DNA from: Gemmatimonadota bacterium
Lineage (GTDB): Bacteria; Gemmatimonadota; Gemmatimonadetes; Longimicrobiales; RSA9
DNA: 64,000 nucleotides
Reading direction: 5' to 3'
NCBI GenBank assembly: GCA_007126035.1
Contig: SLCC01000020.1
Location: 56,567 to 120,566, forward strand
Made by a program: the position numbers and the translations under genes. This document shows positions 1 to 64,000 of the stretch, one piece after another; positions within the stretch are counted from its first letter, which is position 1, and the number at the start of each line of letters is the position of its first letter. A model generated the notes under the pieces. The model was not told the origin of the DNA. It was given only the letters and a program-made list of their open reading frames with translations, and searched no databases.

Positions 1-798
1 AGCCACCGCCAGGGCCGGGATCGCGCCCAGTATGGGGCCGACGAAGGGGATGAAGTTCAGGATCCCCGCTATCAGCCCCAGGGCCAGCGGCGCCGGGACA
101 CCCAGCAGCCAGAGCGCGGCTGTGGTGGTGATGAAGATCATGATCATGGCCACCGACATCCCGGCCATCCACCGCTTCAGGTTGTAACCCACCTCCAGCA
201 ACGCCTCCCGGAGCTGGGCCCGACCTTTGTGGGGGACCAGCCGGAGCACGCTCTCCACGTAGCCCCGCGGGTCCAGAGACAGGAAGAACCCGGTGAACAC
301 CACCAGCGCCGCGCCCACCACGCCACCCAGGATCGTGGTCAGGAGCGGCAGCGCGCCGGCCAGGATCCGGGCTGCCTCAACGCTCACCCGCGCCTCGATC
401 ATCTCCCGGAAATCCTCGGTCGGGCGCACCTCGCCCATGATGACCTAGAGCTGGGCCTCGGCCCAGGCCGCCAAGTCCCGCACCAGCCGGGGGACCTCCG
501 CCTGGATCATGGCGAACTGGGCTTGCAGCACCGGCCAGTACAGGTAGAAGAACCCGCCCACCACCAGCGCCAGCAGCGCGAGACTCAGGATCGCGGCCAG
601 CGTCCGCGGCAGCCAGCGCGAGAGCGGGTCGACGAACAGGGACAGGAAGATGGCGAACAGGATAGCGAGGAAGGCGATGAAGATCAGGTCACGAGCCAGC
701 CACAACGCGAACGCCAGGGCCCAGACGCCCATGACCACCATGGTGGCCCTGGCCACGAAGCCATAGCTGATACGGCGGGCCCGCTGATCAGGCTGCAC
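1..798 (-). pseudogene. AI-2E family permease, interrupted by in-frame stop, cut by window edge
   Basis: Membrane transporter of the AI-2E/PerM family (PF01594). The GTG start at 798 follows a strong GGAGG-like site (CTCCCCCTCC on the plus strand). The first 117 codons encode two to three hydrophobic segments and end at TAG (445-447). The same frame then stays open to the window edge and encodes the rest of the family fold, including the family-typical segment LNFIPFVGPILGAIPAL. The halves are collinear with no shift, so a single CAG or GAG to TAG change explains the break. It could also be a sequencing error, or two polypeptides with the second starting at ATG 438. The 3' end of the gene lies outside the window. 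Family call is firm; loss of function is inferred. Confidence 0.75.
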
Positions 799-962
799 TG
801 CTCCCCCTCCTGGCCTTAGGCGCGGGCGCCTCGCCCGCAACCTGCCCCATCCGCGCGAGGATAGTCGGGCAACGGCCGTGCCAGTCGACGCGGTGCGCCA
901 GCGCGTGGATCCGCCCTCACCGACCATGACCCGCTCCGCCATACCACTGTCCCGATACGGCC

Positions 963-991
963 TTGCCGCAACAGCCACCACCTCCTAGTGT
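963..991 (+). promoter_or_regulatory. Candidate ssb promoter
   Basis: TTGCCG (963-968), 17 bp spacer, TAGTGT (986-991), about 60 bp upstream of the ssb start codon. Spacing is ideal; the -10 box is a moderate match. Confidence 0.4.
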
Positions 992-1053
992 TGCCGTGCC
1001 GGAGCCCCTGTCGCGTCCGGAACGGTGAGCTGCCACACGATGAAAGGACGAGC

Positions 1054-1527
1054 ATGAGTCGATCACTGAACAAGGTCACCCTCATCGGTAACGTGGGGGC
1101 GGAGCCCGAGATCCGGTCCACCCCCTCAGGCACGCGCATCGCGAAGGTCTCTCTGGCCACCAACCGGACCTTCACTGATCGCTCGGGCCAACAGCAGGAC
1201 AAGACGGAGTGGCATCGGCTCACGTTCTGGGACAAACTGGCCGACGTGGTCGAGCGGTACGTCCACAAGGGGGACCGCCTCTACGTGGAAGGACGCCTGG
1301 AGTACTCTCAGACCCAGGACGAACAGGGCAACGTCAGGTACTGGACCGACATCGTCGCCCGGGAGATGATAATGCTCGGAGCCGGCGGACCGGGCGGCGG
1401 CGGCGGACCGGGCGGCGGTGGCGGACCGGGCGGCGGTGGAGCCGACTACGGCCGCGACCAAGCTCCCGGTAGAGAGCCCGCGCCGGGACCGGGCCCCTTC
1501 GAAGAGGACGACGATCTGCCGTTCTGA
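1054..1527 (+). CDS. ssb: Single-stranded DNA-binding protein
   Basis: Binds ssDNA in replication, repair and recombination and recruits partners through its C-terminal tip. The 157-residue product has an N-terminal OB fold (about residues 1-105, opening MSRSLNKVTLIGNVG and including WHRLTFWDKLADVVERYV), a Gly/Pro-rich linker and the acidic tip EEDDDLPF, a good match to the classical partner-binding peptide. The ATG at 1054 was chosen over the upstream ORF start because GAAAGGA precedes it and the OB fold begins there. A second, tip-less paralogue lies at 13291-13686, so this is probably the main replicative SSB. The gene converges on rsgA with 30 bp between stop codons. Confidence 0.95.
   Translation: MSRSLNKVTLIGNVGAEPEIRSTPSGTRIAKVSLATNRTFTDRSGQQQDKTEWHRLTFWDKLADVVERYVHKGDRLYVEGRLEYSQTQDEQGNVRYWTDIVAREMIMLGAGGPGGGGGPGGGGGPGGGGADYGRDQAPGREPAPGPGPFEEDDDLPF
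1384..1437 (+). repeat. 18-bp in-frame tandem repeat, three copies, in ssb linker
   Basis: Three tandem copies of GGCGGACCGGGCGGCGGY (18 bp), each encoding GGPGGG in the disordered SSB linker. The copies differ at one wobble position. Copy number could vary without frameshift. Confidence 0.85.
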
Positions 1528-1557
1528 GGATGCACCGGCGCGCCCGGGCTCGTGGGC

Positions 1558-2478
1558 TCAATCGTCGGGTGACAGCAGTGCCTGGTAGCTCTCGAAACGC
1601 TCCACCGGGATCTCCCCGGCCTCCACGGCCTTCCTGACCGCGCAGCCCGGCTCGTGATCATGTGAGCAGGACCGGCCGAACCGGCAGGAGTCCAGGTAGT
1701 CCTGGAACTCGGGGAAGTGTAGGTCCAGCTCGGTCGGGTCTATGCGCCAGAAGCCCAGCTCCCGGAGGCCGGGTGTATCGGCCACGTAGCCGCCGCAGCT
1801 CAGTGGGATGAGTCGGGCAGAGACGGTGGTGTGGCGGCCCTTCCCCACGGCCTCGCTCACGGCGGCTGTCCGGAGCTGGAGGTCCGGGTCCATGGCGTTG
1901 AGGAGGCTGGACTTGCCCACGCCCGAGGGCCCGGCCAGCGCGCTGACCCGTCCGCACAGGTGCTGGCGCAGGTCTTCGATGCCCTGGCCGGTACTGGCGC
2001 TGGTGACCACGACGGGGTAGCCGATCCTTTCATAGACGCGGAACGGCTCGAAGTGCTCCTCGTCCGCCAGGTCCGCCTTGTTGGCCACGACGACCGCGTT
2101 CAGATCGTTCGCCTCCGCCAGCACGAGGAACCGGTCCAGCATGCGGAGCCGTGGGGTCGGATGTACCAGTGCGAAGACGGCCACGATCTGGTCCACGTTG
2201 GCGGCCAACACCTTGGCCCGATACCGTCCCGCCCTGGGCGCCGCCCTGGCGAGCTCGCTCTGCCGCTCCGCCACCGCCTCGATCGTGTAGTTGCCGTCCT
2301 CGTGCTGGCGGACCTGGACCCGGTCACCCACCACCACCGCGTCGCCGGTCCTTTGCTGCTGCTTCAGCCGACCGCGCAGCACGGCCTCCACCACCTCGCC
2401 CCGATGCAACTCGACCTCGTACTTCCCGCCCACGGCGGATCGTACGAGGCCGTTGATCTGCCCGGAGGCGGCTGACAT
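1558..2478 (-). CDS. rsgA: Small ribosomal subunit biogenesis GTPase RsgA
   Basis: Circularly permuted GTPase that acts late in 30S assembly. The 306-residue protein has an N-terminal OB domain (about 1-75), then the permuted motif order: G4 NKAD, G5 region SAST, G1 GPSGVGKSSLLN, a Thr pair for G2, and G3 DTPGL. The C-terminal zinc segment has Cys-His residues in CRFGRSCSHDHEPGC. Length is normal for the family. Its ATG shares one base with the stop of the upstream sigma factor (TGATG), so the two are translationally coupled on one transcript. Confidence 0.95.
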   Translation of the reverse strand: MSAASGQINGLVRSAVGGKYEVELHRGEVVEAVLRGRLKQQQRTGDAVVVGDRVQVRQHEDGNYTIEAVAERQSELARAAPRAGRYRAKVLAANVDQIVAVFALVHPTPRLRMLDRFLVLAEANDLNAVVVANKADLADEEHFEPFRVYERIGYPVVVTSASTGQGIEDLRQHLCGRVSALAGPSGVGKSSLLNAMDPDLQLRTAAVSEAVGKGRHTTVSARLIPLSCGGYVADTPGLRELGFWRIDPTELDLHFPEFQDYLDSCRFGRSCSHDHEPGCAVRKAVEAGEIPVERFESYQALLSPDD

Positions 2479-3365
2479 CAGGCGGCGAAGCTCTCCAGTG
2501 CTATCCCCATGTCCCCCTCCCGGAGTCGCTTCAGTGCCCGGTCCCGGAGCTGGCGTACCCGCTCACGGGTCACGCCCAGCATGTTGCCGATCTCTTCCAG
2601 GGTGTGGGCCTCACCGCCGTCGAGCCCGAAATAGAGCCGGAGCACCCTGGCGTCCCGGGGGTTCAGTGTTTCCAGGGCCGCGTCGATGTGCTCGGCGAGC
2701 ATGCGGTCCTCCACGTCCTCCTCGGGCTCGGTGGCCTCGTCGAGGACGAAACGCTCCACCAGGTAGCTGTCATCGGTGTCACCGATGGGTGCGTCCAGCC
2801 GGATCTCGGCGGAGTTGAGCGTCTGCAACTGCTCCACCACCTCGGGCGTCAGCTTGGCGGCCTTCGCCACCTCTTCCGTGCTCGGGTCCCGGCGCAGCTC
2901 CTGCTTCAGCCGCTCCCGCTCGCGGAAGATCCGAGCCAGGTCGCTGGCCCGGTTGAGGGGGACACGCACTGCCCGGCCCTGATTGGCCAGTGCCGCCAGG
3001 ATGGCCTGACGGATCCACCAAACTGCGTACGAGATGAACTTGACACCCTGGTCCGGGTCGAACTTCCTGGCCGCCGTTACCAGGCCTACATTGCCTTCCT
3101 GGATGAGGTCCGCCAGCGATACGCCCCGGTTCTGGTACTTCTTGGCCACGCTGATGACGAACCGCAGGTTGGCCCGTGCCAGGGCCATGATCGCGTCCTC
3201 GTCGCCTGCCTTCGCACGGCGACCCAACTCGATCTCCTCCTGGGTCGTGATCAGCTCATGCTTACTGACGTCACCCAGGTACTGATCGAGGGCGTTCTGG
3301 TCCTCGTGCAGGGGCCGGAATCCCTCCAGCCGCCGCCGGCGCTGCTTGCTTTCGATAGTTGCCAT
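2478..3365 (-). CDS. RNA polymerase sigma-70 family factor (RpoD-like, no region 1.1)
   Basis: Promoter-recognition subunit of group 1/2 type, 295 residues. Region 1.2 is near the N terminus (DQYLGDVSKHELIT), region 2 includes FDPDQGVKFISYAVWWIRQ, region 3 follows, and region 4 carries the helix-turn-helix (TLEEIGNMLGVTRERVRQL). It lacks the long acidic region 1.1 of E. coli RpoD, like many primary sigmas of small-sigma phyla. ATG 3365 was preferred to the track start at 3446 because the conserved protein begins there and a G-rich stretch precedes it. It shares an operon with rsgA. A close paralogue lies at 12260. No convincing promoter was found in the 217 bp upstream. Confidence 0.93.
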   Translation of the reverse strand: MATIESKQRRRRLEGFRPLHEDQNALDQYLGDVSKHELITTQEEIELGRRAKAGDEDAIMALARANLRFVISVAKKYQNRGVSLADLIQEGNVGLVTAARKFDPDQGVKFISYAVWWIRQAILAALANQGRAVRVPLNRASDLARIFRERERLKQELRRDPSTEEVAKAAKLTPEVVEQLQTLNSAEIRLDAPIGDTDDSYLVERFVLDEATEPEEDVEDRMLAEHIDAALETLNPRDARVLRLYFGLDGGEAHTLEEIGNMLGVTRERVRQLRDRALKRLREGDMGIALESFAA

Positions 3366-3582
3366 CCTCCCCCACCGCTCTCTAGCCCGCCGGACCGCCC
3401 GGCCTTGAATGGAAACCCTTGCGAGGCCTGGAAGGTTCCACCGCAAGGTCTTTGCCTGCGCGAACCGTTCCGGTGCGATCGAATCCAGCGGGTCAACCCC
3501 GTCTCGCGGCTGGTATTAACCCTGCCACCGGGCGGGGGTTCCGGCGGGTGTCGGTGCGGGAGCTGGCGTCCGTGGCGTCAGC

Positions 3583-4167
3583 CTATGGATCCGGCGTCGG
3601 GTCAGCCGGCTGGCCCAGGGGCTGGGGCGCAGTGGCGTCCGGGGTGGGAGTGGTCTGCGCGGCCGCGTCCACGCGCACCCTGGCATCCCGTAGCGGGTCC
3701 TGGGCCAGGAGCTGCTCCAGGGGCGGCGGTGCCGGGCCACCGCCCGGCAGGGCCAGTTGGGCTTGCAGGTCCTGGATCGCGGTGCGGATCGTGACCAGGT
3801 CATCCTCCACGGCTGCCAGCGTGGCGCCTCGCCGCAACTTCGCCACCACGGCGTCGGCCAACGCCTGGATCTGCCGCAGGCGCGCCTCGACCAGGTAGCC
3901 AGTGGCCAGCCAGTCGACCTCCCGGGGCGCGTGGAGAAGCTGATCGGTGATGGCCTCGGCTGTGAGTATCCGCTCCGGCTCACCCGCCAGGGCCAGCTCG
4001 ATCTCCGCCTCCACCATCCGTAGCTTCTCTTCGAGTGGCACGTCCTGACCAGGTGCCAGAACGGTGGCGGGCGGCGGTGCCTCGCCGGTCACACGCCGCT
4101 GGTCCGGCCACAGCTCGCAGCCGGTCAAGGTGAGGGCTACAATGGCTGTCAGAAGTATTCGTCGCAT
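3583..4167 (-). CDS. Putative lipoprotein, unknown function
   Basis: A 194-residue protein not recognised beyond its signal. It starts MRRILLTAIVALTLTGC, a type II signal peptide with lipobox LTGC (Cys 17), so it should be lipid-anchored. The mature part has an alpha-helical middle (about residues 45-150, many Leu/Ala/Glu, LEEKLRMVEAEIELAL) and a Pro/Thr-rich tail. ATG 4167 was chosen because it begins the signal peptide; the track ORF adds 13 implausible residues. It is divergent from the PP2C gene, 66 bp away. Helical lipoproteins like this often serve envelope or sensor complexes, but nothing here shows a partner. Confidence 0.7.
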   Translation of the reverse strand: MRRILLTAIVALTLTGCELWPDQRRVTGEAPPPATVLAPGQDVPLEEKLRMVEAEIELALAGEPERILTAEAITDQLLHAPREVDWLATGYLVEARLRQIQALADAVVAKLRRGATLAAVEDDLVTIRTAIQDLQAQLALPGGGPAPPPLEQLLAQDPLRDARVRVDAAAQTTPTPDATAPQPLGQPADPTPDP

Positions 4168-4198
4168 CGGTTTCCCACAGGGGCAATCACCATGCCTG

Positions 4199-4228
4199 TT
4201 GCCCAACGTCCCATTGATGATCTACCCT
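4199..4228 (+). promoter_or_regulatory. Leaderless-type promoter of PP2C gene
   Basis: TTGCCC (4199-4204), 18 bp, TACCCT (4223-4228), then five bases and the ATG at 4234. Transcription would begin at or beside the start codon. Confidence 0.5.
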
Positions 4229-4233
4229 AACGC

Positions 4234-4962
4234 ATGAACCTGGTTTCCGCAGGGCTCAGCGACCGGGGCCGTGTCCGGCCCAGGAACGAGGACGCGCTGC
4301 TCCTCAGACCGGAGCGAGGGCTGTTCGCCGTGGCCGACGGGATGGGCGGGCATGTCGGTGGCGACATCGCCAGTCGCGTCGCCGTCGACGTCCTGGACGA
4401 ACTCGGCCCGGACGGCCTGGACGCGGAGCAGCTGCGCTCCATCTTCCTTGCCGCCCATGGCGCCATTCTCCGGGCGGTAAGCGCTGACCCCACCCTGTCC
4501 GGCATGGGCACCACCATGACCGCGCTCCGGGTGCGCCCGGAGAACGATGGCTGCCTCATAATCCACACTGGCGACTCCCGCGCGTACCGCTTCCGGGACC
4601 CACAGCTCCACCAGCTCACCAGGGACCATACCTGGGTCCAGGACCAGGTCGATGCCGGGCTCCTGCAGCCCGAGCAGGCACGAGCGCATCCATACTCCTC
4701 GGTCCTCACCTCGGCCCTGGGCATTGTCAATGGCGAGCCCGAGATCCAGGTGGTGGACGTGCCGTGCGACGCCGGTGACACCATCCTCCTCTGCACCGAC
4801 GGCCTCACCGCCGGACTGGCCGACCAGGACATCGCCCGGCTGCTCAGCAGGGAGCCGGACATGGACGCCGCCGCCCGGGCCCTCATCGCCGCTGCGAACG
4901 ACGCCGGCGGCAGTGACAACATCACCGTGGCGCTGGTGCGGCTCCTGGCCTCAGGTCAGTAA
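4234..4962 (+). CDS. PP2C-family serine/threonine protein phosphatase
   Basis: Metal-dependent (Mn/Mg) phosphatase that reverses Ser/Thr (Hanks-type) kinase signalling, cytosolic, 242 residues, the length of bacterial Stp/PrpC enzymes. All PP2C motifs are present in order: SDRGRVRPRNEDA, FAVADGMGGHVGG with metal-binding Asp, SGMGTTMTAL, HTGDSRAYRF, LTRDHTWVQ, LLCTDGLTAGL and GGSDNITVALV. No partner kinase is in the window. The 3' end overlaps the convergent HD-hydrolase gene by 12 bp. A promoter very close to the ATG suggests a leaderless mRNA. Confidence 0.93.
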   Translation: MNLVSAGLSDRGRVRPRNEDALLLRPERGLFAVADGMGGHVGGDIASRVAVDVLDELGPDGLDAEQLRSIFLAAHGAILRAVSADPTLSGMGTTMTALRVRPENDGCLIIHTGDSRAYRFRDPQLHQLTRDHTWVQDQVDAGLLQPEQARAHPYSSVLTSALGIVNGEPEIQVVDVPCDAGDTILLCTDGLTAGLADQDIARLLSREPDMDAAARALIAAANDAGGSDNITVALVRLLASGQ

Positions 4963-6309
4963 CGCGTGCTGGGCCGCGAGCCGTTGCTCCACCTCGTTCG
5001 GCCCCATGGCCACCACTCCGGCCACGGCGGAGGCTGGCGGCACCCGCCGGGGCGGGGCCAGGGCGAACAGGCGCAGCACCCGTGCCGTCCGGTACAGCTC
5101 ATCGGCTACAGCCGGTAGCCCGATGAGACCCGCCCGGCCGGCCGGGCCGAGGCGGAGGACCCCGCCATCATGACGGCGGACGAGGAGGTCGAGCCGGAAC
5201 ATGCCAGGCTTGGACGGATAGTCCACGAAGACCCACCCCCTCTCCAGGCCCATCTCCTCCGCCAGACGATCCTCCACCGCGCGCTTCAACGATGTGTCCA
5301 GCCGAGCCCATTCGCCGCCCTCGGGCAGCAGGTCCGCCGCCACCAGTTCGATGACCCGCTTGGGCAGACGTCGGCCCTGGAGTGATGCCACCATCCGGCC
5401 GACCTGCTGGGCCTCCGCAGCGCCGTGGGCCGAGGCCCGCTCCGACAGCAGGAACAGCAACGCCTCGTCAGTCTTACCCACCAACTCTGCCGGCGCCAGC
5501 AGGCCGATGCGCAGCGAGTCGTAGACGATCCGCTTGTACAGCACGGTCGCCGCCCGCACCGCGTGGTGCCAGTAGACGTTGCGGTACATCTGGTACTTCG
5601 AGAACAGCAGCGACTCCAGCGCCGCCACCCCCTTCTCGTCCACTCCCACCTCCGCAGCCCCTCCCTCCGGCGGGGTCTCCAGCACCAGGGCCTGGAGCAG
5701 GCGGTCCACATCGACTTCGCCATACGGCACACCGCAGAAGCGGGCGTCCCGCTTCAGGTACTCGATCTTGTCCAGGTCCAGGCTCCCGCTGACCAGCCCC
5801 TGGAGCGGCGAAGGGGAGCGCCCGCGGATCAGGAGCTCCACCTGGTCCGCGCCGTCCGGCGCCACCGACTCCAGCGCCGCACGCACGTCCGGGTCGGCCA
5901 GGAACCTGCCGGTCAGCGTCTCGTGGTGCCCGGGGATCAACGGCTCCTCCAGCTCCTCGAGGGCGTGGGAGAAGGGGTAGTGGCCCACGTCGTGGAGCAG
6001 ACCCGCCAACGGCACCAGACGTTGCTCCGCCTCCGTCAACTCCTCCAGCTCTCCTTGCCGCGCCATGCTCGTCAGCGCCCGCCGGATCAGGTGGTAGACG
6101 CCCAGAGCGTGGTCGAAGCGGGTGTGATTCGCCCCAGGGTAGACCAGATGGGCAAAGCCGAGCTGGCGGATGTAGCGGAGGCGCTGGAAGGCCGCCGAAT
6201 CGATTATCCGGTGAGCGGTCCCGTCCACGTGGATGGTGCCCCAGACCGGCTCCCGGACTAATACGGCGCCGCCGGCCTTCACCTCCGTCGCTTCCTTCCT
6301 GATCCCCAA
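4951..6309 (-). CDS. HD-domain phosphohydrolase (SAMHD1/dGTPase-like)
   Basis: Predicted metal-dependent phosphohydrolase, probably acting on dNTPs or related nucleotides. The approximately 452-residue protein has the N-terminal core DSAAFQRLRYIRQLGFAHLV, then the HD ligands in HTRFDHALGVYHL (His), LLHDVGHYPFSH (His-Asp) and LDLDKIEYLKRDA (distal Asp), as in the SAMHD1-like branch. Start choice is uncertain: TTG at 6309 has a perfect GGAGG five bases upstream and is preferred; GTG 6282 is possible, and the track start at 6354 has no good ribosome site. The actual substrate cannot be read from sequence. It is convergent with and overlaps the PP2C gene. Confidence 0.85.
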   Translation of the reverse strand: MGIRKEATEVKAGGAVLVREPVWGTIHVDGTAHRIIDSAAFQRLRYIRQLGFAHLVYPGANHTRFDHALGVYHLIRRALTSMARQGELEELTEAEQRLVPLAGLLHDVGHYPFSHALEELEEPLIPGHHETLTGRFLADPDVRAALESVAPDGADQVELLIRGRSPSPLQGLVSGSLDLDKIEYLKRDARFCGVPYGEVDVDRLLQALVLETPPEGGAAEVGVDEKGVAALESLLFSKYQMYRNVYWHHAVRAATVLYKRIVYDSLRIGLLAPAELVGKTDEALLFLLSERASAHGAAEAQQVGRMVASLQGRRLPKRVIELVAADLLPEGGEWARLDTSLKRAVEDRLAEEMGLERGWVFVDYPSKPGMFRLDLLVRRHDGGVLRLGPAGRAGLIGLPAVADELYRTARVLRLFALAPPRRVPPASAVAGVVAMGPNEVEQRLAAQHALLT

Positions 6310-6552
6310 TTGTCCTCCGTTCCGGACCGTTCCGCCGCCGGCTGGCGCGATCAATGCACCCTCTGCCGTCAGCCACGCTGGTAGGACTGGCGCTGGGAGG
6401 GAGTAGTGGCCCTGGGAGCAACGCTACGGCAGCCCTGGTCGCCCGGCAAGGAACGATAGGGTCGGGGCACCTCGTCGCCTGGAGCATTGCGCAGGACCGC
6501 CGGTATGGTGATTCTTCAGGTCACGCGTCGTAAGAGCGTACCACGGAAGCAG

Positions 6553-8352
6553 ATGAGCGGACGATCGCAGGTGGAGTACCTGGCCCTGGGACTGTTCCTC
6601 CTCGCCGCCCCGTCACTGGCGGCACAGGAGGACGGCGCCAGGGAGTGCCCGGCGGGCGTGGTCAAGCACATCTTCATCGACAACCACTCCATCTTCGACA
6701 TCTCGGACCCATCACTGGACCCGCGGTTCCGCTGGGCGTACGACCTGGCGAACCGGCTGCACATTCGCACCAGGTCGGAAGTCATCGCCCGGGAGCTGCT
6801 GTTCCAGGTGGGCGACTGCTTCGATCCCTTGCTCATAGAGGAGTCGGCACGCCTGCTCCGGTCCCATCGTTTCCTCGGCAACGTGGACATCTACGGTGTC
6901 CAGCAGCCTGACCGTGACTATCACGTCATCGTGGACACTGAGGACGAGTGGTCGACCCAGGTGGAGGCGAAGCTGGACCTGACGGGCGGCATGAAGTTGG
7001 AGGGCCTGGACCTGCGGGAGCGGAACCTGATGGGCACCGGGCGCGAGCTGGGCGTCTTCTACCACTCCCTGGACGCCACGCGGGAGTACGGCCTCGCGGC
7101 CCGGGCGCCCCAGTTCCTGGGCCGCCGCTGGGTGGCTGACCTGGCGGTGGGTCGCACGCGCGCGGGCAGCATGCTCGAGCAGGGGCTGGCCCACCCGTTC
7201 GTCGGCGAGATCGGCCACTGGTCGGCGCGCCAGCTCATCCATTACCGGGACCGCCACTTCGACTACGTCCTCGCCCCCTCCGGGGACGGGGTGGAGCGAC
7301 GGGTCTTGGTCCCGCTCACAGAGCGCGGCGTCCACGTCCTGGGGTTCAGGAGGTTCGGCGAGCCAGGCAACCATACGGTAGTGGGTGCGGGGTTCAGCGC
7401 TCTCGAGCTCAGGTACGATGGCGCTCCCGATCGGGGCATCACCATGGTCGAGGCGGGCAGGTACGATGACCGATTCCCGGCCCCCCCGGAACTGCGAGAG
7501 CCCGCGGAGGAGCGGATCGAAGAGCTGCGGAACGTCAGGGCGGTGGTCCTCCTGGGCAAGCGCAACATCAGCTGGCAGCAGCGACGCGGCCTTGACAGCT
7601 TCCGCGGCCGGCAGGACGTGCGCGTCGGCGCCGAAATCGAGCTGGCCGTGGGGCGTTCACTGCCAGGGCTCCACGCCGACAACGACCTCGCGGCCACCCT
7701 GGACCTCTACTTCGCCGCCGGCCCGTCATCCGCCTTCCTGGTCGGTCGCGTCCGCACCGACGCTCGCCGGGATTACGACGCAGATGCCCGCCTGATCGAG
7801 TTGCGCGACATCTTCTCTGAGGGTGAGGTGCTGGTGTACCTGGAGCCGGGCCGGCCCGGCAACCGGACCATCCTCCTGCGCGCCGCGGGGGCCGGTGGCT
7901 GGCACGTGCGCAGCCCCCACCAGCTCACCCTGGGCGGGGAGCGGTCGCTCCGTGGCTGGCCAGAGGACCGCCTGCCTGGAGGACGACGGCTGGTCTTCAC
8001 CGCCGAAGACCGCTGGCACGCCGGCTGGCCGTTCCCGGACCTGGCCGACGTGGGGACTTCCCTGTTCGTGGACATGGGCAGGATCTGGCCAGGCAACGCG
8101 CCCTACGGCGCCGACTCCGGCTGGCGCGCCTCGGTGGGTGGCGGGCTGCGGATCAACTTCCCGGCAGGCGGGACCAATACCTTGCGGATCGATGCCGCGT
8201 TCCCACTGTCGAGCGATGGCGGACTCGGCCGGATGCAGCTGCTGATCGGAGTGGGAGAGTACCTGGGCATCACCACTCCCTTCTCCGATCCGCAGTTCGG
8301 CCGCTCCCGCATGCCGCCCATCACCGGCTCCGCCCCGGACCGCACCCGCTGA
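6553..8352 (+). CDS. Omp85-superfamily outer-membrane protein with one POTRA domain
   Basis: Predicted outer-membrane beta-barrel of the BamA/TamA superfamily, 599 residues. A signal peptide (YLALGLFLLAAPSLAAQ) is followed by one POTRA-like domain (about residues 40-120, with RSEVIARELLFQVGD and ESARLLRSHRFLGNVDI). The rest is barrel sequence with a late SLRGWPEDRLPGG segment resembling the family's conserved (V/L)RG(F/Y/W) loop. ATG 6553 is preceded by GGAAGCAG; the track start at 6487 would add residues ahead of the signal. Ten bases downstream the methyltransferase begins, so it heads a five-gene same-strand cluster. One POTRA is too few for canonical BamA, so a secretion or surface-export role is possible but unproven. 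Confidence 0.8.
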   Translation: MSGRSQVEYLALGLFLLAAPSLAAQEDGARECPAGVVKHIFIDNHSIFDISDPSLDPRFRWAYDLANRLHIRTRSEVIARELLFQVGDCFDPLLIEESARLLRSHRFLGNVDIYGVQQPDRDYHVIVDTEDEWSTQVEAKLDLTGGMKLEGLDLRERNLMGTGRELGVFYHSLDATREYGLAARAPQFLGRRWVADLAVGRTRAGSMLEQGLAHPFVGEIGHWSARQLIHYRDRHFDYVLAPSGDGVERRVLVPLTERGVHVLGFRRFGEPGNHTVVGAGFSALELRYDGAPDRGITMVEAGRYDDRFPAPPELREPAEERIEELRNVRAVVLLGKRNISWQQRRGLDSFRGRQDVRVGAEIELAVGRSLPGLHADNDLAATLDLYFAAGPSSAFLVGRVRTDARRDYDADARLIELRDIFSEGEVLVYLEPGRPGNRTILLRAAGAGGWHVRSPHQLTLGGERSLRGWPEDRLPGGRRLVFTAEDRWHAGWPFPDLADVGTSLFVDMGRIWPGNAPYGADSGWRASVGGGLRINFPAGGTNTLRIDAAFPLSSDGGLGRMQLLIGVGEYLGITTPFSDPQFGRSRMPPITGSAPDRTR

Positions 8353-8362
8353 GACGGTCACC

Positions 8363-9064
8363 GTGACCCTGCTGCGCCGGCTCGAAGGGGCAGAGGAGCT
8401 CATGGATGGGCCAGACGTCGAGAGGACGGAGCTGGAGACGGCCTTGCGTCACCTGGCCCGGATCAACCGGTGGACCGGTGCCCGGCGCGCCCTCCTCAAA
8501 CACCTCCCCACGGTGGTGCCGCCGGCCGGCTCCCGTATCCTGGACGTGGGCACCGGCGGGGCGGACCTGCCCCTGGCCGTGGCCGGTTGGGCCGAGAGCC
8601 GCGGCAGGCGCGTCAGCATCGTTGCCGTGGACCGGCACCAGGCCACCCTCGAGCTGGCCCGGCAGCGCGTGGCCCACCGCCCGGAGATCCGGACCCTCCG
8701 CGCCGATGTCCTCAGGCTGCCGTTCCCCGCTGGCGCCTTCGACCTGGCCCTCCTTTCCATGACGCTCCATCACCTGGACGGGCACGCCCTCACACACGCG
8801 CTCGGCGAGCTGGCCAGGGTGGCCGAGGGCGGCCGCGTGATGGTAGGCGAGCTGGAGCGCTCCGTGCCCAACTACCTGGGCGCCCGCCTCCTGGCCGCCA
8901 CGATCTGGCGCGGCAACGGGGTGACCCGCCACGACGGACCCATCTCCGTGCGCCGCGCCTTCACCCCCGGCGAGCTCCTCGAGCTGGCCCGCCAGGCCGG
9001 GCTCCGGGCCCCGCAGGTCCACAGGCACCCGTTCTATCGCCTGATCCTCATCGCCAGCGCCTGA
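8363..9064 (+). CDS. Class I SAM-dependent methyltransferase
   Basis: Small-molecule or lipid methyltransferase, 233 residues. SAM-binding motif I is ILDVGTGGADLPLAVA, motif II ends VAVDRHQATLELAR, and the acidic loop is RADVLRLPFPAGAFDLALLS followed by HHLD. The GTG start at 8363 keeps the family-typical lead LRRLEGAEELMDGPD; an ATG at 8402 with GAGGAG upstream is an alternative. Relatives commonly accompany polyketide or quinone-like tailoring genes. It is 10 bp downstream of the Omp85 gene and 123 bp before the cyclase gene, supporting a common pathway. Substrate unknown. Confidence 0.85.
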   Translation: MTLLRRLEGAEELMDGPDVERTELETALRHLARINRWTGARRALLKHLPTVVPPAGSRILDVGTGGADLPLAVAGWAESRGRRVSIVAVDRHQATLELARQRVAHRPEIRTLRADVLRLPFPAGAFDLALLSMTLHHLDGHALTHALGELARVAEGGRVMVGELERSVPNYLGARLLAATIWRGNGVTRHDGPISVRRAFTPGELLELARQAGLRAPQVHRHPFYRLILIASA

Positions 9065-9187
9065 GAGCCGCGGCGGAAATCGTGGCCCCGCGGCAGCGGC
9101 CCCTTTCCTGCAGCGCCCGCCCACTGCTTGTGACGGTCGTACTCTCGTCCGGGCAACACTTCACACTGGCCCAGCCACGGAGCCGAG

Positions 9188-9679
9188 ATGATCCGAATCG
9201 ATGAACAGCTGTCGACGTCGCCCCCGGACCTTCTTTTCCAGGTGGCTGCCGACGTGGAGCGATGGCCGGATATCCTGCCGCACTACCGCTGGGTGAAGTT
9301 CCAAGAGAAGACCGGCTTCGGCCACGGTCTGGTGGAGATGGCGGCCTGGCGGGATTTCGGCGGCCCACTCCGCTACCCCACATGGTGGGCCTCCCGGATG
9401 GAGAGCGACCCGGCCGTGCCCGTGGTCCACTACCGGCACGTGGACGGCGTGACCCGGGGCATGGACGTGAGCTGGGAGTTCATCCCTGCCGCCGGCGCCA
9501 CGCTGGTCCGTGTGGTCCACGAGTGGCAGGGCCCGGCCTGGCCGGTGATCGGCCGCTTCGCCGCCAGGCACGTGATAGGTCCGCACTTCGTGAGCGCCAT
9601 AGCCCGTCGCACCATAGCCGGCGTCTGCGCCGAGGCGGAGCGGCGAGCCGGGGTGACGAAGGCGGGGCCTCATGGCTGA
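9188..9679 (+). CDS. SRPBCC (START-like) polyketide cyclase/dehydrase-type protein
   Basis: A 163-residue helix-grip-fold protein of the kind that binds hydrophobic ligands and, in aromatic polyketide pathways, cyclises or aromatises the chain. It opens MIRIDEQLSTSPPDLLFQVA followed by DVERWPDILPHYRWV, the classical opening of the family. The start is supported by CACGGAG upstream. Its last 8 bp overlap the start of the FabF-like gene, so the two are translationally coupled. The ketosynthase partner argues for a cyclase or lipid-handling role; passive lipid transfer is also possible. Confidence 0.8.
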   Translation: MIRIDEQLSTSPPDLLFQVAADVERWPDILPHYRWVKFQEKTGFGHGLVEMAAWRDFGGPLRYPTWWASRMESDPAVPVVHYRHVDGVTRGMDVSWEFIPAAGATLVRVVHEWQGPAWPVIGRFAARHVIGPHFVSAIARRTIAGVCAEAERRAGVTKAGPHG

Positions 9680-10931
9680 GCCCCACGGGCCGCCGTACCG
9701 GGTCGCCATCACGGGCCTCGGCCCCATAACCGCCGTGGGCACCGGCCGCGACGGCTTCTGGCAGGGCCTGCGCGCCTGCCGCTCGCCAGTGCGCCGCGTC
9801 ACCCGCTTCGACCCGTCGCCATGGCGCTGCCACATCGCCGCCGAGGTCGACGACTTCGACGCCGCCGATTTCATGGACAGACGCCAGGCTCGACGCCTCG
9901 ACCGTTTCATGCAGTTCGCCATAGCGGGCGCCAGGATGGCTCTGGAGGACGCACGGCTCGACCCCGGCGACCTGGACCCGGACCGGGTCGCCGTCCAGTT
10001 CGGCTCCGCCCTGGGCGGGATCGCCTATGCCGAGGAGCAGGTGGGCAACCTGCTGGGCGGCGGGACCCGGGCCGTGGACCCCCGGGTGGCGCTCACCACC
10101 TTCTGCGGCGCCTCCAGCTGCGGCGTCGCCATCGAGTTCGGCTTCACCGGACCCAACTCGACGAACGCCATGTCATGCGCGTCAGGGACCATCGCCATCG
10201 GTGACGCGTTCCGGCTGATCCGTGACGGGACCAGCGACGTGGCGGTGGCGGGCGGGGCGGAGGCGCCACTGGCGCCGCTGTCCTTCGGGGCCTTCGCCCT
10301 GATCAGGGCGATGAGCACACGCAACGATGAGCCGGAGCGAGCCTGCCGCCCGTTCGACAAGGGCCGGGACGGCTTCGTAATGGGGGAGGGCGGCTGCGCG
10401 CTGATCCTCGAGCGCCTGGACCTGGCCGTGGCCAGGGGCGCATCGATCTATGCCGAGCTGGCGGGCTACGGGACCTCCAACGATGCCCACCACATGACCG
10501 CGCCCCTGCCCGACGGCAGCCAGGCCGCACGGGCCATGAGGCTGGCGCTCAGCTCCGGCGGCATCGCGCCGGAGCAGGTGGACCTCATCTGTCCCCATGG
10601 CTCTTCCACCCCGCTCAACGACGCCACCGAGACCGCCGCGATACGGACCGTCCTCGGTGAGCAGGCCTACCGCGCCCCCGTCTTCGCCACCAAGCCGTAC
10701 CACGCCCACGCCCTGGGCGCTTCGGGGGCCATCGAGCTTGCCGCCGCTTGTCTGGCGCTCCGCCACGAATGGGTACCGCCCACCCTGAACTTCGATGACG
10801 GCGGCGACGATTGCGACCTGGACTACGTGCCAGGTGAGGGCCGGGACTACCGGGCCAGCGTTTGCCTGTCCAACTCCTTCGGGTTCGGTGGGATCAATGC
10901 CTCGCTGGCCATCCGTCGCCACGATTCCTGA
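9672..10931 (+). CDS. Beta-ketoacyl-ACP synthase (FabF/KAS II-like)
   Basis: Condensing enzyme of 419 residues that would extend an acyl-ACP chain with malonyl-ACP. The Cys-His-His set is intact: catalytic Cys in NAMSCASGTIAIGDAF, His in ICPHGSSTPLNDATE, and His in KPYHAHALGASGAIE. The glycine-rich tail motif SFGFGGINASLAI is present, so it is not a decarboxylating chain-length factor. Start overlaps the cyclase gene. No ACP, ketoreductase or malonyltransferase is nearby, so it either borrows the primary FAS machinery or is a dedicated KS for a small tailored product. Confidence 0.92.
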   Translation: MAEPHGPPYRVAITGLGPITAVGTGRDGFWQGLRACRSPVRRVTRFDPSPWRCHIAAEVDDFDAADFMDRRQARRLDRFMQFAIAGARMALEDARLDPGDLDPDRVAVQFGSALGGIAYAEEQVGNLLGGGTRAVDPRVALTTFCGASSCGVAIEFGFTGPNSTNAMSCASGTIAIGDAFRLIRDGTSDVAVAGGAEAPLAPLSFGAFALIRAMSTRNDEPERACRPFDKGRDGFVMGEGGCALILERLDLAVARGASIYAELAGYGTSNDAHHMTAPLPDGSQAARAMRLALSSGGIAPEQVDLICPHGSSTPLNDATETAAIRTVLGEQAYRAPVFATKPYHAHALGASGAIELAAACLALRHEWVPPTLNFDDGGDDCDLDYVPGEGRDYRASVCLSNSFGFGGINASLAIRRHDS

Positions 10932-10994
10932 CCATCGAGCCACGGCAAACCGCGACCCCCTTCCCAGAACCGCCCGGCTGCGCCACTTTTCGGC

Positions 10995-11957
10995 ATGACT
11001 CCGGTGCTGATTGGCCAGATCATGGGCGTCTCCTTCGCCTCCGGCCTGAATATATACGCTACCGTCGCCGCCCTGGGGCTGCTCTCCCGTATGGGGATCA
11101 TCCAGGAGCTGCCGCCGGCCCTGCACGGGCTCCAGAGCAGTATCATCATCGGCACGGCACTGGTCCTGTATATGGTCGAGGCCATAATCGATCGCGTGCA
11201 CCACGTCGATTCGCTGTGGGACACCGTCCACACCTTCGTCCGACCGCCGGCCGCCGCGCTCCTGGCCGTCGGCATGCTCTGGGCTCAGCCGCTTCACCTC
11301 CAACTGGCCGCTGCCGGCATGGCCTTCCTCGTGGCCCTGGCCGCCCATGGAACCAAGGCCGGATTCCGCATCGCCGTCAACGCTGCCAGCCGGAAGCGAA
11401 GCATCACTCCAATCAGCACAGGCGAAGACCTGGTCGCGGTCCTGTTCGTGGTCGGCGCCTTCGAATACCCGGCAACTGCACTCATCGCCGGGGTCGCCGC
11501 ACTGGCCCTCATCGGCCTGTTCGGTTCCAGGCTGTGGAGAGCCTTCACTCTGGGGTTCCGTTGTGTGACCGCATGGATCCGGGCGCTCTTTATCACCCCC
11601 GGCTGGCGGGACGCCGACGCGCTGCCGAGGCGACTCCGGGCCCTGCTGGACGACCCGCCCCTGGGTACCGCACCGCACAGGACGACCAGGGCGGCGGTGA
11701 ACGGGATCCCGGGCATCGGCGCCTACCGTAACGGCTGGCTGGTCGTCACGCCCGACGGGCCCGCCTTCCTCTGCAATGGCCTGTTGCGAGCAAGGCGCGT
11801 CGACCTGCCCGACCCCGTCGAGATGAACATCGATCCGGGCCCCTGGGTCAACGAGATCCACGTCCGCCACCAGGACAGCTCCTTCACGCTGTACCTGCTG
11901 CAAGACGGCCCTCCCGCAGAGCTCGTCCTCGCGGAACTGGAGACTGTTCCATTGTGA
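10995..11957 (+). CDS. DUF4126-type integral membrane protein
   Basis: A 320-residue membrane protein. The first about 200 residues carry five or more hydrophobic segments and match the DUF4126 pattern (QIMGVSFASGLNIYATVAALGLL near the start, then VHHVDSLWDTVHTFVRPPAAALL). The C-terminal 120 residues are soluble and less conserved. It lies 63 bp after the ketosynthase on the same strand and may be the last gene of that cluster. Function of the family is unknown. The sequence CACTTT lies just before the ATG, so it could have its own leaderless promoter. Confidence 0.75.
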   Translation: MTPVLIGQIMGVSFASGLNIYATVAALGLLSRMGIIQELPPALHGLQSSIIIGTALVLYMVEAIIDRVHHVDSLWDTVHTFVRPPAAALLAVGMLWAQPLHLQLAAAGMAFLVALAAHGTKAGFRIAVNAASRKRSITPISTGEDLVAVLFVVGAFEYPATALIAGVAALALIGLFGSRLWRAFTLGFRCVTAWIRALFITPGWRDADALPRRLRALLDDPPLGTAPHRTTRAAVNGIPGIGAYRNGWLVVTPDGPAFLCNGLLRARRVDLPDPVEMNIDPGPWVNEIHVRHQDSSFTLYLLQDGPPAELVLAELETVPL

Positions 11958-12076
11958 ACGGCCCGCCCTGCTCCATGGCACCCGGGACCCGCGCCCGGCA
12001 AACCGCCAGGCAGGGGCGGCTTCCCGCACCCCGTCACGTCCCGACCCGCAGTCACAGGGTGCGCCGCTCAGCAGGG

Positions 12077-12105
12077 TTTACACCTCCTGCACCCGCGTCT
12101 ATATT
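12077..12105 (+). promoter_or_regulatory. Strong sigma-70-type promoter before second sigma gene
   Basis: TTTACA (12077-12082), exactly 17 bp, TATATT (12100-12105). Among the best promoter matches in the window. Expected transcript start is near 12112, giving a leader of about 150 nt before the ATG at 12260. The rest of the 302-bp gap (11958-12076) shows nothing recognisable. Confidence 0.75.
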
Positions 12106-12196
12106 TGTTCAGTTTGTAGGCCGACCACCTTCACCGGCTTGCGTTTTGTGTGGATGGGTCGTACGGGTCCCGACACCTCTGTGTTTCTTCGCCGTG

Positions 12197-12235
12197 CAGC
12201 GAGCACCCTCCGCTGGTAGTGCTCGCTGTTTTTTT
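12197..12235 (+). terminator. Intrinsic terminator inside the sigma-gene leader (candidate attenuator)
   Basis: Perfect 10-bp stem CAGCGAGCAC / GTGCTCGCTG (12197-12206 and 12219-12228) with a 12-nt loop and seven T residues (12229-12235). It lies about 85 nt after the predicted transcript start and 24 nt before the sigma ATG, with no gene in between. It either ends a short RNA or attenuates the sigma gene. Confidence 0.8.
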
Positions 12236-12259
12236 GTCTTCGACCAAGGGTAGACTTCT

Positions 12260-13120
12260 ATGTTCGTGAACTCACGCGCACTGGACTCCTTCGATCAGTA
12301 CCTCTTCGACGTGGAGAAGTATCCACTCATCGAGGATCCCATGGAGGAGCGTGCGCTGGCTGCCCGGGCCCGGGAGGGTGACAAGGAGGCGGCCGAGCGG
12401 CTGGTGACTGCCAACCTACGCTTCGTGATCTCGTACGTGAAGAAGTACCAGGGCCGAGGCCTGGGTCTGGCCGAGTTGGTGTGCATAGGTAATGAAGGAC
12501 TGCTGAAGGCCGTCAAGAAGTTCGACCCGGACAAGGGCGTGAAGTTCATATCGTACGCGGTGTGGTGGATTCGCCAGACGGTCTTGCAGGCGCTGGCGGA
12601 GCAGACCCGCTCAGTCCGCATCCCGCTGAACCAGAACTCGAACCTGGTGAAGCTGTCTCGTACGGAGACGGCCCTTACGCAGCTCCTTGGCCGCTCGCCG
12701 ACGGATCAGGAGATCGCCGAGCACATGGAGGAGCCGATCGAGACCGTTCGCGCTCTTCGTCGTGTTGCCGCGTCCGAGTTGTCCCTGGATGCGCCCATCG
12801 ATCGTGGTGATCGTGACAGCGCCTCCTTCGGCGAGCGATTTGCCGGCGCGGAAGGCGATGATATCGAGGAGAGCGTGGAGTCCCAGGCTCGTCGTGAGTT
12901 CCTGGACCGCATGTTCGACAAGTACCTGACGGAGCGGGAGCGCAAGATCCTGTATCTGTATTATGGTCTGGACGACGGGGAGGAGCGTACCCTGGAGGAG
13001 ATCGGCTCGCTGCTGGGTGTCACTCGCGAGCGGATCCGCCAGATCCGGAACAGGGCCTTCGAGAAGCTGCGGGAGAGCAACGACGGCGAAGCTCTGGCCA
13101 CGTTCTGGGCTGCCGAGTAG
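12260..13120 (+). CDS. RNA polymerase sigma-70 family factor (second RpoD-like copy)
   Basis: Sigma factor of 286 residues with regions 1.2 (FDQYLFDVEKYPLIEDP), 2 (FDPDKGVKFISYAVWWIRQTV), 3 and 4 (TLEEIGSLLGVTRERIRQI). Region 1.1 is absent. It resembles the 2478-3365 sigma in layout but is clearly diverged, e.g. LAELVCIGNEGLLKAVKKF in region 2, where a group 1 factor has DLIQEGNxGL. The Asp-to-Glu and Gln-to-Cys-Ile changes there suggest an alternative sigma. The gene sits behind a strong promoter and a leader terminator, and is followed by a good terminator, so it is monocistronic. Confidence 0.93.
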   Translation: MFVNSRALDSFDQYLFDVEKYPLIEDPMEERALAARAREGDKEAAERLVTANLRFVISYVKKYQGRGLGLAELVCIGNEGLLKAVKKFDPDKGVKFISYAVWWIRQTVLQALAEQTRSVRIPLNQNSNLVKLSRTETALTQLLGRSPTDQEIAEHMEEPIETVRALRRVAASELSLDAPIDRGDRDSASFGERFAGAEGDDIEESVESQARREFLDRMFDKYLTERERKILYLYYGLDDGEERTLEEIGSLLGVTRERIRQIRNRAFEKLRESNDGEALATFWAAE

Positions 13121-13153
13121 CGGAGCCGGTCGGGTCTTCACAGCCGGGGCGGG

Positions 13154-13190
13154 AAGGGCGCCGGGATGGATTCCTGGCGCCCTTTCCTTA
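13154..13190 (+). terminator. Intrinsic terminator after second sigma gene
   Basis: Stem AAGGGCGCC / GGCGCCCTT (13154-13162, 13176-13184) with a 13-nt loop, followed by TCCTTA. Begins 33 bp after the sigma stop codon. Confidence 0.65.
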
Positions 13191-13290
13191 TGCCGGGGCC
13201 GCGCCCTGGATCGGGGCTGGCCATTATAGTGGTGACGCCGTAACCTCGTTGCGTTCGACCGGGGCCGCACGGGACTTAGGCGGCACCTCG

Positions 13291-13686
13291 CTATGCGTCG
13301 ACCAGCTCCTCTTCCGTGTCGGCGTTCTCCAGGGCGGCGCCGTTCACGGCGCGTCCGGACGCGGAGCCAAGCATCACCAGCTCCCTTACCACCACCTCGG
13401 AAGTGGGTATGGTTACGCCATCCCTCTCGTAGGATCCGTATTCGATCCTGCCCTCGACGTACAGGCGATCGCCCTTCCGGATGTACTCTTCGGCCAGCTC
13501 CGCCAGCCGTCCCCATGTGGCCAGCCGGTGCCACTCTGTGCGCTCCTCGAATCCGTTCTCCCTGGGGATCCGCCGGCTGGTGGCCAGGGAGAAGTTGGCC
13601 ACCTTGTGGCCCTTGGGCGTGGTCTGGAGCTCGGGATCCCGTCCTACGTTGCCCACCAGGATCAGCTTGTTGACCGAACGTGACAT
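13291..13686 (-). CDS. Second single-stranded DNA-binding protein, without acidic tip
   Basis: SSB paralogue of 131 residues. The OB fold is clear (MSRSVNKLILVGNVGRDPEL; EWHRLATWGRLAELAEEYI; GDRLYVEGRIEYGSYE) but the protein ends ADTEEELVDA soon after the fold. It has no Gly-rich linker and no DDDxPF partner-binding tip. ATG 13686 has a perfect GGAGG six bases upstream; the track start at 13722 does not. It lies 87 bp downstream of polA on the same strand. A tip-less SSB may have a specialised role (competence, repair) or form mixed tetramers with the 1054 protein; that is inference. Confidence 0.9.
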   Translation of the reverse strand: MSRSVNKLILVGNVGRDPELQTTPKGHKVANFSLATSRRIPRENGFEERTEWHRLATWGRLAELAEEYIRKGDRLYVEGRIEYGSYERDGVTIPTSEVVVRELVMLGSASGRAVNGAALENADTEEELVDA

Positions 13687-13773
13687 CGATGCCTCCGCGT
13701 GAAGTGTGATGGGTTCCATCAACGCGGATGTTTCACGTTCAGCTGGGGCGTTGGAATAGCTGGTTGGGCCTAT

Positions 13774-16548
13774 CTACTTGCATTCGTACCAGGTCGCCCC
13801 GATTCCGCTCTCGACGTCGAGGGGCACGTCCAGCTCGAAGGCCTTCCGCATCCTGTCGGTGACCAGGTCCCGGACCTCGGTGGCCAGGTCGTGCGGCGCC
13901 TCGAACAGGAGCTCGTCATGGACCTGGAGCAGCATGCGGCTGCCACGGCCCCGCTCCCTCAGGGCCCGGTCTATGTCGATCATGGCGATCTTGATGATGG
14001 CGGCGGCGCTGCCCTGCACCGGTGCGTTGGCGGCCGCTCTCTCACCGAACTGGCGGATATTGTAGTTGCGGCTCTTGACCTCGGGGATGTAGCGTCGTCG
14101 GCCGATCAGGGTCTCGACATAGCCGTGCTCGTAAGCCTGCTCGATCTGTCGGTCCAGGTATCGACGGACGTCGGGCAGTCGCCCGAAGTAGTTATCAATG
14201 AAGGTCTTCGCCTCCTGTACGCTGGTCCCCAGCTGCTTGGAGAGGGCGAAGGGACCGATGCCGTAGATGGTGGCGAAGTTGATTGTCTTCGCCGCGTCGC
14301 GCATCCGCGGCGTCACCTGCTCCACCGGCACCTCGAAGACGAGGGCAGCCGTCTGCCTGTGAATGTCGGCGCCCGACCGGAAGGCCTCGATGAACGTGGG
14401 GTCGCCGGACAGGTGGGCCAGGACCCGGAGCTCGATCTGCGAGTAGTCGGCGGACACGAAGAGAGAGCCTTTCCCGGACACGAACCCCTTCCGGAGCTCC
14501 GCCCCCACCTCGGTGCGGATGGGGATGTTCTGGAGGTTGGGGTCACTGGACGAGAGCCGTCCGGTGGCCGCCACGGCCTGGTTGAAGCTGGTGTGCAGCC
14601 GGCCGGTGCGCCTCGAGACCATTTGCGGCAGGGCATCCACATAGGTGTTCCGGAGCTTCTCGAGCTGGCGGTACTCCAGGATGAGGCCGGGCAAACGGTG
14701 TCCCTCCGCGGCCAGCTCCTCCAGGACGGAGGCGTCCGTGGAAGCGCCCGTCTTTGTCCGCTTCAGGACGGGCAGCTCCAGGCGGTCGAATAGCACTTCC
14801 CGGAGTTGGGGAGTAGAGCTGATATTAAACTCTGTCTCCGCCTCCTTGAATATCTCCTGCTTTATGGTCTCCAGCTCCGTCTCCAGCCGTTTCGAGAGCT
14901 GCCGGAAGAAGTCGGTGTCGATCCCGATCCCGGCTGTCTCCATGTCGGCCAGGACGGCGATGAGGGGCATCTCCACATCGCGGAACAGCCGATCCAGATG
15001 GTGTGAGCGGAGGTCGGGCTCGAGCCGCTCCCGGAGCCGGAGGGCCAGGTCCACACGCTCGGCGGAGAACTGCCGAACCGAGTCGATGCCGCAGTCGGCG
15101 ACGGGGACGGCGTTACGGCCGGTGCCGCAGAGGTCTGCCAGGCTCATGGCGCTGTGGCCCAGGTGCTGGAGGGCCAGGGATTCCAGGGCATGCTCCCTTC
15201 TGCCCGGCTCGAGCAGGTAGGACGCGAGCATGACGTCGAAATCGAGCCCCCTGAGCTGGACGTCCGCCCGTCCCAGGGCCAGGAGCAAATACTTGAGGTC
15301 GTGCCCGGTCTTGCGTATGGCGGGGTCCTCCAGCGCTTCCACCAGTGGCGCCATCTCCGGTGCCGAGAGCGCCGGGAGGTTGGGTCCCCGCCCGCCGCCG
15401 GAGCTGTCGGCGGCCTCCATGCCCAGATCGAGCTCACCCTGCGTCCGGTGGCCCAGGGGCAGGTAGGCGGCCCTCCCCACAGCGGTCCCGATGGCCAGCC
15501 CCACCAACTCCGATCTGATTGGATGGCTGCCCGTGCCGAGCGACTGGATCGCCATCCGGCCGCTGGCCCGCACCTCATCCATGAGCCGCCGGAGCTGGTC
15601 CGTGGCGAGAACCAGGTCGTAGGCCGCTTCCAACCGGCGCGTCTCCGGCTCGGGTGCGGCGATCTCCCGGACCAGCCCATGAAACTCGAGCTCGGAGAAG
15701 AGGGCTTTCAGCCGGTCCCTGTCCGGCTCGTCCACAGCCAGGGCTTCCAGGTCGAGCTCGATGGGCAGGTCGGTCAGGATGGTGACCAGCCGCTTCGACA
15801 GCATCACCTCGTCCCGGCACGCCAGCAGCGCCTCCCGCGCCCGCTTGGCGCTGACCTCGTGGGCCCGTTCCAGGATGGACTCGACGGGGCCGAACTCCTC
15901 GATCAGCTTGATGGCCGTCTTGGGGCCGATCCCGCGGGCTCCCGGCACGTTGTCGGAGGTATCGCCAATGAGGGCCAGGTAGTCCACCACCCGCTCCGGC
16001 GGCACGCCCAGCCGCTCACCAGCGCTCCGGGTGTCGACCCACTCCTCGTCCACCATGCCGCGGCCGCCTCGGCCGGGGTTCAGGAGTGAGACCCGCTCGT
16101 CGATCAACTGGTAGAAGTCCTTGTCGCCCGACACGACCACCGTGTCCACACCCGCTGCCGACGCCTTCCTGGCCAGCGTTCCGATCACGTCGTCGGCCTC
16201 GTGATCGGGGAGCTCCAGGATGGGGATGTTGAACGCTTCGATCAGGTCCCGGACCCGGGGGATCGATGACCTCAACTCATCGGGCATCTTCTCCCGGGTG
16301 GCCTTGTATTCCGGATACAGCTCCGTCCGCACACTGGTGCCGGCGTCCATGACCAGGCCCAGGTAGTCTGGCTCGTACTCGTTCAGCAGCTTCAGGATGA
16401 ACCGCGTGAGACCGAAGGCGGCGGACGTATTCTCGCCCCTGGAGGTGGTCAGCGGCCGACTGATCATGGCGAAGAATGCCCGGTAGATCAGCGCGTACGC
16501 ATCGATGAGGAACAGTCGGGGGCGCGTCTTCTCCGGAATCTCGGCCAT
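13774..16548 (-). CDS. polA: DNA polymerase I with degenerate proofreading domain
   Basis: Repair and Okazaki-fragment polymerase of 924 residues with three domains. The 5' nuclease (about 1-300) has FLIDAYALIYRAF, DHEADDVIGTLA and SGDKDFYQLID. The 3'-5' exonuclease-like domain is at about 315-510. The polymerase (about 530-924) has motif A SADYSQIELRVLAHLSGDP, motif B DAAKTINFATIYGIGPF and motif C LLQVHDELLFE. In the exonuclease domain the metal-binding acids are gone: the Exo I position reads AIQSLGTG instead of a DxE, Exo II reads HDLKYLL instead of KYD, and Exo III reads FSAERVD instead of YxxED. It should be proofreading-deficient, as in Taq or Bacillus Pol I. Confidence 0.95.
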   Translation of the reverse strand: MAEIPEKTRPRLFLIDAYALIYRAFFAMISRPLTTSRGENTSAAFGLTRFILKLLNEYEPDYLGLVMDAGTSVRTELYPEYKATREKMPDELRSSIPRVRDLIEAFNIPILELPDHEADDVIGTLARKASAAGVDTVVVSGDKDFYQLIDERVSLLNPGRGGRGMVDEEWVDTRSAGERLGVPPERVVDYLALIGDTSDNVPGARGIGPKTAIKLIEEFGPVESILERAHEVSAKRAREALLACRDEVMLSKRLVTILTDLPIELDLEALAVDEPDRDRLKALFSELEFHGLVREIAAPEPETRRLEAAYDLVLATDQLRRLMDEVRASGRMAIQSLGTGSHPIRSELVGLAIGTAVGRAAYLPLGHRTQGELDLGMEAADSSGGGRGPNLPALSAPEMAPLVEALEDPAIRKTGHDLKYLLLALGRADVQLRGLDFDVMLASYLLEPGRREHALESLALQHLGHSAMSLADLCGTGRNAVPVADCGIDSVRQFSAERVDLALRLRERLEPDLRSHHLDRLFRDVEMPLIAVLADMETAGIGIDTDFFRQLSKRLETELETIKQEIFKEAETEFNISSTPQLREVLFDRLELPVLKRTKTGASTDASVLEELAAEGHRLPGLILEYRQLEKLRNTYVDALPQMVSRRTGRLHTSFNQAVAATGRLSSSDPNLQNIPIRTEVGAELRKGFVSGKGSLFVSADYSQIELRVLAHLSGDPTFIEAFRSGADIHRQTAALVFEVPVEQVTPRMRDAAKTINFATIYGIGPFALSKQLGTSVQEAKTFIDNYFGRLPDVRRYLDRQIEQAYEHGYVETLIGRRRYIPEVKSRNYNIRQFGERAAANAPVQGSAAAIIKIAMIDIDRALRERGRGSRMLLQVHDELLFEAPHDLATEVRDLVTDRMRKAFELDVPLDVESGIGATWYECK

Positions 16549-16600
16549 CGCTCTCTTCGTGAAGGGTCAACCGGATGATCTTATCCCTGAGCGTCCCCGA

Positions 16601-16639
16601 AAATCAAACCGCCCCGTCACCTGGGGTGACGGGGCGGTT
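16601..16639 (-). terminator. Intrinsic terminator of cold-shock gene
   Basis: Perfect 15-bp inverted repeat AACCGCCCCGTCACC (16607-16621) / GGTGACGGGGCGGTT (16625-16639) with a 3-base loop. Read on the minus strand, the stem ends in TTTGATTTT. Lies 28 bp after the cspA stop. Confidence 0.85.
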
Positions 16640-16666
16640 ATCGGCCTGGCTCCCCGGGTGCTGCGA

Positions 16667-16873
16667 TCAGGAAACCGGCCGCTGGACGTTCATGGCCTGC
16701 AGGCCCTTGTCCGTCTCGCGGACCTCGAAGTCGACCTCTTCGCCCTCCGTCAGCGTCTTGAAGCCATCCATCGTGATCGCCGAGAAGTGAACGAAGACGT
16801 CTTCGCCGTCCGGTTGCTCAATGAAACCGTAGCCTTTGGCGTCATTGAACCACTTCACCTTACTCTTGGCCAT
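16667..16873 (-). CDS. Cold-shock protein (CspA family)
   Basis: Small nucleic-acid-binding protein of 68 residues acting as an RNA chaperone. It has the five-strand cold-shock fold with RNP1 KGYGFIE and RNP2 DVFVHFS, and begins [20 protein letters not shown] 16873 has GGAGG eight bases upstream. The track ORF extends upstream to 17032 without support. A clear promoter (16927-16956) and terminator flank it, so it is a single-gene transcript. The 46-nt untranslated leader is short compared with thermo-sensing cspA leaders. Confidence 0.96.
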
Positions 16874-16926
16874 GAACCTGTCCTCCTCGATACATGAGTA
16901 CCTCCCACTGCACCGCCCGAGCTTGC

Positions 16927-16956
16927 AAAGTAGGGATGGTGCTTCGCGAGCGTCAA
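16927..16956 (-). promoter_or_regulatory. Promoter of cold-shock gene
   Basis: On the minus strand TTGACG (16956-16951), 18 bp, TACTTT (16932-16927). Predicted transcript start near 16920. Confidence 0.7.
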
Positions 16957-16976
16957 GAAAAACCGTGCAAGCACCT

Positions 16977-17357
16977 TCAGCGCGGGTGGCCGACGACCAG
17001 AGCGCCCAGCACCGGGAGGTACAGGTTGTCATCCAGCGGCAGCCTGTTGGCTTCCGCCACGGTCATGGTCGGGACAGGGAGCACGGCCCTGCCTGGTCCG
17101 ACTCCCGGGAGGGCGAGCAGGACGGGGATGGCCGCCGCCATGAACGCCGCGCTCCCCTCGAGACTCCTGCCGCCGGGGAACCGGCTCCGACCGAGACGGG
17201 CGCCCACGAGCCCGGCAACCGGGTCGGCCACGCCGGCGAGGAGTATCCCGGCCACGGCGGCCCAGCCCGGGAAGGGCGGCCAGTGTGCAGCCCACGGCAG
17301 GTTCGTGGCGCCGGTCAACCGATGGGCCTCCCGGTCCCGGAGCATGGGGCCGAACAA
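16977..17357 (-). CDS. CTP-dependent diacylglycerol/dolichol-kinase-like protein, N-terminally truncated
   Basis: The 126 codons match the C-terminal half of the DGK1/dolichol kinase-like family: LTGAT, then [14 protein letters not shown], the [11 protein letters not shown] block and [16 protein letters not shown]. Full-length relatives are roughly 200 residues with extra N-terminal membrane helices. Here the frame is open only back to about 17415, and family-like residues begin at the stop codon of the upstream transglycosylase (17386). The N-terminal half therefore seems deleted. Start codons are poor (TTG 17357, ATG 17345). It may be a remnant; a short functional form cannot be excluded. 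Confidence 0.55.
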
Positions 17358-17385
17358 TCCGTGGAACAGCGCGGCGAACCGCGGC

Positions 17386-19746
17386 TCAATCGTCGACGTC
17401 GATCCGCAGCTCCCTCATGGCTTCCGAGACGGCGGGATAGAGCTCCCGGTAGAGGGCCAGGTAGATCTTCACGTTGCGAACGTACTCCCTGGTCTCGTCG
17501 AAAGGTATCCGCTCCATGAACAGTGCGGGCTCTCCGACCTCCGGCAACTGGCGCCAGCGATTGGCCCGGCCGGGTCCTGCGTTGTAGGCGGCCAGCGCCA
17601 GAGCCAGGTCGCCATCATACTGCCGCAGCAGGTTCGACAGGTAGCGGACACCGAGGTGCACGTTCAGCTCCGGCTGCCTGAGCAGCTCGGTGCGATAATT
17701 GGCAATGCTTAGCTCCCGCGCCAGTCCCTGGCCCGTCCGGGGCATGATCTGCATCAGGCCGATGGCACCGACGGAGCTCCTGACAGTAGGATCGAATGCC
17801 GACTCGCGGCGGATCACCGCCGCCACCAGATAGGGGTCAATGCCGCTGGCGCCGGCCTCCGGTACCACCAGGTCCTGGAACGGGAACGGGTGTATCAAGC
17901 GCAGGAGACGCGGGTTCCACGTCCCTTCCCGGTGGTGGATCTCCCAACCGACGGAGATCGCGGCCAGCGTACGGCCTCGCTCGGCCAGGGCCTCGGCCAG
18001 GGCGTAGTCGCCGCCAGCGGTGCGGGCGAAATGGTTGCGCAAGCGCTCGATCTCGCTCGCCGCCTCTGCGCTCCGGCCCAGCTCCTCCAGGACCTGGACC
18101 CGGAGCAGCCCGTTCCGGACCATGGAATCGGTGCGCACGCGCCGCGGTGGTGGCGCGTCCATCGGGAAGGAGAGGGGCGTCTGACCGAGCAGCTCACCTG
18201 CACCGATCCCGTAGTAGGACACGGGCTCCTCCTGTCGGACCTGTCGAAGGAGCGCCTCGGCTTCTTCCACCCGCTCCAATCGGAGATAGGACCGGGCCGT
18301 CCAGTACCTGGCCTGCCCCAGCAGGCGCCCGTTGGGCTGGTGTCCAATGTACTCCTCGAACGTGGCGGCCGCCTTATCGTAGTCGCCAGCGAGGTACTGC
18401 AGCCCGCCGAGCCGCAGACGGGCGATGCCGGCCTCCGCCAAAGTGGGAGACGCGTCGGCGGCGCGGCGATAGTTCTCCCTGGCCCCGTCCATATCCAGTT
18501 CGTGGTGCTGGAGGTGGGCCAATCGGTAGAGGGCCCGGGCCGTTCCGTCTTGCCCGGGGAACAGCTCGGCCACCCGGAGAAAGGTGTTTCTGGCCTGGGC
18601 GCGGCGACCCCGGCTGTACTGGGCCCTGCCCGCCTGGTACATGGCTTCCGCGGCTATCCGCTCTGGGACCGGCTCCCGGGACAGCTCCAGCAGATGTCGC
18701 TCAGCGTCGGTGGCCCGTCCGGCCGCGAGCAAGGCCAGGCCGAGCCGCAGTCGGGCGTGTGCCCGCTCCTCCAGAGCCCCGGCTCCGCTGGCCAGGTAGG
18801 CCTCGAAACCGTGGATGGCCCGGGCCTGGTTGCCGTGACGGTGGTAGATGCCGGCGATCATCCGCCACTCCTCGGGGCCCGGACCCAACCGGCTGAGCGC
18901 CCGCGCGGCGTCCACCGCACCGGCGGACGCCGGCGCGCCTTCCATGGCACTACGGTACGCTTCCCGGGCCAGCGCCGTGTCGCCCGACACCGTCCGCAGG
19001 TCACCGAGCAGCGCCCAGGCCCGGGAACGGGCAGCAGCCGGCGACGTGGCCCTAGCCGCGTCCAACGTTATCTGCCGTGCCAGCTTGAGATCGCCGGCCC
19101 GCCTCGCCGCCTCGACCTGGACTCGCCAGCCCCGGACCGCGAACAGGTCCGGGCCCGCACTTTCCAGTCGACGCCGGACAGCCGCCGTGTCGCCGGACGG
19201 AGCAATGATCTCCGCGGCCCAGTAGTTGGCCCAGTCGGCCATCCATGGCAGGTCGCTGACCGCCTGGTCCAACGCGGCCAGAGCCACCAGCGTCTGGCCC
19301 GTGGCGCCGAGCACCAGCCCACGCCGCAATGCTTCGAGACCGTGGTCCAGCCGGGACTGGTCCATGGATTCCAGGTAGTGGCCGAGAGGTGGAGATCCAT
19401 GATACGCAGAGCGGCTCACCGCAGTGAAACCGGCGTCCCGGGACCGCAGCGGCAACCGGACGACGGATGAACCGCTGAGCAGACCGACCGCCGGAAGCAT
19501 TGCCCGTCCCGACCCCGCTCCAGGCTTCATCAGAAGCGAACCCGACGATGTGTCTTTGGCGAGTGCCAGGTATTCACCGAAAATCCAGCTGGCCCGCGAA
19601 TGGCCGGCCCGGGCCGCCAGCTCGTGCGCCGCCACGCCCGGCTCGGAGCCCATGGGAAGATGTGACGAGGTGCCGCGGTCGAGACGCGAGGGCACCGCCA
19701 CCGCGATCACGAGAAGGGCGAACATGAGGGCGTAACGCGCTGACAT
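17386..19746 (-). CDS. Lytic murein transglycosylase, TPR-SLT (Slt70-like)
   Basis: Periplasmic enzyme of 786 residues that cleaves peptidoglycan glycan strands to 1,6-anhydromuropeptides. An N-terminal signal sequence (MSARYALMFALLVIAVAV) precedes about 550 residues of TPR-like helical repeats, as in the Slt70 superhelix. The C-terminal SLT domain (about 620-760) has catalytic Glu in AAVIRRESAFDP, then VGAIGLMQIMPRTG and ALAAYNAGPGRANRW. ATG 19746 starts the signal peptide, with AAGAAG upstream. It is longer than E. coli Slt70. The gene is followed directly by the truncated DGK1-like frame. Confidence 0.9.
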   Translation of the reverse strand: MSARYALMFALLVIAVAVPSRLDRGTSSHLPMGSEPGVAAHELAARAGHSRASWIFGEYLALAKDTSSGSLLMKPGAGSGRAMLPAVGLLSGSSVVRLPLRSRDAGFTAVSRSAYHGSPPLGHYLESMDQSRLDHGLEALRRGLVLGATGQTLVALAALDQAVSDLPWMADWANYWAAEIIAPSGDTAAVRRRLESAGPDLFAVRGWRVQVEAARRAGDLKLARQITLDAARATSPAAARSRAWALLGDLRTVSGDTALAREAYRSAMEGAPASAGAVDAARALSRLGPGPEEWRMIAGIYHRHGNQARAIHGFEAYLASGAGALEERAHARLRLGLALLAAGRATDAERHLLELSREPVPERIAAEAMYQAGRAQYSRGRRAQARNTFLRVAELFPGQDGTARALYRLAHLQHHELDMDGARENYRRAADASPTLAEAGIARLRLGGLQYLAGDYDKAAATFEEYIGHQPNGRLLGQARYWTARSYLRLERVEEAEALLRQVRQEEPVSYYGIGAGELLGQTPLSFPMDAPPPRRVRTDSMVRNGLLRVQVLEELGRSAEAASEIERLRNHFARTAGGDYALAEALAERGRTLAAISVGWEIHHREGTWNPRLLRLIHPFPFQDLVVPEAGASGIDPYLVAAVIRRESAFDPTVRSSVGAIGLMQIMPRTGQGLARELSIANYRTELLRQPELNVHLGVRYLSNLLRQYDGDLALALAAYNAGPGRANRWRQLPEVGEPALFMERIPFDETREYVRNVKIYLALYRELYPAVSEAMRELRIDVDD

Positions 19747-19786
19747 CCAAATCACTTCTTGCAACTGTCGAGCCCTGATCGTATGA

Positions 19787-19817
19787 GAAAGCCACCCCTG
19801 TAAAAAGGGTGGCTTTC
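19787..19817 (-). terminator. Hairpin terminator after exbB-like gene
   Basis: Perfect 11-bp stem GAAAGCCACCC / GGGTGGCTTTC (19787-19797, 19807-19817) with a 9-nt loop containing a run of A (T on the minus strand). The T tract is partly within the stem; it may work in both directions. Confidence 0.6.
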
Positions 19818-19847
19818 GTGCTGCTGGACCGGTCCCGCCGCGCTGGA

Positions 19848-20552
19848 TCAGGCGGTGGCGCTGGCCTCGATCTCGTGCAGCGTATCGATCATCTTCTGCG
19901 CCGACTCCTCCATGTCGATCACGAGCCGGTCGACCCGCGTCACGAAGAAGTTGTGCATGATGTTCATCGGGATGGCGATCGCCAGCCCGGAGGCGGTCGT
20001 GATGAGCGCCACCTTGATGCCGCCCGCCACCAGCGTCGCCTCCACCTCACCGGCGGCCTCGATGTTCTGGAACGCCTGGATCATCCCTATGACCGTTCCG
20101 AGGAACCCGAGGAGCGGAGCCACGTTGGCGATGGTCGCCAGCCAGACCAGCCCGCCTTCCAGGCCGGCCATCTGGATCAGGCCCACGTTCTCGATCGCCT
20201 TCATCACGCGCTCGCTACCCTCTCCGTGCCGCTCCAGCCCGGCCAGGAGGATCCGACCGGCGGGGGTGTTCGACTCACGGGCCGCCTCGATGGCGCCCGG
20301 AACATCCCGCGCTGCGAGCCGCTCGTCCACTGCCCGGAGTACCTTCCTGGTGCGGGCACTGGTGATGGAGAGGTCGATCAGCTTCCAGATAATGATGCCG
20401 ATCCCGATGGCGAGCGCTGCCGCCAGCGGCCACATCATGAAGCCGCCATCTTCCCAGATGGTGGTCATCCATTGCCCCGCAGTCATATCGGGGGCTTCCA
20501 TCCCCGGGATCTGAGCCAGGTTCAGAAACATACCGCTCAAGTTCGCCTCCAT
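19848..20552 (-). CDS. MotA/TolQ/ExbB family proton-channel protein
   Basis: Inner-membrane proton-channel subunit of 234 residues that normally energises TonB or Tol machinery. Three hydrophobic segments are visible (about 35-58, 130-155, 175-200). The family signature ATIANVAPLLGFLGTVIGM is followed by ITTASGLAIAIPMNIMHNFF. An ExbD/TolR partner normally follows; here none is adjacent, because the next minus-strand gene is the transglycosylase after a terminator. A strong promoter (20633-20661) lies 80 bp upstream. ExbB and TolQ cannot be told apart from this sequence. Confidence 0.88.
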   Translation of the reverse strand: MEANLSGMFLNLAQIPGMEAPDMTAGQWMTTIWEDGGFMMWPLAAALAIGIGIIIWKLIDLSITSARTRKVLRAVDERLAARDVPGAIEAARESNTPAGRILLAGLERHGEGSERVMKAIENVGLIQMAGLEGGLVWLATIANVAPLLGFLGTVIGMIQAFQNIEAAGEVEATLVAGGIKVALITTASGLAIAIPMNIMHNFFVTRVDRLVIDMEESAQKMIDTLHEIEASATA

Positions 20553-20632
20553 TCGTCCAGCCCCGAAAGGCGTCCGGCCCCGCTGTGGACCAGCCCAACC
20601 AGTTACAGTTAGCGTAGGTAAAGGGAAACGGC

Positions 20633-20661
20633 AAGTTAGATGGCAGTGATGAGGGTGTCAA
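20633..20661 (-). promoter_or_regulatory. Promoter of exbB/tolQ-like gene
   Basis: Minus strand TTGACA (20661-20656), exactly 17 bp, TAACTT (20638-20633). Consensus -35. Predicted start near 20626, leader about 74 nt. Confidence 0.75.
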
Positions 20662-20794
20662 CCCTTCAAGTCGGCAATCTCGTCTACTCGCCGCGTGCCG
20701 CTCCCCGCTGCTCGAGGACGATGTCCCACGGTGTCCGGCCTCGCACCTATATCAATTGTAGACAGACGGTTACGTGCTTGTCCAGGGGGCACCG

Positions 20795-21895
20795 TCAACA
20801 TTCTTCAGCACCGGGCTGAAACCTCGCCAGCGCTGGCTCCTTGATGCAGGCGGCGAAGTGGCCGGGCGCCTTTTCCGCCAGCGGCGGCACGACCCGGGCG
20901 CACTCCTCGTCCTTGAGCGGATGGGGGCAGCGGGGGTGGAACGGGCAGCCTGGCGGCGGATCCACGGGGCTGGGCACGTCTCCGGGCAACACGATCCGCT
21001 TCCGCTTCCGGCCTGGCTCTGGAATGGGGACGGCAGAGAGCAGCGCCCGCGTGTACGGGTGCTTGGGCTCGGCCACCAGGTCCCCGGCGTCCGCCAGCTC
21101 GACGATCCGGCCCAGGTACATGACGGCCACGCGGTCGCTGACGTGCTCGATGACGCTGAGGTCGTGGGCTATGAACAGGTAGGCCAGGCCCAGGCGTTCC
21201 TGGAGCTCCTCCAGTAGGTTCACGACCTGGGCCTGTACCGAGACGTCCAGGGCCGAGACCGGCTCGTCACAGACGATGAAGTCGGGCTCTACGGACAGGG
21301 CTCTGGCGATCCCGATCCGCTGGCGCTGGCCGCCGCTGAACTCGTGGGGATAGCGGTTGGCGTGGGCGGGGAGCAGGCCAACCAGCTTCAGGAGCTCCCG
21401 TACCCGGCGGTCGGCGACGTCGCCCCGGGCCAGCCGGTGCACCTTGAGCACCTCGCGTATGGAGTCGCCCACGGTCATACGCGGGTTGAGGGAGGCGAAG
21501 GGGTCCTGGAAGATGATCTGTGCCCTGCGACGCAGCCCCTGGAGCGCGTCGCGGTCCATGGCCGTGACATCGACGCCGTCGAACCGGACCAGGCCGGCGG
21601 TGGGCTCGATGAGTCTCAGGATCGCGCGGCCGGTGGTGGACTTGCCGGAGCCCGACTCGCCCACGAGCCCCAGCGTCTCGCCCTTCCCGATCCAGAAGGT
21701 GACGCCGTCCACCGCCAGCAGGTGGTCGGTCACGCGGGAGAGGAACCCTCCCCGTATGGGGAAGTACTTCTTCAGGCCTCTGACGTCGACCAGGGCGTGC
21801 CCAGGCTCGACCTCCTCGAGCCTGCGTCCGCCCAGGTCGCTGTCGCCCTTGGCCGGCGGCAGCTGCTCGGGTTCCTGCCAGGGGACGTGGATCAC
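20795..21895 (-). CDS. Oligopeptide/dipeptide ABC transporter ATP-binding protein (OppF-like)
   Basis: Cytoplasmic ATPase of 366 residues, second of a pair powering peptide uptake. It shows Walker [10 protein letters not shown], signature [15 protein letters not shown], Walker [13 protein letters not shown], and the C-terminal Cys-rich OppF/DppF segment ([13 protein letters not shown]). The GTG start at 21895 overlaps the stop of the upstream ATPase (GTGA), so translation is coupled; the track start at 22060 lies inside that gene. It is last in the opp-like array. Confidence 0.92.
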
Positions 21896-22929
21896 ACCGC
21901 GCCTCCTTCCCCTGCCACCCTGCTCTGGAATCCGCCGCCGGACCGCTCCACCTGGAGGCGCCGCTTCGGGTGCTCCACCAGCCAGCAGCGGGAGAGCTGT
22001 CGGGGCCCCGCCGCCAGGAGGCCGGGCTGCTGGTGGCAGAGGTCCCAGGCGTATGGGCACCTGGGGCGGAAGCGGCAGCCGCCTGGCCAGCGGGTGGGAG
22101 GCGGCACCACGCCGGGTATGACCGCCAGGCGCCCGCCACGCTTGTCGGCCCGGGGCACGGCCGCCAGCAGCCCCTGGGTGTAGGGGTGCGACGGTCTGGC
22201 GAAGATGGTGTCCACCGACCCCTGCTCCACGACCTGCCCGGCATACATGACCACAACCCTGTCACAGACCTCGGCTACCACGCCCAGGTCGTGAGTGATG
22301 AGGATGATGCCCATGCCCAAGCGGTCACGGATCTCGAACAGCAGCTCCAGGATCTGGGCCTGGATGGTGACGTCCAGGGCGGTGGTGGGCTCGTCGGCTA
22401 TCAGCAGGTCCGGCTCGTTGGCCAGGGCCATGGCGATCATCACCCGCTGCCGCATCCCGCCGCTCAACTGGTGGGGGTAGTCGTCCACCCGTCGATCGGG
22501 CAGTGGGATGCCCACCAGGCGGAGCAGCTCCACCGCACGGGACCGGGCTTCCCGTCGGCTCAGGCCCCGGTGGATCCGGATGGACTCGGAGATCTGGTCG
22601 CCCACGGGGTAGACGGGGTTGAGCGACGTCATGGGCTCCTGGAAGATCATGGCGATGTCGTTGCCCCGCACATCGCGCATCTGCCGTTCGGTGAGCCCCA
22701 GCAGGTCACGGCCGTCGAAGGTGAGTCGGCTCCCTTCCTCGACCCTGCCGGGCTCCTGGACCAGGCGCATGACGGACAGGGCCGTCACCGACTTGCCCGA
22801 CCCGCTCTCGCCCACCACACCCAACACCTGGCCCCGGTCCACCTCGAAGGAGACGCCGTCCACAGCCCGGGCCACGCCCTCCTCGGTATGGAACCAGGTG
22901 CGCAGGTCCCTCACCTCGAGCAGCGACAT
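21892..22929 (-). CDS. Oligopeptide/dipeptide ABC transporter ATP-binding protein (OppD-like)
   Basis: First of the two ATPases, 345 residues. Walker [12 protein letters not shown], signature [15 protein letters not shown] and Walker [13 protein letters not shown] are intact. The C-terminal [11 protein letters not shown] segment is typical of OppD/DppD proteins. Its ATG shares one base with the permease stop (TGATG), and its own stop overlaps the OppF-like GTG. Peptide rather than nickel import is suggested by the unspecialised substrate-binding protein upstream, but substrate is not provable. Confidence 0.92.
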
Positions 22930-24236
22930 CAGGACCTCAGCCTCGGGTCCATGGCATCACGGAGCCCATCGCCCACCAGGTTGAACGCCAGCACCGTGAG
23001 GACGATGGCCAGCCCCGGGAAGGTGGCCACCCACCAGGCGCCGATCAGGTTCTGCCGGCCGTCGGCAACCAGCGTGCCCCAGGACGGCGTGGGCGGCTGG
23101 ACGCCCAGGCCCAGGAACGACAGCCCCGCCTCCAGGACGATGGTGTTCCCGATGCCCAGGGTGGCAGCCACTATCACCGGCGCCAGCACGTTCGGGATCA
23201 GATGGCGGAGGATGATCCGGCTGCGACCGAAGCCCAGGGCCCGGGCTGCCTGGATGTACTCGTGCTCCCTCAGGCTCAACACCTCGCCCCTGACGAGTCG
23301 AGCGGTACCGGGCCACTGGGTCAGCCCCAGCACGGCGATGATCAGCGCGATGGACGGGTCGAACAGGGCGATGATCATGATGAGCAGGACCAGCCTGGGG
23401 AAGGCCATGACCATGTCCGTGAACCGCATGAGGAATGAGTCCAGCCGACCGCCCAGGTAGCCGGCGACGGCGCCCAGGAGCGAGCCCAGGATGATGGCGA
23501 TGGCCACGGCCACGAAGCCGATGGAGAGGGAGATCCGCGCGCCGTAGATGATCCGGCTGAGCATGTCCCGGGCGAACTGGTCGGTGCCCAGCAGGTGCTC
23601 ACCGTGGGGGGCCAGGTAGCTGTCGTGCACGATGTCGCCCTGGGCGATGGGGTCGAAAGGCGCCAGGAGCGGGGCCAGCAGGGCCACCAGGTAGAGGATC
23701 ACTATGACGACCAGCCCGGCCATGGCCAGGCCGTTGCGGCGGAAGTGACGTCCCGCGATTGCCCACTGCGAGTCGCCGACACGGTCGTCCAGCTCGGCCG
23801 TGACCGCGGCGGCGGCCCGGGCCCGGAGCAGGTCTCTCATGGCCACGCCCCAGACCAGGACCAGGGAGGCTGCGAGGGTGATGGTGGCCACCCACTCGTC
23901 CAGTGCCGTCGGCTGCCGCAGGACGTCCCGGCCCAACCACGCAGCGCCCAGGAGCGCGCCCCAGCCCAGCAGGAGCCATGCGCCCCGGGCCACGCTCCCG
24001 GAGACCATGTGACCCGAGCCTGGGAGCACGGCGCTCAGCGCCAGGGCCAGCCCCGACGCGCCTCGTGGCGGCCGGACCTCTTCGGGCGGGGCCCGGGTCG
24101 GCTCGGGCGGGGCCAGGTCGCTGCCGGCCTCGGGCAGCCCGGCCTCCGGGTCGGTGGGCCTGTCCAGTGGGCCCGGCTCCCGTCCGCCCACCGACCGCTC
24201 ACCCTCCAACGGACCCGCTCGCTCGCGCTCAGTCAT
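22929..24236 (-). CDS. ABC transporter permease (OppC-like) with extended N terminus
   Basis: Inner-membrane permease of 435 residues. The C-terminal about 280 residues are a standard Opp[20 protein letters not shown], then the EAA-type loop [20 protein letters not shown], then [15 protein letters not shown]. Unusual is the N-terminal about 150 residues: a Pro/Glu-rich soluble stretch and two extra hydrophobic segments (about 60-95 and 110-140) before the usual first helix. The start overlaps the OppB-like gene by 8 bp. The extension may be a phylum trait. Confidence 0.9.
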
Positions 24237-25212
24237 AGCGGATCCTGGGGTCGGCCACTGCGTAGAGGATGTCGGCGACGAGGGAGCCGATCACCACGAC
24301 CAGGGCGAAGATGAAGCTGGTGGCCATGACCAGAGGGTAGTCCCGCTGGAAGATGCCATCCACGATGACCCGGCCCATGCCGGGCCAGGAGAAGATGACC
24401 TCCACGAAGACGCTGCCGCTGAACAGCAACGGGAGGTAGAGCCCGAGCAGCGTGATGACCGGCAACAGCGAGTTCCGGAGGGCGTGCTTCATGACGACCC
24501 GTCCCTCTGGCAGACCCTTGGCCCGGGCGGTCCGGATATAGTCCTGGCGGATCACTTCCAGCATCTGGCCACGGGTGTAGCGGGCGATGCCCGCCGCCAT
24601 CACCAGGCTCAGGGTGGCCACGGGCAGGATCAGATGCCTCAACCTGTCCACCACCCGCTCGCCGAAGGTCATGAACTCGTAATCCACGCTGGTCATGCCC
24701 GTGGGCGGCAGGGCGAAGGGGAGGCCCCACTCGTGCGCCTTCAGCGAGAACAGGAGCATGAGCATGAGCCCCAGCCAGAACGACGGCATGGAGTAGAAGA
24801 ACAGGGAGACCACGCTCAGGACCCGGTCCACCGGCCGATGCTGGCGCACGGCCTGGAGGACTCCCACCACCACGCCGCTGACGAAGATCAGGACCAGCGT
24901 GCTCCCGGCCAGGACCAGCGTGGGCGGCAAAGTCTCCCGGATGATATCGATGACCGGCCGGGCGTGGGCAAAGGAGTAGCCGAAGTCACCGGTAAAGAAG
25001 GCTATCATCCACCGCCAGTACCGGATGTGGAGGGGCTGATCGAGGCCGAAGTTGCGCCGGATCTGCTCCAGGATCTCCGGCGGCACGCCCTGCTGGAAGA
25101 ACAGCGCCGTGGGGTCGCCTGGCGCCAGGTTCACCACGAAGAAGATTATCGTGGCGATTCCCAGGACCAGTGGCACGGCCCCGAGCAAGCGTCGGGCGAT
25201 GTAGATCCCCAT
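24229..25212 (-). CDS. ABC transporter permease (OppB-like)
   Basis: Inner-membrane permease of 327 residues. It begins MGIYIARRLLGAVPLVLGIA, the classical OppB/DppB start, followed by APGDP and a late EAA loop YIRTARAKGLPEGRVVMKHAL. About six hydrophobic segments. ATG 25212 is 13 bp after the substrate-binding-protein stop; the track's TTG 25224 is also possible. It overlaps the OppC-like gene by 8 bp. Confidence 0.92.
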   Translation of the reverse strand: MGIYIARRLLGAVPLVLGIATIIFFVVNLAPGDPTALFFQQGVPPEILEQIRRNFGLDQPLHIRYWRWMIAFFTGDFGYSFAHARPVIDIIRETLPPTLVLAGSTLVLIFVSGVVVGVLQAVRQHRPVDRVLSVVSLFFYSMPSFWLGLMLMLLFSLKAHEWGLPFALPPTGMTSVDYEFMTFGERVVDRLRHLILPVATLSLVMAAGIARYTRGQMLEVIRQDYIRTARAKGLPEGRVVMKHALRNSLLPVITLLGLYLPLLFSGSVFVEVIFSWPGMGRVIVDGIFQRDYPLVMATSFIFALVVVIGSLVADILYAVADPRIRYD

Positions 25213-25225
25213 GCCGACCGTCAAC

Positions 25226-26827
25226 TCATTGGACTGACCAGTCGCGCATGCTCACGAACTCGCTCCGCTCGTCGGTCCGGAAGCCCGAGACCACGTCCCG
25301 GGCGCCGGACAGATCGTCCATCCAGAACATGAACGTGAACGGCTGCTCCCGCTGGAGCACCTCGGTGAACTGCCGCCAGATGTCAAGGGCATCGCCGTCG
25401 TCGGTGGCCACGGCGCCGGCCTCGATGAGCCGGTCCAGCTCCGCGTTCCTGACGCCGCTCCGGTTGGCCGAGCCCTCCACGTCCGCCTCTGCGGAATGGA
25501 ACAGGGACCGGGGCGCAGACGCCATCTGGAAGTTGTCCAGGACCCAGTTGCTCAGCACCGCGTCGAAGTCCCGGGTCCGGTGCTGGGCCAGCATGGCCTG
25601 GAATTCCAGGATCTCGATCTGGGCCGCCGCGCCCACCCGGCGCAGCTGGTCCTGGATCACCTCGACGATGGCCCGGTTCAGCGCCCGCTCCGTGGTCATG
25701 AGCCGGAACCGGAGCGGCTGGCCATCAGGACTTCGCCGCACGCCGTCGGGGCCCTCAAGCCACCCGGCATCGTCCAGCAGGCGGCCGGCCTGGTCCGGAT
25801 CGTAGGGGAGCGGGTCGGTGCCCGGCGAATAGCGATGCCAGGGCGGGATAGTGCTGGTGGCAGGCCGGGCGTGGCCCCGGAGCAGCGCGTCCATGATCTG
25901 CTGCCGGTCGATGGCCAATGTCATGGCCCGGCGGACCCGGGCGTCGGTGAAGGGCTGGCGCTGGTTGTTCCAGCCCACGTAGAACAGCGTGGTGCCCGGC
26001 GCCGCGTGCAGCTCGGTGGCGGCGGTCTGCTCCACACGCTGGACCTGGTCCGGCTCCACGTTCAACTGGATATGGACGCCGCCGGTGAGCAGCTCCGTCA
26101 GCCGGGTCGCCGCCTCTGGTACGACGCGGAACACCACCCGCTGGGCGGACGGCGGACCGCCCAGGCCCTCAGGGTAGTCCGGGTTCGCCTCGAACACGAT
26201 GCGCTGCGCAGCCCGCCATTCGCGGAACCGGTAAGGCCCGCTGCCCACAGGGTTCCGGTTGAACGGGGCGTTGGCCATCTCGGCGGGCGGCACGCCCTCG
26301 AGCAGGTGACGGGGCACGGGCGGCCACCAGAAGTCCTCCAGCGCCTGGGCGTGAGGGTAGGCGAAGTCGAAGCGGATGGTCCGCTCGTCCAGTACCTGGG
26401 CCGACTCGACGGGCGCCAGATAGGCGGACGCGAGCAGCGAGGCCGTCTCCGGCGTCTTCGCCATGTCGAAGGTGAACTCCACGTCGTGGGCCGTGACGGG
26501 CTGACCATCGTGCCAACGCACGTCGTCGCGGAGAGTGAAGGTGACGGCCGTATCGCCGTGCATCTCCCACGACTCCGCCAGGTGGGGCACGGGGTTCAGG
26601 TCCTCGTCGTACTGGATGAGCGGGGTGAACAGCCCGTACTTCATGACGTGGTCGGTGGTCAGGCCGGTGTTGGTGATGGGGTTGAGCCCACCGAAGTCGG
26701 TACGCATGCCTATGATGACCGTGCCACCAGGCCGCTCCCGCTCCGGGCCGGGACAGCCGCTCAGCGCCAACGCGCCCACCAGCAACACTGCGTACCTCAC
26801 CAGGTCGACCCCACTGCTCCGCCTCAT
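25226..26827 (-). CDS. Peptide ABC transporter substrate-binding lipoprotein (SBP family 5)
   Basis: Extracytoplasmic peptide-binding protein of 533 residues. The signal peptide ends in lipobox LALSGC (Cys about 25), so it is membrane-anchored. Family 5 features include the early GGLNPI segment, FTLRDDVRWHDGQPVTAHDVEFTFD and NPVGSGPYRF. ATG 26827 has GGAGGTGTC just upstream; the track's extension to 27064 runs into lplA in another frame. It leads the opp-like genes and lies 20 bp after lplA, so the whole array may be co-transcribed. Confidence 0.92.
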   Translation of the reverse strand: MRRSSGVDLVRYAVLLVGALALSGCPGPERERPGGTVIIGMRTDFGGLNPITNTGLTTDHVMKYGLFTPLIQYDEDLNPVPHLAESWEMHGDTAVTFTLRDDVRWHDGQPVTAHDVEFTFDMAKTPETASLLASAYLAPVESAQVLDERTIRFDFAYPHAQALEDFWWPPVPRHLLEGVPPAEMANAPFNRNPVGSGPYRFREWRAAQRIVFEANPDYPEGLGGPPSAQRVVFRVVPEAATRLTELLTGGVHIQLNVEPDQVQRVEQTAATELHAAPGTTLFYVGWNNQRQPFTDARVRRAMTLAIDRQQIMDALLRGHARPATSTIPPWHRYSPGTDPLPYDPDQAGRLLDDAGWLEGPDGVRRSPDGQPLRFRLMTTERALNRAIVEVIQDQLRRVGAAAQIEILEFQAMLAQHRTRDFDAVLSNWVLDNFQMASAPRSLFHSAEADVEGSANRSGVRNAELDRLIEAGAVATDDGDALDIWRQFTEVLQREQPFTFMFWMDDLSGARDVVSGFRTDERSEFVSMRDWSVQ

Positions 26828-26847
26828 GACACCTCCAGTACTTCTCG

Positions 26848-27810
26848 TCACATCCGCCACGTCCAATCGTCGGACCCGAAGCGGGGGGTCAGCCGGTCGA
26901 GACTCTCCAACTCCTCCGCCTTCAGATCCGATTGGGCAAGGACGGTGCCGAAGACCGTCTCGAAACCACTGGCCACCAACGTGACCAGCTCCTGCCAGGC
27001 AGGCCGGTGCCCCAGCTCCTCGTCGACGGTGGTCCAGCCCGGGGTCGCCCCCACCGCACGCCACATGGCGCCGCCCTCAGCGTACACCACCCCAACGGCG
27101 CCGATCCCGGCCGCGCCGGCGCCGGGCCGGGCCGGGCCAGCGCCTGTGCCGACGCCCCGGGACGCCTGAAACAGCAGGTCCTCCGCGACACCCTGGCTCC
27201 CGCCCAGGAGTAGTGAGCCATGCTGGAGGATCACGCGCCCCTCCGTCCGCTGGGCGCTGCCCACCAGCTTGCGACCGCCTGCCACCACCTCGCCTGGCGC
27301 AGGTCGACGGAAACAGGCATCGCTCCACTCGACCTTGCCGGCCCCGCCCGCTCCGGTACCCATGGCCGGCGCCACCATTGCGCGTATACCCAGCTCCAGG
27401 AGCCCGGCTACCAGGGCCTGGTTGATCCGGCGGTATGCATCCCGTGGCCGACCGATCAGCCTTAGCGGCGCCACCACGGCGTAGGTCAGTTCGTCGTCGT
27501 GGAGCACCGCCTGACCGCCGGTGGGCCGGCGGACGAAGTCGATACCGCGCGTGCGGGCACGAGCAACGTCGTAGAGGCCCCGGGCCGGCTGGTTCCGGCC
27601 GAAGGACAGGCAGGCGGGGTCCCAGCGGTAGAACCGCAGCACCGGCGGGCCGCCGGCTTGAACCGAGGCCAGCAGGGCCGCGTCCAGGGCCATGTTGGTG
27701 GCGCCGTCAAGTGGCCGCAGCTCGCCGCCGTCGCCGAGGATCAGGCGCCAGGTCGAATGGTCACGATCGCCGGGCGACGACTCGCCCCGCGTCCCTCCAC
27801 AGGCATTCAT
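26848..27810 (-). CDS. Lipoate-protein ligase A family protein
   Basis: Enzyme of about 320 residues of the biotin/lipoate ligase fold (PF03099), attaching lipoyl or octanoyl groups to H-protein and E2 domains. Seen: NMALDAALL, the RFYRWDPACLSFGRNQP strand, and the RRPTGGQAVLHDDELTYAV core with RRxTGG and His, followed by GRKLVGSAQRT with the catalytic-type Lys. Start is uncertain: ATG 27810 lacks a strong ribosome site and the track start is 27894. Its place right after gcvP, with gcvH near, fits lipoylation of the glycine-cleavage H protein. Confidence 0.87.
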   Translation of the reverse strand: MNACGGTRGESSPGDRDHSTWRLILGDGGELRPLDGATNMALDAALLASVQAGGPPVLRFYRWDPACLSFGRNQPARGLYDVARARTRGIDFVRRPTGGQAVLHDDELTYAVVAPLRLIGRPRDAYRRINQALVAGLLELGIRAMVAPAMGTGAGGAGKVEWSDACFRRPAPGEVVAGGRKLVGSAQRTEGRVILQHGSLLLGGSQGVAEDLLFQASRGVGTGAGPARPGAGAAGIGAVGVVYAEGGAMWRAVGATPGWTTVDEELGHRPAWQELVTLVASGFETVFGTVLAQSDLKAEELESLDRLTPRFGSDDWTWRM

Positions 27811-27953
27811 GGTGATCCGGTCGATGCTGGTGTTTCGCTCCAGAACGAGGCACGTGCGGAAGAGCCGGGGCAGGTGGTTCCGGGCGCTCCGCACGCCCCA
27901 CCTGCCCCGCTCCTCCAGAGCTTCAGCGGACTGCTACCGTCCGGGCCCCTAGG

Positions 27954-28001
27954 AGGGTGATCGGAAAGGGGAGTGGGCCGCTCCCCCTTTCCGATCACCC
28001 T
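27954..28001. terminator. Very strong hairpin between gcvP and lplA
   Basis: Near-perfect 20-bp inverted repeat: AGGGTGATCGGAAAGGGGAG and its complement with one extra C, 7-nt loop. It starts 2 bp after the gcvP stop codon. No T tract follows in either direction, so it may slow polymerase, protect the gcvP mRNA 3' end, or terminate inefficiently. Confidence 0.6.
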
Positions 28002-28002
28002 T

Positions 28003-30912
28003 CTACACTTCCACGGTCTCGTACTCGTCTACCGGCGGGCAGGCGCAGACCAGGTTGCGGTCCCCGAAGGCGACCTGGATCCTGCCGACGCAGGGCCAGA
28101 ACTTGTTCTCCCTGTTCGGCTTCGGGAAGACGGCCAGCTCCCGGGAGTAGGGGCGGTCCCAGTCGTCGCTCACCACCATGTCGGCAGTGTGAGGCGCGTT
28201 GCTGACGGGGTTGTTCCCCGGCTCCCACTCGCCCGCCTCGATCTTCCGGATCTCGTCGCGGATGGCGATCATGGCATCGCAGAACCGGTCCAGCTCCTCC
28301 TTCGACTCGCTCTCCGTGGGCTCCACCATGAGGGTGCCGGGAACGGGGAACGAGACGGTGGGCGCGTGGAAACCGTAGTCGATGAGCCGCTTGGCGATAT
28401 CGATGGCGTCCACCCCAGTGGCCGGCTTCAGGGGCCGCGGGTCGATGATGCACTCGTGGGCCACCGTGCCGTCGCGCCCGGTGTAGAGGACCTCGAAGTG
28501 GCCTTCCAGCCGGCGAGCCACGTAGTTGGCGCTCAGGATGGCCAGCTCGGTGGCATCCCTCAGCCCCTCGGCGCCCATCAGCCGGATGTACATCCAGGAG
28601 ATGGGGAGTATGCTGGGGCTGCCGAAGGGCGCGGCGCTGATGGCGCCGATGGCCCGGTCGCCGCCGGTCTTCACCACCGGGTGCCCGGGCAGGAACGGCG
28701 CCAGGTGCTCGGCCACGCCGATGGGACCCATGCCGGGGCCGCCACCGCCGTGTGGGATGGCGAAGGTCTTGTGCAGGTTTAGGTGCACCACGTCGCCGCC
28801 GAAGTCGCCAGGCCTGCTCACGCCCACCATGGCGTTCATGTTGGCGCCGTCGATGTAGACCTGGCCGCCCGCATCATGGACGATCTCGCAGATCTCGCGG
28901 ATCGACTCCTCGAAGATGCCGTGGGTCGACGGGTAGGTGACCATGATGGCAGCAAGCCGGTCACGGTACTGGTCCGCCTTCACCCGCAAATCGGGGACGT
29001 CGATGTTGCCGTTCTCGTCGCTCTTGACCACCACGACCTCGAGGCCGGCCATCACGGCGCTGGCGGGATTGGTGCCGTGGGCGGACTGGGGGATCAGGCA
29101 GACGTCACGGTGCCACTCGCCACGGTCCTGGTGATAGCCGCGGATCACCAGCAGGCCCGCCAGCTCGCCCTGGCTGCCGGCGTTGGGCATCATGGAGACG
29201 GCGTGGAAGCCGGTGACCTCGGCCAACCAGGTCTCGAGCTGGCTGATCATCTCCCGGTAGCCCGCGGTCTGGTCCTCGGGGGCGAAGGGGTGCATGAAGC
29301 CCAGCTCCGGCCAGCTCACAGGATACATCTCGGCCGTGGCGTTCAGCTTCAGCGTGCAGGAGCCCAGTGGGATCATGGACCCGGTCAGAGAGATGTCGCG
29401 GTTCTCGAGCCGCTTCAGGTACCGGAGCATCTCGTGCTCCGAATGGAACTTGTGGAACACCGGGTGCGTCATGTAGGCGCTGGTCCGCTGGAACGGCTCG
29501 GGGAACGACGGCTTCATGGCCCCGCCCAGCTCGTCCAGCCAGCCCTGGAACCGGGCACGGTCGGCCGAGCCCTCCTCCACGGCGAACACCTCCATCAGGT
29601 CCAGCAGGTCGACCCGGCAGACAGCCTCGTCCAGGGCCACTGCCACGGTGGAGTGGTCCACCCGCCGCAGGTTGATACCGCGCCCCAGGGCCCGCTCCAT
29701 GATGACGTCCGCGTCACCGCCGGCCACCTGGACCCGGAGCGTGTCGAAGAATGGACGATGGACGATGGTGTGGCCGAGGCGCTCGAGGGCGTCGGCCAGC
29801 ACTGCGGTCAGGCGATGGACCCGCTCGGCGATGGCGCGTACGCCGTCGGGGCCATGATAGACACCGTACATGCCCGCCATGACCGCCAGCAGGACCTGGG
29901 CGGTGCAGACGTTGCTCGTGGCCTTCTCCCGCCGGATGTGCTGCTCACGGGTCTGGAGCGCCATGTAGTAGGCGTCCTTGCCCCGTGAGTCCTTCGAGAT
30001 ACCGATGATCCGGCCCGGGACCAGCCGCTTGAACTCCTCCTTCGTGGCGAAATAGCCGGCGTGCGGACCGCCGAAGCCCATGGGCACGCCGAACCGCTGG
30101 GTGCTGCCCACCGCCACGTCCGCGCCCCACTCGCCGGGCGGCGTCAACAGCGCCAGCGACAGCAGGTCCGCCGCCGCCACCACCAGGGCGCCCGCGGCGT
30201 GGGCCCGCTCGACCAGGTCGCCATAATCGTGGAGCGCGCCGTCGGCCGCCGGGTACTGGACCAGCACGCCGAACACGTCGTCGCCGATCTCCCACTCCCG
30301 GTGGTCTCCCACCTCCACCTCCCAGCCGCGGGCCCAGGCCCGGGTCTTCACCACGTCGATGGTCTGGGGCAGACAGTCCCGGGAGACGAGAAACTTCGTA
30401 CGCTTCCCCCTCAGGACGCCGTGACACATGGCCATGGCCTCCGCCGCGGCGGTGCCCTCGTCCAGCAGCGACGAGTTGGCTATCTCCAGGCCGGTCAGGT
30501 CGATGACCATGGTCTGGTAGACCAGCAGCGCCTCGAGACGGCCCTGGGAGATCTCCGCCTGGTAGGGGGTATAGGCCGTGTACCAGCCCGGGTTCTCCAG
30601 GATGTTCCGCTGGATGACCGGCGGCGTGATGGTCCCGTTGTAGCCCAGACCGATATACGACCGGAACAGGCGGTTCTTGCCGGCGATGGCACGCAGCTCA
30701 CGCAGCGCCTCGTACTCGCTCCGCGGCTCGTCCAGCTCCAGCGACCGCTCCAGCCGGATGGACCGGGGGACGGCCGTATCGATCAATGCGTCCACGGAAT
30801 CGAACCCCACCGTCTCGAGCATCTCCCGGACATCGTCTTCCCGGGGCCCTATGTGACGGCGGACGAAGAGGTCGGTAATGGCCAGCGTGTGACGTCTATC
30901 TTCAACGGACAT
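28003..30912 (-). CDS. gcvP: Glycine dehydrogenase (decarboxylating), full-length P protein
   Basis: PLP enzyme of the glycine cleavage system, 969 residues, single-chain form (not the gcvPA/gcvPB split). It decarboxylates glycine and passes the aminomethyl group to the lipoyl arm of GcvH. The PLP lysine is in [18 protein letters not shown]; the N-terminal half has [19 protein letters not shown] and [22 protein letters not shown] 30912 begins at the family-typical N terminus; the track start at 31074 is an artefact. gcvH is at 36585; gcvT is not in the window. A candidate promoter lies 60 bp upstream; no glycine riboswitch was seen. Confidence 0.97.
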
Positions 30913-30971
30913 TGTCCCGCCTTGAATCGTGCGTTTAACGGGTTTCGCCCCGGGGGGCGGCTCAGCACTGC

Positions 30972-31000
30972 AAGGTATTCCGGGGAGGTTACGGTCACAA
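30972..31000 (-). promoter_or_regulatory. Candidate gcvP promoter
   Basis: Minus strand TTGTGA (31000-30995), 17 bp, TACCTT (30977-30972); leader about 53 nt. Moderate match at both boxes. Confidence 0.45.
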
Positions 31001-31053
31001 GGCGGGCGAGCGCGGCCCTGTGCAGAACCGGTGCGGCCATCACCTCCGCCGCC

Positions 31054-31059
31054 TATCTT
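31054..31059 (+). promoter_or_regulatory. -10 element TATCTT seven bases before ATG
   Basis: TATCTT at 31054-31059 followed by seven bases and the ATG at 31067, predicting a leaderless mRNA. No good -35 box at 16-18 bp. Confidence 0.4.
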
Positions 31060-31066
31060 TGTGGGT

Positions 31067-31543
31067 ATGTCCAACGTCGCCGCTCGCCTGACGGCCAGTT
31101 GGGACCGCCTTTCGGGAGTGCCGGGCGGTCGCCGGGTATTCGACCTTGTGCTGCGTCAAGTAGTGCCCTATTCCGGGTCGATCAAGCCGCGCGTCCTGGC
31201 TCTGAGCCCCGGCCACGCCCGAGTGGAGATCCGGGAGCGACGCCGCCTCCGCAACCATCTCCGTTCCGTCCACGCCCTGGCCCTGGCCAACCTGGGCGAG
31301 CTGGCCAGCGGGCTGGCCATGACCACGGCCCTGCCCCCCGGGGTGCGGGGCATCCCCGTCCGGATCGAGATCGACTACTTGAAGAAGGCCCGCGGCCGGA
31401 TCACCGCGCACGGCCGTGCCAACCCGCCCCGGGCGGTCCACCAGACCCAGACCTCCACAGCCACCGCCGACCTCACCGACGAAGCCGGCGAAACCATCGC
31501 CCACATGACCGTGATATGGCACCTCTCCCCAACGCCCCCATGA
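31067..31543 (+). CDS. Hotdog-fold thioesterase-like protein (DUF4442/PaaI type)
   Basis: A 158-residue protein of the DUF4442 hotdog type, likely acting on or binding acyl-CoA. Recognisable are [20 protein letters not shown] (the substrate-pocket helix with the HN/HxxA pattern) and [18 protein letters not shown] 31067 is preferred; the upstream frame is non-coding. There is no ribosome-binding site, and a TATCTT box just upstream suggests leaderless expression. It is divergent from gcvP. Specific substrate unknown. Confidence 0.72.
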
Positions 31544-31688
31544 CCCCAATTAGCACAGCGAGCCCATTTGCGAGGCCACCAGGCCGGGCCGATGCGAGCA
31601 CCGCGAGCCCTACGGCGAGGCTGACGGCCGAGCCCGCCTGCGCGGCCGAAGGACGCGCCCGCATGCGAGCGCAGCGAGCCCCCCGGCC

Positions 31689-32702
31689 ATGACCACCCCC
31701 CTGCACCACCACACCCGCACGCGCCACCCGATAATCTGCGGCCCCATGTATCCCTGCTCCAATCCGGAGCTGGTGGCCGCTGCATCCGCGGCTGGCGGCA
31801 TCGGGATCGTCCAGCCCGTATCCCTGACCTTCGTCCACGGCCACGACTTCCGCGCGGGTCTCCGCTACATCCGCAGCCTCACCGATCGACCCGTGGGGAT
31901 GAACGCCCTGATCGAGTCATCGTCGCGGGCCTACGAGCGACGGATGGAGGAGTGGGTGGACATCGCTCTGGAGGAGGGGATCCGCTTCTTCGTGACGTCG
32001 CTGGGTAAGCCGAAATGGGTGGTGGACCGGGTATCGAAGGTGGGCGGCGTCGTCTACCACGACGTGACGGAGCGGAAGTGGGCGCTGAAGGCGGTGGACA
32101 GCGCCGTCCACGGGCTGATAGCGGTGAACAGCCGGGCTGGCGGCCATGCGGGGCCCAAGACGCCCGCGGAGCTCATGGACGAGCTGGGAGAGCTGGGGCT
32201 GCCCCTGGTCTGCGCCGGCGGCGTCGGCTCGCCGACGGAGTTCATCGATGCCCTCCGTCTCGGTTACGACGGCGTCCAGATGGGCACGCGCTTCATCGCC
32301 ACCACAGAATGCACCGCGGCCCAGCCGTACAAGCAGGCCATTGTCGACGCGGGCGAGGATGACATCCTGCTGACGGAGCGGGTTACCGGCGTGCCACTGG
32401 CGGTGATCCGTACGCCGTATGTGGAGCGGCTGGGCACGCGGGCCGGGCCCATCGCCCGCCGCATGCTCCGCGGCCGCCGCAGCAAGCGCGTGATGCGCAC
32501 CCTCTACGCCCTCTGGTCCGGGTGGAAGCTGAAGAAGTCGTCGTACGACGAGTCGGGCAAGCGCGACTTCTGGCAGGCCGGCCGGAGCGTGGCCGGGATC
32601 CACGACATCCGGCCGACCGGCCAGATCATCGGCGAGCTCGTCGCCGCGGCCCGCTCCGCCGGCGTGTTACCGGCCGACCCGCGGGATCAGGCGGAGCGCT
32701 AG
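31689..32702 (+). CDS. Nitronate monooxygenase / 2-nitropropane dioxygenase family flavoprotein
   Basis: FMN-dependent TIM-barrel enzyme of 337 residues. Family marks include RHPIICGPMYPCSNPELVAAAS at the N terminus, LIAVNSRAGGHAG (the His-containing phosphate and active-site loop) and LVCAGGVGSPTEFIDALRLGYDGVQMGTRF (FMN phosphate-binding region). The C-terminal about 80 residues are rich in Arg/Lys and less conserved. It may detoxify nitronates or act as a related enoyl reductase; the sequence alone does not decide. The preceding 145 bp contain degenerate GCGAGCC repeats but no gene. Confidence 0.87.
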   Translation: MTTPLHHHTRTRHPIICGPMYPCSNPELVAAASAAGGIGIVQPVSLTFVHGHDFRAGLRYIRSLTDRPVGMNALIESSSRAYERRMEEWVDIALEEGIRFFVTSLGKPKWVVDRVSKVGGVVYHDVTERKWALKAVDSAVHGLIAVNSRAGGHAGPKTPAELMDELGELGLPLVCAGGVGSPTEFIDALRLGYDGVQMGTRFIATTECTAAQPYKQAIVDAGEDDILLTERVTGVPLAVIRTPYVERLGTRAGPIARRMLRGRRSKRVMRTLYALWSGWKLKKSSYDESGKRDFWQAGRSVAGIHDIRPTGQIIGELVAAARSAGVLPADPRDQAER

Positions 32703-32737
32703 ACAGCTCCGACCCGCACAGACCTCGCCGCCCTACC

Positions 32738-34243
32738 TCAGACCTCCGCCGCCGGCTCCGCCTCGGCCCTGGCGAAGAACGGCGCCCACTTCTCCTCGGG
32801 CGACGGCTTCGTCAGCAGGCTCACCACCACCATCAGCGTGATGGAGGTGATCACGGCGGGTATCACGATGTACTCGTAATTGGCGAAGTCGAAGGGCGCG
32901 CCGCCCAGCGTCACGGTGAAGTCGACGCCCATCCGGCTGAGCACGCTGATCCCCAGGATGCTGCCCATCCCGCCGGCTATGCACGCCACGCCGCCGGCCG
33001 GGGTCACCCGCTTCCAGAGGAAGCAGGCCAGGAGGGCTGGCGTGAGGCTGGCGCCGACCAGTGAGTAAGCGTACAGAGCCATTGCCAGCACCGTGTCGAA
33101 CTGGGTCAGGAGCACCAGGCCGATCCCGCCGAACAGGACCACGAACGCCCGCTGGAGCGCCAGCTTCTTCGCCTCCGACGCGTCGGGCGATATGAACCGC
33201 TCGTAGATGTCGTGGCTCACGTTGGTGGACGGCACCAGCAGGAAGGTGTTCCCCGTGGACAGAACGATGGCCACGGCGGCCGCCAGCAGCACCGCGCCCA
33301 GGACCACCGGCAGGCCGTGGGCGGCGATGAACAGGATCACCGTCTCGGACGCGGCCACGCCGACCACCGTCATCTCCTCGACCAGGCCCGGGAAGACGGC
33401 GCGCCCCACGATGGCGGTCAGGGCCAGCGTCGTCTCGATCAGCACGACGCCCAGGACCATCCCGATGACCGCCTTCCTGGCGGCCCCTTCGTTCCGGGCG
33501 GAATTGAACTTCTGGTACATCCCGCTCTCGCCCAGCAGGAGCAGGAAGGTGGGCAGGGCCACCCCGAAGACCCAGAGCACGTTGTGGCCGCCGAGGACCG
33601 TGGTGTGGCCGGCGGGCAGCGCCGCCAGGATCTCGCCCACGCCGCCATTGGTGAAGACCAGGTACGGCAGGGCAAGCAGGATGGCGCCGGTGATGAGGAT
33701 CCCGTTCAGGATGTCGACGGTGACGATGGAGACCATCCCGGCCAGGGCCGTGAACGTCACGATCACGGCGGCGGTGATCAGCATCCCCTGGGTAGGCGTG
33801 ATGGCGCCGTCGGTAACGATGGACAGGATCCAGCCACCGCCGCGGAACTGGTAGGCGGCGATGGTGACGTAGGCCAGGACGATGGCCAGAGTCCCGAGCA
33901 GCCTGGCTGCGGGATTGTACCGCTGCTCCAGCAGGTCCGGCACCGTGTACTGGGCGATCCGCCGGACCCTGGCCGCAAGGAAGAAGGCCACGACCAGGCC
34001 CACCCAGGCGCCGAAGGAGAACCAGAGCTTGGCGATGCCGACGCGGTAGGCCAGCCCTGCGCCGCCGAACAACGAGCCCGACCCGATCCAGGTGCAGACC
34101 AGCGTTCCCACCAACAGCAGCACCGGCACGTTCCGCCCGGCCACCATGAAGTCAGCGTGACTCTTGACGTTCCGCGACCGCCACAAGCTGATCCCGACCA
34201 GGATGAGCGGGTATGCTATGACTACAAGCACGAGCAACGACAT
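32738..34243 (-). CDS. Sodium:solute symporter (SSS family)
   Basis: Inner-membrane secondary transporter of 501 residues with about 13 hydrophobic segments, taking up a solute with Na+. The first helix is followed by VKSHADFMVAGRNVPVLLL and GTLVCTWIGSGSLFGGAGLAYRVG, then FLAARVRRIAQYTVPDLLEQRY, all typical of the LeuT-fold SSS family. ATG 34243 has AGAGGAAGCC upstream; the track adds 41 residues with no membrane character. The substrate (proline, pantothenate, acetate, sugar) cannot be read. It converges on the nitronate monooxygenase with 35 bp between. Confidence 0.9.
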   Translation of the reverse strand: MSLLVLVVIAYPLILVGISLWRSRNVKSHADFMVAGRNVPVLLLVGTLVCTWIGSGSLFGGAGLAYRVGIAKLWFSFGAWVGLVVAFFLAARVRRIAQYTVPDLLEQRYNPAARLLGTLAIVLAYVTIAAYQFRGGGWILSIVTDGAITPTQGMLITAAVIVTFTALAGMVSIVTVDILNGILITGAILLALPYLVFTNGGVGEILAALPAGHTTVLGGHNVLWVFGVALPTFLLLLGESGMYQKFNSARNEGAARKAVIGMVLGVVLIETTLALTAIVGRAVFPGLVEEMTVVGVAASETVILFIAAHGLPVVLGAVLLAAAVAIVLSTGNTFLLVPSTNVSHDIYERFISPDASEAKKLALQRAFVVLFGGIGLVLLTQFDTVLAMALYAYSLVGASLTPALLACFLWKRVTPAGGVACIAGGMGSILGISVLSRMGVDFTVTLGGAPFDFANYEYIVIPAVITSITLMVVVSLLTKPSPEEKWAPFFARAEAEPAAEV

Positions 34244-34492
34244 GGCTTCCTCTCCGATGCGAGCTTCCCACGATCGGGGGGCAACTTGGGGCGTCGCCGG
34301 CCGCAGCGCCACTGTTGCCGGGTGCTCGAGCCCGGGTGGATGGGCGACGACCTGCGTCTCCGGCATGCCGTGACGGCGCGGGCGCCCGCCAAGCCGGCTG
34401 GCCGGCCTTGCCCCGAAGCACGATCACCCGCACCATAGCCCTGGCCGGAGGACCCGCCGGACCAGGGGCTACACTCGATGCGGAGGATAGAA

Positions 34493-34843
34493 ATGCCCCC
34501 CCAAGACGACGACACCCTGTATTGCCGCCGCTGCCGTATGCCTGGAACAGTAGACGAGCTGGATCGCATGCTCTGGTGCGACGAGTGCAAGCGGGCGGAA
34601 CGCCGTCGCGCCGGCTGGCTGGGCCGCGCCCTGGGCTTCGCCGCCGCCATCGCCCTGTCATTCTGGATCGCCATCGTGATACAACCGTCAGACCAGTTCC
34701 TGCTCCTCTGGGCGCTGGTCGTCATCGTGGCCTTCTACCTCCTGTCCCGGCTGGGCCAGGAGTTGCTGTACGGAGTGTTCAGGATAAGGAACGTGCCGGG
34801 GGCACGGGCAGGCGACCAGGACGAGGACAGGCGAGCGGAGTGA
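34493..34843 (+). CDS. Zinc-ribbon membrane protein, unknown function
   Basis: A 116-residue protein. The N-terminal zinc ribbon has two CxxC pairs (CRRC and CDEC, residues about 11-33), followed by two hydrophobic segments (about 48-65 and 70-90) and a charged tail. GGAGG sits six bases before ATG 34493. A TACACT box at 34470 may be its -10. The stop overlaps the next small gene (GTGA). Not recognised as a named family. Confidence 0.65.
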   Translation: MPPQDDDTLYCRRCRMPGTVDELDRMLWCDECKRAERRRAGWLGRALGFAAAIALSFWIAIVIQPSDQFLLLWALVVIVAFYLLSRLGQELLYGVFRIRNVPGARAGDQDEDRRAE

Positions 34844-35007
34844 ACCGGAAGGCACGACGACGGCGGGAGCGGCGCTACCGGCGGGGGCGCCGCCGCACCC
34901 AGCAACAGCGACCTCCAATCCTGGTGATACTGGTCGTCGCGATCCTGCTGGTGTTCTTCCTGCTCCGGCGCGTAGGGGCAGAAGCGGCGATCCCCGGGCT
35001 CGGCTGA
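34840..35007 (+). CDS. Small basic single-pass membrane protein
   Basis: A 55-residue product starting at GTG 34840, which overlaps the stop of the zinc-ribbon gene (GTGA). The N-terminal about 25 residues are mostly Arg (KARRRRERRYRRGRRR), followed by one hydrophobic helix (ILVILVVAILLVFFLL). The orientation should be N-in. In the ORF track it is hidden inside a 230-residue spurious frame. Coupling to the upstream gene is the main support. Confidence 0.5.
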   Translation: MNRKARRRRERRYRRGRRRTQQQRPPILVILVVAILLVFFLLRRVGAEAAIPGLG

Positions 35008-35020
35008 GCCGCCGGCCGCC

Positions 35021-35599
35021 TCAGTCCTCCATGTCGCCACGCAGCCGATGCGCGAACGCCGAGCGGAGCTTAGCCACCTTGGGCGCGATGCTTACGCGGC
35101 AGTACGGCTGGTCCGGGTTCCTGCGGTAGTACTGGCGATGCTCCGCCTCCGCGGGGTAGAACTCGCCCAGCGGCTCGACCTCCGTCACGATCGGCGCCCC
35201 GAACGTATCCGACGCCTCCAGCTCCGACATCATGGTCTCCGCCACGGCATGCTGGTCCTCGTCCTCGTACAGGATGATCGAGCGGTACTGCGTCCCCACA
35301 TCGGCGCCCTGCCGGTCCGGCGTGGTGGGGTCATGGATGGCGAAGAAGACTTCCAGGAGGTCCCGGTAGGCGATGACCTCCGGGTCGAACTCCACCCGCA
35401 CCACCTCGGCGTGACCCGTGCGGCCAGTGCAGACCTCCCGATATGTGGGATCCGGCGCGTGCCCGCCCGCGTAGCCGGACTCCACGGACCTCACGCCCTC
35501 GAGCCGCTCGAACACCGCCTCGAGGCACCAGAAGCAACCACCACCCAGCGTAGCGGTCTCGATCCGTCCTTGACCCTCCACCACAGCACCCTCCGTCAT
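35021..35599 (-). CDS. msrA: Peptide methionine-(S)-sulfoxide reductase
   Basis: Repairs oxidised methionine in proteins using thioredoxin, 192 residues. The active site is LGGGCFWCLEAVFERLEGV with the catalytic Cys near residue 22. GYAGGHAPDPTYREVCTGRTGHAE and the TPDRQGADVGTQYRS block are also present. Length is typical. No msrB is attached. The start at 35599 leaves a few disordered residues before the fold. Confidence 0.95.
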   Translation of the reverse strand: MTEGAVVEGQGRIETATLGGGCFWCLEAVFERLEGVRSVESGYAGGHAPDPTYREVCTGRTGHAEVVRVEFDPEVIAYRDLLEVFFAIHDPTTPDRQGADVGTQYRSIILYEDEDQHAVAETMMSELEASDTFGAPIVTEVEPLGEFYPAEAEHRQYYRRNPDQPYCRVSIAPKVAKLRSAFAHRLRGDMED

Positions 35600-35772
35600 T
35601 CGCTCCGCGACCCCGCATCGCCCGCACCCAGCTCGCCCCCCTGCCCGCCCACGACCTCAACACCCTCCACCAGCTCAGGACCACCAGCAGGGAAAACACC
35701 ATCCCCGCAATCGGAACGACATCATACACCACTCACCTCCCTTGCGAGGCCGCCAGGCCAAGCCCCCTGCCC

Positions 35773-35872
35773 GGCCCACAGGCCCGGGCCCACCTGCTCG
35801 GGCCACAGGCCCGGGCCCACCTGCCCGGGCCACAGGCCCGGGCCCACCTGCCCGGGCCACAGGCCCGGGCCC
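35773..35872. repeat. 27-bp tandem repeat, 3.7 copies
   Basis: Unit GGGCCACAGGCCCGGGCCCACCTGCCC without the last base or two in places; copies start at 35773, 35800, 35827 and 35854 (partial). The first copy has two changes. Each unit holds the palindrome GGCCCGGGCC. The array ends exactly at the stop codon of the hydrolase gene (35872-35874). Confidence 0.9.
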
Positions 35873-36558
35873 TAGAAGTTATACGAATCCCCCGGATCCA
35901 GTATCATCACCTCAGCCCTGCCCCCCACCATCTCCCGGAACTCGTTCGGGTCCTGCTCGATGGGCTCCCAGGTCGAGTAGTGGATGGGGATCACCACCTT
36001 GGGCTCGATGAACTCGACGGCCCTGGCAGCGTCCTCGGGGCCCATGGTGAAGTTGTCACCGATCGGCAGCAGGGCCAGGTCCACCTTGCCCTTGAGGAGC
36101 TGCATGTCGGTGAGCAGCGCGGTGTCGCCGGAGTAGTATAGCCGCTTGCCGTCCATGTCGAGCCACCAGCCGCCGGGCATGGTGGTGTACGCGCCCTCGG
36201 TATCGCCGTGAACCTGACCCCCGTGAAGGGCGGGCGTCATCTTGGCGTAGCCGAACGGGAACCTCTTCCCGCCGCCGATGTGGAGCGGGTGAACGTTTTC
36301 CAGGCCCTGTTCCTGGCAGAAGGAGACTATCTCGGAGGTGGAGACGAGCATGGCGCCCGTCTTCTTCGCCAAGGGTATCGCGTCCTGGAAATGATCGAAA
36401 TGGCCGTGGCTGACCAGGATATAGTCCAGGTGGTCCACGTCCTGGACCCGGATATCCGACTTCGGGTTCTCGTCCAGGTACGGATCGAACATGATCAGTT
36501 GGCCCTGGTCAGTCTCGAGAGTGAACGTCGAGTGACCGTGCCAGGTCAGTCGTGCCAT
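35872..36558 (-). CDS. Metal-dependent hydrolase, UPF0173 (metallo-beta-lactamase fold)
   Basis: A 228-residue hydrolase of the YtkL/UPF0173 group. Metal ligands are visible in LTWHGHSTFTLET (first His), ILVSHGHFDHFQD (HxHxDH), YYSGDTALLTDM (Asp) and PIHYSTWEP (last His). Physiological substrate is unknown for the group. It follows gcvH by 26 bp on the same strand and may be co-transcribed. A 27-bp tandem repeat abuts its stop codon. Confidence 0.9.
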   Translation of the reverse strand: MARLTWHGHSTFTLETDQGQLIMFDPYLDENPKSDIRVQDVDHLDYILVSHGHFDHFQDAIPLAKKTGAMLVSTSEIVSFCQEQGLENVHPLHIGGGKRFPFGYAKMTPALHGGQVHGDTEGAYTTMPGGWWLDMDGKRLYYSGDTALLTDMQLLKGKVDLALLPIGDNFTMGPEDAARAVEFIEPKVVIPIHYSTWEPIEQDPNEFREMVGGRAEVMILDPGDSYNF

Positions 36559-36584
36559 GTGAACCTCCTGCGCGGCGGACCGCG

Positions 36585-36971
<387 letters not shown>

Positions 36972-37134
36972 CTCTCCTCCAGTGATGTGCGTTTATCAGC
37001 GAGGGTCAGGATGATGCGCCCGGTGGCGTGACGCAAGCGGCAAGAATACAATTGCCTGGTACGGTCGCCGGCCGGGGGCCGCCCGGGCCGCAGCGATCTG
37101 CAGGAAGCGGGCCCACCCACACTCAGGAACGATT

Positions 37135-38289
37135 ATGGACACGACTGGTAGCGCGCTCACCGTGCTGAGCGAGGAAGAGGGGATGTTCCGGGACATGGTG
37201 CGCCAGTTCGCCGAGGAACAGGTGGCGCCGCTCTCCCACGACATGGACCGTGACGGGGCATATGACCCGGCCCTGGTGGAGGCCTTGTTCGAGCTCGGCC
37301 TGATGGCCATCGAGATCCCGGACGAGCATGGCGGCGCCGGCGCCTCCTTCTTCACGTCGGTGCTGGTGGTGGAGGAACTGTCCCGGGTCGATCCGGGCGT
37401 TGCGGTGCTGGTCGACGTGCAGAACACGCTGGTGGACACCTGCATCATGCGTTACGGCAACCCGGACCAGCAGGAGCGCTATCTGCCCCGGCTAGCGACG
37501 GACATGGTGGGCGCGTATGCCCTGTCGGAGGCAGGCTCCGGCTCGGACGCCTTTGCGCTCCAGGCCCGCGCCCGTCAGGACGGCGACGACTGGATCCTGG
37601 ACGGCACGAAGCTCTGGATCACGAACGGCGGTGAGGCCGGCCTGTTCATCATCTTCGCCAACGTGGACCCGGAGCAGGGCTACAAGGGGATCACCGCCTT
37701 CCTGGTCGAGCGGGACACGCCGGGCTTCTCGGTGGGCAAGAAGGAGGACAAGCTCGGCATCCGGGCGTCGTCCACGGTCGAGCTGACATTCGAGGGCTGC
37801 CGGGTTCCCGCCGCCAACGTGATCGGTGAGGTGGGCCAGGGCTACAAGATAGCCATCGAGCAGCTCAACGAGGGCCGGATCGGTATCGGTGCCCAGATGG
37901 TGGGGCTGGCCCAGGGCGCCCTGGATCATACCGTCCGCTACGTCCAGGAGCGGGAGCAGTTCGGCCGGCCGATAGCCCAGTTCCAGGGGATCCAGTTCCA
38001 ACTGGCGGACATGCGCACGGAGATCGAGGCGGCCCGACTCCTGGTCTACAACGCCGCCCGGCTCAAGGAGGCGGACCGGCCGTTCCTGGCGGAGGCGGCC
38101 ATGGCCAAACTGTTCGCTTCCGAGATGGCCGGCCGTGTATCCTCGCTGTGCGTGGACCTCTACGGCGGATACGGCTTCACGAAGGAGTATCCGGTGGAGA
38201 AGCTCTATCGCGATGCCAAGGTCGGCACCATATACGAGGGCACTTCCAACATGCAGCGGCAGACCATCGCCAAGCTGCTCCTGCGCTGA
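37135..38289 (+). CDS. Acyl-CoA dehydrogenase (short/branched-chain type)
   Basis: FAD enzyme of 384 residues introducing the alpha-beta double bond of acyl-CoAs. It shows YALSEAGSGSDAFAL (FAD/substrate loop), WITNGGEAGLFIIFANV, and YGGYGFTKEYPVEKLYRDAKVGTIYEGTSNMQ with the catalytic Glu in YEGTSN. This resembles the ACADSB/butyryl-CoA dehydrogenase branch. A TACAAT box at 37047 is a possible -10, giving an 80-nt leader. The exact acyl chain is unknown. Confidence 0.93.
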   Translation: MDTTGSALTVLSEEEGMFRDMVRQFAEEQVAPLSHDMDRDGAYDPALVEALFELGLMAIEIPDEHGGAGASFFTSVLVVEELSRVDPGVAVLVDVQNTLVDTCIMRYGNPDQQERYLPRLATDMVGAYALSEAGSGSDAFALQARARQDGDDWILDGTKLWITNGGEAGLFIIFANVDPEQGYKGITAFLVERDTPGFSVGKKEDKLGIRASSTVELTFEGCRVPAANVIGEVGQGYKIAIEQLNEGRIGIGAQMVGLAQGALDHTVRYVQEREQFGRPIAQFQGIQFQLADMRTEIEAARLLVYNAARLKEADRPFLAEAAMAKLFASEMAGRVSSLCVDLYGGYGFTKEYPVEKLYRDAKVGTIYEGTSNMQRQTIAKLLLR

Positions 38290-38470
38290 CATCGAGGGCC
38301 CTGGCCGGCGGCCCTGGTGCCGTCGGCCCGGTCCGGATCAAACAACCCCCGAGGCCGCTCGCGCGGAAGTAGCTGGCCCGCTCCATTCTACTCCGCCGCA
38401 CCTCCCAGCGGCCAATATCTTGCCGTGATGCCGCCTCTGACAGTCTCACCCTATGGTCAACGAGGACGCC

Positions 38471-40360
38471 ATGAGCACCACGGACGCACCGGATCGAGCG
38501 GTCAGCCCGCAAACGGTCACCGAGCGAGATGCCAGGGAGGTGGCGGAGTCGGCGCGGGAGAAGGAGTGGGTGAAGCCCAGCTTCGTGCGCGAGTTGTTCC
38601 TGGGCCAGCTGCGCATGGACCTGATCCATCCCATCCCGGATCCGGCGCCGGACGTACGTGAGCGCGGCGAAGCCTTCATGAGGGACATGGAGGAGTTCCT
38701 CAAGAACGAGGTGGACGCTCTCCAGATCGAGGCTGACGGGAAGATCCCGGACCACGTGATGGACGGTCTGCGGCAGCGCAAGGCCTTCGCCATCAAGATC
38801 CCCGAGGAGTACGGCGGGTTGGGTCTCTCTCAGACCATGTACGGCAGGGCAATGGCCATGATCGGCAGCTACTCGTCCGCGCTGGGAGTGCTGCTTTCCG
38901 CCCATCAGTCCATCGGTGTGCCGCAGCCTCTGAAGATGTTCGGCTCTCCGGAGCAGAAGCAGAAGTACCTGCCGCGTTTCGCCGAGGGCCAGATCTCGGC
39001 GTTCGCGCTGACGGAGCCGGACGTGGGTTCGGACCCGGCGCGCATGGGTGCGACGGCCGACCTGAGCGACGACGGTGAGCATTACATCCTGAACGGCGAG
39101 AAGCTGTGGTGCACGAATGCCCCTGTCTCGGACGTGATGGTGGTGATGGCCCGCACGCCGGCCAAGGAGGGCAAGAGCCGCCGTCCCATCTCCGCGTTCA
39201 TCGTGGAGAACTCCTGGGAAGGCGTGGAGATGGCCCATCGCCTTGAGTTCATGGGTCTGCGCGGGATCGAGAACGGGCTGGTCCGGTTCCACAACGTGCG
39301 GGTCCCGAAGGAGAACCTGTTGTGGGGCGAAGGTCGGGGCCTGAAGCTGGCCCTGGTGACCCTGAACACGGGCCGACTCACGATCCCGTCGAGCTGCGCC
39401 GCCGCCGGGAAGTGGTGCACCCGCGTTGCGCGGGACTTCGCTGCGGAGCGGGTCCAGTGGGGCGCGCCCGTGGGCAAGCACGACGCCGTGGCCCAGATGC
39501 TGGGGGAGATAGCGTCGCACACCTTCGCCATGGAGGCGGTGGCAGAGGTGTCGTCCATGCTGGCAGACACGGAGGACTACGACATCCGGCTGGAAGCGGC
39601 CATCGCCAAGATGTTCAACTCCGAGACGGCGTGGCGGGTCGTGGACCTGACCATGCAGGTGCGCGGCGGGCGGGGCTACGAGACGGCTGAGTCGCTGAGG
39701 CGCAGGGGCGAGGCGCCGGTGCCTCTGGAGCAGGTGATGAGGGACCTCCGGATCAACCAGATCTTCGAGGGGTCCAGCGAGATCATGAGGCTGTTCATCG
39801 CACGGGAGGCACTGGACCCGCACCTCCAGAAGGCGGGCAGGTTCGTCGACACGGACGCGCCCATGGGCGGGCGGGCCAGGGACGCCATGGGCCTGAGCGC
39901 CCACATGGCCGGGTGGTACGCGGGGAACGTGGCGGGCTGGAGTCGCTGGCCGCGCCACGGCGATTTCCGTGAGCTGGCCGGGCATATCCGCTTCGCTGAG
40001 CGGCGGTCCAGGCGGCTGGCCCGAGCACTGGCCCACGCCATGGGTCGCTACGGCGCCAAGCTGGAGAGGAAGCAGGCCGTCCTGTTCCGCATGGTCGAGA
40101 TCGGCGCCGAGCTGTTCGCCATGGGAGCCAGCTGCGCCTACGCCACGAAGCTCCGCGGTCAGAACGACGCTGGGAACGGGCCAGTAAAGATGGCGGACCT
40201 GTTCTGTCGTCATGCCCGCCGTCGCATCGACGCCCGGTTCGACAGCATCTTCGACAACGATGACGCCACCACGTATCGGCTGGCCCAGGAGGTCCTGGAG
40301 GGGCGCCACGCCTGGATGGAGCGGGGCGTCGCCGAGCCGCCCAAGGCACAGCTCGGGTGA
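38471..40360 (+). CDS. Acyl-CoA dehydrogenase family protein, long (VLCAD-like)
   Basis: A 629-residue member with an extra N-terminal helix region and a C-terminal about 170-residue extension, as in very-long-chain and FadE-like enzymes. Core motifs: FALTEPDVGSDPARMGATA, LNGEKLWCTNAPVSDVMVVMA, RGGRGYETAESLRRRGE, and INQIFEGSSEIMRLFI with catalytic-type Glu. ATG 38471 has ACGAGGACGCC upstream; ATG 38453 is possible. A TATCTT box at 38416 may be its -10. It follows the shorter dehydrogenase by 180 bp, so the two may act on different chain lengths. Confidence 0.92.
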   Translation: MSTTDAPDRAVSPQTVTERDAREVAESAREKEWVKPSFVRELFLGQLRMDLIHPIPDPAPDVRERGEAFMRDMEEFLKNEVDALQIEADGKIPDHVMDGLRQRKAFAIKIPEEYGGLGLSQTMYGRAMAMIGSYSSALGVLLSAHQSIGVPQPLKMFGSPEQKQKYLPRFAEGQISAFALTEPDVGSDPARMGATADLSDDGEHYILNGEKLWCTNAPVSDVMVVMARTPAKEGKSRRPISAFIVENSWEGVEMAHRLEFMGLRGIENGLVRFHNVRVPKENLLWGEGRGLKLALVTLNTGRLTIPSSCAAAGKWCTRVARDFAAERVQWGAPVGKHDAVAQMLGEIASHTFAMEAVAEVSSMLADTEDYDIRLEAAIAKMFNSETAWRVVDLTMQVRGGRGYETAESLRRRGEAPVPLEQVMRDLRINQIFEGSSEIMRLFIAREALDPHLQKAGRFVDTDAPMGGRARDAMGLSAHMAGWYAGNVAGWSRWPRHGDFRELAGHIRFAERRSRRLARALAHAMGRYGAKLERKQAVLFRMVEIGAELFAMGASCAYATKLRGQNDAGNGPVKMADLFCRHARRRIDARFDSIFDNDDATTYRLAQEVLEGRHAWMERGVAEPPKAQLG

Positions 40361-40441
40361 GGTGGCCAAAGGTGGCCGGCCGGGACGCTCGCCGTGGCGG
40401 CCCGGCCGTTGTCGCCGAGAACAGTGCCGCCGAGAACAGTC

Positions 40442-40470
40442 TTGCCTCAGCCACTGGGCTCCGGTACACT
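40442..40470 (+). promoter_or_regulatory. Promoter of AraC-type regulator
   Basis: TTGCCT (40442-40447), 17 bp, TACACT (40465-40470). Predicted start near 40477, leader about 21 nt without a clear ribosome site. Confidence 0.6.
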
Positions 40471-40497
40471 GCTGTTGAACCCTTCACAGACACTACC

Positions 40498-41280
40498 ATG
40501 GCCCTAATCGCCGCGCTTCTCCCGAAAGAGCTGGATCGGAGCGCGCTTGGAGCCGCCACAGCGAGCCACAGCACGGCGTGGGCGCGGAACTGGCGCGACC
40601 TCGACCTGCTGGTCAAGCGCGAACCTGTCTCTGCCGCGGTCGTCGACCTCCACGCCGAGCGAGGGAAGGATGGCGTCTTGCGAATCTACCGGTTCGCACG
40701 GCGATTCCCGCAAACGCCGATCCTGGTGCTTGGCGAGCTCGACGGCCGCGCCCTGTTCCGGCTCGGCAAGGCCGGCGCCGCTGACGTGGTAGTTGTTCAG
40801 GACGCGTCGAACCAGTCACTCGTGGAAGAGCTGATCGAAGGCGCCACGGTGGACCACCTGGCCAGGGAGATCGATGAGCGGCTGTCGGGTGTGGTCGGGA
40901 CGGAGGGCCGGGCACTGGTCCAGTCTGCGGCTGCCCGGGTCCCTGAAGGCGTCCTGGTGCCCGAACTGGCCGCGGCGAACGGGGTGTCGGTCTCCACGCT
41001 GGAGCGGCGCTGCGAGCAGTGGGGACTGCCGACGCCGGGGCACCTGCTCCTCTGGCTCCGCATCATCTATGGCCTGCGCTGGCTCCTCGAGCCCGGGCGC
41101 AGCGTGGAATCCGTCGCCCACCAGCTCGGCTACTCATCCGGCGCGGCATACCGTCGCGCGATCAAAGTGACACTGGGCGGGCGGCCGACGCCACTGCGGA
41201 ACAAGACGGGTCTGGAACGAGCGATCCAGTCATTCGTGGCCGCGTGTCCCGGTGACCCATCGACCAGACAGGGAGATTGA
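40498..41280 (+). CDS. Helix-turn-helix regulator, AraC-type C-terminus with receiver-like N-terminus
   Basis: A 260-residue DNA-binding protein. The C-terminal about 110 residues are AraC-like: a first helix-turn-helix at VPELAAANGVSVSTLERRC and a second at SVESVAHQLGYSSGAAYRRAI. The N-terminal 120 residues alternate strands and helices like a response-regulator receiver (AAVVDLHAERGKDG, TPILVLGELDG), but the usual acidic pocket and phospho-Asp site are not convincing. It probably senses something other than phosphate. ATG 40498 fits the promoter at 40442. The TPR gene begins 4 bp after its stop, so the two are a unit. Confidence 0.75.
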   Translation: MALIAALLPKELDRSALGAATASHSTAWARNWRDLDLLVKREPVSAAVVDLHAERGKDGVLRIYRFARRFPQTPILVLGELDGRALFRLGKAGAADVVVVQDASNQSLVEELIEGATVDHLAREIDERLSGVVGTEGRALVQSAAARVPEGVLVPELAAANGVSVSTLERRCEQWGLPTPGHLLLWLRIIYGLRWLLEPGRSVESVAHQLGYSSGAAYRRAIKVTLGGRPTPLRNKTGLERAIQSFVAACPGDPSTRQGD

Positions 41281-41284
41281 TCCT

Positions 41285-42568
41285 GTGGCTCGTTACGATC
41301 GCATAGCCCGCCTCGATTGTCCACAGCGCTCCCACGCATTTCCCGCCTGGCTCGCACTCCGGGACCTGGCGGGTCGGGAGCGGGACCCGGAGCTGAACCG
41401 CAGGACCAGGCTGCGGTTCCTGGTGCTCAGGCCGGTCCACCGACTGCTGGCCCACGGCTTCGGTAGCGTAGGCAAACGCTCCATGGACCAGCAGCTGGCC
41501 TGCGTTCGGGCCGAGCTCGCCCGCCTCGCCCACGCAGACCGAGAACGGCGTGCCCTGGCTCGCTGCCTTGATACCATGGCGAGCCTGTCGTACGAGGAGC
41601 TGCCAGCCGACCTGATCGCCGCGGGAGCCATGATCGAGGCCGCCGGCCACACGTACGGCGCCGAAGAGTACTACCTCACGGCACTCGAGGTCTCGCGGCG
41701 CCTGGGCCTGGCCTCGGCCCGACTCATGGCCGCCCGCTCTCTCGGCCGGGTGTACGGCGCGCGGCGCGAGTGGACGGCGGCGAGGGAGCGACTCGAAGCG
41801 GCTGTCGCCGACGCCGAGGCACAGGGCGACCCCGACACGCTGGAGGAGACACTCCGTGAGCTGGTTATGGTACTTATCGAGGCCGGTGACCTGGAGGCCG
41901 CTGACGGGGCCGTGGCAATGATCGGGCAGGGTGACGAACCGGCCGCCGACGGCAACGTCGACGGCGTTCGTGCCGCCGCCCTCTGTGCCATTGCCCTTGC
42001 CAGCGGACAGGTGGAACGCGCCCTCGAGTCCGGCTGGCGCGCCATCGAGCGCCTGCGGCCGGGCACTCCCAGCCACTCCAGGGTGCTCCTGGACCTGGCG
42101 ACCGGGTTCCGCCGGCACGGGCTCCGGGAGGCAGCCGAAGCTTGCTATCTGATGGTGACACGCGCCCACCCGGACCTAGGGCTGACCTCAGAGGCCCGAA
42201 TCCAGCACGCCCTGGTGGCAGCCGAGGCGGGAGACCGGCCGGCGTTCCAGCTCAGGCGAGAAGAGCTGGCAAGCGCTCAACGGGAAATGGACCGGCACCG
42301 GGCAGCGGCAATGCACATTGCGCTGAGTCGCGGGGCCATGCTCGTAGGCGACCTGGACGGCGCCCGTGCCCATCTCCACCAAGCAAGCGAGATGGCCCGG
42401 GAGGAAGGGCTCGAAGATACCGCGGCGGACGTTGAGACCCTCGCCCCCACGCTCGAAGAGCGGCCGAAGGCGGAGATACCGGCCAATAATCCGCAACCTT
42501 CGGATGCCGTCCGGTCGATCGCCGCGCGGATCGAATCGCTGAGCCAGGATCTGGTCCCGTCAGGTTGA
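41285..42568 (+). CDS. TPR-like helical-repeat protein paired with AraC-type regulator
   Basis: A 427-residue, almost wholly helical protein with TPR-like repeats from about residue 110 (YGAEEYYLTALEVSRRLGLA; ARLMAARSLGRVYGARREW; ALCAIALASGQVERALESGW). No signal peptide or enzymatic motif is visible. The start is inferred as GTG 41285, 4 bp after the regulator stop, with GGGAG upstream; the track start at 41252 lies inside the regulator gene. It is likely a protein-interaction scaffold for the regulator or its signal. The function is not recognised. Confidence 0.68.
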   Translation: MARYDRIARLDCPQRSHAFPAWLALRDLAGRERDPELNRRTRLRFLVLRPVHRLLAHGFGSVGKRSMDQQLACVRAELARLAHADRERRALARCLDTMASLSYEELPADLIAAGAMIEAAGHTYGAEEYYLTALEVSRRLGLASARLMAARSLGRVYGARREWTAARERLEAAVADAEAQGDPDTLEETLRELVMVLIEAGDLEAADGAVAMIGQGDEPAADGNVDGVRAAALCAIALASGQVERALESGWRAIERLRPGTPSHSRVLLDLATGFRRHGLREAAEACYLMVTRAHPDLGLTSEARIQHALVAAEAGDRPAFQLRREELASAQREMDRHRAAAMHIALSRGAMLVGDLDGARAHLHQASEMAREEGLEDTAADVETLAPTLEERPKAEIPANNPQPSDAVRSIAARIESLSQDLVPSG

Positions 42569-42580
42569 CCCGACGCCGCT

Positions 42581-42772
42581 TCAGGACAAGACGTCACGCT
42601 GGCCGTCCCTGACCTCCCGGACCCAGCTGTTGTAGTCGATGGCCGCAGCCAGCGCGGCCTCGATGCTGCGAACCATATCCATTTCGCCCACCTCACGGCG
42701 CGCCCTCTCCACCAGATCCTGGTCCAGTACGAACGTGTGGGGCTGCCGCTCCGTCCGGGCCCGTCCTGCCAT
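42581..42772 (-). CDS. Small ribbon-helix-helix-like protein (orphan VapB-type antitoxin candidate)
   Basis: A 63-residue protein with a basic N-terminus and a strand followed by two helices (HTFVLDQDLVERARREVG, then DMVRSIEAALAAAIDY), the shape of ribbon-helix-helix antitoxins. GGGAGGTGA, close to the ideal ribosome site, precedes ATG 42772. No toxin gene (PIN, RelE, MazF) is adjacent: downstream is the convergent TPR gene and upstream a small membrane protein. It could be a stand-alone regulator. Family call is tentative. Confidence 0.5.
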   Translation of the reverse strand: MAGRARTERQPHTFVLDQDLVERARREVGEMDMVRSIEAALAAAIDYNSWVREVRDGQRDVLS

Positions 42773-42862
42773 GGCTCACCTCCCGCTGCGTCGGATACCT
42801 CCTTCCCGCGCTACGGTGTGGGTAACGGCGGGGCAGGACCATGGCTGGATGGGTACCGCCGC

Positions 42863-43150
42863 TCAGTCGACCCCCGGGAGCAGGCGCCCCTCCCGGATAT
42901 CTCGCGCACCGTGCGCAACGCCCAGACCTACCCCGGCCCCGAAGAGAAGCGCTGTACCCCCACCCAGTACCGGGAGCAGCCAGACCACCGGTACCGCTCC
43001 CAACACCGCCACCGCTCCGGCCAGGTAGGGCGCGGGCCTTCGCTGCACCCCGTCGACAAAGCGGAGACGGCCCCGGACGAACCGGCGAACCTTCGAATAG
43101 GCGAGGCCGATGCCACCTACGGCCATCCCGAGCACAATGAGTTCAACCAT
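42863..43150 (-). CDS. Small membrane protein, unknown function
   Basis: A 95-residue protein with an N-terminal hydrophobic segment (MVELIVLGMAVGGIGLAYSK), a basic stretch, and two hydrophobic segments near the middle and C-terminus (YLAGAVAVLGAVPVVWLLPVL; ALLFGAGVGLGVAHGA). AAGGAGGTAG lies upstream; the second ATG (43150) has better spacing than the first (43153). It is divergent from the GroES-like gene. Not recognised. Confidence 0.55.
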   Translation of the reverse strand: MVELIVLGMAVGGIGLAYSKVRRFVRGRLRFVDGVQRRPAPYLAGAVAVLGAVPVVWLLPVLGGGTALLFGAGVGLGVAHGARDIREGRLLPGVD

Positions 43151-43219
43151 CATCTACCTCCTTGCCTTCTCCTAACGGGACCGGTCCGCTCCCGGTTTCA
43201 AATGTGACACAGGCGTCGG

Positions 43220-43249
43220 TTGTGGTAGCGCCTTCCAATCCGCTAGCTT
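43220..43249 (+). promoter_or_regulatory. Leaderless-type promoter of GroES-like gene
   Basis: TTGTGG (43220-43225), 18 bp, TAGCTT (43244-43249), then six bases and the ATG at 43256. Confidence 0.5.
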
Positions 43250-43255
43250 GGGATC

Positions 43256-43633
43256 ATGACCGAGCGTAAACGGCTCTTCGTCGTCGGCGACCGCGTCCTC
43301 ATCGAGCCTGAACAGGGCGAGGACAGGTCCCGCGTGGGATTGTACCTGCCGGCTACCGCCGTGGACAGCCAGGCGGTGCAGGCGGGAACGGTGGTCGCCA
43401 CTGGCCCCGGAACGCCGATCTCCGCGCCCACCGAGCTGGACGACGAGCCCTGGCGGATAGTCTCCGGCGAGGCCCGTTTCCTGCCGGTCCAGGCCCGGAT
43501 CGGTGACTACGCAATCTTTTTCCGTCGCGCCGCCGTGGAGATCACCTATGAGGATCGCAAGTACCTGGTGGTGCCCCAGGCTGCGATCCTGGTCCTTTTG
43601 CGGGGAACCTCAGAGCCGGAGGAGGGTTGGTAG
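43256..43633 (+). CDS. Divergent GroES-family co-chaperonin (Cpn10-like)
   Basis: A 125-residue protein against about 95 for standard GroES. The N-terminal VGDRVLIEPEQGEDRSRVGLYLP and QAGTVVATGPG match the Cpn10 strands, and IGDYAIFFRRAAVEITYEDRKYLVVPQAAILVLL matches the C-terminal half. The extra about 30 residues sit between them (ISAPTELDDEPWRIVSGEARFLPVQAR). No groEL is adjacent. It may be an auxiliary co-chaperonin with altered lid or substrate binding. A terminator and Hsp33 follow, so this is a protein-folding neighbourhood. Confidence 0.75.
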   Translation: MTERKRLFVVGDRVLIEPEQGEDRSRVGLYLPATAVDSQAVQAGTVVATGPGTPISAPTELDDEPWRIVSGEARFLPVQARIGDYAIFFRRAAVEITYEDRKYLVVPQAAILVLLRGTSEPEEGW

Positions 43634-43665
43634 AAGGCGGATCTGGAGTGATGTCGTAAATCGAC

Positions 43666-43688
43666 GCGGCCCCGGCAGGGGCCGCTTT
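43666..43688 (+). terminator. Hairpin terminator between GroES-like gene and hslO
   Basis: Stem GCGGCCCC / GGGGCCGC (43666-43673, 43678-43685), tetraloop GGCA, then TTTGCTT. It ends 10 bp before the hslO ATG, so it may also modulate hslO. Confidence 0.65.
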
Positions 43689-43698
43689 GCTTGAAGCC

Positions 43699-44592
43699 AT
43701 GATTACGCCGAAGCACGACAACTACCTGGTCCGGGCCACCGCCTTCGATGGCAAGGTTCGGGCGCTTGCCGTCAACTCGACCGAGGCGGTCCGGGAGCTG
43801 GCGCGCCTCCAGTCCACGGCGCCTGCCGCCTCGGCGGCGCTGGGCCGCGTGGCGACAGCGGCGCTGCTCCTGGGCTCTACCCTGAAGAAGGAGAGCCACC
43901 TGGTCACGGTGCAGGTTCGGGGCGGCGGACCTGTGGGGACGGTGCTGGCATCGGCGAACGGGCGGGGCGAAGTCCGGGCGTTGGTGGGCAACCCGCGGCC
44001 GGCCGTTCCCGAGATGGTCGACGGCAAGCTGAACGTACCAGGAGTGGTGGGTAGCACGGGCCGGCTCACGGTCATCAAGGACCTGGGGCTGCGGGAGCCG
44101 TACAACAGCACGGTCGAGCTGGTGTCTGGGGAGATAGGCAGGGACTTTGCCTATTACTTCGCCCGCTCGGAGCAGATCCCGTCCGCCGTTGGGCTGGGCG
44201 TCTTCGTGGACGCTACCGGTCAGGTCGAGGCGGCAGGCGGCTACATCATCCAGCTGCTGGGCGGTCTGTCGGACGACGAGGTCGAGACGATCGAGCGGGA
44301 AGTTGCCGCGCTGCCCCACCCCACCACCATGATCCGGGCGGGGGAAACACCGGAAGACATTTTGACGAGGGTGTTCCATGGGTCCTTCCGGGTTCTGGAG
44401 AACACACCGGTCCGCTTCCACTGCCCGTGCACCCGTGACCGGGCGGAACGAGCCCTGATCCTGCTGGGTCCTGCCGAGATCGACGCCATCATGGCCCAAC
44501 AGGCGCAACGGGGTCACAGCGACGTGACCTGCGAGTTCTGCGGTGCGAATTACCGGTTTACGCTGGACCAGTTGGCCGCACTCAAGAACTGA
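43699..44592 (+). CDS. hslO: Redox-regulated chaperone Hsp33
   Basis: Holdase activated by oxidation and unfolding, 297 residues. The C-terminal zinc centre is intact: CPC (FHCPCTRDR, about residue 234) and CEFC (DVTCEFCGANY), the CxC-CxxC redox switch. The N-terminal substrate domain has LQSTAPAASAALGRVATAALLLGS and VQVRGGGPVGTVLASA, both family-typical. ATG 43699 is used instead of the track's TTG 43687. A terminator-like hairpin ends just before it. With the GroES-like gene it suggests a stress-protein locus. Confidence 0.95.
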   Translation: MITPKHDNYLVRATAFDGKVRALAVNSTEAVRELARLQSTAPAASAALGRVATAALLLGSTLKKESHLVTVQVRGGGPVGTVLASANGRGEVRALVGNPRPAVPEMVDGKLNVPGVVGSTGRLTVIKDLGLREPYNSTVELVSGEIGRDFAYYFARSEQIPSAVGLGVFVDATGQVEAAGGYIIQLLGGLSDDEVETIEREVAALPHPTTMIRAGETPEDILTRVFHGSFRVLENTPVRFHCPCTRDRAERALILLGPAEIDAIMAQQAQRGHSDVTCEFCGANYRFTLDQLAALKN

Positions 44593-44896
44593 CGCTAGTG
44601 GACCGATTCCCAAGTTCGGTGAGCACCGAGAGCGCGGATGCGCGCCTCCGGCAAGGCGCGCCGACGCAGGCATAGCAACGCTATTCCGCAGTGCTGAGCA
44701 ACGTAGCCAGCGCGGATGCGGCGGGGCTCGAATGCCGTCAGAGCCATCGTGGCGGACTACTAGAGTTTCTGGAAGGGCGAACGGAAGGCGCGGGGCGGGC
44801 CGTTCCCCATCGAATACCGTCGAGGGGTTGCATCAAGCAGCGATCCCGATACAGATTCTTTCATACTTCCCATACGCGCTCCTCCTGACGGGACAA
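44593..44896. other. 304-bp gap without a recognised gene
   Basis: Lies between hslO and the transglycosylase. It contains two copies of AGCGCGGATGCG and an AT-richer 40-bp stretch near 44850-44875, where a promoter for the next gene could lie (TTGCAT at 44827 with a weak -10). No conserved ORF or RNA was recognised. Confidence 0.5.
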
Positions 44897-45703
44897 ATGG
44901 GCCTTAGGCGACGACGCAGGGCGCCGGCACAGCGGCCAGGGATGATCGACGAGCTTGAGCGGCTGCTCGCGAGGGCACTGGTACTGCCAGTGATACTGCT
45001 GCCTATCCTGCTCGTGACGGGCCTCAGCCTCGGCAAGGTGACGGCCCGAGGCGTCATGCTCCCCGAGGGCGCGCCCGTCCGGATCGCCGCGGCGGCTTAC
45101 ACCCCGCGCCAGCACCTGGTAGCACTGAGCACGTACATGGCGGCGATGCGGGCCAACGGCCAGGACACCGAGGAGTACGTGCTGCTCTATCGGACCCATG
45201 TGAAGCCGGTGGAGCAGTCACTCCTGGACTGGGGCCTTGACCCGAGCCTGGCCCGCCGAGTGGCGTGGCCGCTGGTGGAGAATTCGTACGAACGGGCCCT
45301 CGACCCTGCCACTGTGGTAGCGGTGCTCCTGATCGAGTCCAGTGGCCGCCCCAACGCCACCAGTTTCATGGGCGCCCGGGGCCTCATGCAGGTGATGCCC
45401 ATGCACAGGGGCCGGTGGCCGGGCTGCGGCGACGACCTTTACGACATCGAGAGCAACCTCTGCTACGGCACGAGCATCCTGGCCTGGTTCCTGGACCTGC
45501 ACGGCGGCGACGAGCAGCGGGCGCTCCTGGGATACAACGGCTGCATCCGGGGCACGAACACGCCGAACTGCCACACCTATCCTGGCCGGGTCAAGCGGCT
45601 CCGTGAACGGATCCAGCGCGACTGGGAGCGGCTGGAGCCGCAATCCTACCCCACGGCGGCAATCGACACGGCGGCAATCGACCCGTACCTCCACGGCGAC
45701 TGA
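44897..45703 (+). CDS. Lytic transglycosylase (SLT domain), membrane-anchored
   Basis: Peptidoglycan-cleaving enzyme of about 268 residues. A hydrophobic N-terminal anchor (LARALVLPVILLPILLVTGLSL) is followed by a helical region and the SLT domain: catalytic Glu in VVAVLLIESSGRPNATS, then GARGLMQVMPMH and ALLGYNGCIRGTNTPNC. Start is uncertain: ATG 44897 or ATG 44942 (MIDELERLL); the track start at 44543 runs through hslO and is wrong. A paralogue with the same NGCxRGTNTPxCHxYP signature is at 62778-63494. Confidence 0.85.
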   Translation: MGLRRRRRAPAQRPGMIDELERLLARALVLPVILLPILLVTGLSLGKVTARGVMLPEGAPVRIAAAAYTPRQHLVALSTYMAAMRANGQDTEEYVLLYRTHVKPVEQSLLDWGLDPSLARRVAWPLVENSYERALDPATVVAVLLIESSGRPNATSFMGARGLMQVMPMHRGRWPGCGDDLYDIESNLCYGTSILAWFLDLHGGDEQRALLGYNGCIRGTNTPNCHTYPGRVKRLRERIQRDWERLEPQSYPTAAIDTAAIDPYLHGD

Positions 45704-45764
45704 GGGTCCACCCACGCGACCTGCCGGCCCGACCTCCTGCCTGGTCGGTGCCGGCGGCCCGGCC

Positions 45765-47126
45765 TCACTTCTTCGCCAGTTCCTCCCACAGGCGGGCGGA
45801 GGCGTGGGTCCCCTTCTCGAAGGCGTCCACGCTCATCCACTCGTCGGGCGCGTGTGTGTTGGCGCCCGGTTCGCCGAGGCCCATCAGGAGGACCGGCGCG
45901 TCCAGGACCCGTTCGAACTCGGGGACGATAGGGATCGACCCGCCCTCGCCGGCGTAGACCACGTCCTGTCCCCAGGCCGCGCCCATGGCGCGCTCGGCCG
46001 CCTCGTACAGCTCGCTCCCGAGGGTGGCACGCCAGGGGTTGCCGCCGTGGAGGTTCTTGACCTCCACCACCACACCCTGTGGAGCCACTTCGTGGATGTG
46101 GTTGGTCACCAGCTCGGCGATCCGGTCCGGGTCCTGGTCCGGGACCAGGCGGAAGCTGATCTTGGCCATGGCGCGGGCGGGCAGCACCGTCTTGGCACCC
46201 TCGCCAGTGTACCCGCTGAGCAGGCCGTTGACCTCCGCGGTTGGCCGGATCCACAGCCGCTCCGCCGAGTCGAAGCCCGTCTCGCCGACCTCCTCGGCGC
46301 CGGTGTCCTTGCGGAAGCCTTCGTGGTCGAATGGCACGTCCTTCAGCTTCCGCCGGTAGTCTTCCATGGGGTCGACGTCGTCGTAGAAGCCGGGGACGGT
46401 GATGTGCCAGTCGTCGTCATGGAGGGTGGCGATTATGCGGGCGAGCGCGGTGGCCGGGTTCAGGACGGCGCCGCCGTAGCTGCCGGAGTGGAGGTCGGTC
46501 CTTGGCCCCCTGACATGGACCTCAAGGTACGCGAGCCCGCGGAGGGAGGTCCCGATGGTGGGCACGCCCTCGGCCACCATGCCGGTGTCGCTGATAACCA
46601 CGTAGTCGCAGGCGAGCCGGTCCTTGTTGGCCTCGATGAAGGGCATCAGGTTCTCACTGCCCACCTCTTCTTCGCCCTCGGCCAGGACGATCAGGTTCAC
46701 GGGCAGCGACCCGTTGGTCTTCATGTGGGCCTCGATGGCCTTCACATGGACGTAGAGTTGGCCCTTGTCGTCGATGGAGCCGCGGGCGTAGATCCGGCCG
46801 TCGCGGACCTGTGGCTCGAAGGGCGGCGAGGTCCATTCGTCCAGGGGCTCTGGCGGCTGGACATCGTAGTGGCCGTAGACCAGGACGGTGGGGGCGTCAT
46901 CGCCGGCGCCCCGGTACTCGCCGAGGATTATGGGGTGGCCTTTGGTGGGCTCGATGGTGGTGTCGAGGCCGGCATCGCGCATCCGCTCAGCCAGCCACTC
47001 GGCCGTCCGCTTCATGTCCGGCACGTGCTCGGACTTGGCGCTCACGCTCGGGATGCGGAGGAAGTGGTCGAGTTCTTCCCGGAACCGGGGCATGTTCTGG
47101 TCGATGTACCCGTATAGATCCGCCAT
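45765..47126 (-). CDS. M20/M25/M40 family metallopeptidase (dipeptidase)
   Basis: Two-zinc exopeptidase of 453 residues, of the carnosinase/DUG1-like group. Metal and catalytic residues are in VLVYGHYDVQPPE (His, Asp), RGSIDDKGQLY (bridging Asp), LAEGEEEVGSENL (catalytic and metal Glu), ISDTGM (Asp) and GANTHAPDEWM (His). The dimerisation insert is present. No signal peptide, so it is cytoplasmic. Likely releases amino acids from imported dipeptides; together with the S46 peptidase and the opp-like transporter, it fits a peptide-based diet. Confidence 0.94.
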   Translation of the reverse strand: MADLYGYIDQNMPRFREELDHFLRIPSVSAKSEHVPDMKRTAEWLAERMRDAGLDTTIEPTKGHPIILGEYRGAGDDAPTVLVYGHYDVQPPEPLDEWTSPPFEPQVRDGRIYARGSIDDKGQLYVHVKAIEAHMKTNGSLPVNLIVLAEGEEEVGSENLMPFIEANKDRLACDYVVISDTGMVAEGVPTIGTSLRGLAYLEVHVRGPRTDLHSGSYGGAVLNPATALARIIATLHDDDWHITVPGFYDDVDPMEDYRRKLKDVPFDHEGFRKDTGAEEVGETGFDSAERLWIRPTAEVNGLLSGYTGEGAKTVLPARAMAKISFRLVPDQDPDRIAELVTNHIHEVAPQGVVVEVKNLHGGNPWRATLGSELYEAAERAMGAAWGQDVVYAGEGGSIPIVPEFERVLDAPVLLMGLGEPGANTHAPDEWMSVDAFEKGTHASARLWEELAKK

Positions 47127-47190
47127 AGCTTTTCCCTGTAACCTGTAACGGTTGTCGTGTAGGCAGACGCGCGATCCTTGCGTCTGACGG

Positions 47191-49377
47191 CTATCTCTGG
47201 CCCAGGAGCTCCCGGACCAGTGCTTCTGCTTGGTAGATGCTGCGCAGCGCCTCCATGATGCCGGCGCTATGCACGCCTACCGCGCGACCCACCTCCTCGC
47301 TGAACAACCACTCGTTGGGCAACGACTCGATGTTGCCGTCGAAGACTACGCCGACGATCTCGGCAGCCCGGTTCAGCATGGGGCTGCCACTGTTGCCGCC
47401 GGTGATGTCGTTGGTCGTGACGAAGTTCAGCGGCGCCGCCATATCGACGCGGCCGCGGGCGGCGGCGTACGTCGGGGGCAGCGTGAAGGGCATCTCGTTG
47501 CCGAAGTTGTTGGCTCGCTCGTAGATCCCGTAGAAGCTGGTGATCGGTGGAGCGATGGTGCCGTTGAACGGGTAGCGGGCTACCACGCCGTCGGTGATGC
47601 GGAGCGTGAAGGTGGCATCCGGCGGGATGTCGGTGCCCTCGACAACGAACAGTGCGCTGGCCAGACGCTCCTCCTGCACCATTTCCGCCGCCTCCAACTC
47701 CTCGAGAAGGGGGACCAGGTCCTGACGGGCCTCGTCCATGATGACCGCCAGGCGGACGGAGAGCTCGTCCTCCTCGGCGATGGCGGCCAGGCCGCCCTCC
47801 ATGAGACGGCGCCGGAAGTCCGGATCCATGATCCGGGAGGTGCGGACCAGACGCTCAGCAGCCTGCATGGCTGTCTCTCCGGGCCGGAACGCTGTCTCGA
47901 CCAGCGGATCATCATCGGGCAGGAAGTCACGGGCCAGCCGGAGGCGGATGGCGAGTAGCCGGGCGGCGATGTCCGGGTTGACGGGAGTGGGCTCGAGCAG
48001 CTGCTCCTCGATCTCGGCGAGCCGCTCGGCGCCGTAATCTTCATGCCGTTCCTCCGGCGGGAGTGCCGACTCCCGGACCCAGCGGACCAGCTGGCCGGCC
48101 AGGCCCATGTGCGGGTCGCCGATGATGCCGACGTTGTAGATCCCGGCCCGCAGCTCCACCGGCAGCTTCGCCCGCTGGATGTCGCGGATCTCGGCCCAGA
48201 CATCGGCGTACCGCTCCACGAGCATTGTGTCGGCCATGACAGCCGCCCGCAGCTCCGCCTCCCAGCGGATCTTGCGCCCCACCAGCAGGGTGTCCTGGAG
48301 CCCTGCCAGCTGGCCGCTGTACGCCTTCAGCGCGTTCTCCATGCTGGCCAGCTCCTCGCGCACGGAGCGCTCCGCCTCGGGGCCGAACTCGGCGATCCAC
48401 CGGTAGAGGTCAACCACGTCAGACAGGTACTGCACGATGTAGGGGTGGGTGCGGTGCTTCTCGTACATCAGCTGGGAGACGGTGAGAAGCCTGCTCGTGC
48501 CGCCGGGGCTGCCCACCACGAAGACCAACTCCCCCTCCTGGGCGCCTGCTTCGCTCCACCGGAAGTAAGGCTGTCCTGTCAGCGGCTGCCCGAACTCGTC
48601 GTAGGCGCGCAGGAACGTCACGTCCAGTGAGTAGCGAGGATAGGTGAAGTTGTCAGGGTCGCCGCCGAAGGAGGCGGCCTGGTGCTCGGGCGCGAACACC
48701 AGCCTCACCGGCTCGAACCGCTGGTAGCGGTAGAGGTGGAACCGACCCCCATGGTAGAGGGAAACGACCTGGCATATCAGATCCGCCTCCGCCTGGCACT
48801 CCTCCTCGATCTGCTCCGCCTCGTCCGCCTGGGCCCGGGCTCGAGCGGTGTCCGCCACGAGGTCCCGGGCGGCGGCGCTGACGCGTGCCGTCACGTCGTC
48901 CACGCTCCTGAGCTGGTCCAGGTGCAGGCCCGGACACTCCAGCTCGTCATCCATGGTGGGGCCGTAGAAGCCGTGCTGGATATAGTCGACCTCCGGCGTG
49001 GACAGCTCCTCGATACAGCCACGGGCGCAGTGGTGGTTGGTCATGACCAGCCCGTCGGGCGAGACGAACGAGGCCGAGCAGACCTCGCCGTAGCGCAGCG
49101 ACCCGAGCTGCACGTGCTCGAGCCAGTCCGGGCCGGGCGAGAACCGGTACGCATCCCGCCACCAGGCCAGGGGCGGGTCCTGGAAGGTCCACATCCGTCC
49201 CAGCTCCATACCGGTGAGGGAGATACGCTCTGCCGCGCGCTGAGCAGCCTGGCTCGGCTGCAGGACGTCGACGGCGGGTGTCGGGGCCGGTGCGGGCGGC
49301 GGGGCCGCGGGAGCGCAGCCTGCCGACCAGGCCGCAGCCGCGAACAGCGTCACGGGGAGGAATGCGCGCTTGGACAT
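47191..49377 (-). CDS. S46 family dipeptidyl-peptidase (DPP7/DPP11-like)
   Basis: Periplasmic or surface exopeptidase releasing N-terminal dipeptides, 728 residues. The His of the triad is in SPDGLVMTNHHCARG and the Ser in ITGGNSGSPMLNRAAEIVGV. ATG 49377 starts the signal peptide (MSKRAFLPVTLFAAAAWSAGC) with GAGG six bases upstream; a Cys after SAG hints at a lipoprotein, though the box is imperfect. The Asp-versus-hydrophobic specificity (DPP11 or DPP7) was not resolved. A 7-bp hairpin (47164-47186) lies just after the stop. Confidence 0.92.
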   Translation of the reverse strand: MSKRAFLPVTLFAAAAWSAGCAPAAPPPAPAPTPAVDVLQPSQAAQRAAERISLTGMELGRMWTFQDPPLAWWRDAYRFSPGPDWLEHVQLGSLRYGEVCSASFVSPDGLVMTNHHCARGCIEELSTPEVDYIQHGFYGPTMDDELECPGLHLDQLRSVDDVTARVSAAARDLVADTARARAQADEAEQIEEECQAEADLICQVVSLYHGGRFHLYRYQRFEPVRLVFAPEHQAASFGGDPDNFTYPRYSLDVTFLRAYDEFGQPLTGQPYFRWSEAGAQEGELVFVVGSPGGTSRLLTVSQLMYEKHRTHPYIVQYLSDVVDLYRWIAEFGPEAERSVREELASMENALKAYSGQLAGLQDTLLVGRKIRWEAELRAAVMADTMLVERYADVWAEIRDIQRAKLPVELRAGIYNVGIIGDPHMGLAGQLVRWVRESALPPEERHEDYGAERLAEIEEQLLEPTPVNPDIAARLLAIRLRLARDFLPDDDPLVETAFRPGETAMQAAERLVRTSRIMDPDFRRRLMEGGLAAIAEEDELSVRLAVIMDEARQDLVPLLEELEAAEMVQEERLASALFVVEGTDIPPDATFTLRITDGVVARYPFNGTIAPPITSFYGIYERANNFGNEMPFTLPPTYAAARGRVDMAAPLNFVTTNDITGGNSGSPMLNRAAEIVGVVFDGNIESLPNEWLFSEEVGRAVGVHSAGIMEALRSIYQAEALVRELLGQR

Positions 49378-49462
49378 ATGCGGCCTCGAATTGCTGGTGG
49401 TCTCGCGACGACGATTGGATGTAGCCCGGCTCATGCCGGCCTGCAACCCGCTGGCCACCAGG

Positions 49463-50518
49463 TCAATGATCGGTGGTCTCCGGGAGCTGCCCTTCGGGAA
49501 GCTCCCGCCCGCCCGGCTCGTCAGGCGGAACGGCGCTGCTCAGCGTGTGCCAGTACAGCACGGTCCCTGCGCGACCCGCCCCGAGCCGGTCCAGCAGCGC
49601 CGCGGCCGTTTTGGCGGTGTAACAGGGGTCCAGCGCCACGTCCAGCCGAGCGAACCACTCCGTTGCCCTGGCACCCTCCTCCGTGGGCTGACCGTACCCG
49701 GCACCGAAATAATTACCCACGAGCTGGACCATGTCTGCCACCGCTCGGGAATCAGGCACCCTCGCGCCGTTGTCGGCCAGGATCCGGCTCGCCCCCTCGA
49801 TGAGCCGGGACAGGGTCCAGGTGTTCGCTATGCTGGACGGTACGATGCGTATCGCCAGCACCCGGTCCGCCACCCCCGTCATGGCCGCCCCGATTGCCAG
49901 CCCGGCCACCGTGCCCAGCGTCCCCGCCGCGACCACGATGGTGGAGGGGCGGGGCATCTCCCCTGCCTGCACCTGCTCGGCCAGCTCGAACGCGGCCCCT
50001 ACGTGGCCGAGCGTGCCCAGGGCGTTCGACCCGCCGCCAGGAATGACGTAGGGGCGCTCGCGGCGTCGTCGCCACCGCAACGCCGCCTCGATGAAGGGCT
50101 GGGTGGCGAAGCTCGAGCAGAGCCGAACCTCGTCGGCCCACTTCTGGTTCAGGGCCGCCATGGTGGTGGCGTGCGGGGTCATGGGCTGGGGGAAGAGCAC
50201 GAGCGACGTGGGTAGCCCGAGCCGCCGGCCGTGGACCGACGTGGCCAGGCAGTGGTGTGACCCGACCACGCCCGTGGTGATCAGGCGACTCGCCCCCACG
50301 CGACGAGCGTCCGCCAGCAGGTACTCCAGCTTCCGGACCTTGTTGCCGCCGTAAATGGGGCTGGAGCGGTCGTCGCGCTTCACCCACAGCTCACCGCCCC
50401 AGCGAGGCGGGATCTCGAGCCGGGTGATGGGGGTGGGCCAGTCGCCCAGCTCGACCCACGGGATCCGGCCTTCTGACCGGGGCAGCCACCGGAAGAGAGG
50501 GTTCGCCGACATGTTCAC
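49463..50518 (-). CDS. PLP-dependent enzyme, D-cysteine desulfhydrase/ACC deaminase family
   Basis: Fold-type II PLP enzyme of 351 residues. The PLP lysine is in SSPIYGGNKVRKLEYLLADA, and the phosphate-binding Gly loop in VVAAGTLGTVAGLAIGAAM. GVVGSHHCLATSVHGRRLG follows the lysine. It may deaminate D-cysteine, D-serine or ACC. Start GTG 50518 overlaps the upstream stop (GTGA); ATG 50512 is equally plausible, with GGAGGAG upstream. Translationally coupled to the RNA methyltransferase gene. Confidence 0.87.
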   Translation of the reverse strand: MNMSANPLFRWLPRSEGRIPWVELGDWPTPITRLEIPPRWGGELWVKRDDRSSPIYGGNKVRKLEYLLADARRVGASRLITTGVVGSHHCLATSVHGRRLGLPTSLVLFPQPMTPHATTMAALNQKWADEVRLCSSFATQPFIEAALRWRRRRERPYVIPGGGSNALGTLGHVGAAFELAEQVQAGEMPRPSTIVVAAGTLGTVAGLAIGAAMTGVADRVLAIRIVPSSIANTWTLSRLIEGASRILADNGARVPDSRAVADMVQLVGNYFGAGYGQPTEEGARATEWFARLDVALDPCYTAKTAAALLDRLGAGRAGTVLYWHTLSSAVPPDEPGGRELPEGQLPETTDH

Positions 50519-51285
50519 GACTCCTCCGCCCGCAACCGCTCGATGGTCCTACGGCTCCTGGCCGCGATCGCTCGCATCAGATTCGCCTCCCGTTCGTCGA
50601 CGCCCGCCCTGCGGATGATGGCCCGGATCGTCCTCAGCACCGCCTCAGGGTTCTTGCCGCCCCGGTAGAAGTCTATGGCCTGGAGCTGGCGGTCGATGTC
50701 ATGGAACAGGTCCACCAACTGGGCGCTGTTGGCAGCCGGCGCGTCCCGACGGGGGCGGGGCAACGGCTTCTCTCCGCCTGGCCCCGCCAGCCAGAGCTCG
50801 TAGCAGGCCAGCAGGGCCGCCTGTGCCAGGTTCAGGGACGGCCGCTCCGGATCGGTGGGTACCGTCCAGATCCGATCGCAGCGGTCGAGCTGCTCGTTGG
50901 TCAGCCCCGTGTCCTCTCGCCCGAAAACCACCGCCACCGGCCCGTGGCCCTCCGCCGCCATGGCCAAGATCTCGCCCACCGCCTCCCTGGGATGCTCCCA
51001 TACGTGACGCATGGCACGCCGACGGGCAGTGGTGCCGACCACCACCACGGCGTCCTGGACCGCGTCCTCCATCGTGTCGAAGAACTCGGCCCGATCCCGG
51101 ACGATCTCCGAGCCGTGAGCGATGCCCTCGATCCTGTACTCGTCCCACTCCGCCGGCTTCACCAGCCGGAGCCGACGTAGCCCCGTATTCATCATGGCCC
51201 GGATGGTACCGGCGATGTTGACCCGGTCCTGGGTCTCCACCAGGACGACGACGACGTGTTCCGACAGCAGCTCCCTGGCATCCAT
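50515..51285 (-). CDS. SpoU/TrmJ-type RNA methyltransferase
   Basis: SAM-dependent 2'-O-ribose methyltransferase of the SPOUT (knotted) superfamily, 256 residues, resembling TrmJ. Seen: VVVLVETQDRVNIAGTIRAM (motif 1, N/R binding), VAVVFGREDTGLTNEQLDRCD (motif 2) and PSLNLAQAALLACYEL (motif 3). The C-terminal about 90 residues are an extension typical of TrmJ. ATG 51285 fits the start of motif 1; the ribosome site is weak. It overlaps the PLP-enzyme gene by 4 bp. Confidence 0.9.
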   Translation of the reverse strand: MDARELLSEHVVVVLVETQDRVNIAGTIRAMMNTGLRRLRLVKPAEWDEYRIEGIAHGSEIVRDRAEFFDTMEDAVQDAVVVVGTTARRRAMRHVWEHPREAVGEILAMAAEGHGPVAVVFGREDTGLTNEQLDRCDRIWTVPTDPERPSLNLAQAALLACYELWLAGPGGEKPLPRPRRDAPAANSAQLVDLFHDIDRQLQAIDFYRGGKNPEAVLRTIRAIIRRAGVDEREANLMRAIAARSRRTIERLRAEES

Positions 51286-51408
51286 GGCAGGGAAGGTGGG
51301 GGGGCGGTTGCAGGCGCGCAACAACACCACAGGCGGGCGAGCTCGTGCGTGATAATGGTCGGACGGGCGGCGCCAACGCAGCGCCCCACCGCCGTCCGTC
51401 CAGGGGTC

Positions 51409-52686
51409 CTATGGGGCCGGCTCTTCCTCCACCCCGACGCCCAGTAGCTCGATCTCCGTAGCCGGCTGCCAGGCCTGCATCAGCGGGTAGCGCGTGCCGA
51501 ACCAGGCCACAGAGGCCATGAGCAGACCCAGCATGAGGAGGCCAACGCCGAGCTCTGGCAGACCCAGGACCAGGGTTTCCACGTCGGGATAGAGCGTGGG
51601 ATAGATCAGCAGGTACCGCTCGATCCAGAGCCCGGCCAGGACCAGGAGGGCGAATCCACCCAGGATGGCCGGGCTCTTCTTCGGCCGGGCGCCCAGCAGC
51701 CCGAAGAAGGGGAGGACGAAGAGGCTGAACAGGACCAGCAGTGACAGTCCCAGGTACGGCTCCTGGACCAGGCGGATGAGGAATACCTGCTCGTACGGCA
51801 GGTTGCCGTACCAGATGACGATGTACTGGGACCAGAACAGGTAGGCCCAGAACACACAGTAGCCGAAGAGCAGCTTGCCCAGGTCGTGGAGGGTGGCCCG
51901 CTCTACATACTCATGGAGTGTCAGGTGCCTCCGGTAGATCAGTATCAGGACCACGGTGGCGGCAATGCCGCCGAGGAACGCCGCCATGAACACGTACGGG
52001 GCGATGAGCATGCTGAGCCAGTGCCGGTCCAGGGACATGACCAGGTCGATGGCGACGAACGAATAGGCCAGCACGAAGACCAGGGCCACGGCCGGCCCGA
52101 GGCGGCCCATGTTGCGGCTCGCCCGCTCCTCCTCGAGCTCCTGGTTCGTCCAGCCACGGGTGAACCGGTCCAGCCCTGTCCAGCCCTCAGCACGGGCCAG
52201 TCCCAGGTCCGGCCGGAGCTGCCAGTAGGCGAAGGCCAGGGACAGGACCAGCAGCGCGGCCAGGGAGAGGAGGTTCCTCGCCGCCAGGAATGGCATGTTC
52301 AGGTACGCCTCCTGACCCTCCGCCCCCTCCTGGATCCACGGGATGATGTGCTCGGCGAAGAACAGGATCGGCGGGAACAGGATCAGGTACGCGATGGGCA
52401 GGAAGGCCACGAAGGAGAGGGCGATCCGCCGTATCGGCCGGGACCACACGCCTCTCGTGATGCTGACCACCACGGCCAGCAGGACCGCGCCCTGAGCGAT
52501 GCCGGCGAAGTATATCCAGTTGTAGAGGTACGCGCGCCAGGCCCGGTCGGCATCAGTGGCCAGGGCCACGATGAAGATCAGGAGCCCCAGCAGCGCCAGC
52601 AGCGCGGCAGCCAACAGCACGCCCCTCGGCATGCCGTCCAGCCGCCGGAGCGGATACTCCCTCAGCTCGACGATCTCGTGAGACAT
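51409..52686 (-). CDS. actF: Alternative complex III subunit ActF
   Basis: Membrane subunit of the quinol:electron-acceptor oxidoreductase that replaces bc1 in several phyla, 425 residues, about ten hydrophobic segments. Seen: TDADRAWRAYLYNWIYFAGI (family-typical), MSLDRHWLSMLIAPYVF, and LHDLGKLLFGYCVFWAYLFWSQYIVIWYGN. ATG 52686 is 1 bp after the ActE stop. It is homologous to the N-terminal half of ActC-like subunits in being polytopic but is the distinct ActF type. Last gene of the operon. Confidence 0.93.
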   Translation of the reverse strand: MSHEIVELREYPLRRLDGMPRGVLLAAALLALLGLLIFIVALATDADRAWRAYLYNWIYFAGIAQGAVLLAVVVSITRGVWSRPIRRIALSFVAFLPIAYLILFPPILFFAEHIIPWIQEGAEGQEAYLNMPFLAARNLLSLAALLVLSLAFAYWQLRPDLGLARAEGWTGLDRFTRGWTNQELEEERASRNMGRLGPAVALVFVLAYSFVAIDLVMSLDRHWLSMLIAPYVFMAAFLGGIAATVVLILIYRRHLTLHEYVERATLHDLGKLLFGYCVFWAYLFWSQYIVIWYGNLPYEQVFLIRLVQEPYLGLSLLVLFSLFVLPFFGLLGARPKKSPAILGGFALLVLAGLWIERYLLIYPTLYPDVETLVLGLPELGVGLLMLGLLMASVAWFGTRYPLMQAWQPATEIELLGVGVEEEPAP

Positions 52687-52687
52687 C

Positions 52688-53314
52688 CTAGTCCTGCCCC
52701 TGAACTGTATTGTCTTCCGGCTGCTCCGCCGGCTGCTCCGCGGCTCCGGCGGTCTCCTGCGCCACGGCATCACCCTGCTGGAGCTGCCTCATGTAGTTCA
52801 CCACCGCCCACCGGTCCGACGGCGGGACGCGCTGGTAGGCCGGCATCAGCCCCCGACCGATCCGCGTCACCGCGTAGAGGTAACCGTCCGTTCGCTCCGC
52901 CGTGGCCGGCAGCGTGATGTTCGTGGCGAACGGGAACATGCCGGGTCCCACGAGCGGGCCGTCGCCCTGGCCCTCGGGGCCGTGACACACGGCACAGTAG
53001 TTGGCGAAGACCTCCCGGCCGCGGTCCAGGACGGGCTCGCTCATTGGCAGCGGGTTGGCAAGCGTGTCGCCCCAGGCCCGGAGCGCCGCTTCGGTCCTCT
53101 CCACCACCGGCTCCCACCGCTCGGCAGGGGACTCCACGGGGACCGCCCCCGGTGGGGCCGGCCGTGGCGCTTCCCACGGGTCCAGGGCCGGTGACACGCG
53201 CATGAAGTTGAGCGCGGGGATGGCCGACAACATCTCCTCGACACGGGTGCAGCCGCCGAGCACCACCAGCAGGGTGCCCAGCAGGATGAGCCCTCCGCGC
53301 AACTCACGCCTCAT
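52688..53314 (-). CDS. actE: Alternative complex III mono-heme cytochrome c subunit ActE
   Basis: Lipid-anchored cytochrome c of 208 residues. The signal peptide ends in lipobox VLGGC, then comes a Pro-rich linker and one heme site CAVCH (VFANYCAVCHGPEGQGDGP), with a likely axial Met in GRGLMPAYQR. It passes electrons from the pentaheme ActA toward oxidase or soluble cytochrome c. Start ATG 53314 overlaps the ActD end by 11 bp. The track ORF adds 52 residues that belong to ActD in another frame. Confidence 0.93.
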   Translation of the reverse strand: MRRELRGGLILLGTLLVVLGGCTRVEEMLSAIPALNFMRVSPALDPWEAPRPAPPGAVPVESPAERWEPVVERTEAALRAWGDTLANPLPMSEPVLDRGREVFANYCAVCHGPEGQGDGPLVGPGMFPFATNITLPATAERTDGYLYAVTRIGRGLMPAYQRVPPSDRWAVVNYMRQLQQGDAVAQETAGAAEQPAEQPEDNTVQGQD

Positions 53315-53831
53315 GCGCCGACTCCTCGTCCCACGCCTGGATCTCCGCCGCCCCCGCCTCTTCCAGGATCCGGCGGGCGTCGCTGCCCTTGCCCTCAGGC
53401 GCGGCCACCAGAACGCCGAAGCTGCCGGCCGAGAACGACGGGTGGTAAGCCAGCTCCCGGTCCGGCGCACCCAGACGGGCGTTGATGAAGAGGCCGATGA
53501 CCGTGGCCAGCGCGCCGAACAGGATCATCAGCTCGAAGGCGGGCACCACGTAGGCCGGGATGGGGATCATGGGCATCCCGCCCGTAATGAGCGGCCAGTC
53601 GAGGCCCGTCCAGATGGGCAGGGCGAAGCCCGTGGCCAGACCCGTCAGGGCGCCGACCAGAGTGAAGACGCGCACCGGGCTCTGGGGCCGGTGGAGCGCA
53701 TGCTCCAGGTCATGCTGGGGTAGCGGTGAGTACGTCTCCAGGTCCGTCAGCCCCGCCTGCCGGAGATTGCCGATCGCCTCCACCGCGGTATCCACCTCGT
53801 GGAACACGCCCAGGAATCGCCCGCCGTCCAT
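53304..53831 (-). CDS. actD: Alternative complex III subunit ActD (DUF3341)
   Basis: Membrane subunit of 175 residues with two helices (VFTLVGALTGLATGFALPIW; PAYVVPAFELMILFGALATVIGLFI) and a C-terminal soluble FDH-like end (SAGSFGVLVAAPEGKG). Starts MDGGRFLGVFHEVDTAVEAI. The ATG overlaps the ActC stop by one base (TGATG), and its own end overlaps ActE. The track gives a false 444-residue extension upstream through ActC. Confidence 0.93.
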   Translation of the reverse strand: MDGGRFLGVFHEVDTAVEAIGNLRQAGLTDLETYSPLPQHDLEHALHRPQSPVRVFTLVGALTGLATGFALPIWTGLDWPLITGGMPMIPIPAYVVPAFELMILFGALATVIGLFINARLGAPDRELAYHPSFSAGSFGVLVAAPEGKGSDARRILEEAGAAEIQAWDEESAHEA

Positions 53832-55267
53832 CAGCCCTCCTCCTCGTCCTCGACGCGCCGCTGGCCGGGGCCCTGTGGGATGCCCGTGTCCCGTGGCGCC
53901 GACGGCTGCCGCAGCCGGCCCCACCGCCGTGGTGCCGGGAGCACCTCCTTCAGCTCGGCGACGGAGACCGCCGGCAGGAGCCGCAAGAACAACAGGAACC
54001 ACATGCCGAACCAGGCGAAGCTCCCGACCAGGATCCCCATCTCCACCCAGCCAGGCTTGTATACGTTCCACTGCCACGGCATGTACTCGCGCGCCAGGCT
54101 GGCCACGATGATGACGTAACGCTCGAACCACATGCCTATGTTGATGAAGATCGTGATCACGAAGAGGGCCGGCAGGTTCCGCCGGATCTTCTTCGACCAC
54201 AGGAGCTGGGGCACGACCGCGTTGCAGATCAGCATTATCGCGCCGGCCCACCAGTAGTTGCCCGTGAGAGCCGCGATGATGTACTGGCCCTCCAGCTTGT
54301 ACGACCGCCCGCTGTACCAGACCATGAAGAGCTCGGTCAGGTACGCGTACAGGACGATGATCCCGGTGAACAGGACCAGCTTCGACATGGCATCGAAGTG
54401 CCTGGGCGTGAAATACGCCTCGAGCCCGAAGATCGTCCGGATGGGGATCAGCAGCGTGATCACCATGGCCAGGCCGCTGAAGATGGCGCCGGCCACGAAG
54501 TAGGGCGCGAAGATGGTGGAGTGCCAGCCCGGCACGATGCTCATGGCGAAGTCCCACGAGACTACCGAGTGGACCGAGATGACCAGGGGCGTAGCCAGGG
54601 CGGCCAGGTAGAGGTAGGCCCGGTTGAAGTGCAGCCATTGCCGGCCGCTCCCCCGCCAGCCCAGGGCCAGCACCGTGTAGAGCCTCTTCCGCCAGGGCAC
54701 GGTGGTGGCGTCACGGGCCGCGGCGATATCCGGGATGAGCCCCAGCGCGAAGAAGGTGGCGCTCACGATCAGGTACGTGCTGATTGCGAAGACGTCCCAG
54801 ACCAGTGGCGACGTGAAGTTGGGCCACAGCTCACGCTGGTTCGGGTACGGCATGAGCCAGTAGAAGAGCTGCGGCCGCCCCAGATGGATGATGGGGAACA
54901 GACCAGCGGTCATGACGGCGAAGACCGTCATGGCTTCCGCCGCCCGGTAGATCGACTGGCGCCAGCGGGCGCGGAAGAGGAACAGGATCGCGGAGATCAG
55001 CGTCCCCGAGTGGGCGATCCCGACCCAGAAGACGAAGGTGGTGATGTAGACGCCCCACATCACCGGGTTCATCAGTCCGGCCAGGCCGATGCCCAGGTAG
55101 ACCTGGGCGAAGAAGCTGAAGGCCAGCAGCCCCACCCCGGCGATGCACAGCGCCAGCAGAAGGTAATAGGCCCGGCCGGGCCGGCCCAGGATGCTGAGCA
55201 CGTCACGGTTCACATCCTCGTACTTCTGGATCTCGGGATGCGTCTCTGAGCGGATGACCGTAGGCAT
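53831..55267 (-). CDS. actC: Alternative complex III membrane subunit ActC (NrfD-like)
   Basis: Quinol-binding membrane subunit of 478 residues, PsrC/NrfD family, with about ten hydrophobic segments. Seen: YYLLLALCIAGVGLLAF, PVMWGVYITTFVFWVGIAHSGTLIS and MWFERYVIIVASLAREYMP. It should bind quinol and, by analogy with structures of ACIII, may move protons. The start coincides with the ActB stop (TGATG type overlap), so all of actB to actE is tightly coupled. Confidence 0.95.
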   Translation of the reverse strand: MPTVIRSETHPEIQKYEDVNRDVLSILGRPGRAYYLLLALCIAGVGLLAFSFFAQVYLGIGLAGLMNPVMWGVYITTFVFWVGIAHSGTLISAILFLFRARWRQSIYRAAEAMTVFAVMTAGLFPIIHLGRPQLFYWLMPYPNQRELWPNFTSPLVWDVFAISTYLIVSATFFALGLIPDIAAARDATTVPWRKRLYTVLALGWRGSGRQWLHFNRAYLYLAALATPLVISVHSVVSWDFAMSIVPGWHSTIFAPYFVAGAIFSGLAMVITLLIPIRTIFGLEAYFTPRHFDAMSKLVLFTGIIVLYAYLTELFMVWYSGRSYKLEGQYIIAALTGNYWWAGAIMLICNAVVPQLLWSKKIRRNLPALFVITIFINIGMWFERYVIIVASLAREYMPWQWNVYKPGWVEMGILVGSFAWFGMWFLLFLRLLPAVSVAELKEVLPAPRRWGRLRQPSAPRDTGIPQGPGQRRVEDEEEG

Positions 55268-58200
55268 CAGAGGTCCGCCCCCCCGGCCCGGTCATCGACC
55301 ACCTTCTTCAGGTAGATCACGCCGGGAGCCGTATTCAGGTCTTCCAGGACCCGGAAGCTGCGCCCCGAGCTGCTGACCTGCGCCACCCGTGAGTTCGGAT
55401 CCTTGATGTTGCCGAACACGATGGCGTTGCCGGGACAGGTCTGGGCGCAGGCCGGCAAGATCTCGCCGTCCCGGACCGGCCGGCCCTGGAGCCGGGCCTG
55501 GTGCTCCGCGTCGCGGATCCGCTGCACGCAGAACGTGCACTTCTCCATGATGCCTCGCTCGCGCACCGAGACGTCCGGGTTCAACTGCCAGTTCAGCGGC
55601 TCAGGCCAGTCGTAGCTGAAGTAATTGAAGTAGCGCACCTTGTAGGGGCAGTTGTTCGAGCAGTAACGGGTACCCACGCAGCGGTTGTAGACCTGGGCGT
55701 TGAGGCCGTCCGGCGTGTGGTAGGATGCGTACACGGGGCATACGGGCTCACAGGGCGCGTTGCCACAATGCTGGCAGAGCATGGGCAGGAAGGTGGTGCC
55801 CTCCGGCTCGCCGTCGCCGTCCAGATCGAAGTAGCGCTCGATACGCAGCCACTGGATCAGGCGGCCCTGGGACACCAGCTCCGGTCCCACCATCCCGATG
55901 TTGTTCTCCGCCTGGCACGCGGTCAGGCACGCGCTACAGCCGATGCACCGCTCCATGTCGATGGTCATGGCCCACCGGGGCTGGTCCTCGGTGTACTCGC
56001 CGTAGTGGGTACCCGGTGGCGGATAGTCCGCCGGGCCGGAGGGCACCGCCACGGGGGCGAACCCGCCCGTCTCCTGGAGCTGATGGACCACCGCCTCGTT
56101 GGGGTGCACGTGCACGCCATAGCCGCTCTCGGCTGGAGCGTCTGGCGGGCCCATGTGCAGGCCGCCCGGCTCGCGCTCCTCCGGATCGGGATCGGGCCGT
56201 GGCGCCGCGGGTGCGGACGGGAGCACGGGCCGGCGGTCCGCTTCGACTGCCGCCGCCACGGTGGTGGTCCGGAAGATGTTGCGGCCCTGCTGGGTGAGCT
56301 GCTCGGATGAGAACGGCTGCCGCTCCCAGCGCCCCGTGGGCACCACGCTGGCCATGGTCTGGACCCGGACCAGTCCGCCGGAATGGGGGTCGTAGATTGG
56401 ATCGAGCAGGCGGATGGCGTTGATCCCCTTGTCCCGGGCGTAGCGGCCCATGCCCTCATGGCCCTGTCCGAGCTGAATGGCGATCGTGTCCTCGCGGATG
56501 CCAGGATGGCGCCAGACAGGGACCTCGACCGTGCCGCCAGGCGTCGAGACCTCCACCAGGTGGCCGTTGTCCAGGCCCAGCTCGTCCGCCGTCCGGGGGT
56601 TGATCTCCACCACGGTGCCCCAGGTATGCTTGCTCACCGGGTCGGGCAGCTCCTGGAGCCAGGGCCGGTTGGCCAGGCGGCCATCGTAGAAGCGGTAGGA
56701 CGGGTAGACGACCAGGTGGAGCTCGCCGTCGCCCGCCAGCGCCTGGGGCTCCAGGGGCAGGTCCTGGGGCGGCGCCGCCGCTGCCAATGCCTCCGGCTGC
56801 TGATAATCGCCGGTGACCACCAGCCCCTTCTGGAGCGTGGTCACCCACCACTCATCGAACTGACCGGGCGAGCCCACTCGCCCGTGGACGTCGCGCCACT
56901 GCTCACGCAGGTAGTCGTAGTAGGTGGCAGCCTGCGTCGGGAGGGCCGCACCGCCGCGGCGAGCAGCCGACAGGAGCACGTCGCCGGTGTGCTTCGTCTG
57001 GAAGACCGGCGTCATGACCGGCTGCACCAGGGAGTGCACGCCGGGTACGGGGTCGTAGTCGCCCCAGGCCTCCAGGAAATGGTGGTCCGGTAGCAGGAGG
57101 TGGGCCCGGGCGCTGGTCTCGTCCAGCCAGGGCGAGAACGAGGCGATGAACGGGACGGCGTCCAGTGCCTCCCGCGCCGCGTCGGCGGACGGGAGGTCGT
57201 AGAGGGGGTTCGGGCCCCGGACCAGGAGCGCCGGAACCTGGCCGGCCCGCATCTCCTCGATCAGGGTGGCCAGGCCGGCGTGGGTGGTCCGCTCCGGTCC
57301 CGCGGGTCCTGGCCATACCGTCCGGCCCACGTTCCCCGCCGCCTCGTTCAACGCCACGACAGCCACCGCCAGGGTGACGGCAGCGGCATGCGACGAAGCG
57401 ACACCAGGCCCCACCGCCAGGGAACGGCCACCGTTGACGAACTCCTCCGCCACCAGCACGGCCTGGTCCTGGGACACACCGGCGGCCCCGGTGTAGGCCC
57501 CCGGGTCCACCTCCTCGAGCAGAGCGGCGGCGGCACCCGCATGACCGGTCCGGTCCGCCACGAGGCGAGCCAGGGCCAGGGCCACCAGGTGCTCCGTCCC
57601 GGGCCGGGCAGCCAGCCAGGTGTCCGCGTTCAGGTCCGTCAGCGACTGGTGCGGCGTCACCGAGACGAAACGACCGTGTCGCCCGCCTGCGTACGCCTGC
57701 GCCTGCACGAAGTCGTGGGCGTACTGGACCGGCGAGAGCCAGGTCTCCATGAAGTCGGCGCCGAAAGAGACGACGAACTCGGCACGGGAGAAATCGTGGA
57801 CGGGGAGCGTGTCCCGACCATACAACGCCCGGTAGGCCGCCCGGATCGGCTCGTGGTCGAACGGATCGAACACCACCCGCCGCACGCCCATGGCCTGGCA
57901 CCAGTCGTCCACCAGCCGGTCCATGCTGCCCGGCTCGGGACGGGACAGCAGGACGGCGTTGCCGCCGGCACGGCCCAGCGCGTCCGCCAGCTGCTGCTCC
58001 GCCTGGTCCCAGCTCAGCCTCGCCCAGCTCTCGCCTTCACGGGCCAGCGCCTGGGGTATCCGGTCCGGGTCGTAGAGCCCGTGCAACGATGCCTGACCGC
58101 GGGCACAGAGACGTCCACTCGAGATGGGAGACTCGGGGTTGCCCTCGGCCTTGACCGCCCGACCCTCACGGGTCCGGACCGTCATCCCGCACCCGGCGGG

Positions 58201-58377
58201 ACACTCCCGGCAGGTGGTCCGGTACCAGGTCGATGTCCCGGGGACCACCTCCTCGGGCTGAACCAGATAGGGTATCAGCCGCTCCGGCTCCCGGGCGCAC
58301 CCCGCCATGGCCGCGCCGGCACCGGCCACGCCCAGCACCTTCAGGAAATTTCTGCGTTCCATTCCGTTCGAGGACAT
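55267..58377 (-). CDS. actB: Alternative complex III iron-sulfur subunit ActB
   Basis: Periplasmic protein of 1036 residues. A Tat signal (RRNFLKVLGVAGAGAAMAGC) also ends in a possible lipobox Cys. The large domain (about 35-750) resembles molybdopterin oxidoreductases and keeps an early CRECPAGCGMTVRTREGRAV motif with a later Cys (GRLCARGQ), although cofactor-free in known ACIII. The C-terminal ferredoxin part has the four-cluster pattern: CIGCSACLTACQAE, CQHCGNAPCEPVCP, CVGTRYCSNNCPYK, and CTFC with CAQTCPGNAIVFG. It carries electrons from quinol to ActA. Confidence 0.95.
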   Translation of the reverse strand: MSSNGMERRNFLKVLGVAGAGAAMAGCAREPERLIPYLVQPEEVVPGTSTWYRTTCRECPAGCGMTVRTREGRAVKAEGNPESPISSGRLCARGQASLHGLYDPDRIPQALAREGESWARLSWDQAEQQLADALGRAGGNAVLLSRPEPGSMDRLVDDWCQAMGVRRVVFDPFDHEPIRAAYRALYGRDTLPVHDFSRAEFVVSFGADFMETWLSPVQYAHDFVQAQAYAGGRHGRFVSVTPHQSLTDLNADTWLAARPGTEHLVALALARLVADRTGHAGAAAALLEEVDPGAYTGAAGVSQDQAVLVAEEFVNGGRSLAVGPGVASSHAAAVTLAVAVVALNEAAGNVGRTVWPGPAGPERTTHAGLATLIEEMRAGQVPALLVRGPNPLYDLPSADAAREALDAVPFIASFSPWLDETSARAHLLLPDHHFLEAWGDYDPVPGVHSLVQPVMTPVFQTKHTGDVLLSAARRGGAALPTQAATYYDYLREQWRDVHGRVGSPGQFDEWWVTTLQKGLVVTGDYQQPEALAAAAPPQDLPLEPQALAGDGELHLVVYPSYRFYDGRLANRPWLQELPDPVSKHTWGTVVEINPRTADELGLDNGHLVEVSTPGGTVEVPVWRHPGIREDTIAIQLGQGHEGMGRYARDKGINAIRLLDPIYDPHSGGLVRVQTMASVVPTGRWERQPFSSEQLTQQGRNIFRTTTVAAAVEADRRPVLPSAPAAPRPDPDPEEREPGGLHMGPPDAPAESGYGVHVHPNEAVVHQLQETGGFAPVAVPSGPADYPPPGTHYGEYTEDQPRWAMTIDMERCIGCSACLTACQAENNIGMVGPELVSQGRLIQWLRIERYFDLDGDGEPEGTTFLPMLCQHCGNAPCEPVCPVYASYHTPDGLNAQVYNRCVGTRYCSNNCPYKVRYFNYFSYDWPEPLNWQLNPDVSVRERGIMEKCTFCVQRIRDAEHQARLQGRPVRDGEILPACAQTCPGNAIVFGNIKDPNSRVAQVSSSGRSFRVLEDLNTAPGVIYLKKVVDDRAGGADL

Positions 58378-58385
58378 GACCAGGC

Positions 58386-58898
58386 TCAGTAGTGGCAGAC
58401 GAAGCAGTCGGTGCGGGCATCACTCTCGCGATGACACTGGATGCACCAGCCCATGTTCAACGACTCCACCTGCTCCATGACCGCCATCGTCTCCACCGGA
58501 CCGTGACACTCCTGGCACTCCAGACCCGCCACCACGTGCAGCATGTGCGGGAAGCGGGCATGGTCCGGCAGCTTGTGCACCCGCACCCACGGGATCTGCT
58601 CGCCAGCGTTCCAGTACGCCGTCAACACCCGCACTGCCGGGCTGTCCGCCGCCACCAGAGGCACGCCCCCCGGAAGGTGACAGCCGGCGCACACCTCCAT
58701 GGACGGGATGCCCGCCGAGATCGACCGCTCCGCCGACGAGTGGCAGTAGAGACACGGTATCTGGTGCGTCCCGGCGTGAACATCGTGCGGGAACGGGATC
58801 GGCTGCTCGACCGGGCCACGGGTGGTGCCGCCCGCGATCACGATTCCCAGCATGACTATCACCACGACCCCAAGGGCTATGAGGATGCCTCGTCCCAT
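58386..58898 (-). CDS. actA: Alternative complex III pentaheme cytochrome c ActA
   Basis: First gene of the operon, 170 residues. One N-terminal helix (ILIALGVVVIVMLGIVIAG) anchors a domain with five heme sites: CLYCH, CAGCH, CQECH, CIQCH and CFVCH. The spacing of the sites and length match ActA. It receives electrons from ActB and passes them to ActE. ActB begins 8 bp after its stop. The leader upstream contains overlapping hairpins (see findings). Confidence 0.95.
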   Translation of the reverse strand: MGRGILIALGVVVIVMLGIVIAGGTTRGPVEQPIPFPHDVHAGTHQIPCLYCHSSAERSISAGIPSMEVCAGCHLPGGVPLVAADSPAVRVLTAYWNAGEQIPWVRVHKLPDHARFPHMLHVVAGLECQECHGPVETMAVMEQVESLNMGWCIQCHRESDARTDCFVCHY

Positions 58899-59255
58899 CC
58901 GTTGTCAATGCAAGGGGCCATGTCGTGCGCCCGACTACAAAAAACCAGGGGATTTCCCCACCGGCAGAAGCGGGGAATATTGACGTGCCGCTCCAGCAGG
59001 CGCAACCCCACCTCGAGGTGATCACGACCGCTGACATCAACCGGCCATGGCGGGCCAGCTCTCGCGGCCGCTTGGTCCTGTGAGGCAAGGGGTCATCGAT
59101 TGGCCAGCGGTGGAGACTGGTGCTCCGATGCCGAAGGCCCGTATTGTACGGGGAGCGGGAAACGGCTGACGTCGCAAGGCCCAGGGCTTGCGTGTCCGGT
59201 TCATCGCGGCCACTCGATCCAGGGCGGCATTTTTTTGAGCACAAGCGAGCCGACA

Positions 59256-60011
59256 ATGAGCAGACGTATCGTTACCATCGCCCTGGGGCTCCTGCCACTG
59301 CTGGCGGGTTGCGCCGCGCTGCTCCGGGCGCCCCCCCCGGAGTTGGACGCCACCCTCCGGCTTTCTGCGGGGCTGGAGGCGTTGGACGAGGGCAGACACA
59401 GCCAGGCGTATGAGGAGTTGGCCTGGGTTGCGACCAGTTGCGCTGGTCGGGCAGCGGGCCTCGAAGCCCGCGTCGCCCTGGCGGCCCTGGAGCTGGACCC
59501 GCGCAATCCGGTGGGTCGCCCGGAAGTGGGCACCGAGCTGCTGGGACAGATCATCCTGGGCACCCGAACGCCAGAGTGGATCCGTCCCATCGCCGAGTCG
59601 ACGTACCTCCTGGCTCTGGCGCTTGGTGCGCCGGAACCCGAGGAAGCGGAGCCGATCGATGCAGAAGCAGAAGTCGAGCGGCCGTTGCCCATACCTCCGC
59701 CAGCGGACGATCGGACTCCGGAGGATCAGGAACAACGCGAGCCGCCGGCCTCGCCGCCCCCTGTTGAACCCGTTCCGGCAGAGGGGGTGCACGGCTGCGG
59801 CTCGGTGCTCGAGGAGACGGACACGCCGACGCTGGTGCTTCCTCTTCTCCCAGGCCCCTCCCTGGTGGAGATCCTTGCCGAAGCGGAGGCGGGGCGGGCG
59901 CAGGCGGAAGAGCGCATACAGGCCCTGGAAGCGGAGCTCGAGCGGATCCGGCTGGAGCTGGCGCAGACGCGCGGTGAGCTGGAACGGATCCGACGTACCC
60001 TCCAGCCCTGA
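59256..60011 (+). CDS. Lipoprotein with C-terminal coiled coil, linked to a histidine kinase
   Basis: A 251-residue protein. The signal peptide MSRRIVTIALGLLPLLAGC has lipobox LAGC. A helical N-terminal part (ALDEGRHSQAYEELAWVA, TPR-like) is followed by a Pro/Glu-rich linker and a C-terminal coiled coil (AQAEERIQALEAELERIR, then LAQTRGELERIRR). The kinase starts 6 bp after its stop. This arrangement recalls QseG-QseE, where a lipoprotein modulates the kinase; similarity is in layout, not proven homology. ATG 59256 is the start of the signal peptide; the track begins earlier without support. Confidence 0.75.
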   Translation: MSRRIVTIALGLLPLLAGCAALLRAPPPELDATLRLSAGLEALDEGRHSQAYEELAWVATSCAGRAAGLEARVALAALELDPRNPVGRPEVGTELLGQIILGTRTPEWIRPIAESTYLLALALGAPEPEEAEPIDAEAEVERPLPIPPPADDRTPEDQEQREPPASPPPVEPVPAEGVHGCGSVLEETDTPTLVLPLLPGPSLVEILAEAEAGRAQAEERIQALEAELERIRLELAQTRGELERIRRTLQP

Positions 60012-60017
60012 CCTGCC

Positions 60018-61475
60018 GTGACCGTCCGCCTCCGCCTGCTCCTGACCCTGGGTGCCATCATCGTGCTCATGGCTCTGCCGGCCGTCTACGGCATGACCCA
60101 GCTCCAGCGACTGCGGGAGATGGTCGAGGCCCTGGAATCGATCCACGCCGGAGATGTCCTGGCGCTCGGCAGGCTGCGGGAATCACTGTCCGAGCTGGAC
60201 CGGCTGAAGCGGAGCTATGTGGCCACCCCCAGGGAAGAGTTCCGGCAGGGAATGCATTCGCAGATCTCCCTGGCCCAGTCCCAGTTGGGGCTGCTATCTC
60301 GCTCGGAGTTCACTGACGAAGTAGCTCGGCCCCTCGCGCTCGTGGACAACCTCGCCCTGGCGACCCGTCACCTCGAAAGGCTCGTCGAGGCGGAGCGCTA
60401 CGGTGAGGCGACCCAGTATTTCGACGCCGTCAAGCCCGTCCTGGACGAAGCCCGGATCGCACTGGACCCCCTGGCCCGGGCCCTCGAAGAGCGGGGCAGG
60501 GTGACACAGGCTGAGGCCCGGCAGGTCAGCGCTGCGGCGACCCGCACCACCACGCTGGTGGTAGTCCTGGCCCTCCTGTTGACCGGTGCGTTGGGGCTGT
60601 GGACAACTGGCGCGCTGTCCCGCCCGTTGCGCCGATTGAACGCGGCGACGGCCGCCGTGGCCGATGGCGACTTCCTGTCTCCCGCAGACCTGCCGTACGA
60701 CCGGGACGACGAGATCGGCGACCTGTCCCGCGCCTTCGGTACCATGACCGAACGGCTGGCGGAACTGGACCGGCTGAAGGCGGAATTCGTAAGCCTGGCC
60801 ACCCACGAGCTGAAGACGCCCATCAACGTGATCGGCGGCTATGCCGAGCTACTGGAGGAGGGGCTCTACGGTGAGCTGGACCAGAAGCAGCGCGACGTGT
60901 TGGCCCTGATCCAGGAGCAGACCCGCGTGCTCACGCGCCTGGTGAACCAGCTCCTGGACCTGTCCCGGTTCGAGGCGGGCGGTGTGCCCGTTGAGTTGGC
61001 TCCAGTGGAGCTGTCGGCGCTCCTGCGAGAGGTGGACATGGCCTTCCGGGCGCTGGCCACACAGAAACAGGTCACGTTCACGGTCGAGCCCGACCCTGAC
61101 CTGCCTGCCACGGCCGTGCTCGACCCGGACCGGATCCGCCATGAGGTGCTGGGCAACCTGTTGTCAAACGCATTGAAGTTCACGCCCACGGGCGGGGAGG
61201 TCCGGGTCCGGGCCTGGCCGCAGGACCAGGCCCTGCACCTGGAAGTGCGGGACACAGGGGTCGGCATCCCGCCGGACCAGATCCCACACATCTTCGACAA
61301 GTACTACCAGGTGGGGTCCGACGCCCGGTCAAAGGGGGCCGGGCTGGGGCTGGCGATCGTGAAGCATGTGATCGAGGCCCATGGCGGGCGGATTAGGGCG
61401 GAGAGCGAGCTGGGCGATGGGACATGCTTCCACGTGGTCCTGCCACAGCCGCCGGAGATACCCGGGATGGCATGA
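60018..61475 (+). CDS. Membrane sensor histidine kinase (HAMP-HisKA-HATPase)
   Basis: Inner-membrane kinase of 485 residues. Helix 1 is at about 6-28, a mostly helical periplasmic sensor follows (about 30-170), then helix 2 (TTTLVVVLALLLTGALGLW). HAMP comes next (RPLRRLNAATAAVADGDF), then the dimerisation-phosphoacceptor domain with His about 263 (SLATHELKTPINVIGGYAELL). The ATPase has NLLSNALKFTP, DTGVGIPPDQIPHIFDKYYQ and GAGLGLAIVKHVIEAHGG. GTG start at 60018. No response regulator is adjacent; the stop overlaps the flavoprotein ATG (ATGA). Confidence 0.92.
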   Translation: MTVRLRLLLTLGAIIVLMALPAVYGMTQLQRLREMVEALESIHAGDVLALGRLRESLSELDRLKRSYVATPREEFRQGMHSQISLAQSQLGLLSRSEFTDEVARPLALVDNLALATRHLERLVEAERYGEATQYFDAVKPVLDEARIALDPLARALEERGRVTQAEARQVSAAATRTTTLVVVLALLLTGALGLWTTGALSRPLRRLNAATAAVADGDFLSPADLPYDRDDEIGDLSRAFGTMTERLAELDRLKAEFVSLATHELKTPINVIGGYAELLEEGLYGELDQKQRDVLALIQEQTRVLTRLVNQLLDLSRFEAGGVPVELAPVELSALLREVDMAFRALATQKQVTFTVEPDPDLPATAVLDPDRIRHEVLGNLLSNALKFTPTGGEVRVRAWPQDQALHLEVRDTGVGIPPDQIPHIFDKYYQVGSDARSKGAGLGLAIVKHVIEAHGGRIRAESELGDGTCFHVVLPQPPEIPGMA

Positions 61476-62392
61476 ACCGTACGTGGGACGTGGTGATCGT
61501 GGGCGGCGGCCCGGCCGGTCTCTCGGCGGGGTACTGGCTGGCCAGGTACCGGAGGCGCACCATGGTCCTGGATGACGCCCGGCCGCGGAACGAACGTGCG
61601 TGGGCAGTGCACGGGTACCCGGGCTTGAAGGACCTGCGACCCGGCGACCTGAGACGACGCCTGCAGGACCAGGCCATCGAAGCAGGCGCCCTGATCCAGC
61701 GGCGGCGAGTGGTGGCCATCGGGGGAGAGCGAGGCTCGTTCCAGGTAGAAGACAGCAGCGCCGAAATGGTGATCGCGCGACGGGTGGTGCTGGCGTACGG
61801 CCGGACGGACCGGCTGCCGGACGTGAAGGGTCTGCACGAGTTGTACGGTACGTCCGTCTTCCATTGCCCGGACTGCGACGGCCCCAGCGTAGCCGACTGC
61901 CAGGTAGGGGTACTGGGCCACGACCGGCATGCGGCCGCTCTGGCCCTCTACCTCCTCACCTGGGCCGGCGGCGTGTTGCTGCTGACCAGCGGGCTCGAAC
62001 CCGACCTGTCGCCCACGTCCCTGGAGACCCTGGACCGGTATGACATCGGGATAGAGACCGCACCCGTGCTGGAGCTCGAGGGGCAGGAGGGCAGCCTCCA
62101 ACGTATCGTGCTGGCTGACGGCAGGCGGCTGGGATTGGACGCGCTCTTCTTCCACTGGGGCTCGGACCCGGCCGCTGAGCTGGCCCGTGACAGCGGCTGT
62201 CGCTTGCTTCCCACAGGTGACGTGGTGGCGGATCCCGCGACGCTCGAGACGTCGGTCCGGGGTATCTACGCGGCGGGCGACATCGTGGGCAGACCGTACC
62301 TGGCAATCAGCGCTGCAGCGGAGGGCGTCAGGGCGGCCCTGTCCATCCACCGCTCGCTGCTGCCCGATGACTTCCAGCTCGGGACTCATTGA
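61472..62392 (+). CDS. Thioredoxin-reductase-like FAD oxidoreductase
   Basis: Flavoprotein of 306 residues, thioredoxin reductase-like class. The FAD-binding GGGPAGLSAGYWLARYRRRT is at the start, the redox-active Cys pair is in FHCPDCDGPSVADC, and the C-terminal FAD motif is VRGIYAAGDIVGRPYLAISA. In place of a classical GxGxxA NADPH loop there is VGVLGHDRHAAALALYL, so cofactor use is open. It is coupled to the kinase through ATGA, suggesting a redox input or output for that signalling pair. Genuine thioredoxin reductase is less likely given the diverged NADPH loop. Confidence 0.85.
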   Translation: MNRTWDVVIVGGGPAGLSAGYWLARYRRRTMVLDDARPRNERAWAVHGYPGLKDLRPGDLRRRLQDQAIEAGALIQRRRVVAIGGERGSFQVEDSSAEMVIARRVVLAYGRTDRLPDVKGLHELYGTSVFHCPDCDGPSVADCQVGVLGHDRHAAALALYLLTWAGGVLLLTSGLEPDLSPTSLETLDRYDIGIETAPVLELEGQEGSLQRIVLADGRRLGLDALFFHWGSDPAAELARDSGCRLLPTGDVVADPATLETSVRGIYAAGDIVGRPYLAISAAAEGVRAALSIHRSLLPDDFQLGTH

Positions 62393-62423
62393 CTGAACCT
62401 GGCGGCGCCAGCCCGGGAGCCCC

Positions 62424-62429
62424 TACTTT
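62424..62429 (+). promoter_or_regulatory. -10 element TACTTT seven bases before ATG
   Basis: TACTTT at 62424-62429, seven bases before the ATG at 62437. No strong -35 box. Predicts a leaderless mRNA. Confidence 0.35.
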
Positions 62430-62436
62430 CCACCTC

Positions 62437-62748
62437 ATGCGACGCGATCCACGCACCTCGAGCCACCTGGCTACGATCAGCCATGACGGCCTGTTCTGGG
62501 ACGCGTACCTCGAGCTCGACAACGCCCAGCACCACCCGGTCCGCGGCCGCATAGCGTTCTCCGCGGCGGGCGACCCCGACCTCGAGCCGGTCAGGACGGC
62601 GGTCATCTTCATCGAGGATACGGCGCAGGATGTGCTGGCCCGGGCCCGGGATTTCAAGTCCCACCAACTGGTGGCCCTGCTCCGGTCCTGCATACCCGAG
62701 GAGCCGCAGCAACCCGGGACCGGCGGGTCAGCGCCCGGGGACGACTGA
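62437..62748 (+). CDS. Small hypothetical protein
   Basis: A 103-residue protein with no recognised family. Starts MRRDPRTSSHLATISHDGLFWDAYLEL, with strands and helices in the middle (RTAVIFIEDTAQDVLARARD) and a Pro/Gly-rich tail. ATG 62437 fits the -10 element; the track's TTG 62389 has no ribosome site. It lies 45 bp after the flavoprotein gene. No transmembrane segment. Confidence 0.6.
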   Translation: MRRDPRTSSHLATISHDGLFWDAYLELDNAQHHPVRGRIAFSAAGDPDLEPVRTAVIFIEDTAQDVLARARDFKSHQLVALLRSCIPEEPQQPGTGGSAPGDD

Positions 62749-62777
62749 CGCTCCCAGGGCGGCGGCCGGGGGCTGGC

Positions 62778-63494
62778 CTAGTCGTCCGCCCACGCTTGCA
62801 GCGACGCCTGCCCCGCTCGGGCGAACACGTGGTACGGGTACTGGTGGCAGTCCGGGGTATTAGTACCGCGGACGCAGCCGTTGTAACGAAGCAACGCCCG
62901 CTCCAGGTTACCACCGGTCTGGCGGAAATAGTACGCGAATATCCTGACGCCATGGCAGATGTTGGCGTCCACGTCCTCCAGGTCCGGCTCGCAGGCCGGC
63001 CACTGGCCTTCGTGGAAGGGCATGACCTGCATGAGCCCGACAGCGCCCACTGGGCTCCTGATCACGGGGTCGAGCCACGGGTTCTCCACCAGGAGCACTG
63101 CCAGCAACAGCCTCGGCTCCATCTCTACCGCGTTGCTCTCCCGCACCAGCGCGACCGCCACCTGTTCTGCCAGTTCTGGATCGGCGCCGTAGGTGAGAAG
63201 AACCCGCTCGAGCGGCGCCACTGTCGTGCGGTAGTATTCGTTGAGTTCCGCCCAACCACCGGTCAGGCGGCGTATTCTGTCCTCGATTTCGTCGAGCTCC
63301 GGCGTCGAGGTCTCGGATTCGCCCCTCTCTGACCCGGCCGCGGCCGCTTCCCGGACCGACTCCACCGGCGCTCCCGCATAGAGCGACCCCACGACCAGGC
63401 CCATGCCCACCATGGAGGCCGCCGAAACCATTGACAATCGCCCGCGCCTGGAACGACAGACGGATCTCACCATTTGCAAGTCCATGTCACTCAT
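62778..63494 (-). CDS. Lytic transglycosylase (SLT domain), second copy
   Basis: Exported peptidoglycan hydrolase of about 238 residues. A signal/anchor segment (MVSAASMVGMGLVVGSLYAG) precedes the SLT domain: catalytic Glu in LLAVLLVENPWLDP, then VGAVGLMQVMPFHEGQW and ERALLRYNGCVRGTNTPDC. ATG 63494 has AGGAG almost adjacent, so ATG 63485 (MDLQMV) is an alternative with a better distance. It shares NGCxRGTNTPxCHxYP with the protein at 44897 and a similar layout. Confidence 0.87.
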   Translation of the reverse strand: MSDMDLQMVRSVCRSRRGRLSMVSAASMVGMGLVVGSLYAGAPVESVREAAAAGSERGESETSTPELDEIEDRIRRLTGGWAELNEYYRTTVAPLERVLLTYGADPELAEQVAVALVRESNAVEMEPRLLLAVLLVENPWLDPVIRSPVGAVGLMQVMPFHEGQWPACEPDLEDVDANICHGVRIFAYYFRQTGGNLERALLRYNGCVRGTNTPDCHQYPYHVFARAGQASLQAWADD

Positions 63495-63613
63495 ACTCCT
63501 GTCTACTGGCCCAAAAAAGGCCCTGGATCGGCTCCCGGGCCCATTCGGGGCAGCCAATCTTTGCAAGGTGCATACCCGTCAACCGGAGCGTATGTGGAAA
63601 ACGTGGATTACAT

Positions 63614-63643
63614 TTGCGTTTCTAGCAGCGGCCACTGTATCTT
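63614..63643 (+). promoter_or_regulatory. Promoter of AbrB-type gene
   Basis: TTGCGT (63614-63619), 18 bp, TATCTT (63638-63643). Predicted start near 63650; the leader contains AAGGAG before the ATG at 63678. Confidence 0.55.
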
Positions 63644-63677
63644 TTTGTCTTGTCAAAGGACAAGGAGAGATCACCAA

Positions 63678-63878
63678 ATGGCGCTCTACAGGACCCTGTA
63701 TTACGGGGATATGACAGTTGGCGTTGGCGGACGGGTCACAATCCCACAGGAGATACGGGACGACCTGGGGATCGGGGACGGTGATCTCATGACGGTCCGG
63801 GTGGAGGAGAGTCCGGACGGGACGCGACAGATGGTGATGTGGCGGGCAAAGGAGCAGCGCGACGAAGGGGAGGACTAG
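63678..63878 (+). CDS. AbrB/MazE/SpoVT-domain DNA-binding protein
   Basis: A 66-residue swapped-hairpin DNA-binding protein, of the kind found in antitoxins and transition-state regulators. The motif GVGGRVTIPQEIRDDLGIGDGD matches the domain (residues about 15-40). The C-terminus is charged (KEQRDEGED). ATG 63678 has AAGGAG about ten bases upstream, behind a good promoter. No toxin follows: an insertion element begins 6 bp after its stop. It may be an antitoxin whose partner lies beyond or was displaced by the insertion, or a stand-alone regulator. Confidence 0.78.
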   Translation: MALYRTLYYGDMTVGVGGRVTIPQEIRDDLGIGDGDLMTVRVEESPDGTRQMVMWRAKEQRDEGED

Positions 63879-63883
63879 CCTAG

Positions 63884-64000
63884 TACTACTGTGTCATAAA
63901 AGTATTGCTGCTGTCGGTGGGCCGGCGTATCTTTGAGGCATGGCGACGGGCGATGTGGATCGCGCGCGGTTCGAGCGCTATATGGATCGGTTGGCAGAGG
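63884..64000 (+). mobile_element. Left end of an insertion sequence, probably IS701 family (partial)
   Basis: Left boundary inferred right after CTAG (63880-63883), the YTAR-type target of IS701-family elements. The end reads TACTACTGTGTCATAAAAG, followed by a transposase start at 63940. The element runs off the window, so the right end and the target duplication cannot be checked. Confidence 0.6.
63940..64000 (+). CDS. Transposase N terminus, IS701-like (partial)
   Basis: Only the first 20 codons are visible (MATGDVDRARFERYMDRLAE). The FERYxDRLAE pattern matches the start of IS701-type (DDE) transposases. A TATCTT box six bases before the ATG suggests a leaderless or very short mRNA. Truncated by the window edge, so the catalytic region cannot be inspected. 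Confidence 0.55.
   Translation, partial: MATGDVDRARFERYMDRLAE

Follow-up and report, generated by a model that had tools for sequence, protein, structure and literature searches.

Two kinds of described systems lie closest to the locus that we analysed in a 64,000-nucleotide stretch of DNA (the window) from a Gemmatimonadota genome. In the hidABC (hierridin) operon and in planctomycetal operons, a methyltransferase (MT) gene is followed by genes for an FAD enzyme and a type III polyketide synthase (PKS); the planctomycetal type III PKSs make alkylresorcinols, and co-expression of the MT and the FAD enzyme added one methyl group (PMC10896814). Type II aromatic PKSs, such as those of actinorhodin, tetracenomycin and R1128, combine a ketosynthase (KS) of the KAS fold with an aromatase/cyclase (ARO/CYC) of the TcmN/WhiE/ZhuI family, and their elongation normally requires a chain length factor (CLF) (PMC12664062). 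The locus and its relatives share with the former systems the MT family, a homologous FAD enzyme and, in the window genome's family and in Paenibacillus, the gene order MT, FAD, condensing enzyme, but they carry a FabF-like KS and an ARO/CYC-family protein in place of the type III PKS, and the copy in the window has no FAD gene. They resemble the latter in the pairing of a KAS-fold KS with an ARO/CYC, whereas a CLF and a dedicated acyl carrier protein (ACP) are absent and a conserved pocket arginine is replaced by methionine.

The window genome is a 3.88 Mb MAG with a completeness of 98%. All five co-directional genes of the preliminary description were present on the plus strand, encoding an Omp85-family barrel protein (6553-8352; PF01103, 3.8e-9), a class I SAM MT of a PRK06202-like family (8363-9064; PF13649/PF08241), a START/SRPBCC protein of the aromatic polyketide ARO/CYC family, assigned by profile and fold (9188-9679; PF03364, 4e-10), a FabF-like (KASII) KS belonging to a distinct clade (9672-10931; PF00109/PF02801) and a DUF4126 membrane protein (10995-11957; PF13548, 3e-35). 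Between the MT and ARO/CYC genes lies a 123-bp gap (9065-9187), the site at which relatives carry an FAD-dependent oxidoreductase gene that has been lost in the window genome. The ARO/CYC and KS reading frames of the window share 8 bp, an overlap consistent with the translational coupling that had been proposed, and the KS is complete in its active site as claimed, with C169, H309, H346 and K341 intact.

Comparison of relatives showed that the natural unit consists of the MT, FAD oxidoreductase, ARO/CYC and KS genes, not of the five genes first described. The relatives were taken from named genomes, and 54 of their KS loci offered 5 kb or more of upstream sequence. This region contained ARO/CYC in 53, FAD in 47 and MT in 43, with all four genes together in 43. 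Omp85 was near the KS in only 10 of the 54 loci and DUF4126 in one, so the five-gene set did not hold as a unit; gene order was kept for the core genes, with the KS-cyclase pair maintained across phyla. The four-gene block was present in eight Paenibacillus loci (L098, L099, L101, L104-L106, L109 and L116) as well as in L100, whose record is labelled Armatimonadetes, and L094, labelled Bacillota. That the four-gene operon is real, widespread and present in several bacterial phyla is therefore well supported. We found no prior description of such a four-gene pathway in the open-access literature, and the operon is apparently undescribed. As for the earlier remark that no described pathway was known with exactly the five genes, the set looks unfamiliar partly on account of the lost FAD gene.

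The arrangement varies among lineages. The other large Gemmatimonadota group, labelled Gemmatimonadales/Gemmatimonadaceae, has the order FAD, MT, ARO/CYC, KS. Several loci of this group (L067, L076, L079, L087 and others) carry a flavin reductase gene (PF01613) between FAD and MT, pointing to a two-component flavin system in these cases. ARO/CYC and KS stood alone at six loci, all from the Longimicrobiaceae group, and in three Longimicrobiaceae relatives MT and FAD were paired at a separate genomic site near an Omp85 gene. Partial loci were also found: L045 has a KS with no ARO/CYC, MT or FAD nearby, while two genomes, G014 (L164) and G048 (L167), have an ARO/CYC gene without the block KS beside it.

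Of 160 Gemmatimonadota genomes, 89 had the ARO/CYC protein and 88 the block-type FAD enzyme; 83 had both, six ARO/CYC only, five FAD only and 66 neither (Fisher p=1.8e-31, not corrected for ancestry). In 79 of the 83 genomes with both, the two genes lay within 5 kb of each other. The four-gene loci contain a single KS gene and no KS-alpha/CLF heterodimer. No ACP gene was found near any four-gene locus by a search that recovered acpP beside the control housekeeping fabF genes, and the reported absence of an ACP thus held for the window locus as well as for the four-gene loci of relatives. Given this absence, the housekeeping ACP must serve the operon.

We next consider the MT and FAD families, which connect the operon to type III PKSs. 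The best NCBIfam model for the MT was NF004851 (PRK06202), at 132 bits and below the cut-off. All eight MT homologs that we read in plasmid records lay no more than a few genes away from both an FAD enzyme and a type III PKS, the condensing enzyme of two Deinococcus records being annotated as a KAS III C-terminal-domain protein, and all eight type III PKS loci that we read in Gemmatimonadota had adjoining MT and FAD genes. KS-linked and type III PKS-linked MTs were intermixed in one tree, and the window MT shared 37% identity with that of Paludisphaera; the block FAD enzymes were only 28-33% identical to the type III PKS-linked FAD enzyme of Paludisphaera. In the window genome, a search with the Paludisphaera type III PKS gave no match, and PF00195 gave a single weak one (29.4 bits). 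Type III PKS was found in 3 of 89 genomes with the KS operon, as judged by ARO/CYC, versus 18 of 71 without it (p=7e-5), a difference on which shared ancestry weighs, since most of the 18 come from one family. Three genomes (G054, G055 and G184) keep a block-type FAD, lack ARO/CYC and have a type III PKS without an MT or FAD adjoining it; G116 and G141 are exceptions to this pattern. On a Novosphingobium plasmid (pLA3; L176, 1-4642), both kinds of condensing enzyme occur together in a mixed form: the neighbours of an MT belonging to this family are a type III PKS, a KS-family protein, an FAD monooxygenase, an ACP and a DUF2147 protein. The nearest PDB sequence matches of the relatives' FAD enzyme were halogenases. 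WxWxIP is the motif of flavin-dependent halogenases, and as it occurred in 0 of 61 of these enzymes, a halogenase function is disfavoured.

The gene set, gene order, co-occurrence, protein families, catalytic residues and absence of an ACP gene can be read from the sequences, and from these we infer the chemistry and the product. It seems to us an evenly balanced proposition that the product of the four-gene operon is a methylated aromatic lipid, which complete copies would also oxidise, the window carrying a reduced copy. Housekeeping acyl-AcpP would supply the fatty acyl chain, which the KS would extend by a few malonyl-AcpP units without reduction, and the ARO/CYC-family protein would fold and aromatise the resulting poly-beta-ketone into an alkylresorcinol or alkylresorcylate-like ring. 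The ring product would then undergo O- or C-methylation by the MT and be hydroxylated towards a (hydro)quinone by the FAD monooxygenase, such that KASII and ARO/CYC stand in for the type III PKS of hidABC and related type III PKS-MT-FAD operons. This phenolic-lipid reading is supported by the linkage of the four genes across phyla, the co-occurrence of ARO/CYC and FAD, the KS clade with intact catalytic residues, the profile and fold matches of the ARO/CYC, the lack of a neighbouring ACP, the association of MT and FAD with type III PKS, the rarity of type III PKS alongside the KS operon and the alkylresorcinols of Planctomycetota. It is weakened by the methionine in place of the pocket arginine, by the absence of the CLF normally needed for type II PKS elongation (PMC12664062), by the low FAD identity to Paludisphaera, by the partial loci L045, G014 and G048 and by the derivation of the type III PKS exclusion mostly from one family. 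More tentatively, a stripped-down aromatic PKS, with one KASII-like KS, a monodomain ARO/CYC, the housekeeping ACP and no CLF, may build alkylresorcinol/quinone lipids and have replaced type III PKS across several phyla. The preliminary suggestion of a polyketide-like or modified lipid is in keeping with a small pathway that has no ACP of its own and a KS-cyclase pair kept across phyla, but the placement of this lipid in the outer membrane was not supported.

For the START-like protein, a profile built from 49 relatives matched the PDB entries of BexL (5e-11), WhiE (6e-10), TcmN (8e-8) and ZhuI (8e-4). With an AlphaFold model (pLDDT 88.5), Foldseek placed ZhuI first (1e-10, TM 0.71-0.80), and TcmN, WhiE and BexL likewise scored high; interspersed with these ARO/CYC matches was TTHA0849, a START protein whose function is not stated. 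By sequence and modelled fold, the START-like protein is accordingly classed here as a member of the ARO/CYC (TcmN/WhiE/ZhuI) family. The conserved ARO/CYC arginine (R69 in TcmN, R66 in ZhuI) is essential in ZhuI and important in TcmN (PMC12664062), whereas the aligned position is Met71 in the window, Met in 45 of the 49 relatives and Arg in none. The family has invariant residues of its own (H32, Y33, R55, H84, T89 and W96), and together with the lost arginine these indicate that ring specificity, or even catalysis, may differ from that of known ARO/CYCs.

The main rival to aromatic-lipid synthesis is a non-aromatic modified lipid, in which the KS catalyses a single condensation that yields a beta-ketoacyl-ACP, the START protein carries acyl groups or acyl-ACP or binds lipid, and MT and FAD modify the product. 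KASII enzymes normally carry out single condensations, as this alternative would have it, and the missing pocket arginine also speaks for it. In Mycobacterium, moreover, acyl-AcpM is a ligand of a helix-grip protein that shares this fold (PMC9014085). The top sequence and fold matches of the START-like protein, however, are aromatase/cyclases and not other START proteins, and its MT and FAD partners are common to type III PKS operons that make alkylresorcinols; we therefore regard this alternative as somewhat unlikely.

A second alternative concerns the window genome only. The FAD oxidoreductase gene lies next to the cyclase gene in 11 of 11 relatives of the same family, yet no match to it was found anywhere in the 98% complete MAG, and blastx and alignment revealed no significant remnant in the gap at 9065-9187. 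A search of six genomes with a short FAD fragment gave no match, but it had no positive control and is given no weight here. By the former results, the window copy is a reduced operon that has lost FAD exactly between MT and ARO/CYC, an assembly error being less likely. Its product would end at the methylated, non-oxidised stage, unless the pathway is decaying. The absence of FAD from both the MAG and its slot, and the piecemeal loss seen in other lineages (L045, G014 and G048), would fit a decaying remnant without a working pathway. Against this, the MT, ARO/CYC and KS reading frames are all intact and their catalytic and pocket residues conserved, and Stieleria maiorica (Planctomycetota) has a type III PKS/MT operon without an oxidoreductase (PMC10896814), which implies that two-enzyme versions may work. 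We consider decay unlikely, though less so than the alternatives that follow.

Modification of an isoprenoid quinone, in which a UbiE-like MT would act together with a Coq10-like carrier and an FAD enzyme resembling UbiH or geranylgeranyl reductase and the KS would have no part, would agree with weak NCBIfam similarities of the MT to UbiE/MenG and of the FAD enzyme to UbiH and MenJ, all below cut-off. This is improbable: the nearest MT family is PRK06202 rather than UbiE, Coq10-like structures scored far under ARO/CYCs in the profile search, and the KS remains joined to ARO/CYC across phyla.

The KS itself is close to housekeeping FabF (KASII), sharing its fold, its catalytic residues and about 42-48% identity, and its score against TIGR03150 fabF (487.8 bits) is slightly under the cut-off of 493.75. 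The closest relatives of the window KS in the homologue comparison were from Gemmatimonadota, and the housekeeping FabF of the window genome is a separate, acpP-linked gene on a different contig. In the tree, the block KSs formed a single clade with 98/98 support that excluded the FabF sequences of these genomes. The Cys-His-His-Lys catalytic set is kept in 42 of 42 clade members, and relative to housekeeping FabF the clade is invariant for Gly to Ala at window A113, Ala to Ser at S168 (beside the cysteine) and Gly to Ala at A207, with Ile to Leu at L114 conserved in 95%. An ordinary housekeeping FabF duplicate, adjacent to the other genes by chance, would explain the near-cut-off TIGR03150 score, but it is very improbable in view of the separate clade, its invariant differences, the lack of a nearby acpP and the linkage to ARO/CYC in 53 of 54 loci.

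The pathway is present in roughly half of the sampled Gemmatimonadota (the 89 of 160 genomes with the ARO/CYC protein) and in several culturable Paenibacillus, whose copies make it directly testable. If aromatic lipids are indeed made, a single KASII without a chain length factor or its own ACP can supply an aromatase/cyclase, and one condensing system substitutes for type III PKS in the same tailoring context. In four Paenibacillus loci (L104, L105, L109 and L116), a fused methylmalonyl-CoA mutase-family gene with B12-binding, MeaB and mutase domains lies directly 3′ of the KS, and it may bear on the acyl starter.

The remaining genes of the window locus are lineage-specific neighbours. Omp85 is kept in part of the Gemmatimonadota only, where it remains beside MT and FAD in some families, and DUF4126 was also found at L039, L155, L162 and L163. 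The outer-membrane role that had been proposed by way of Omp85 is not supported, given its presence at only 10 of the 54 loci and the complete operon of Gram-positive Paenibacillus. Elsewhere in the window genome, contig C82 (L001, L004) has an open reading frame of 1789 codons that matches ketosynthase domains twice and may encode a type I PKS. Two SSB-like and two RpoD-like sigma-70 genes (988-1527, plus strand; 2478-3446, minus; 12260-13120, plus; 13291-13722, minus) flank the locus on both sides in pairs, each sigma-70 gene being close to one SSB-like gene. The sigma gene at 12260 is a common 3′ neighbour of the KS in some Gemmatimonadota.
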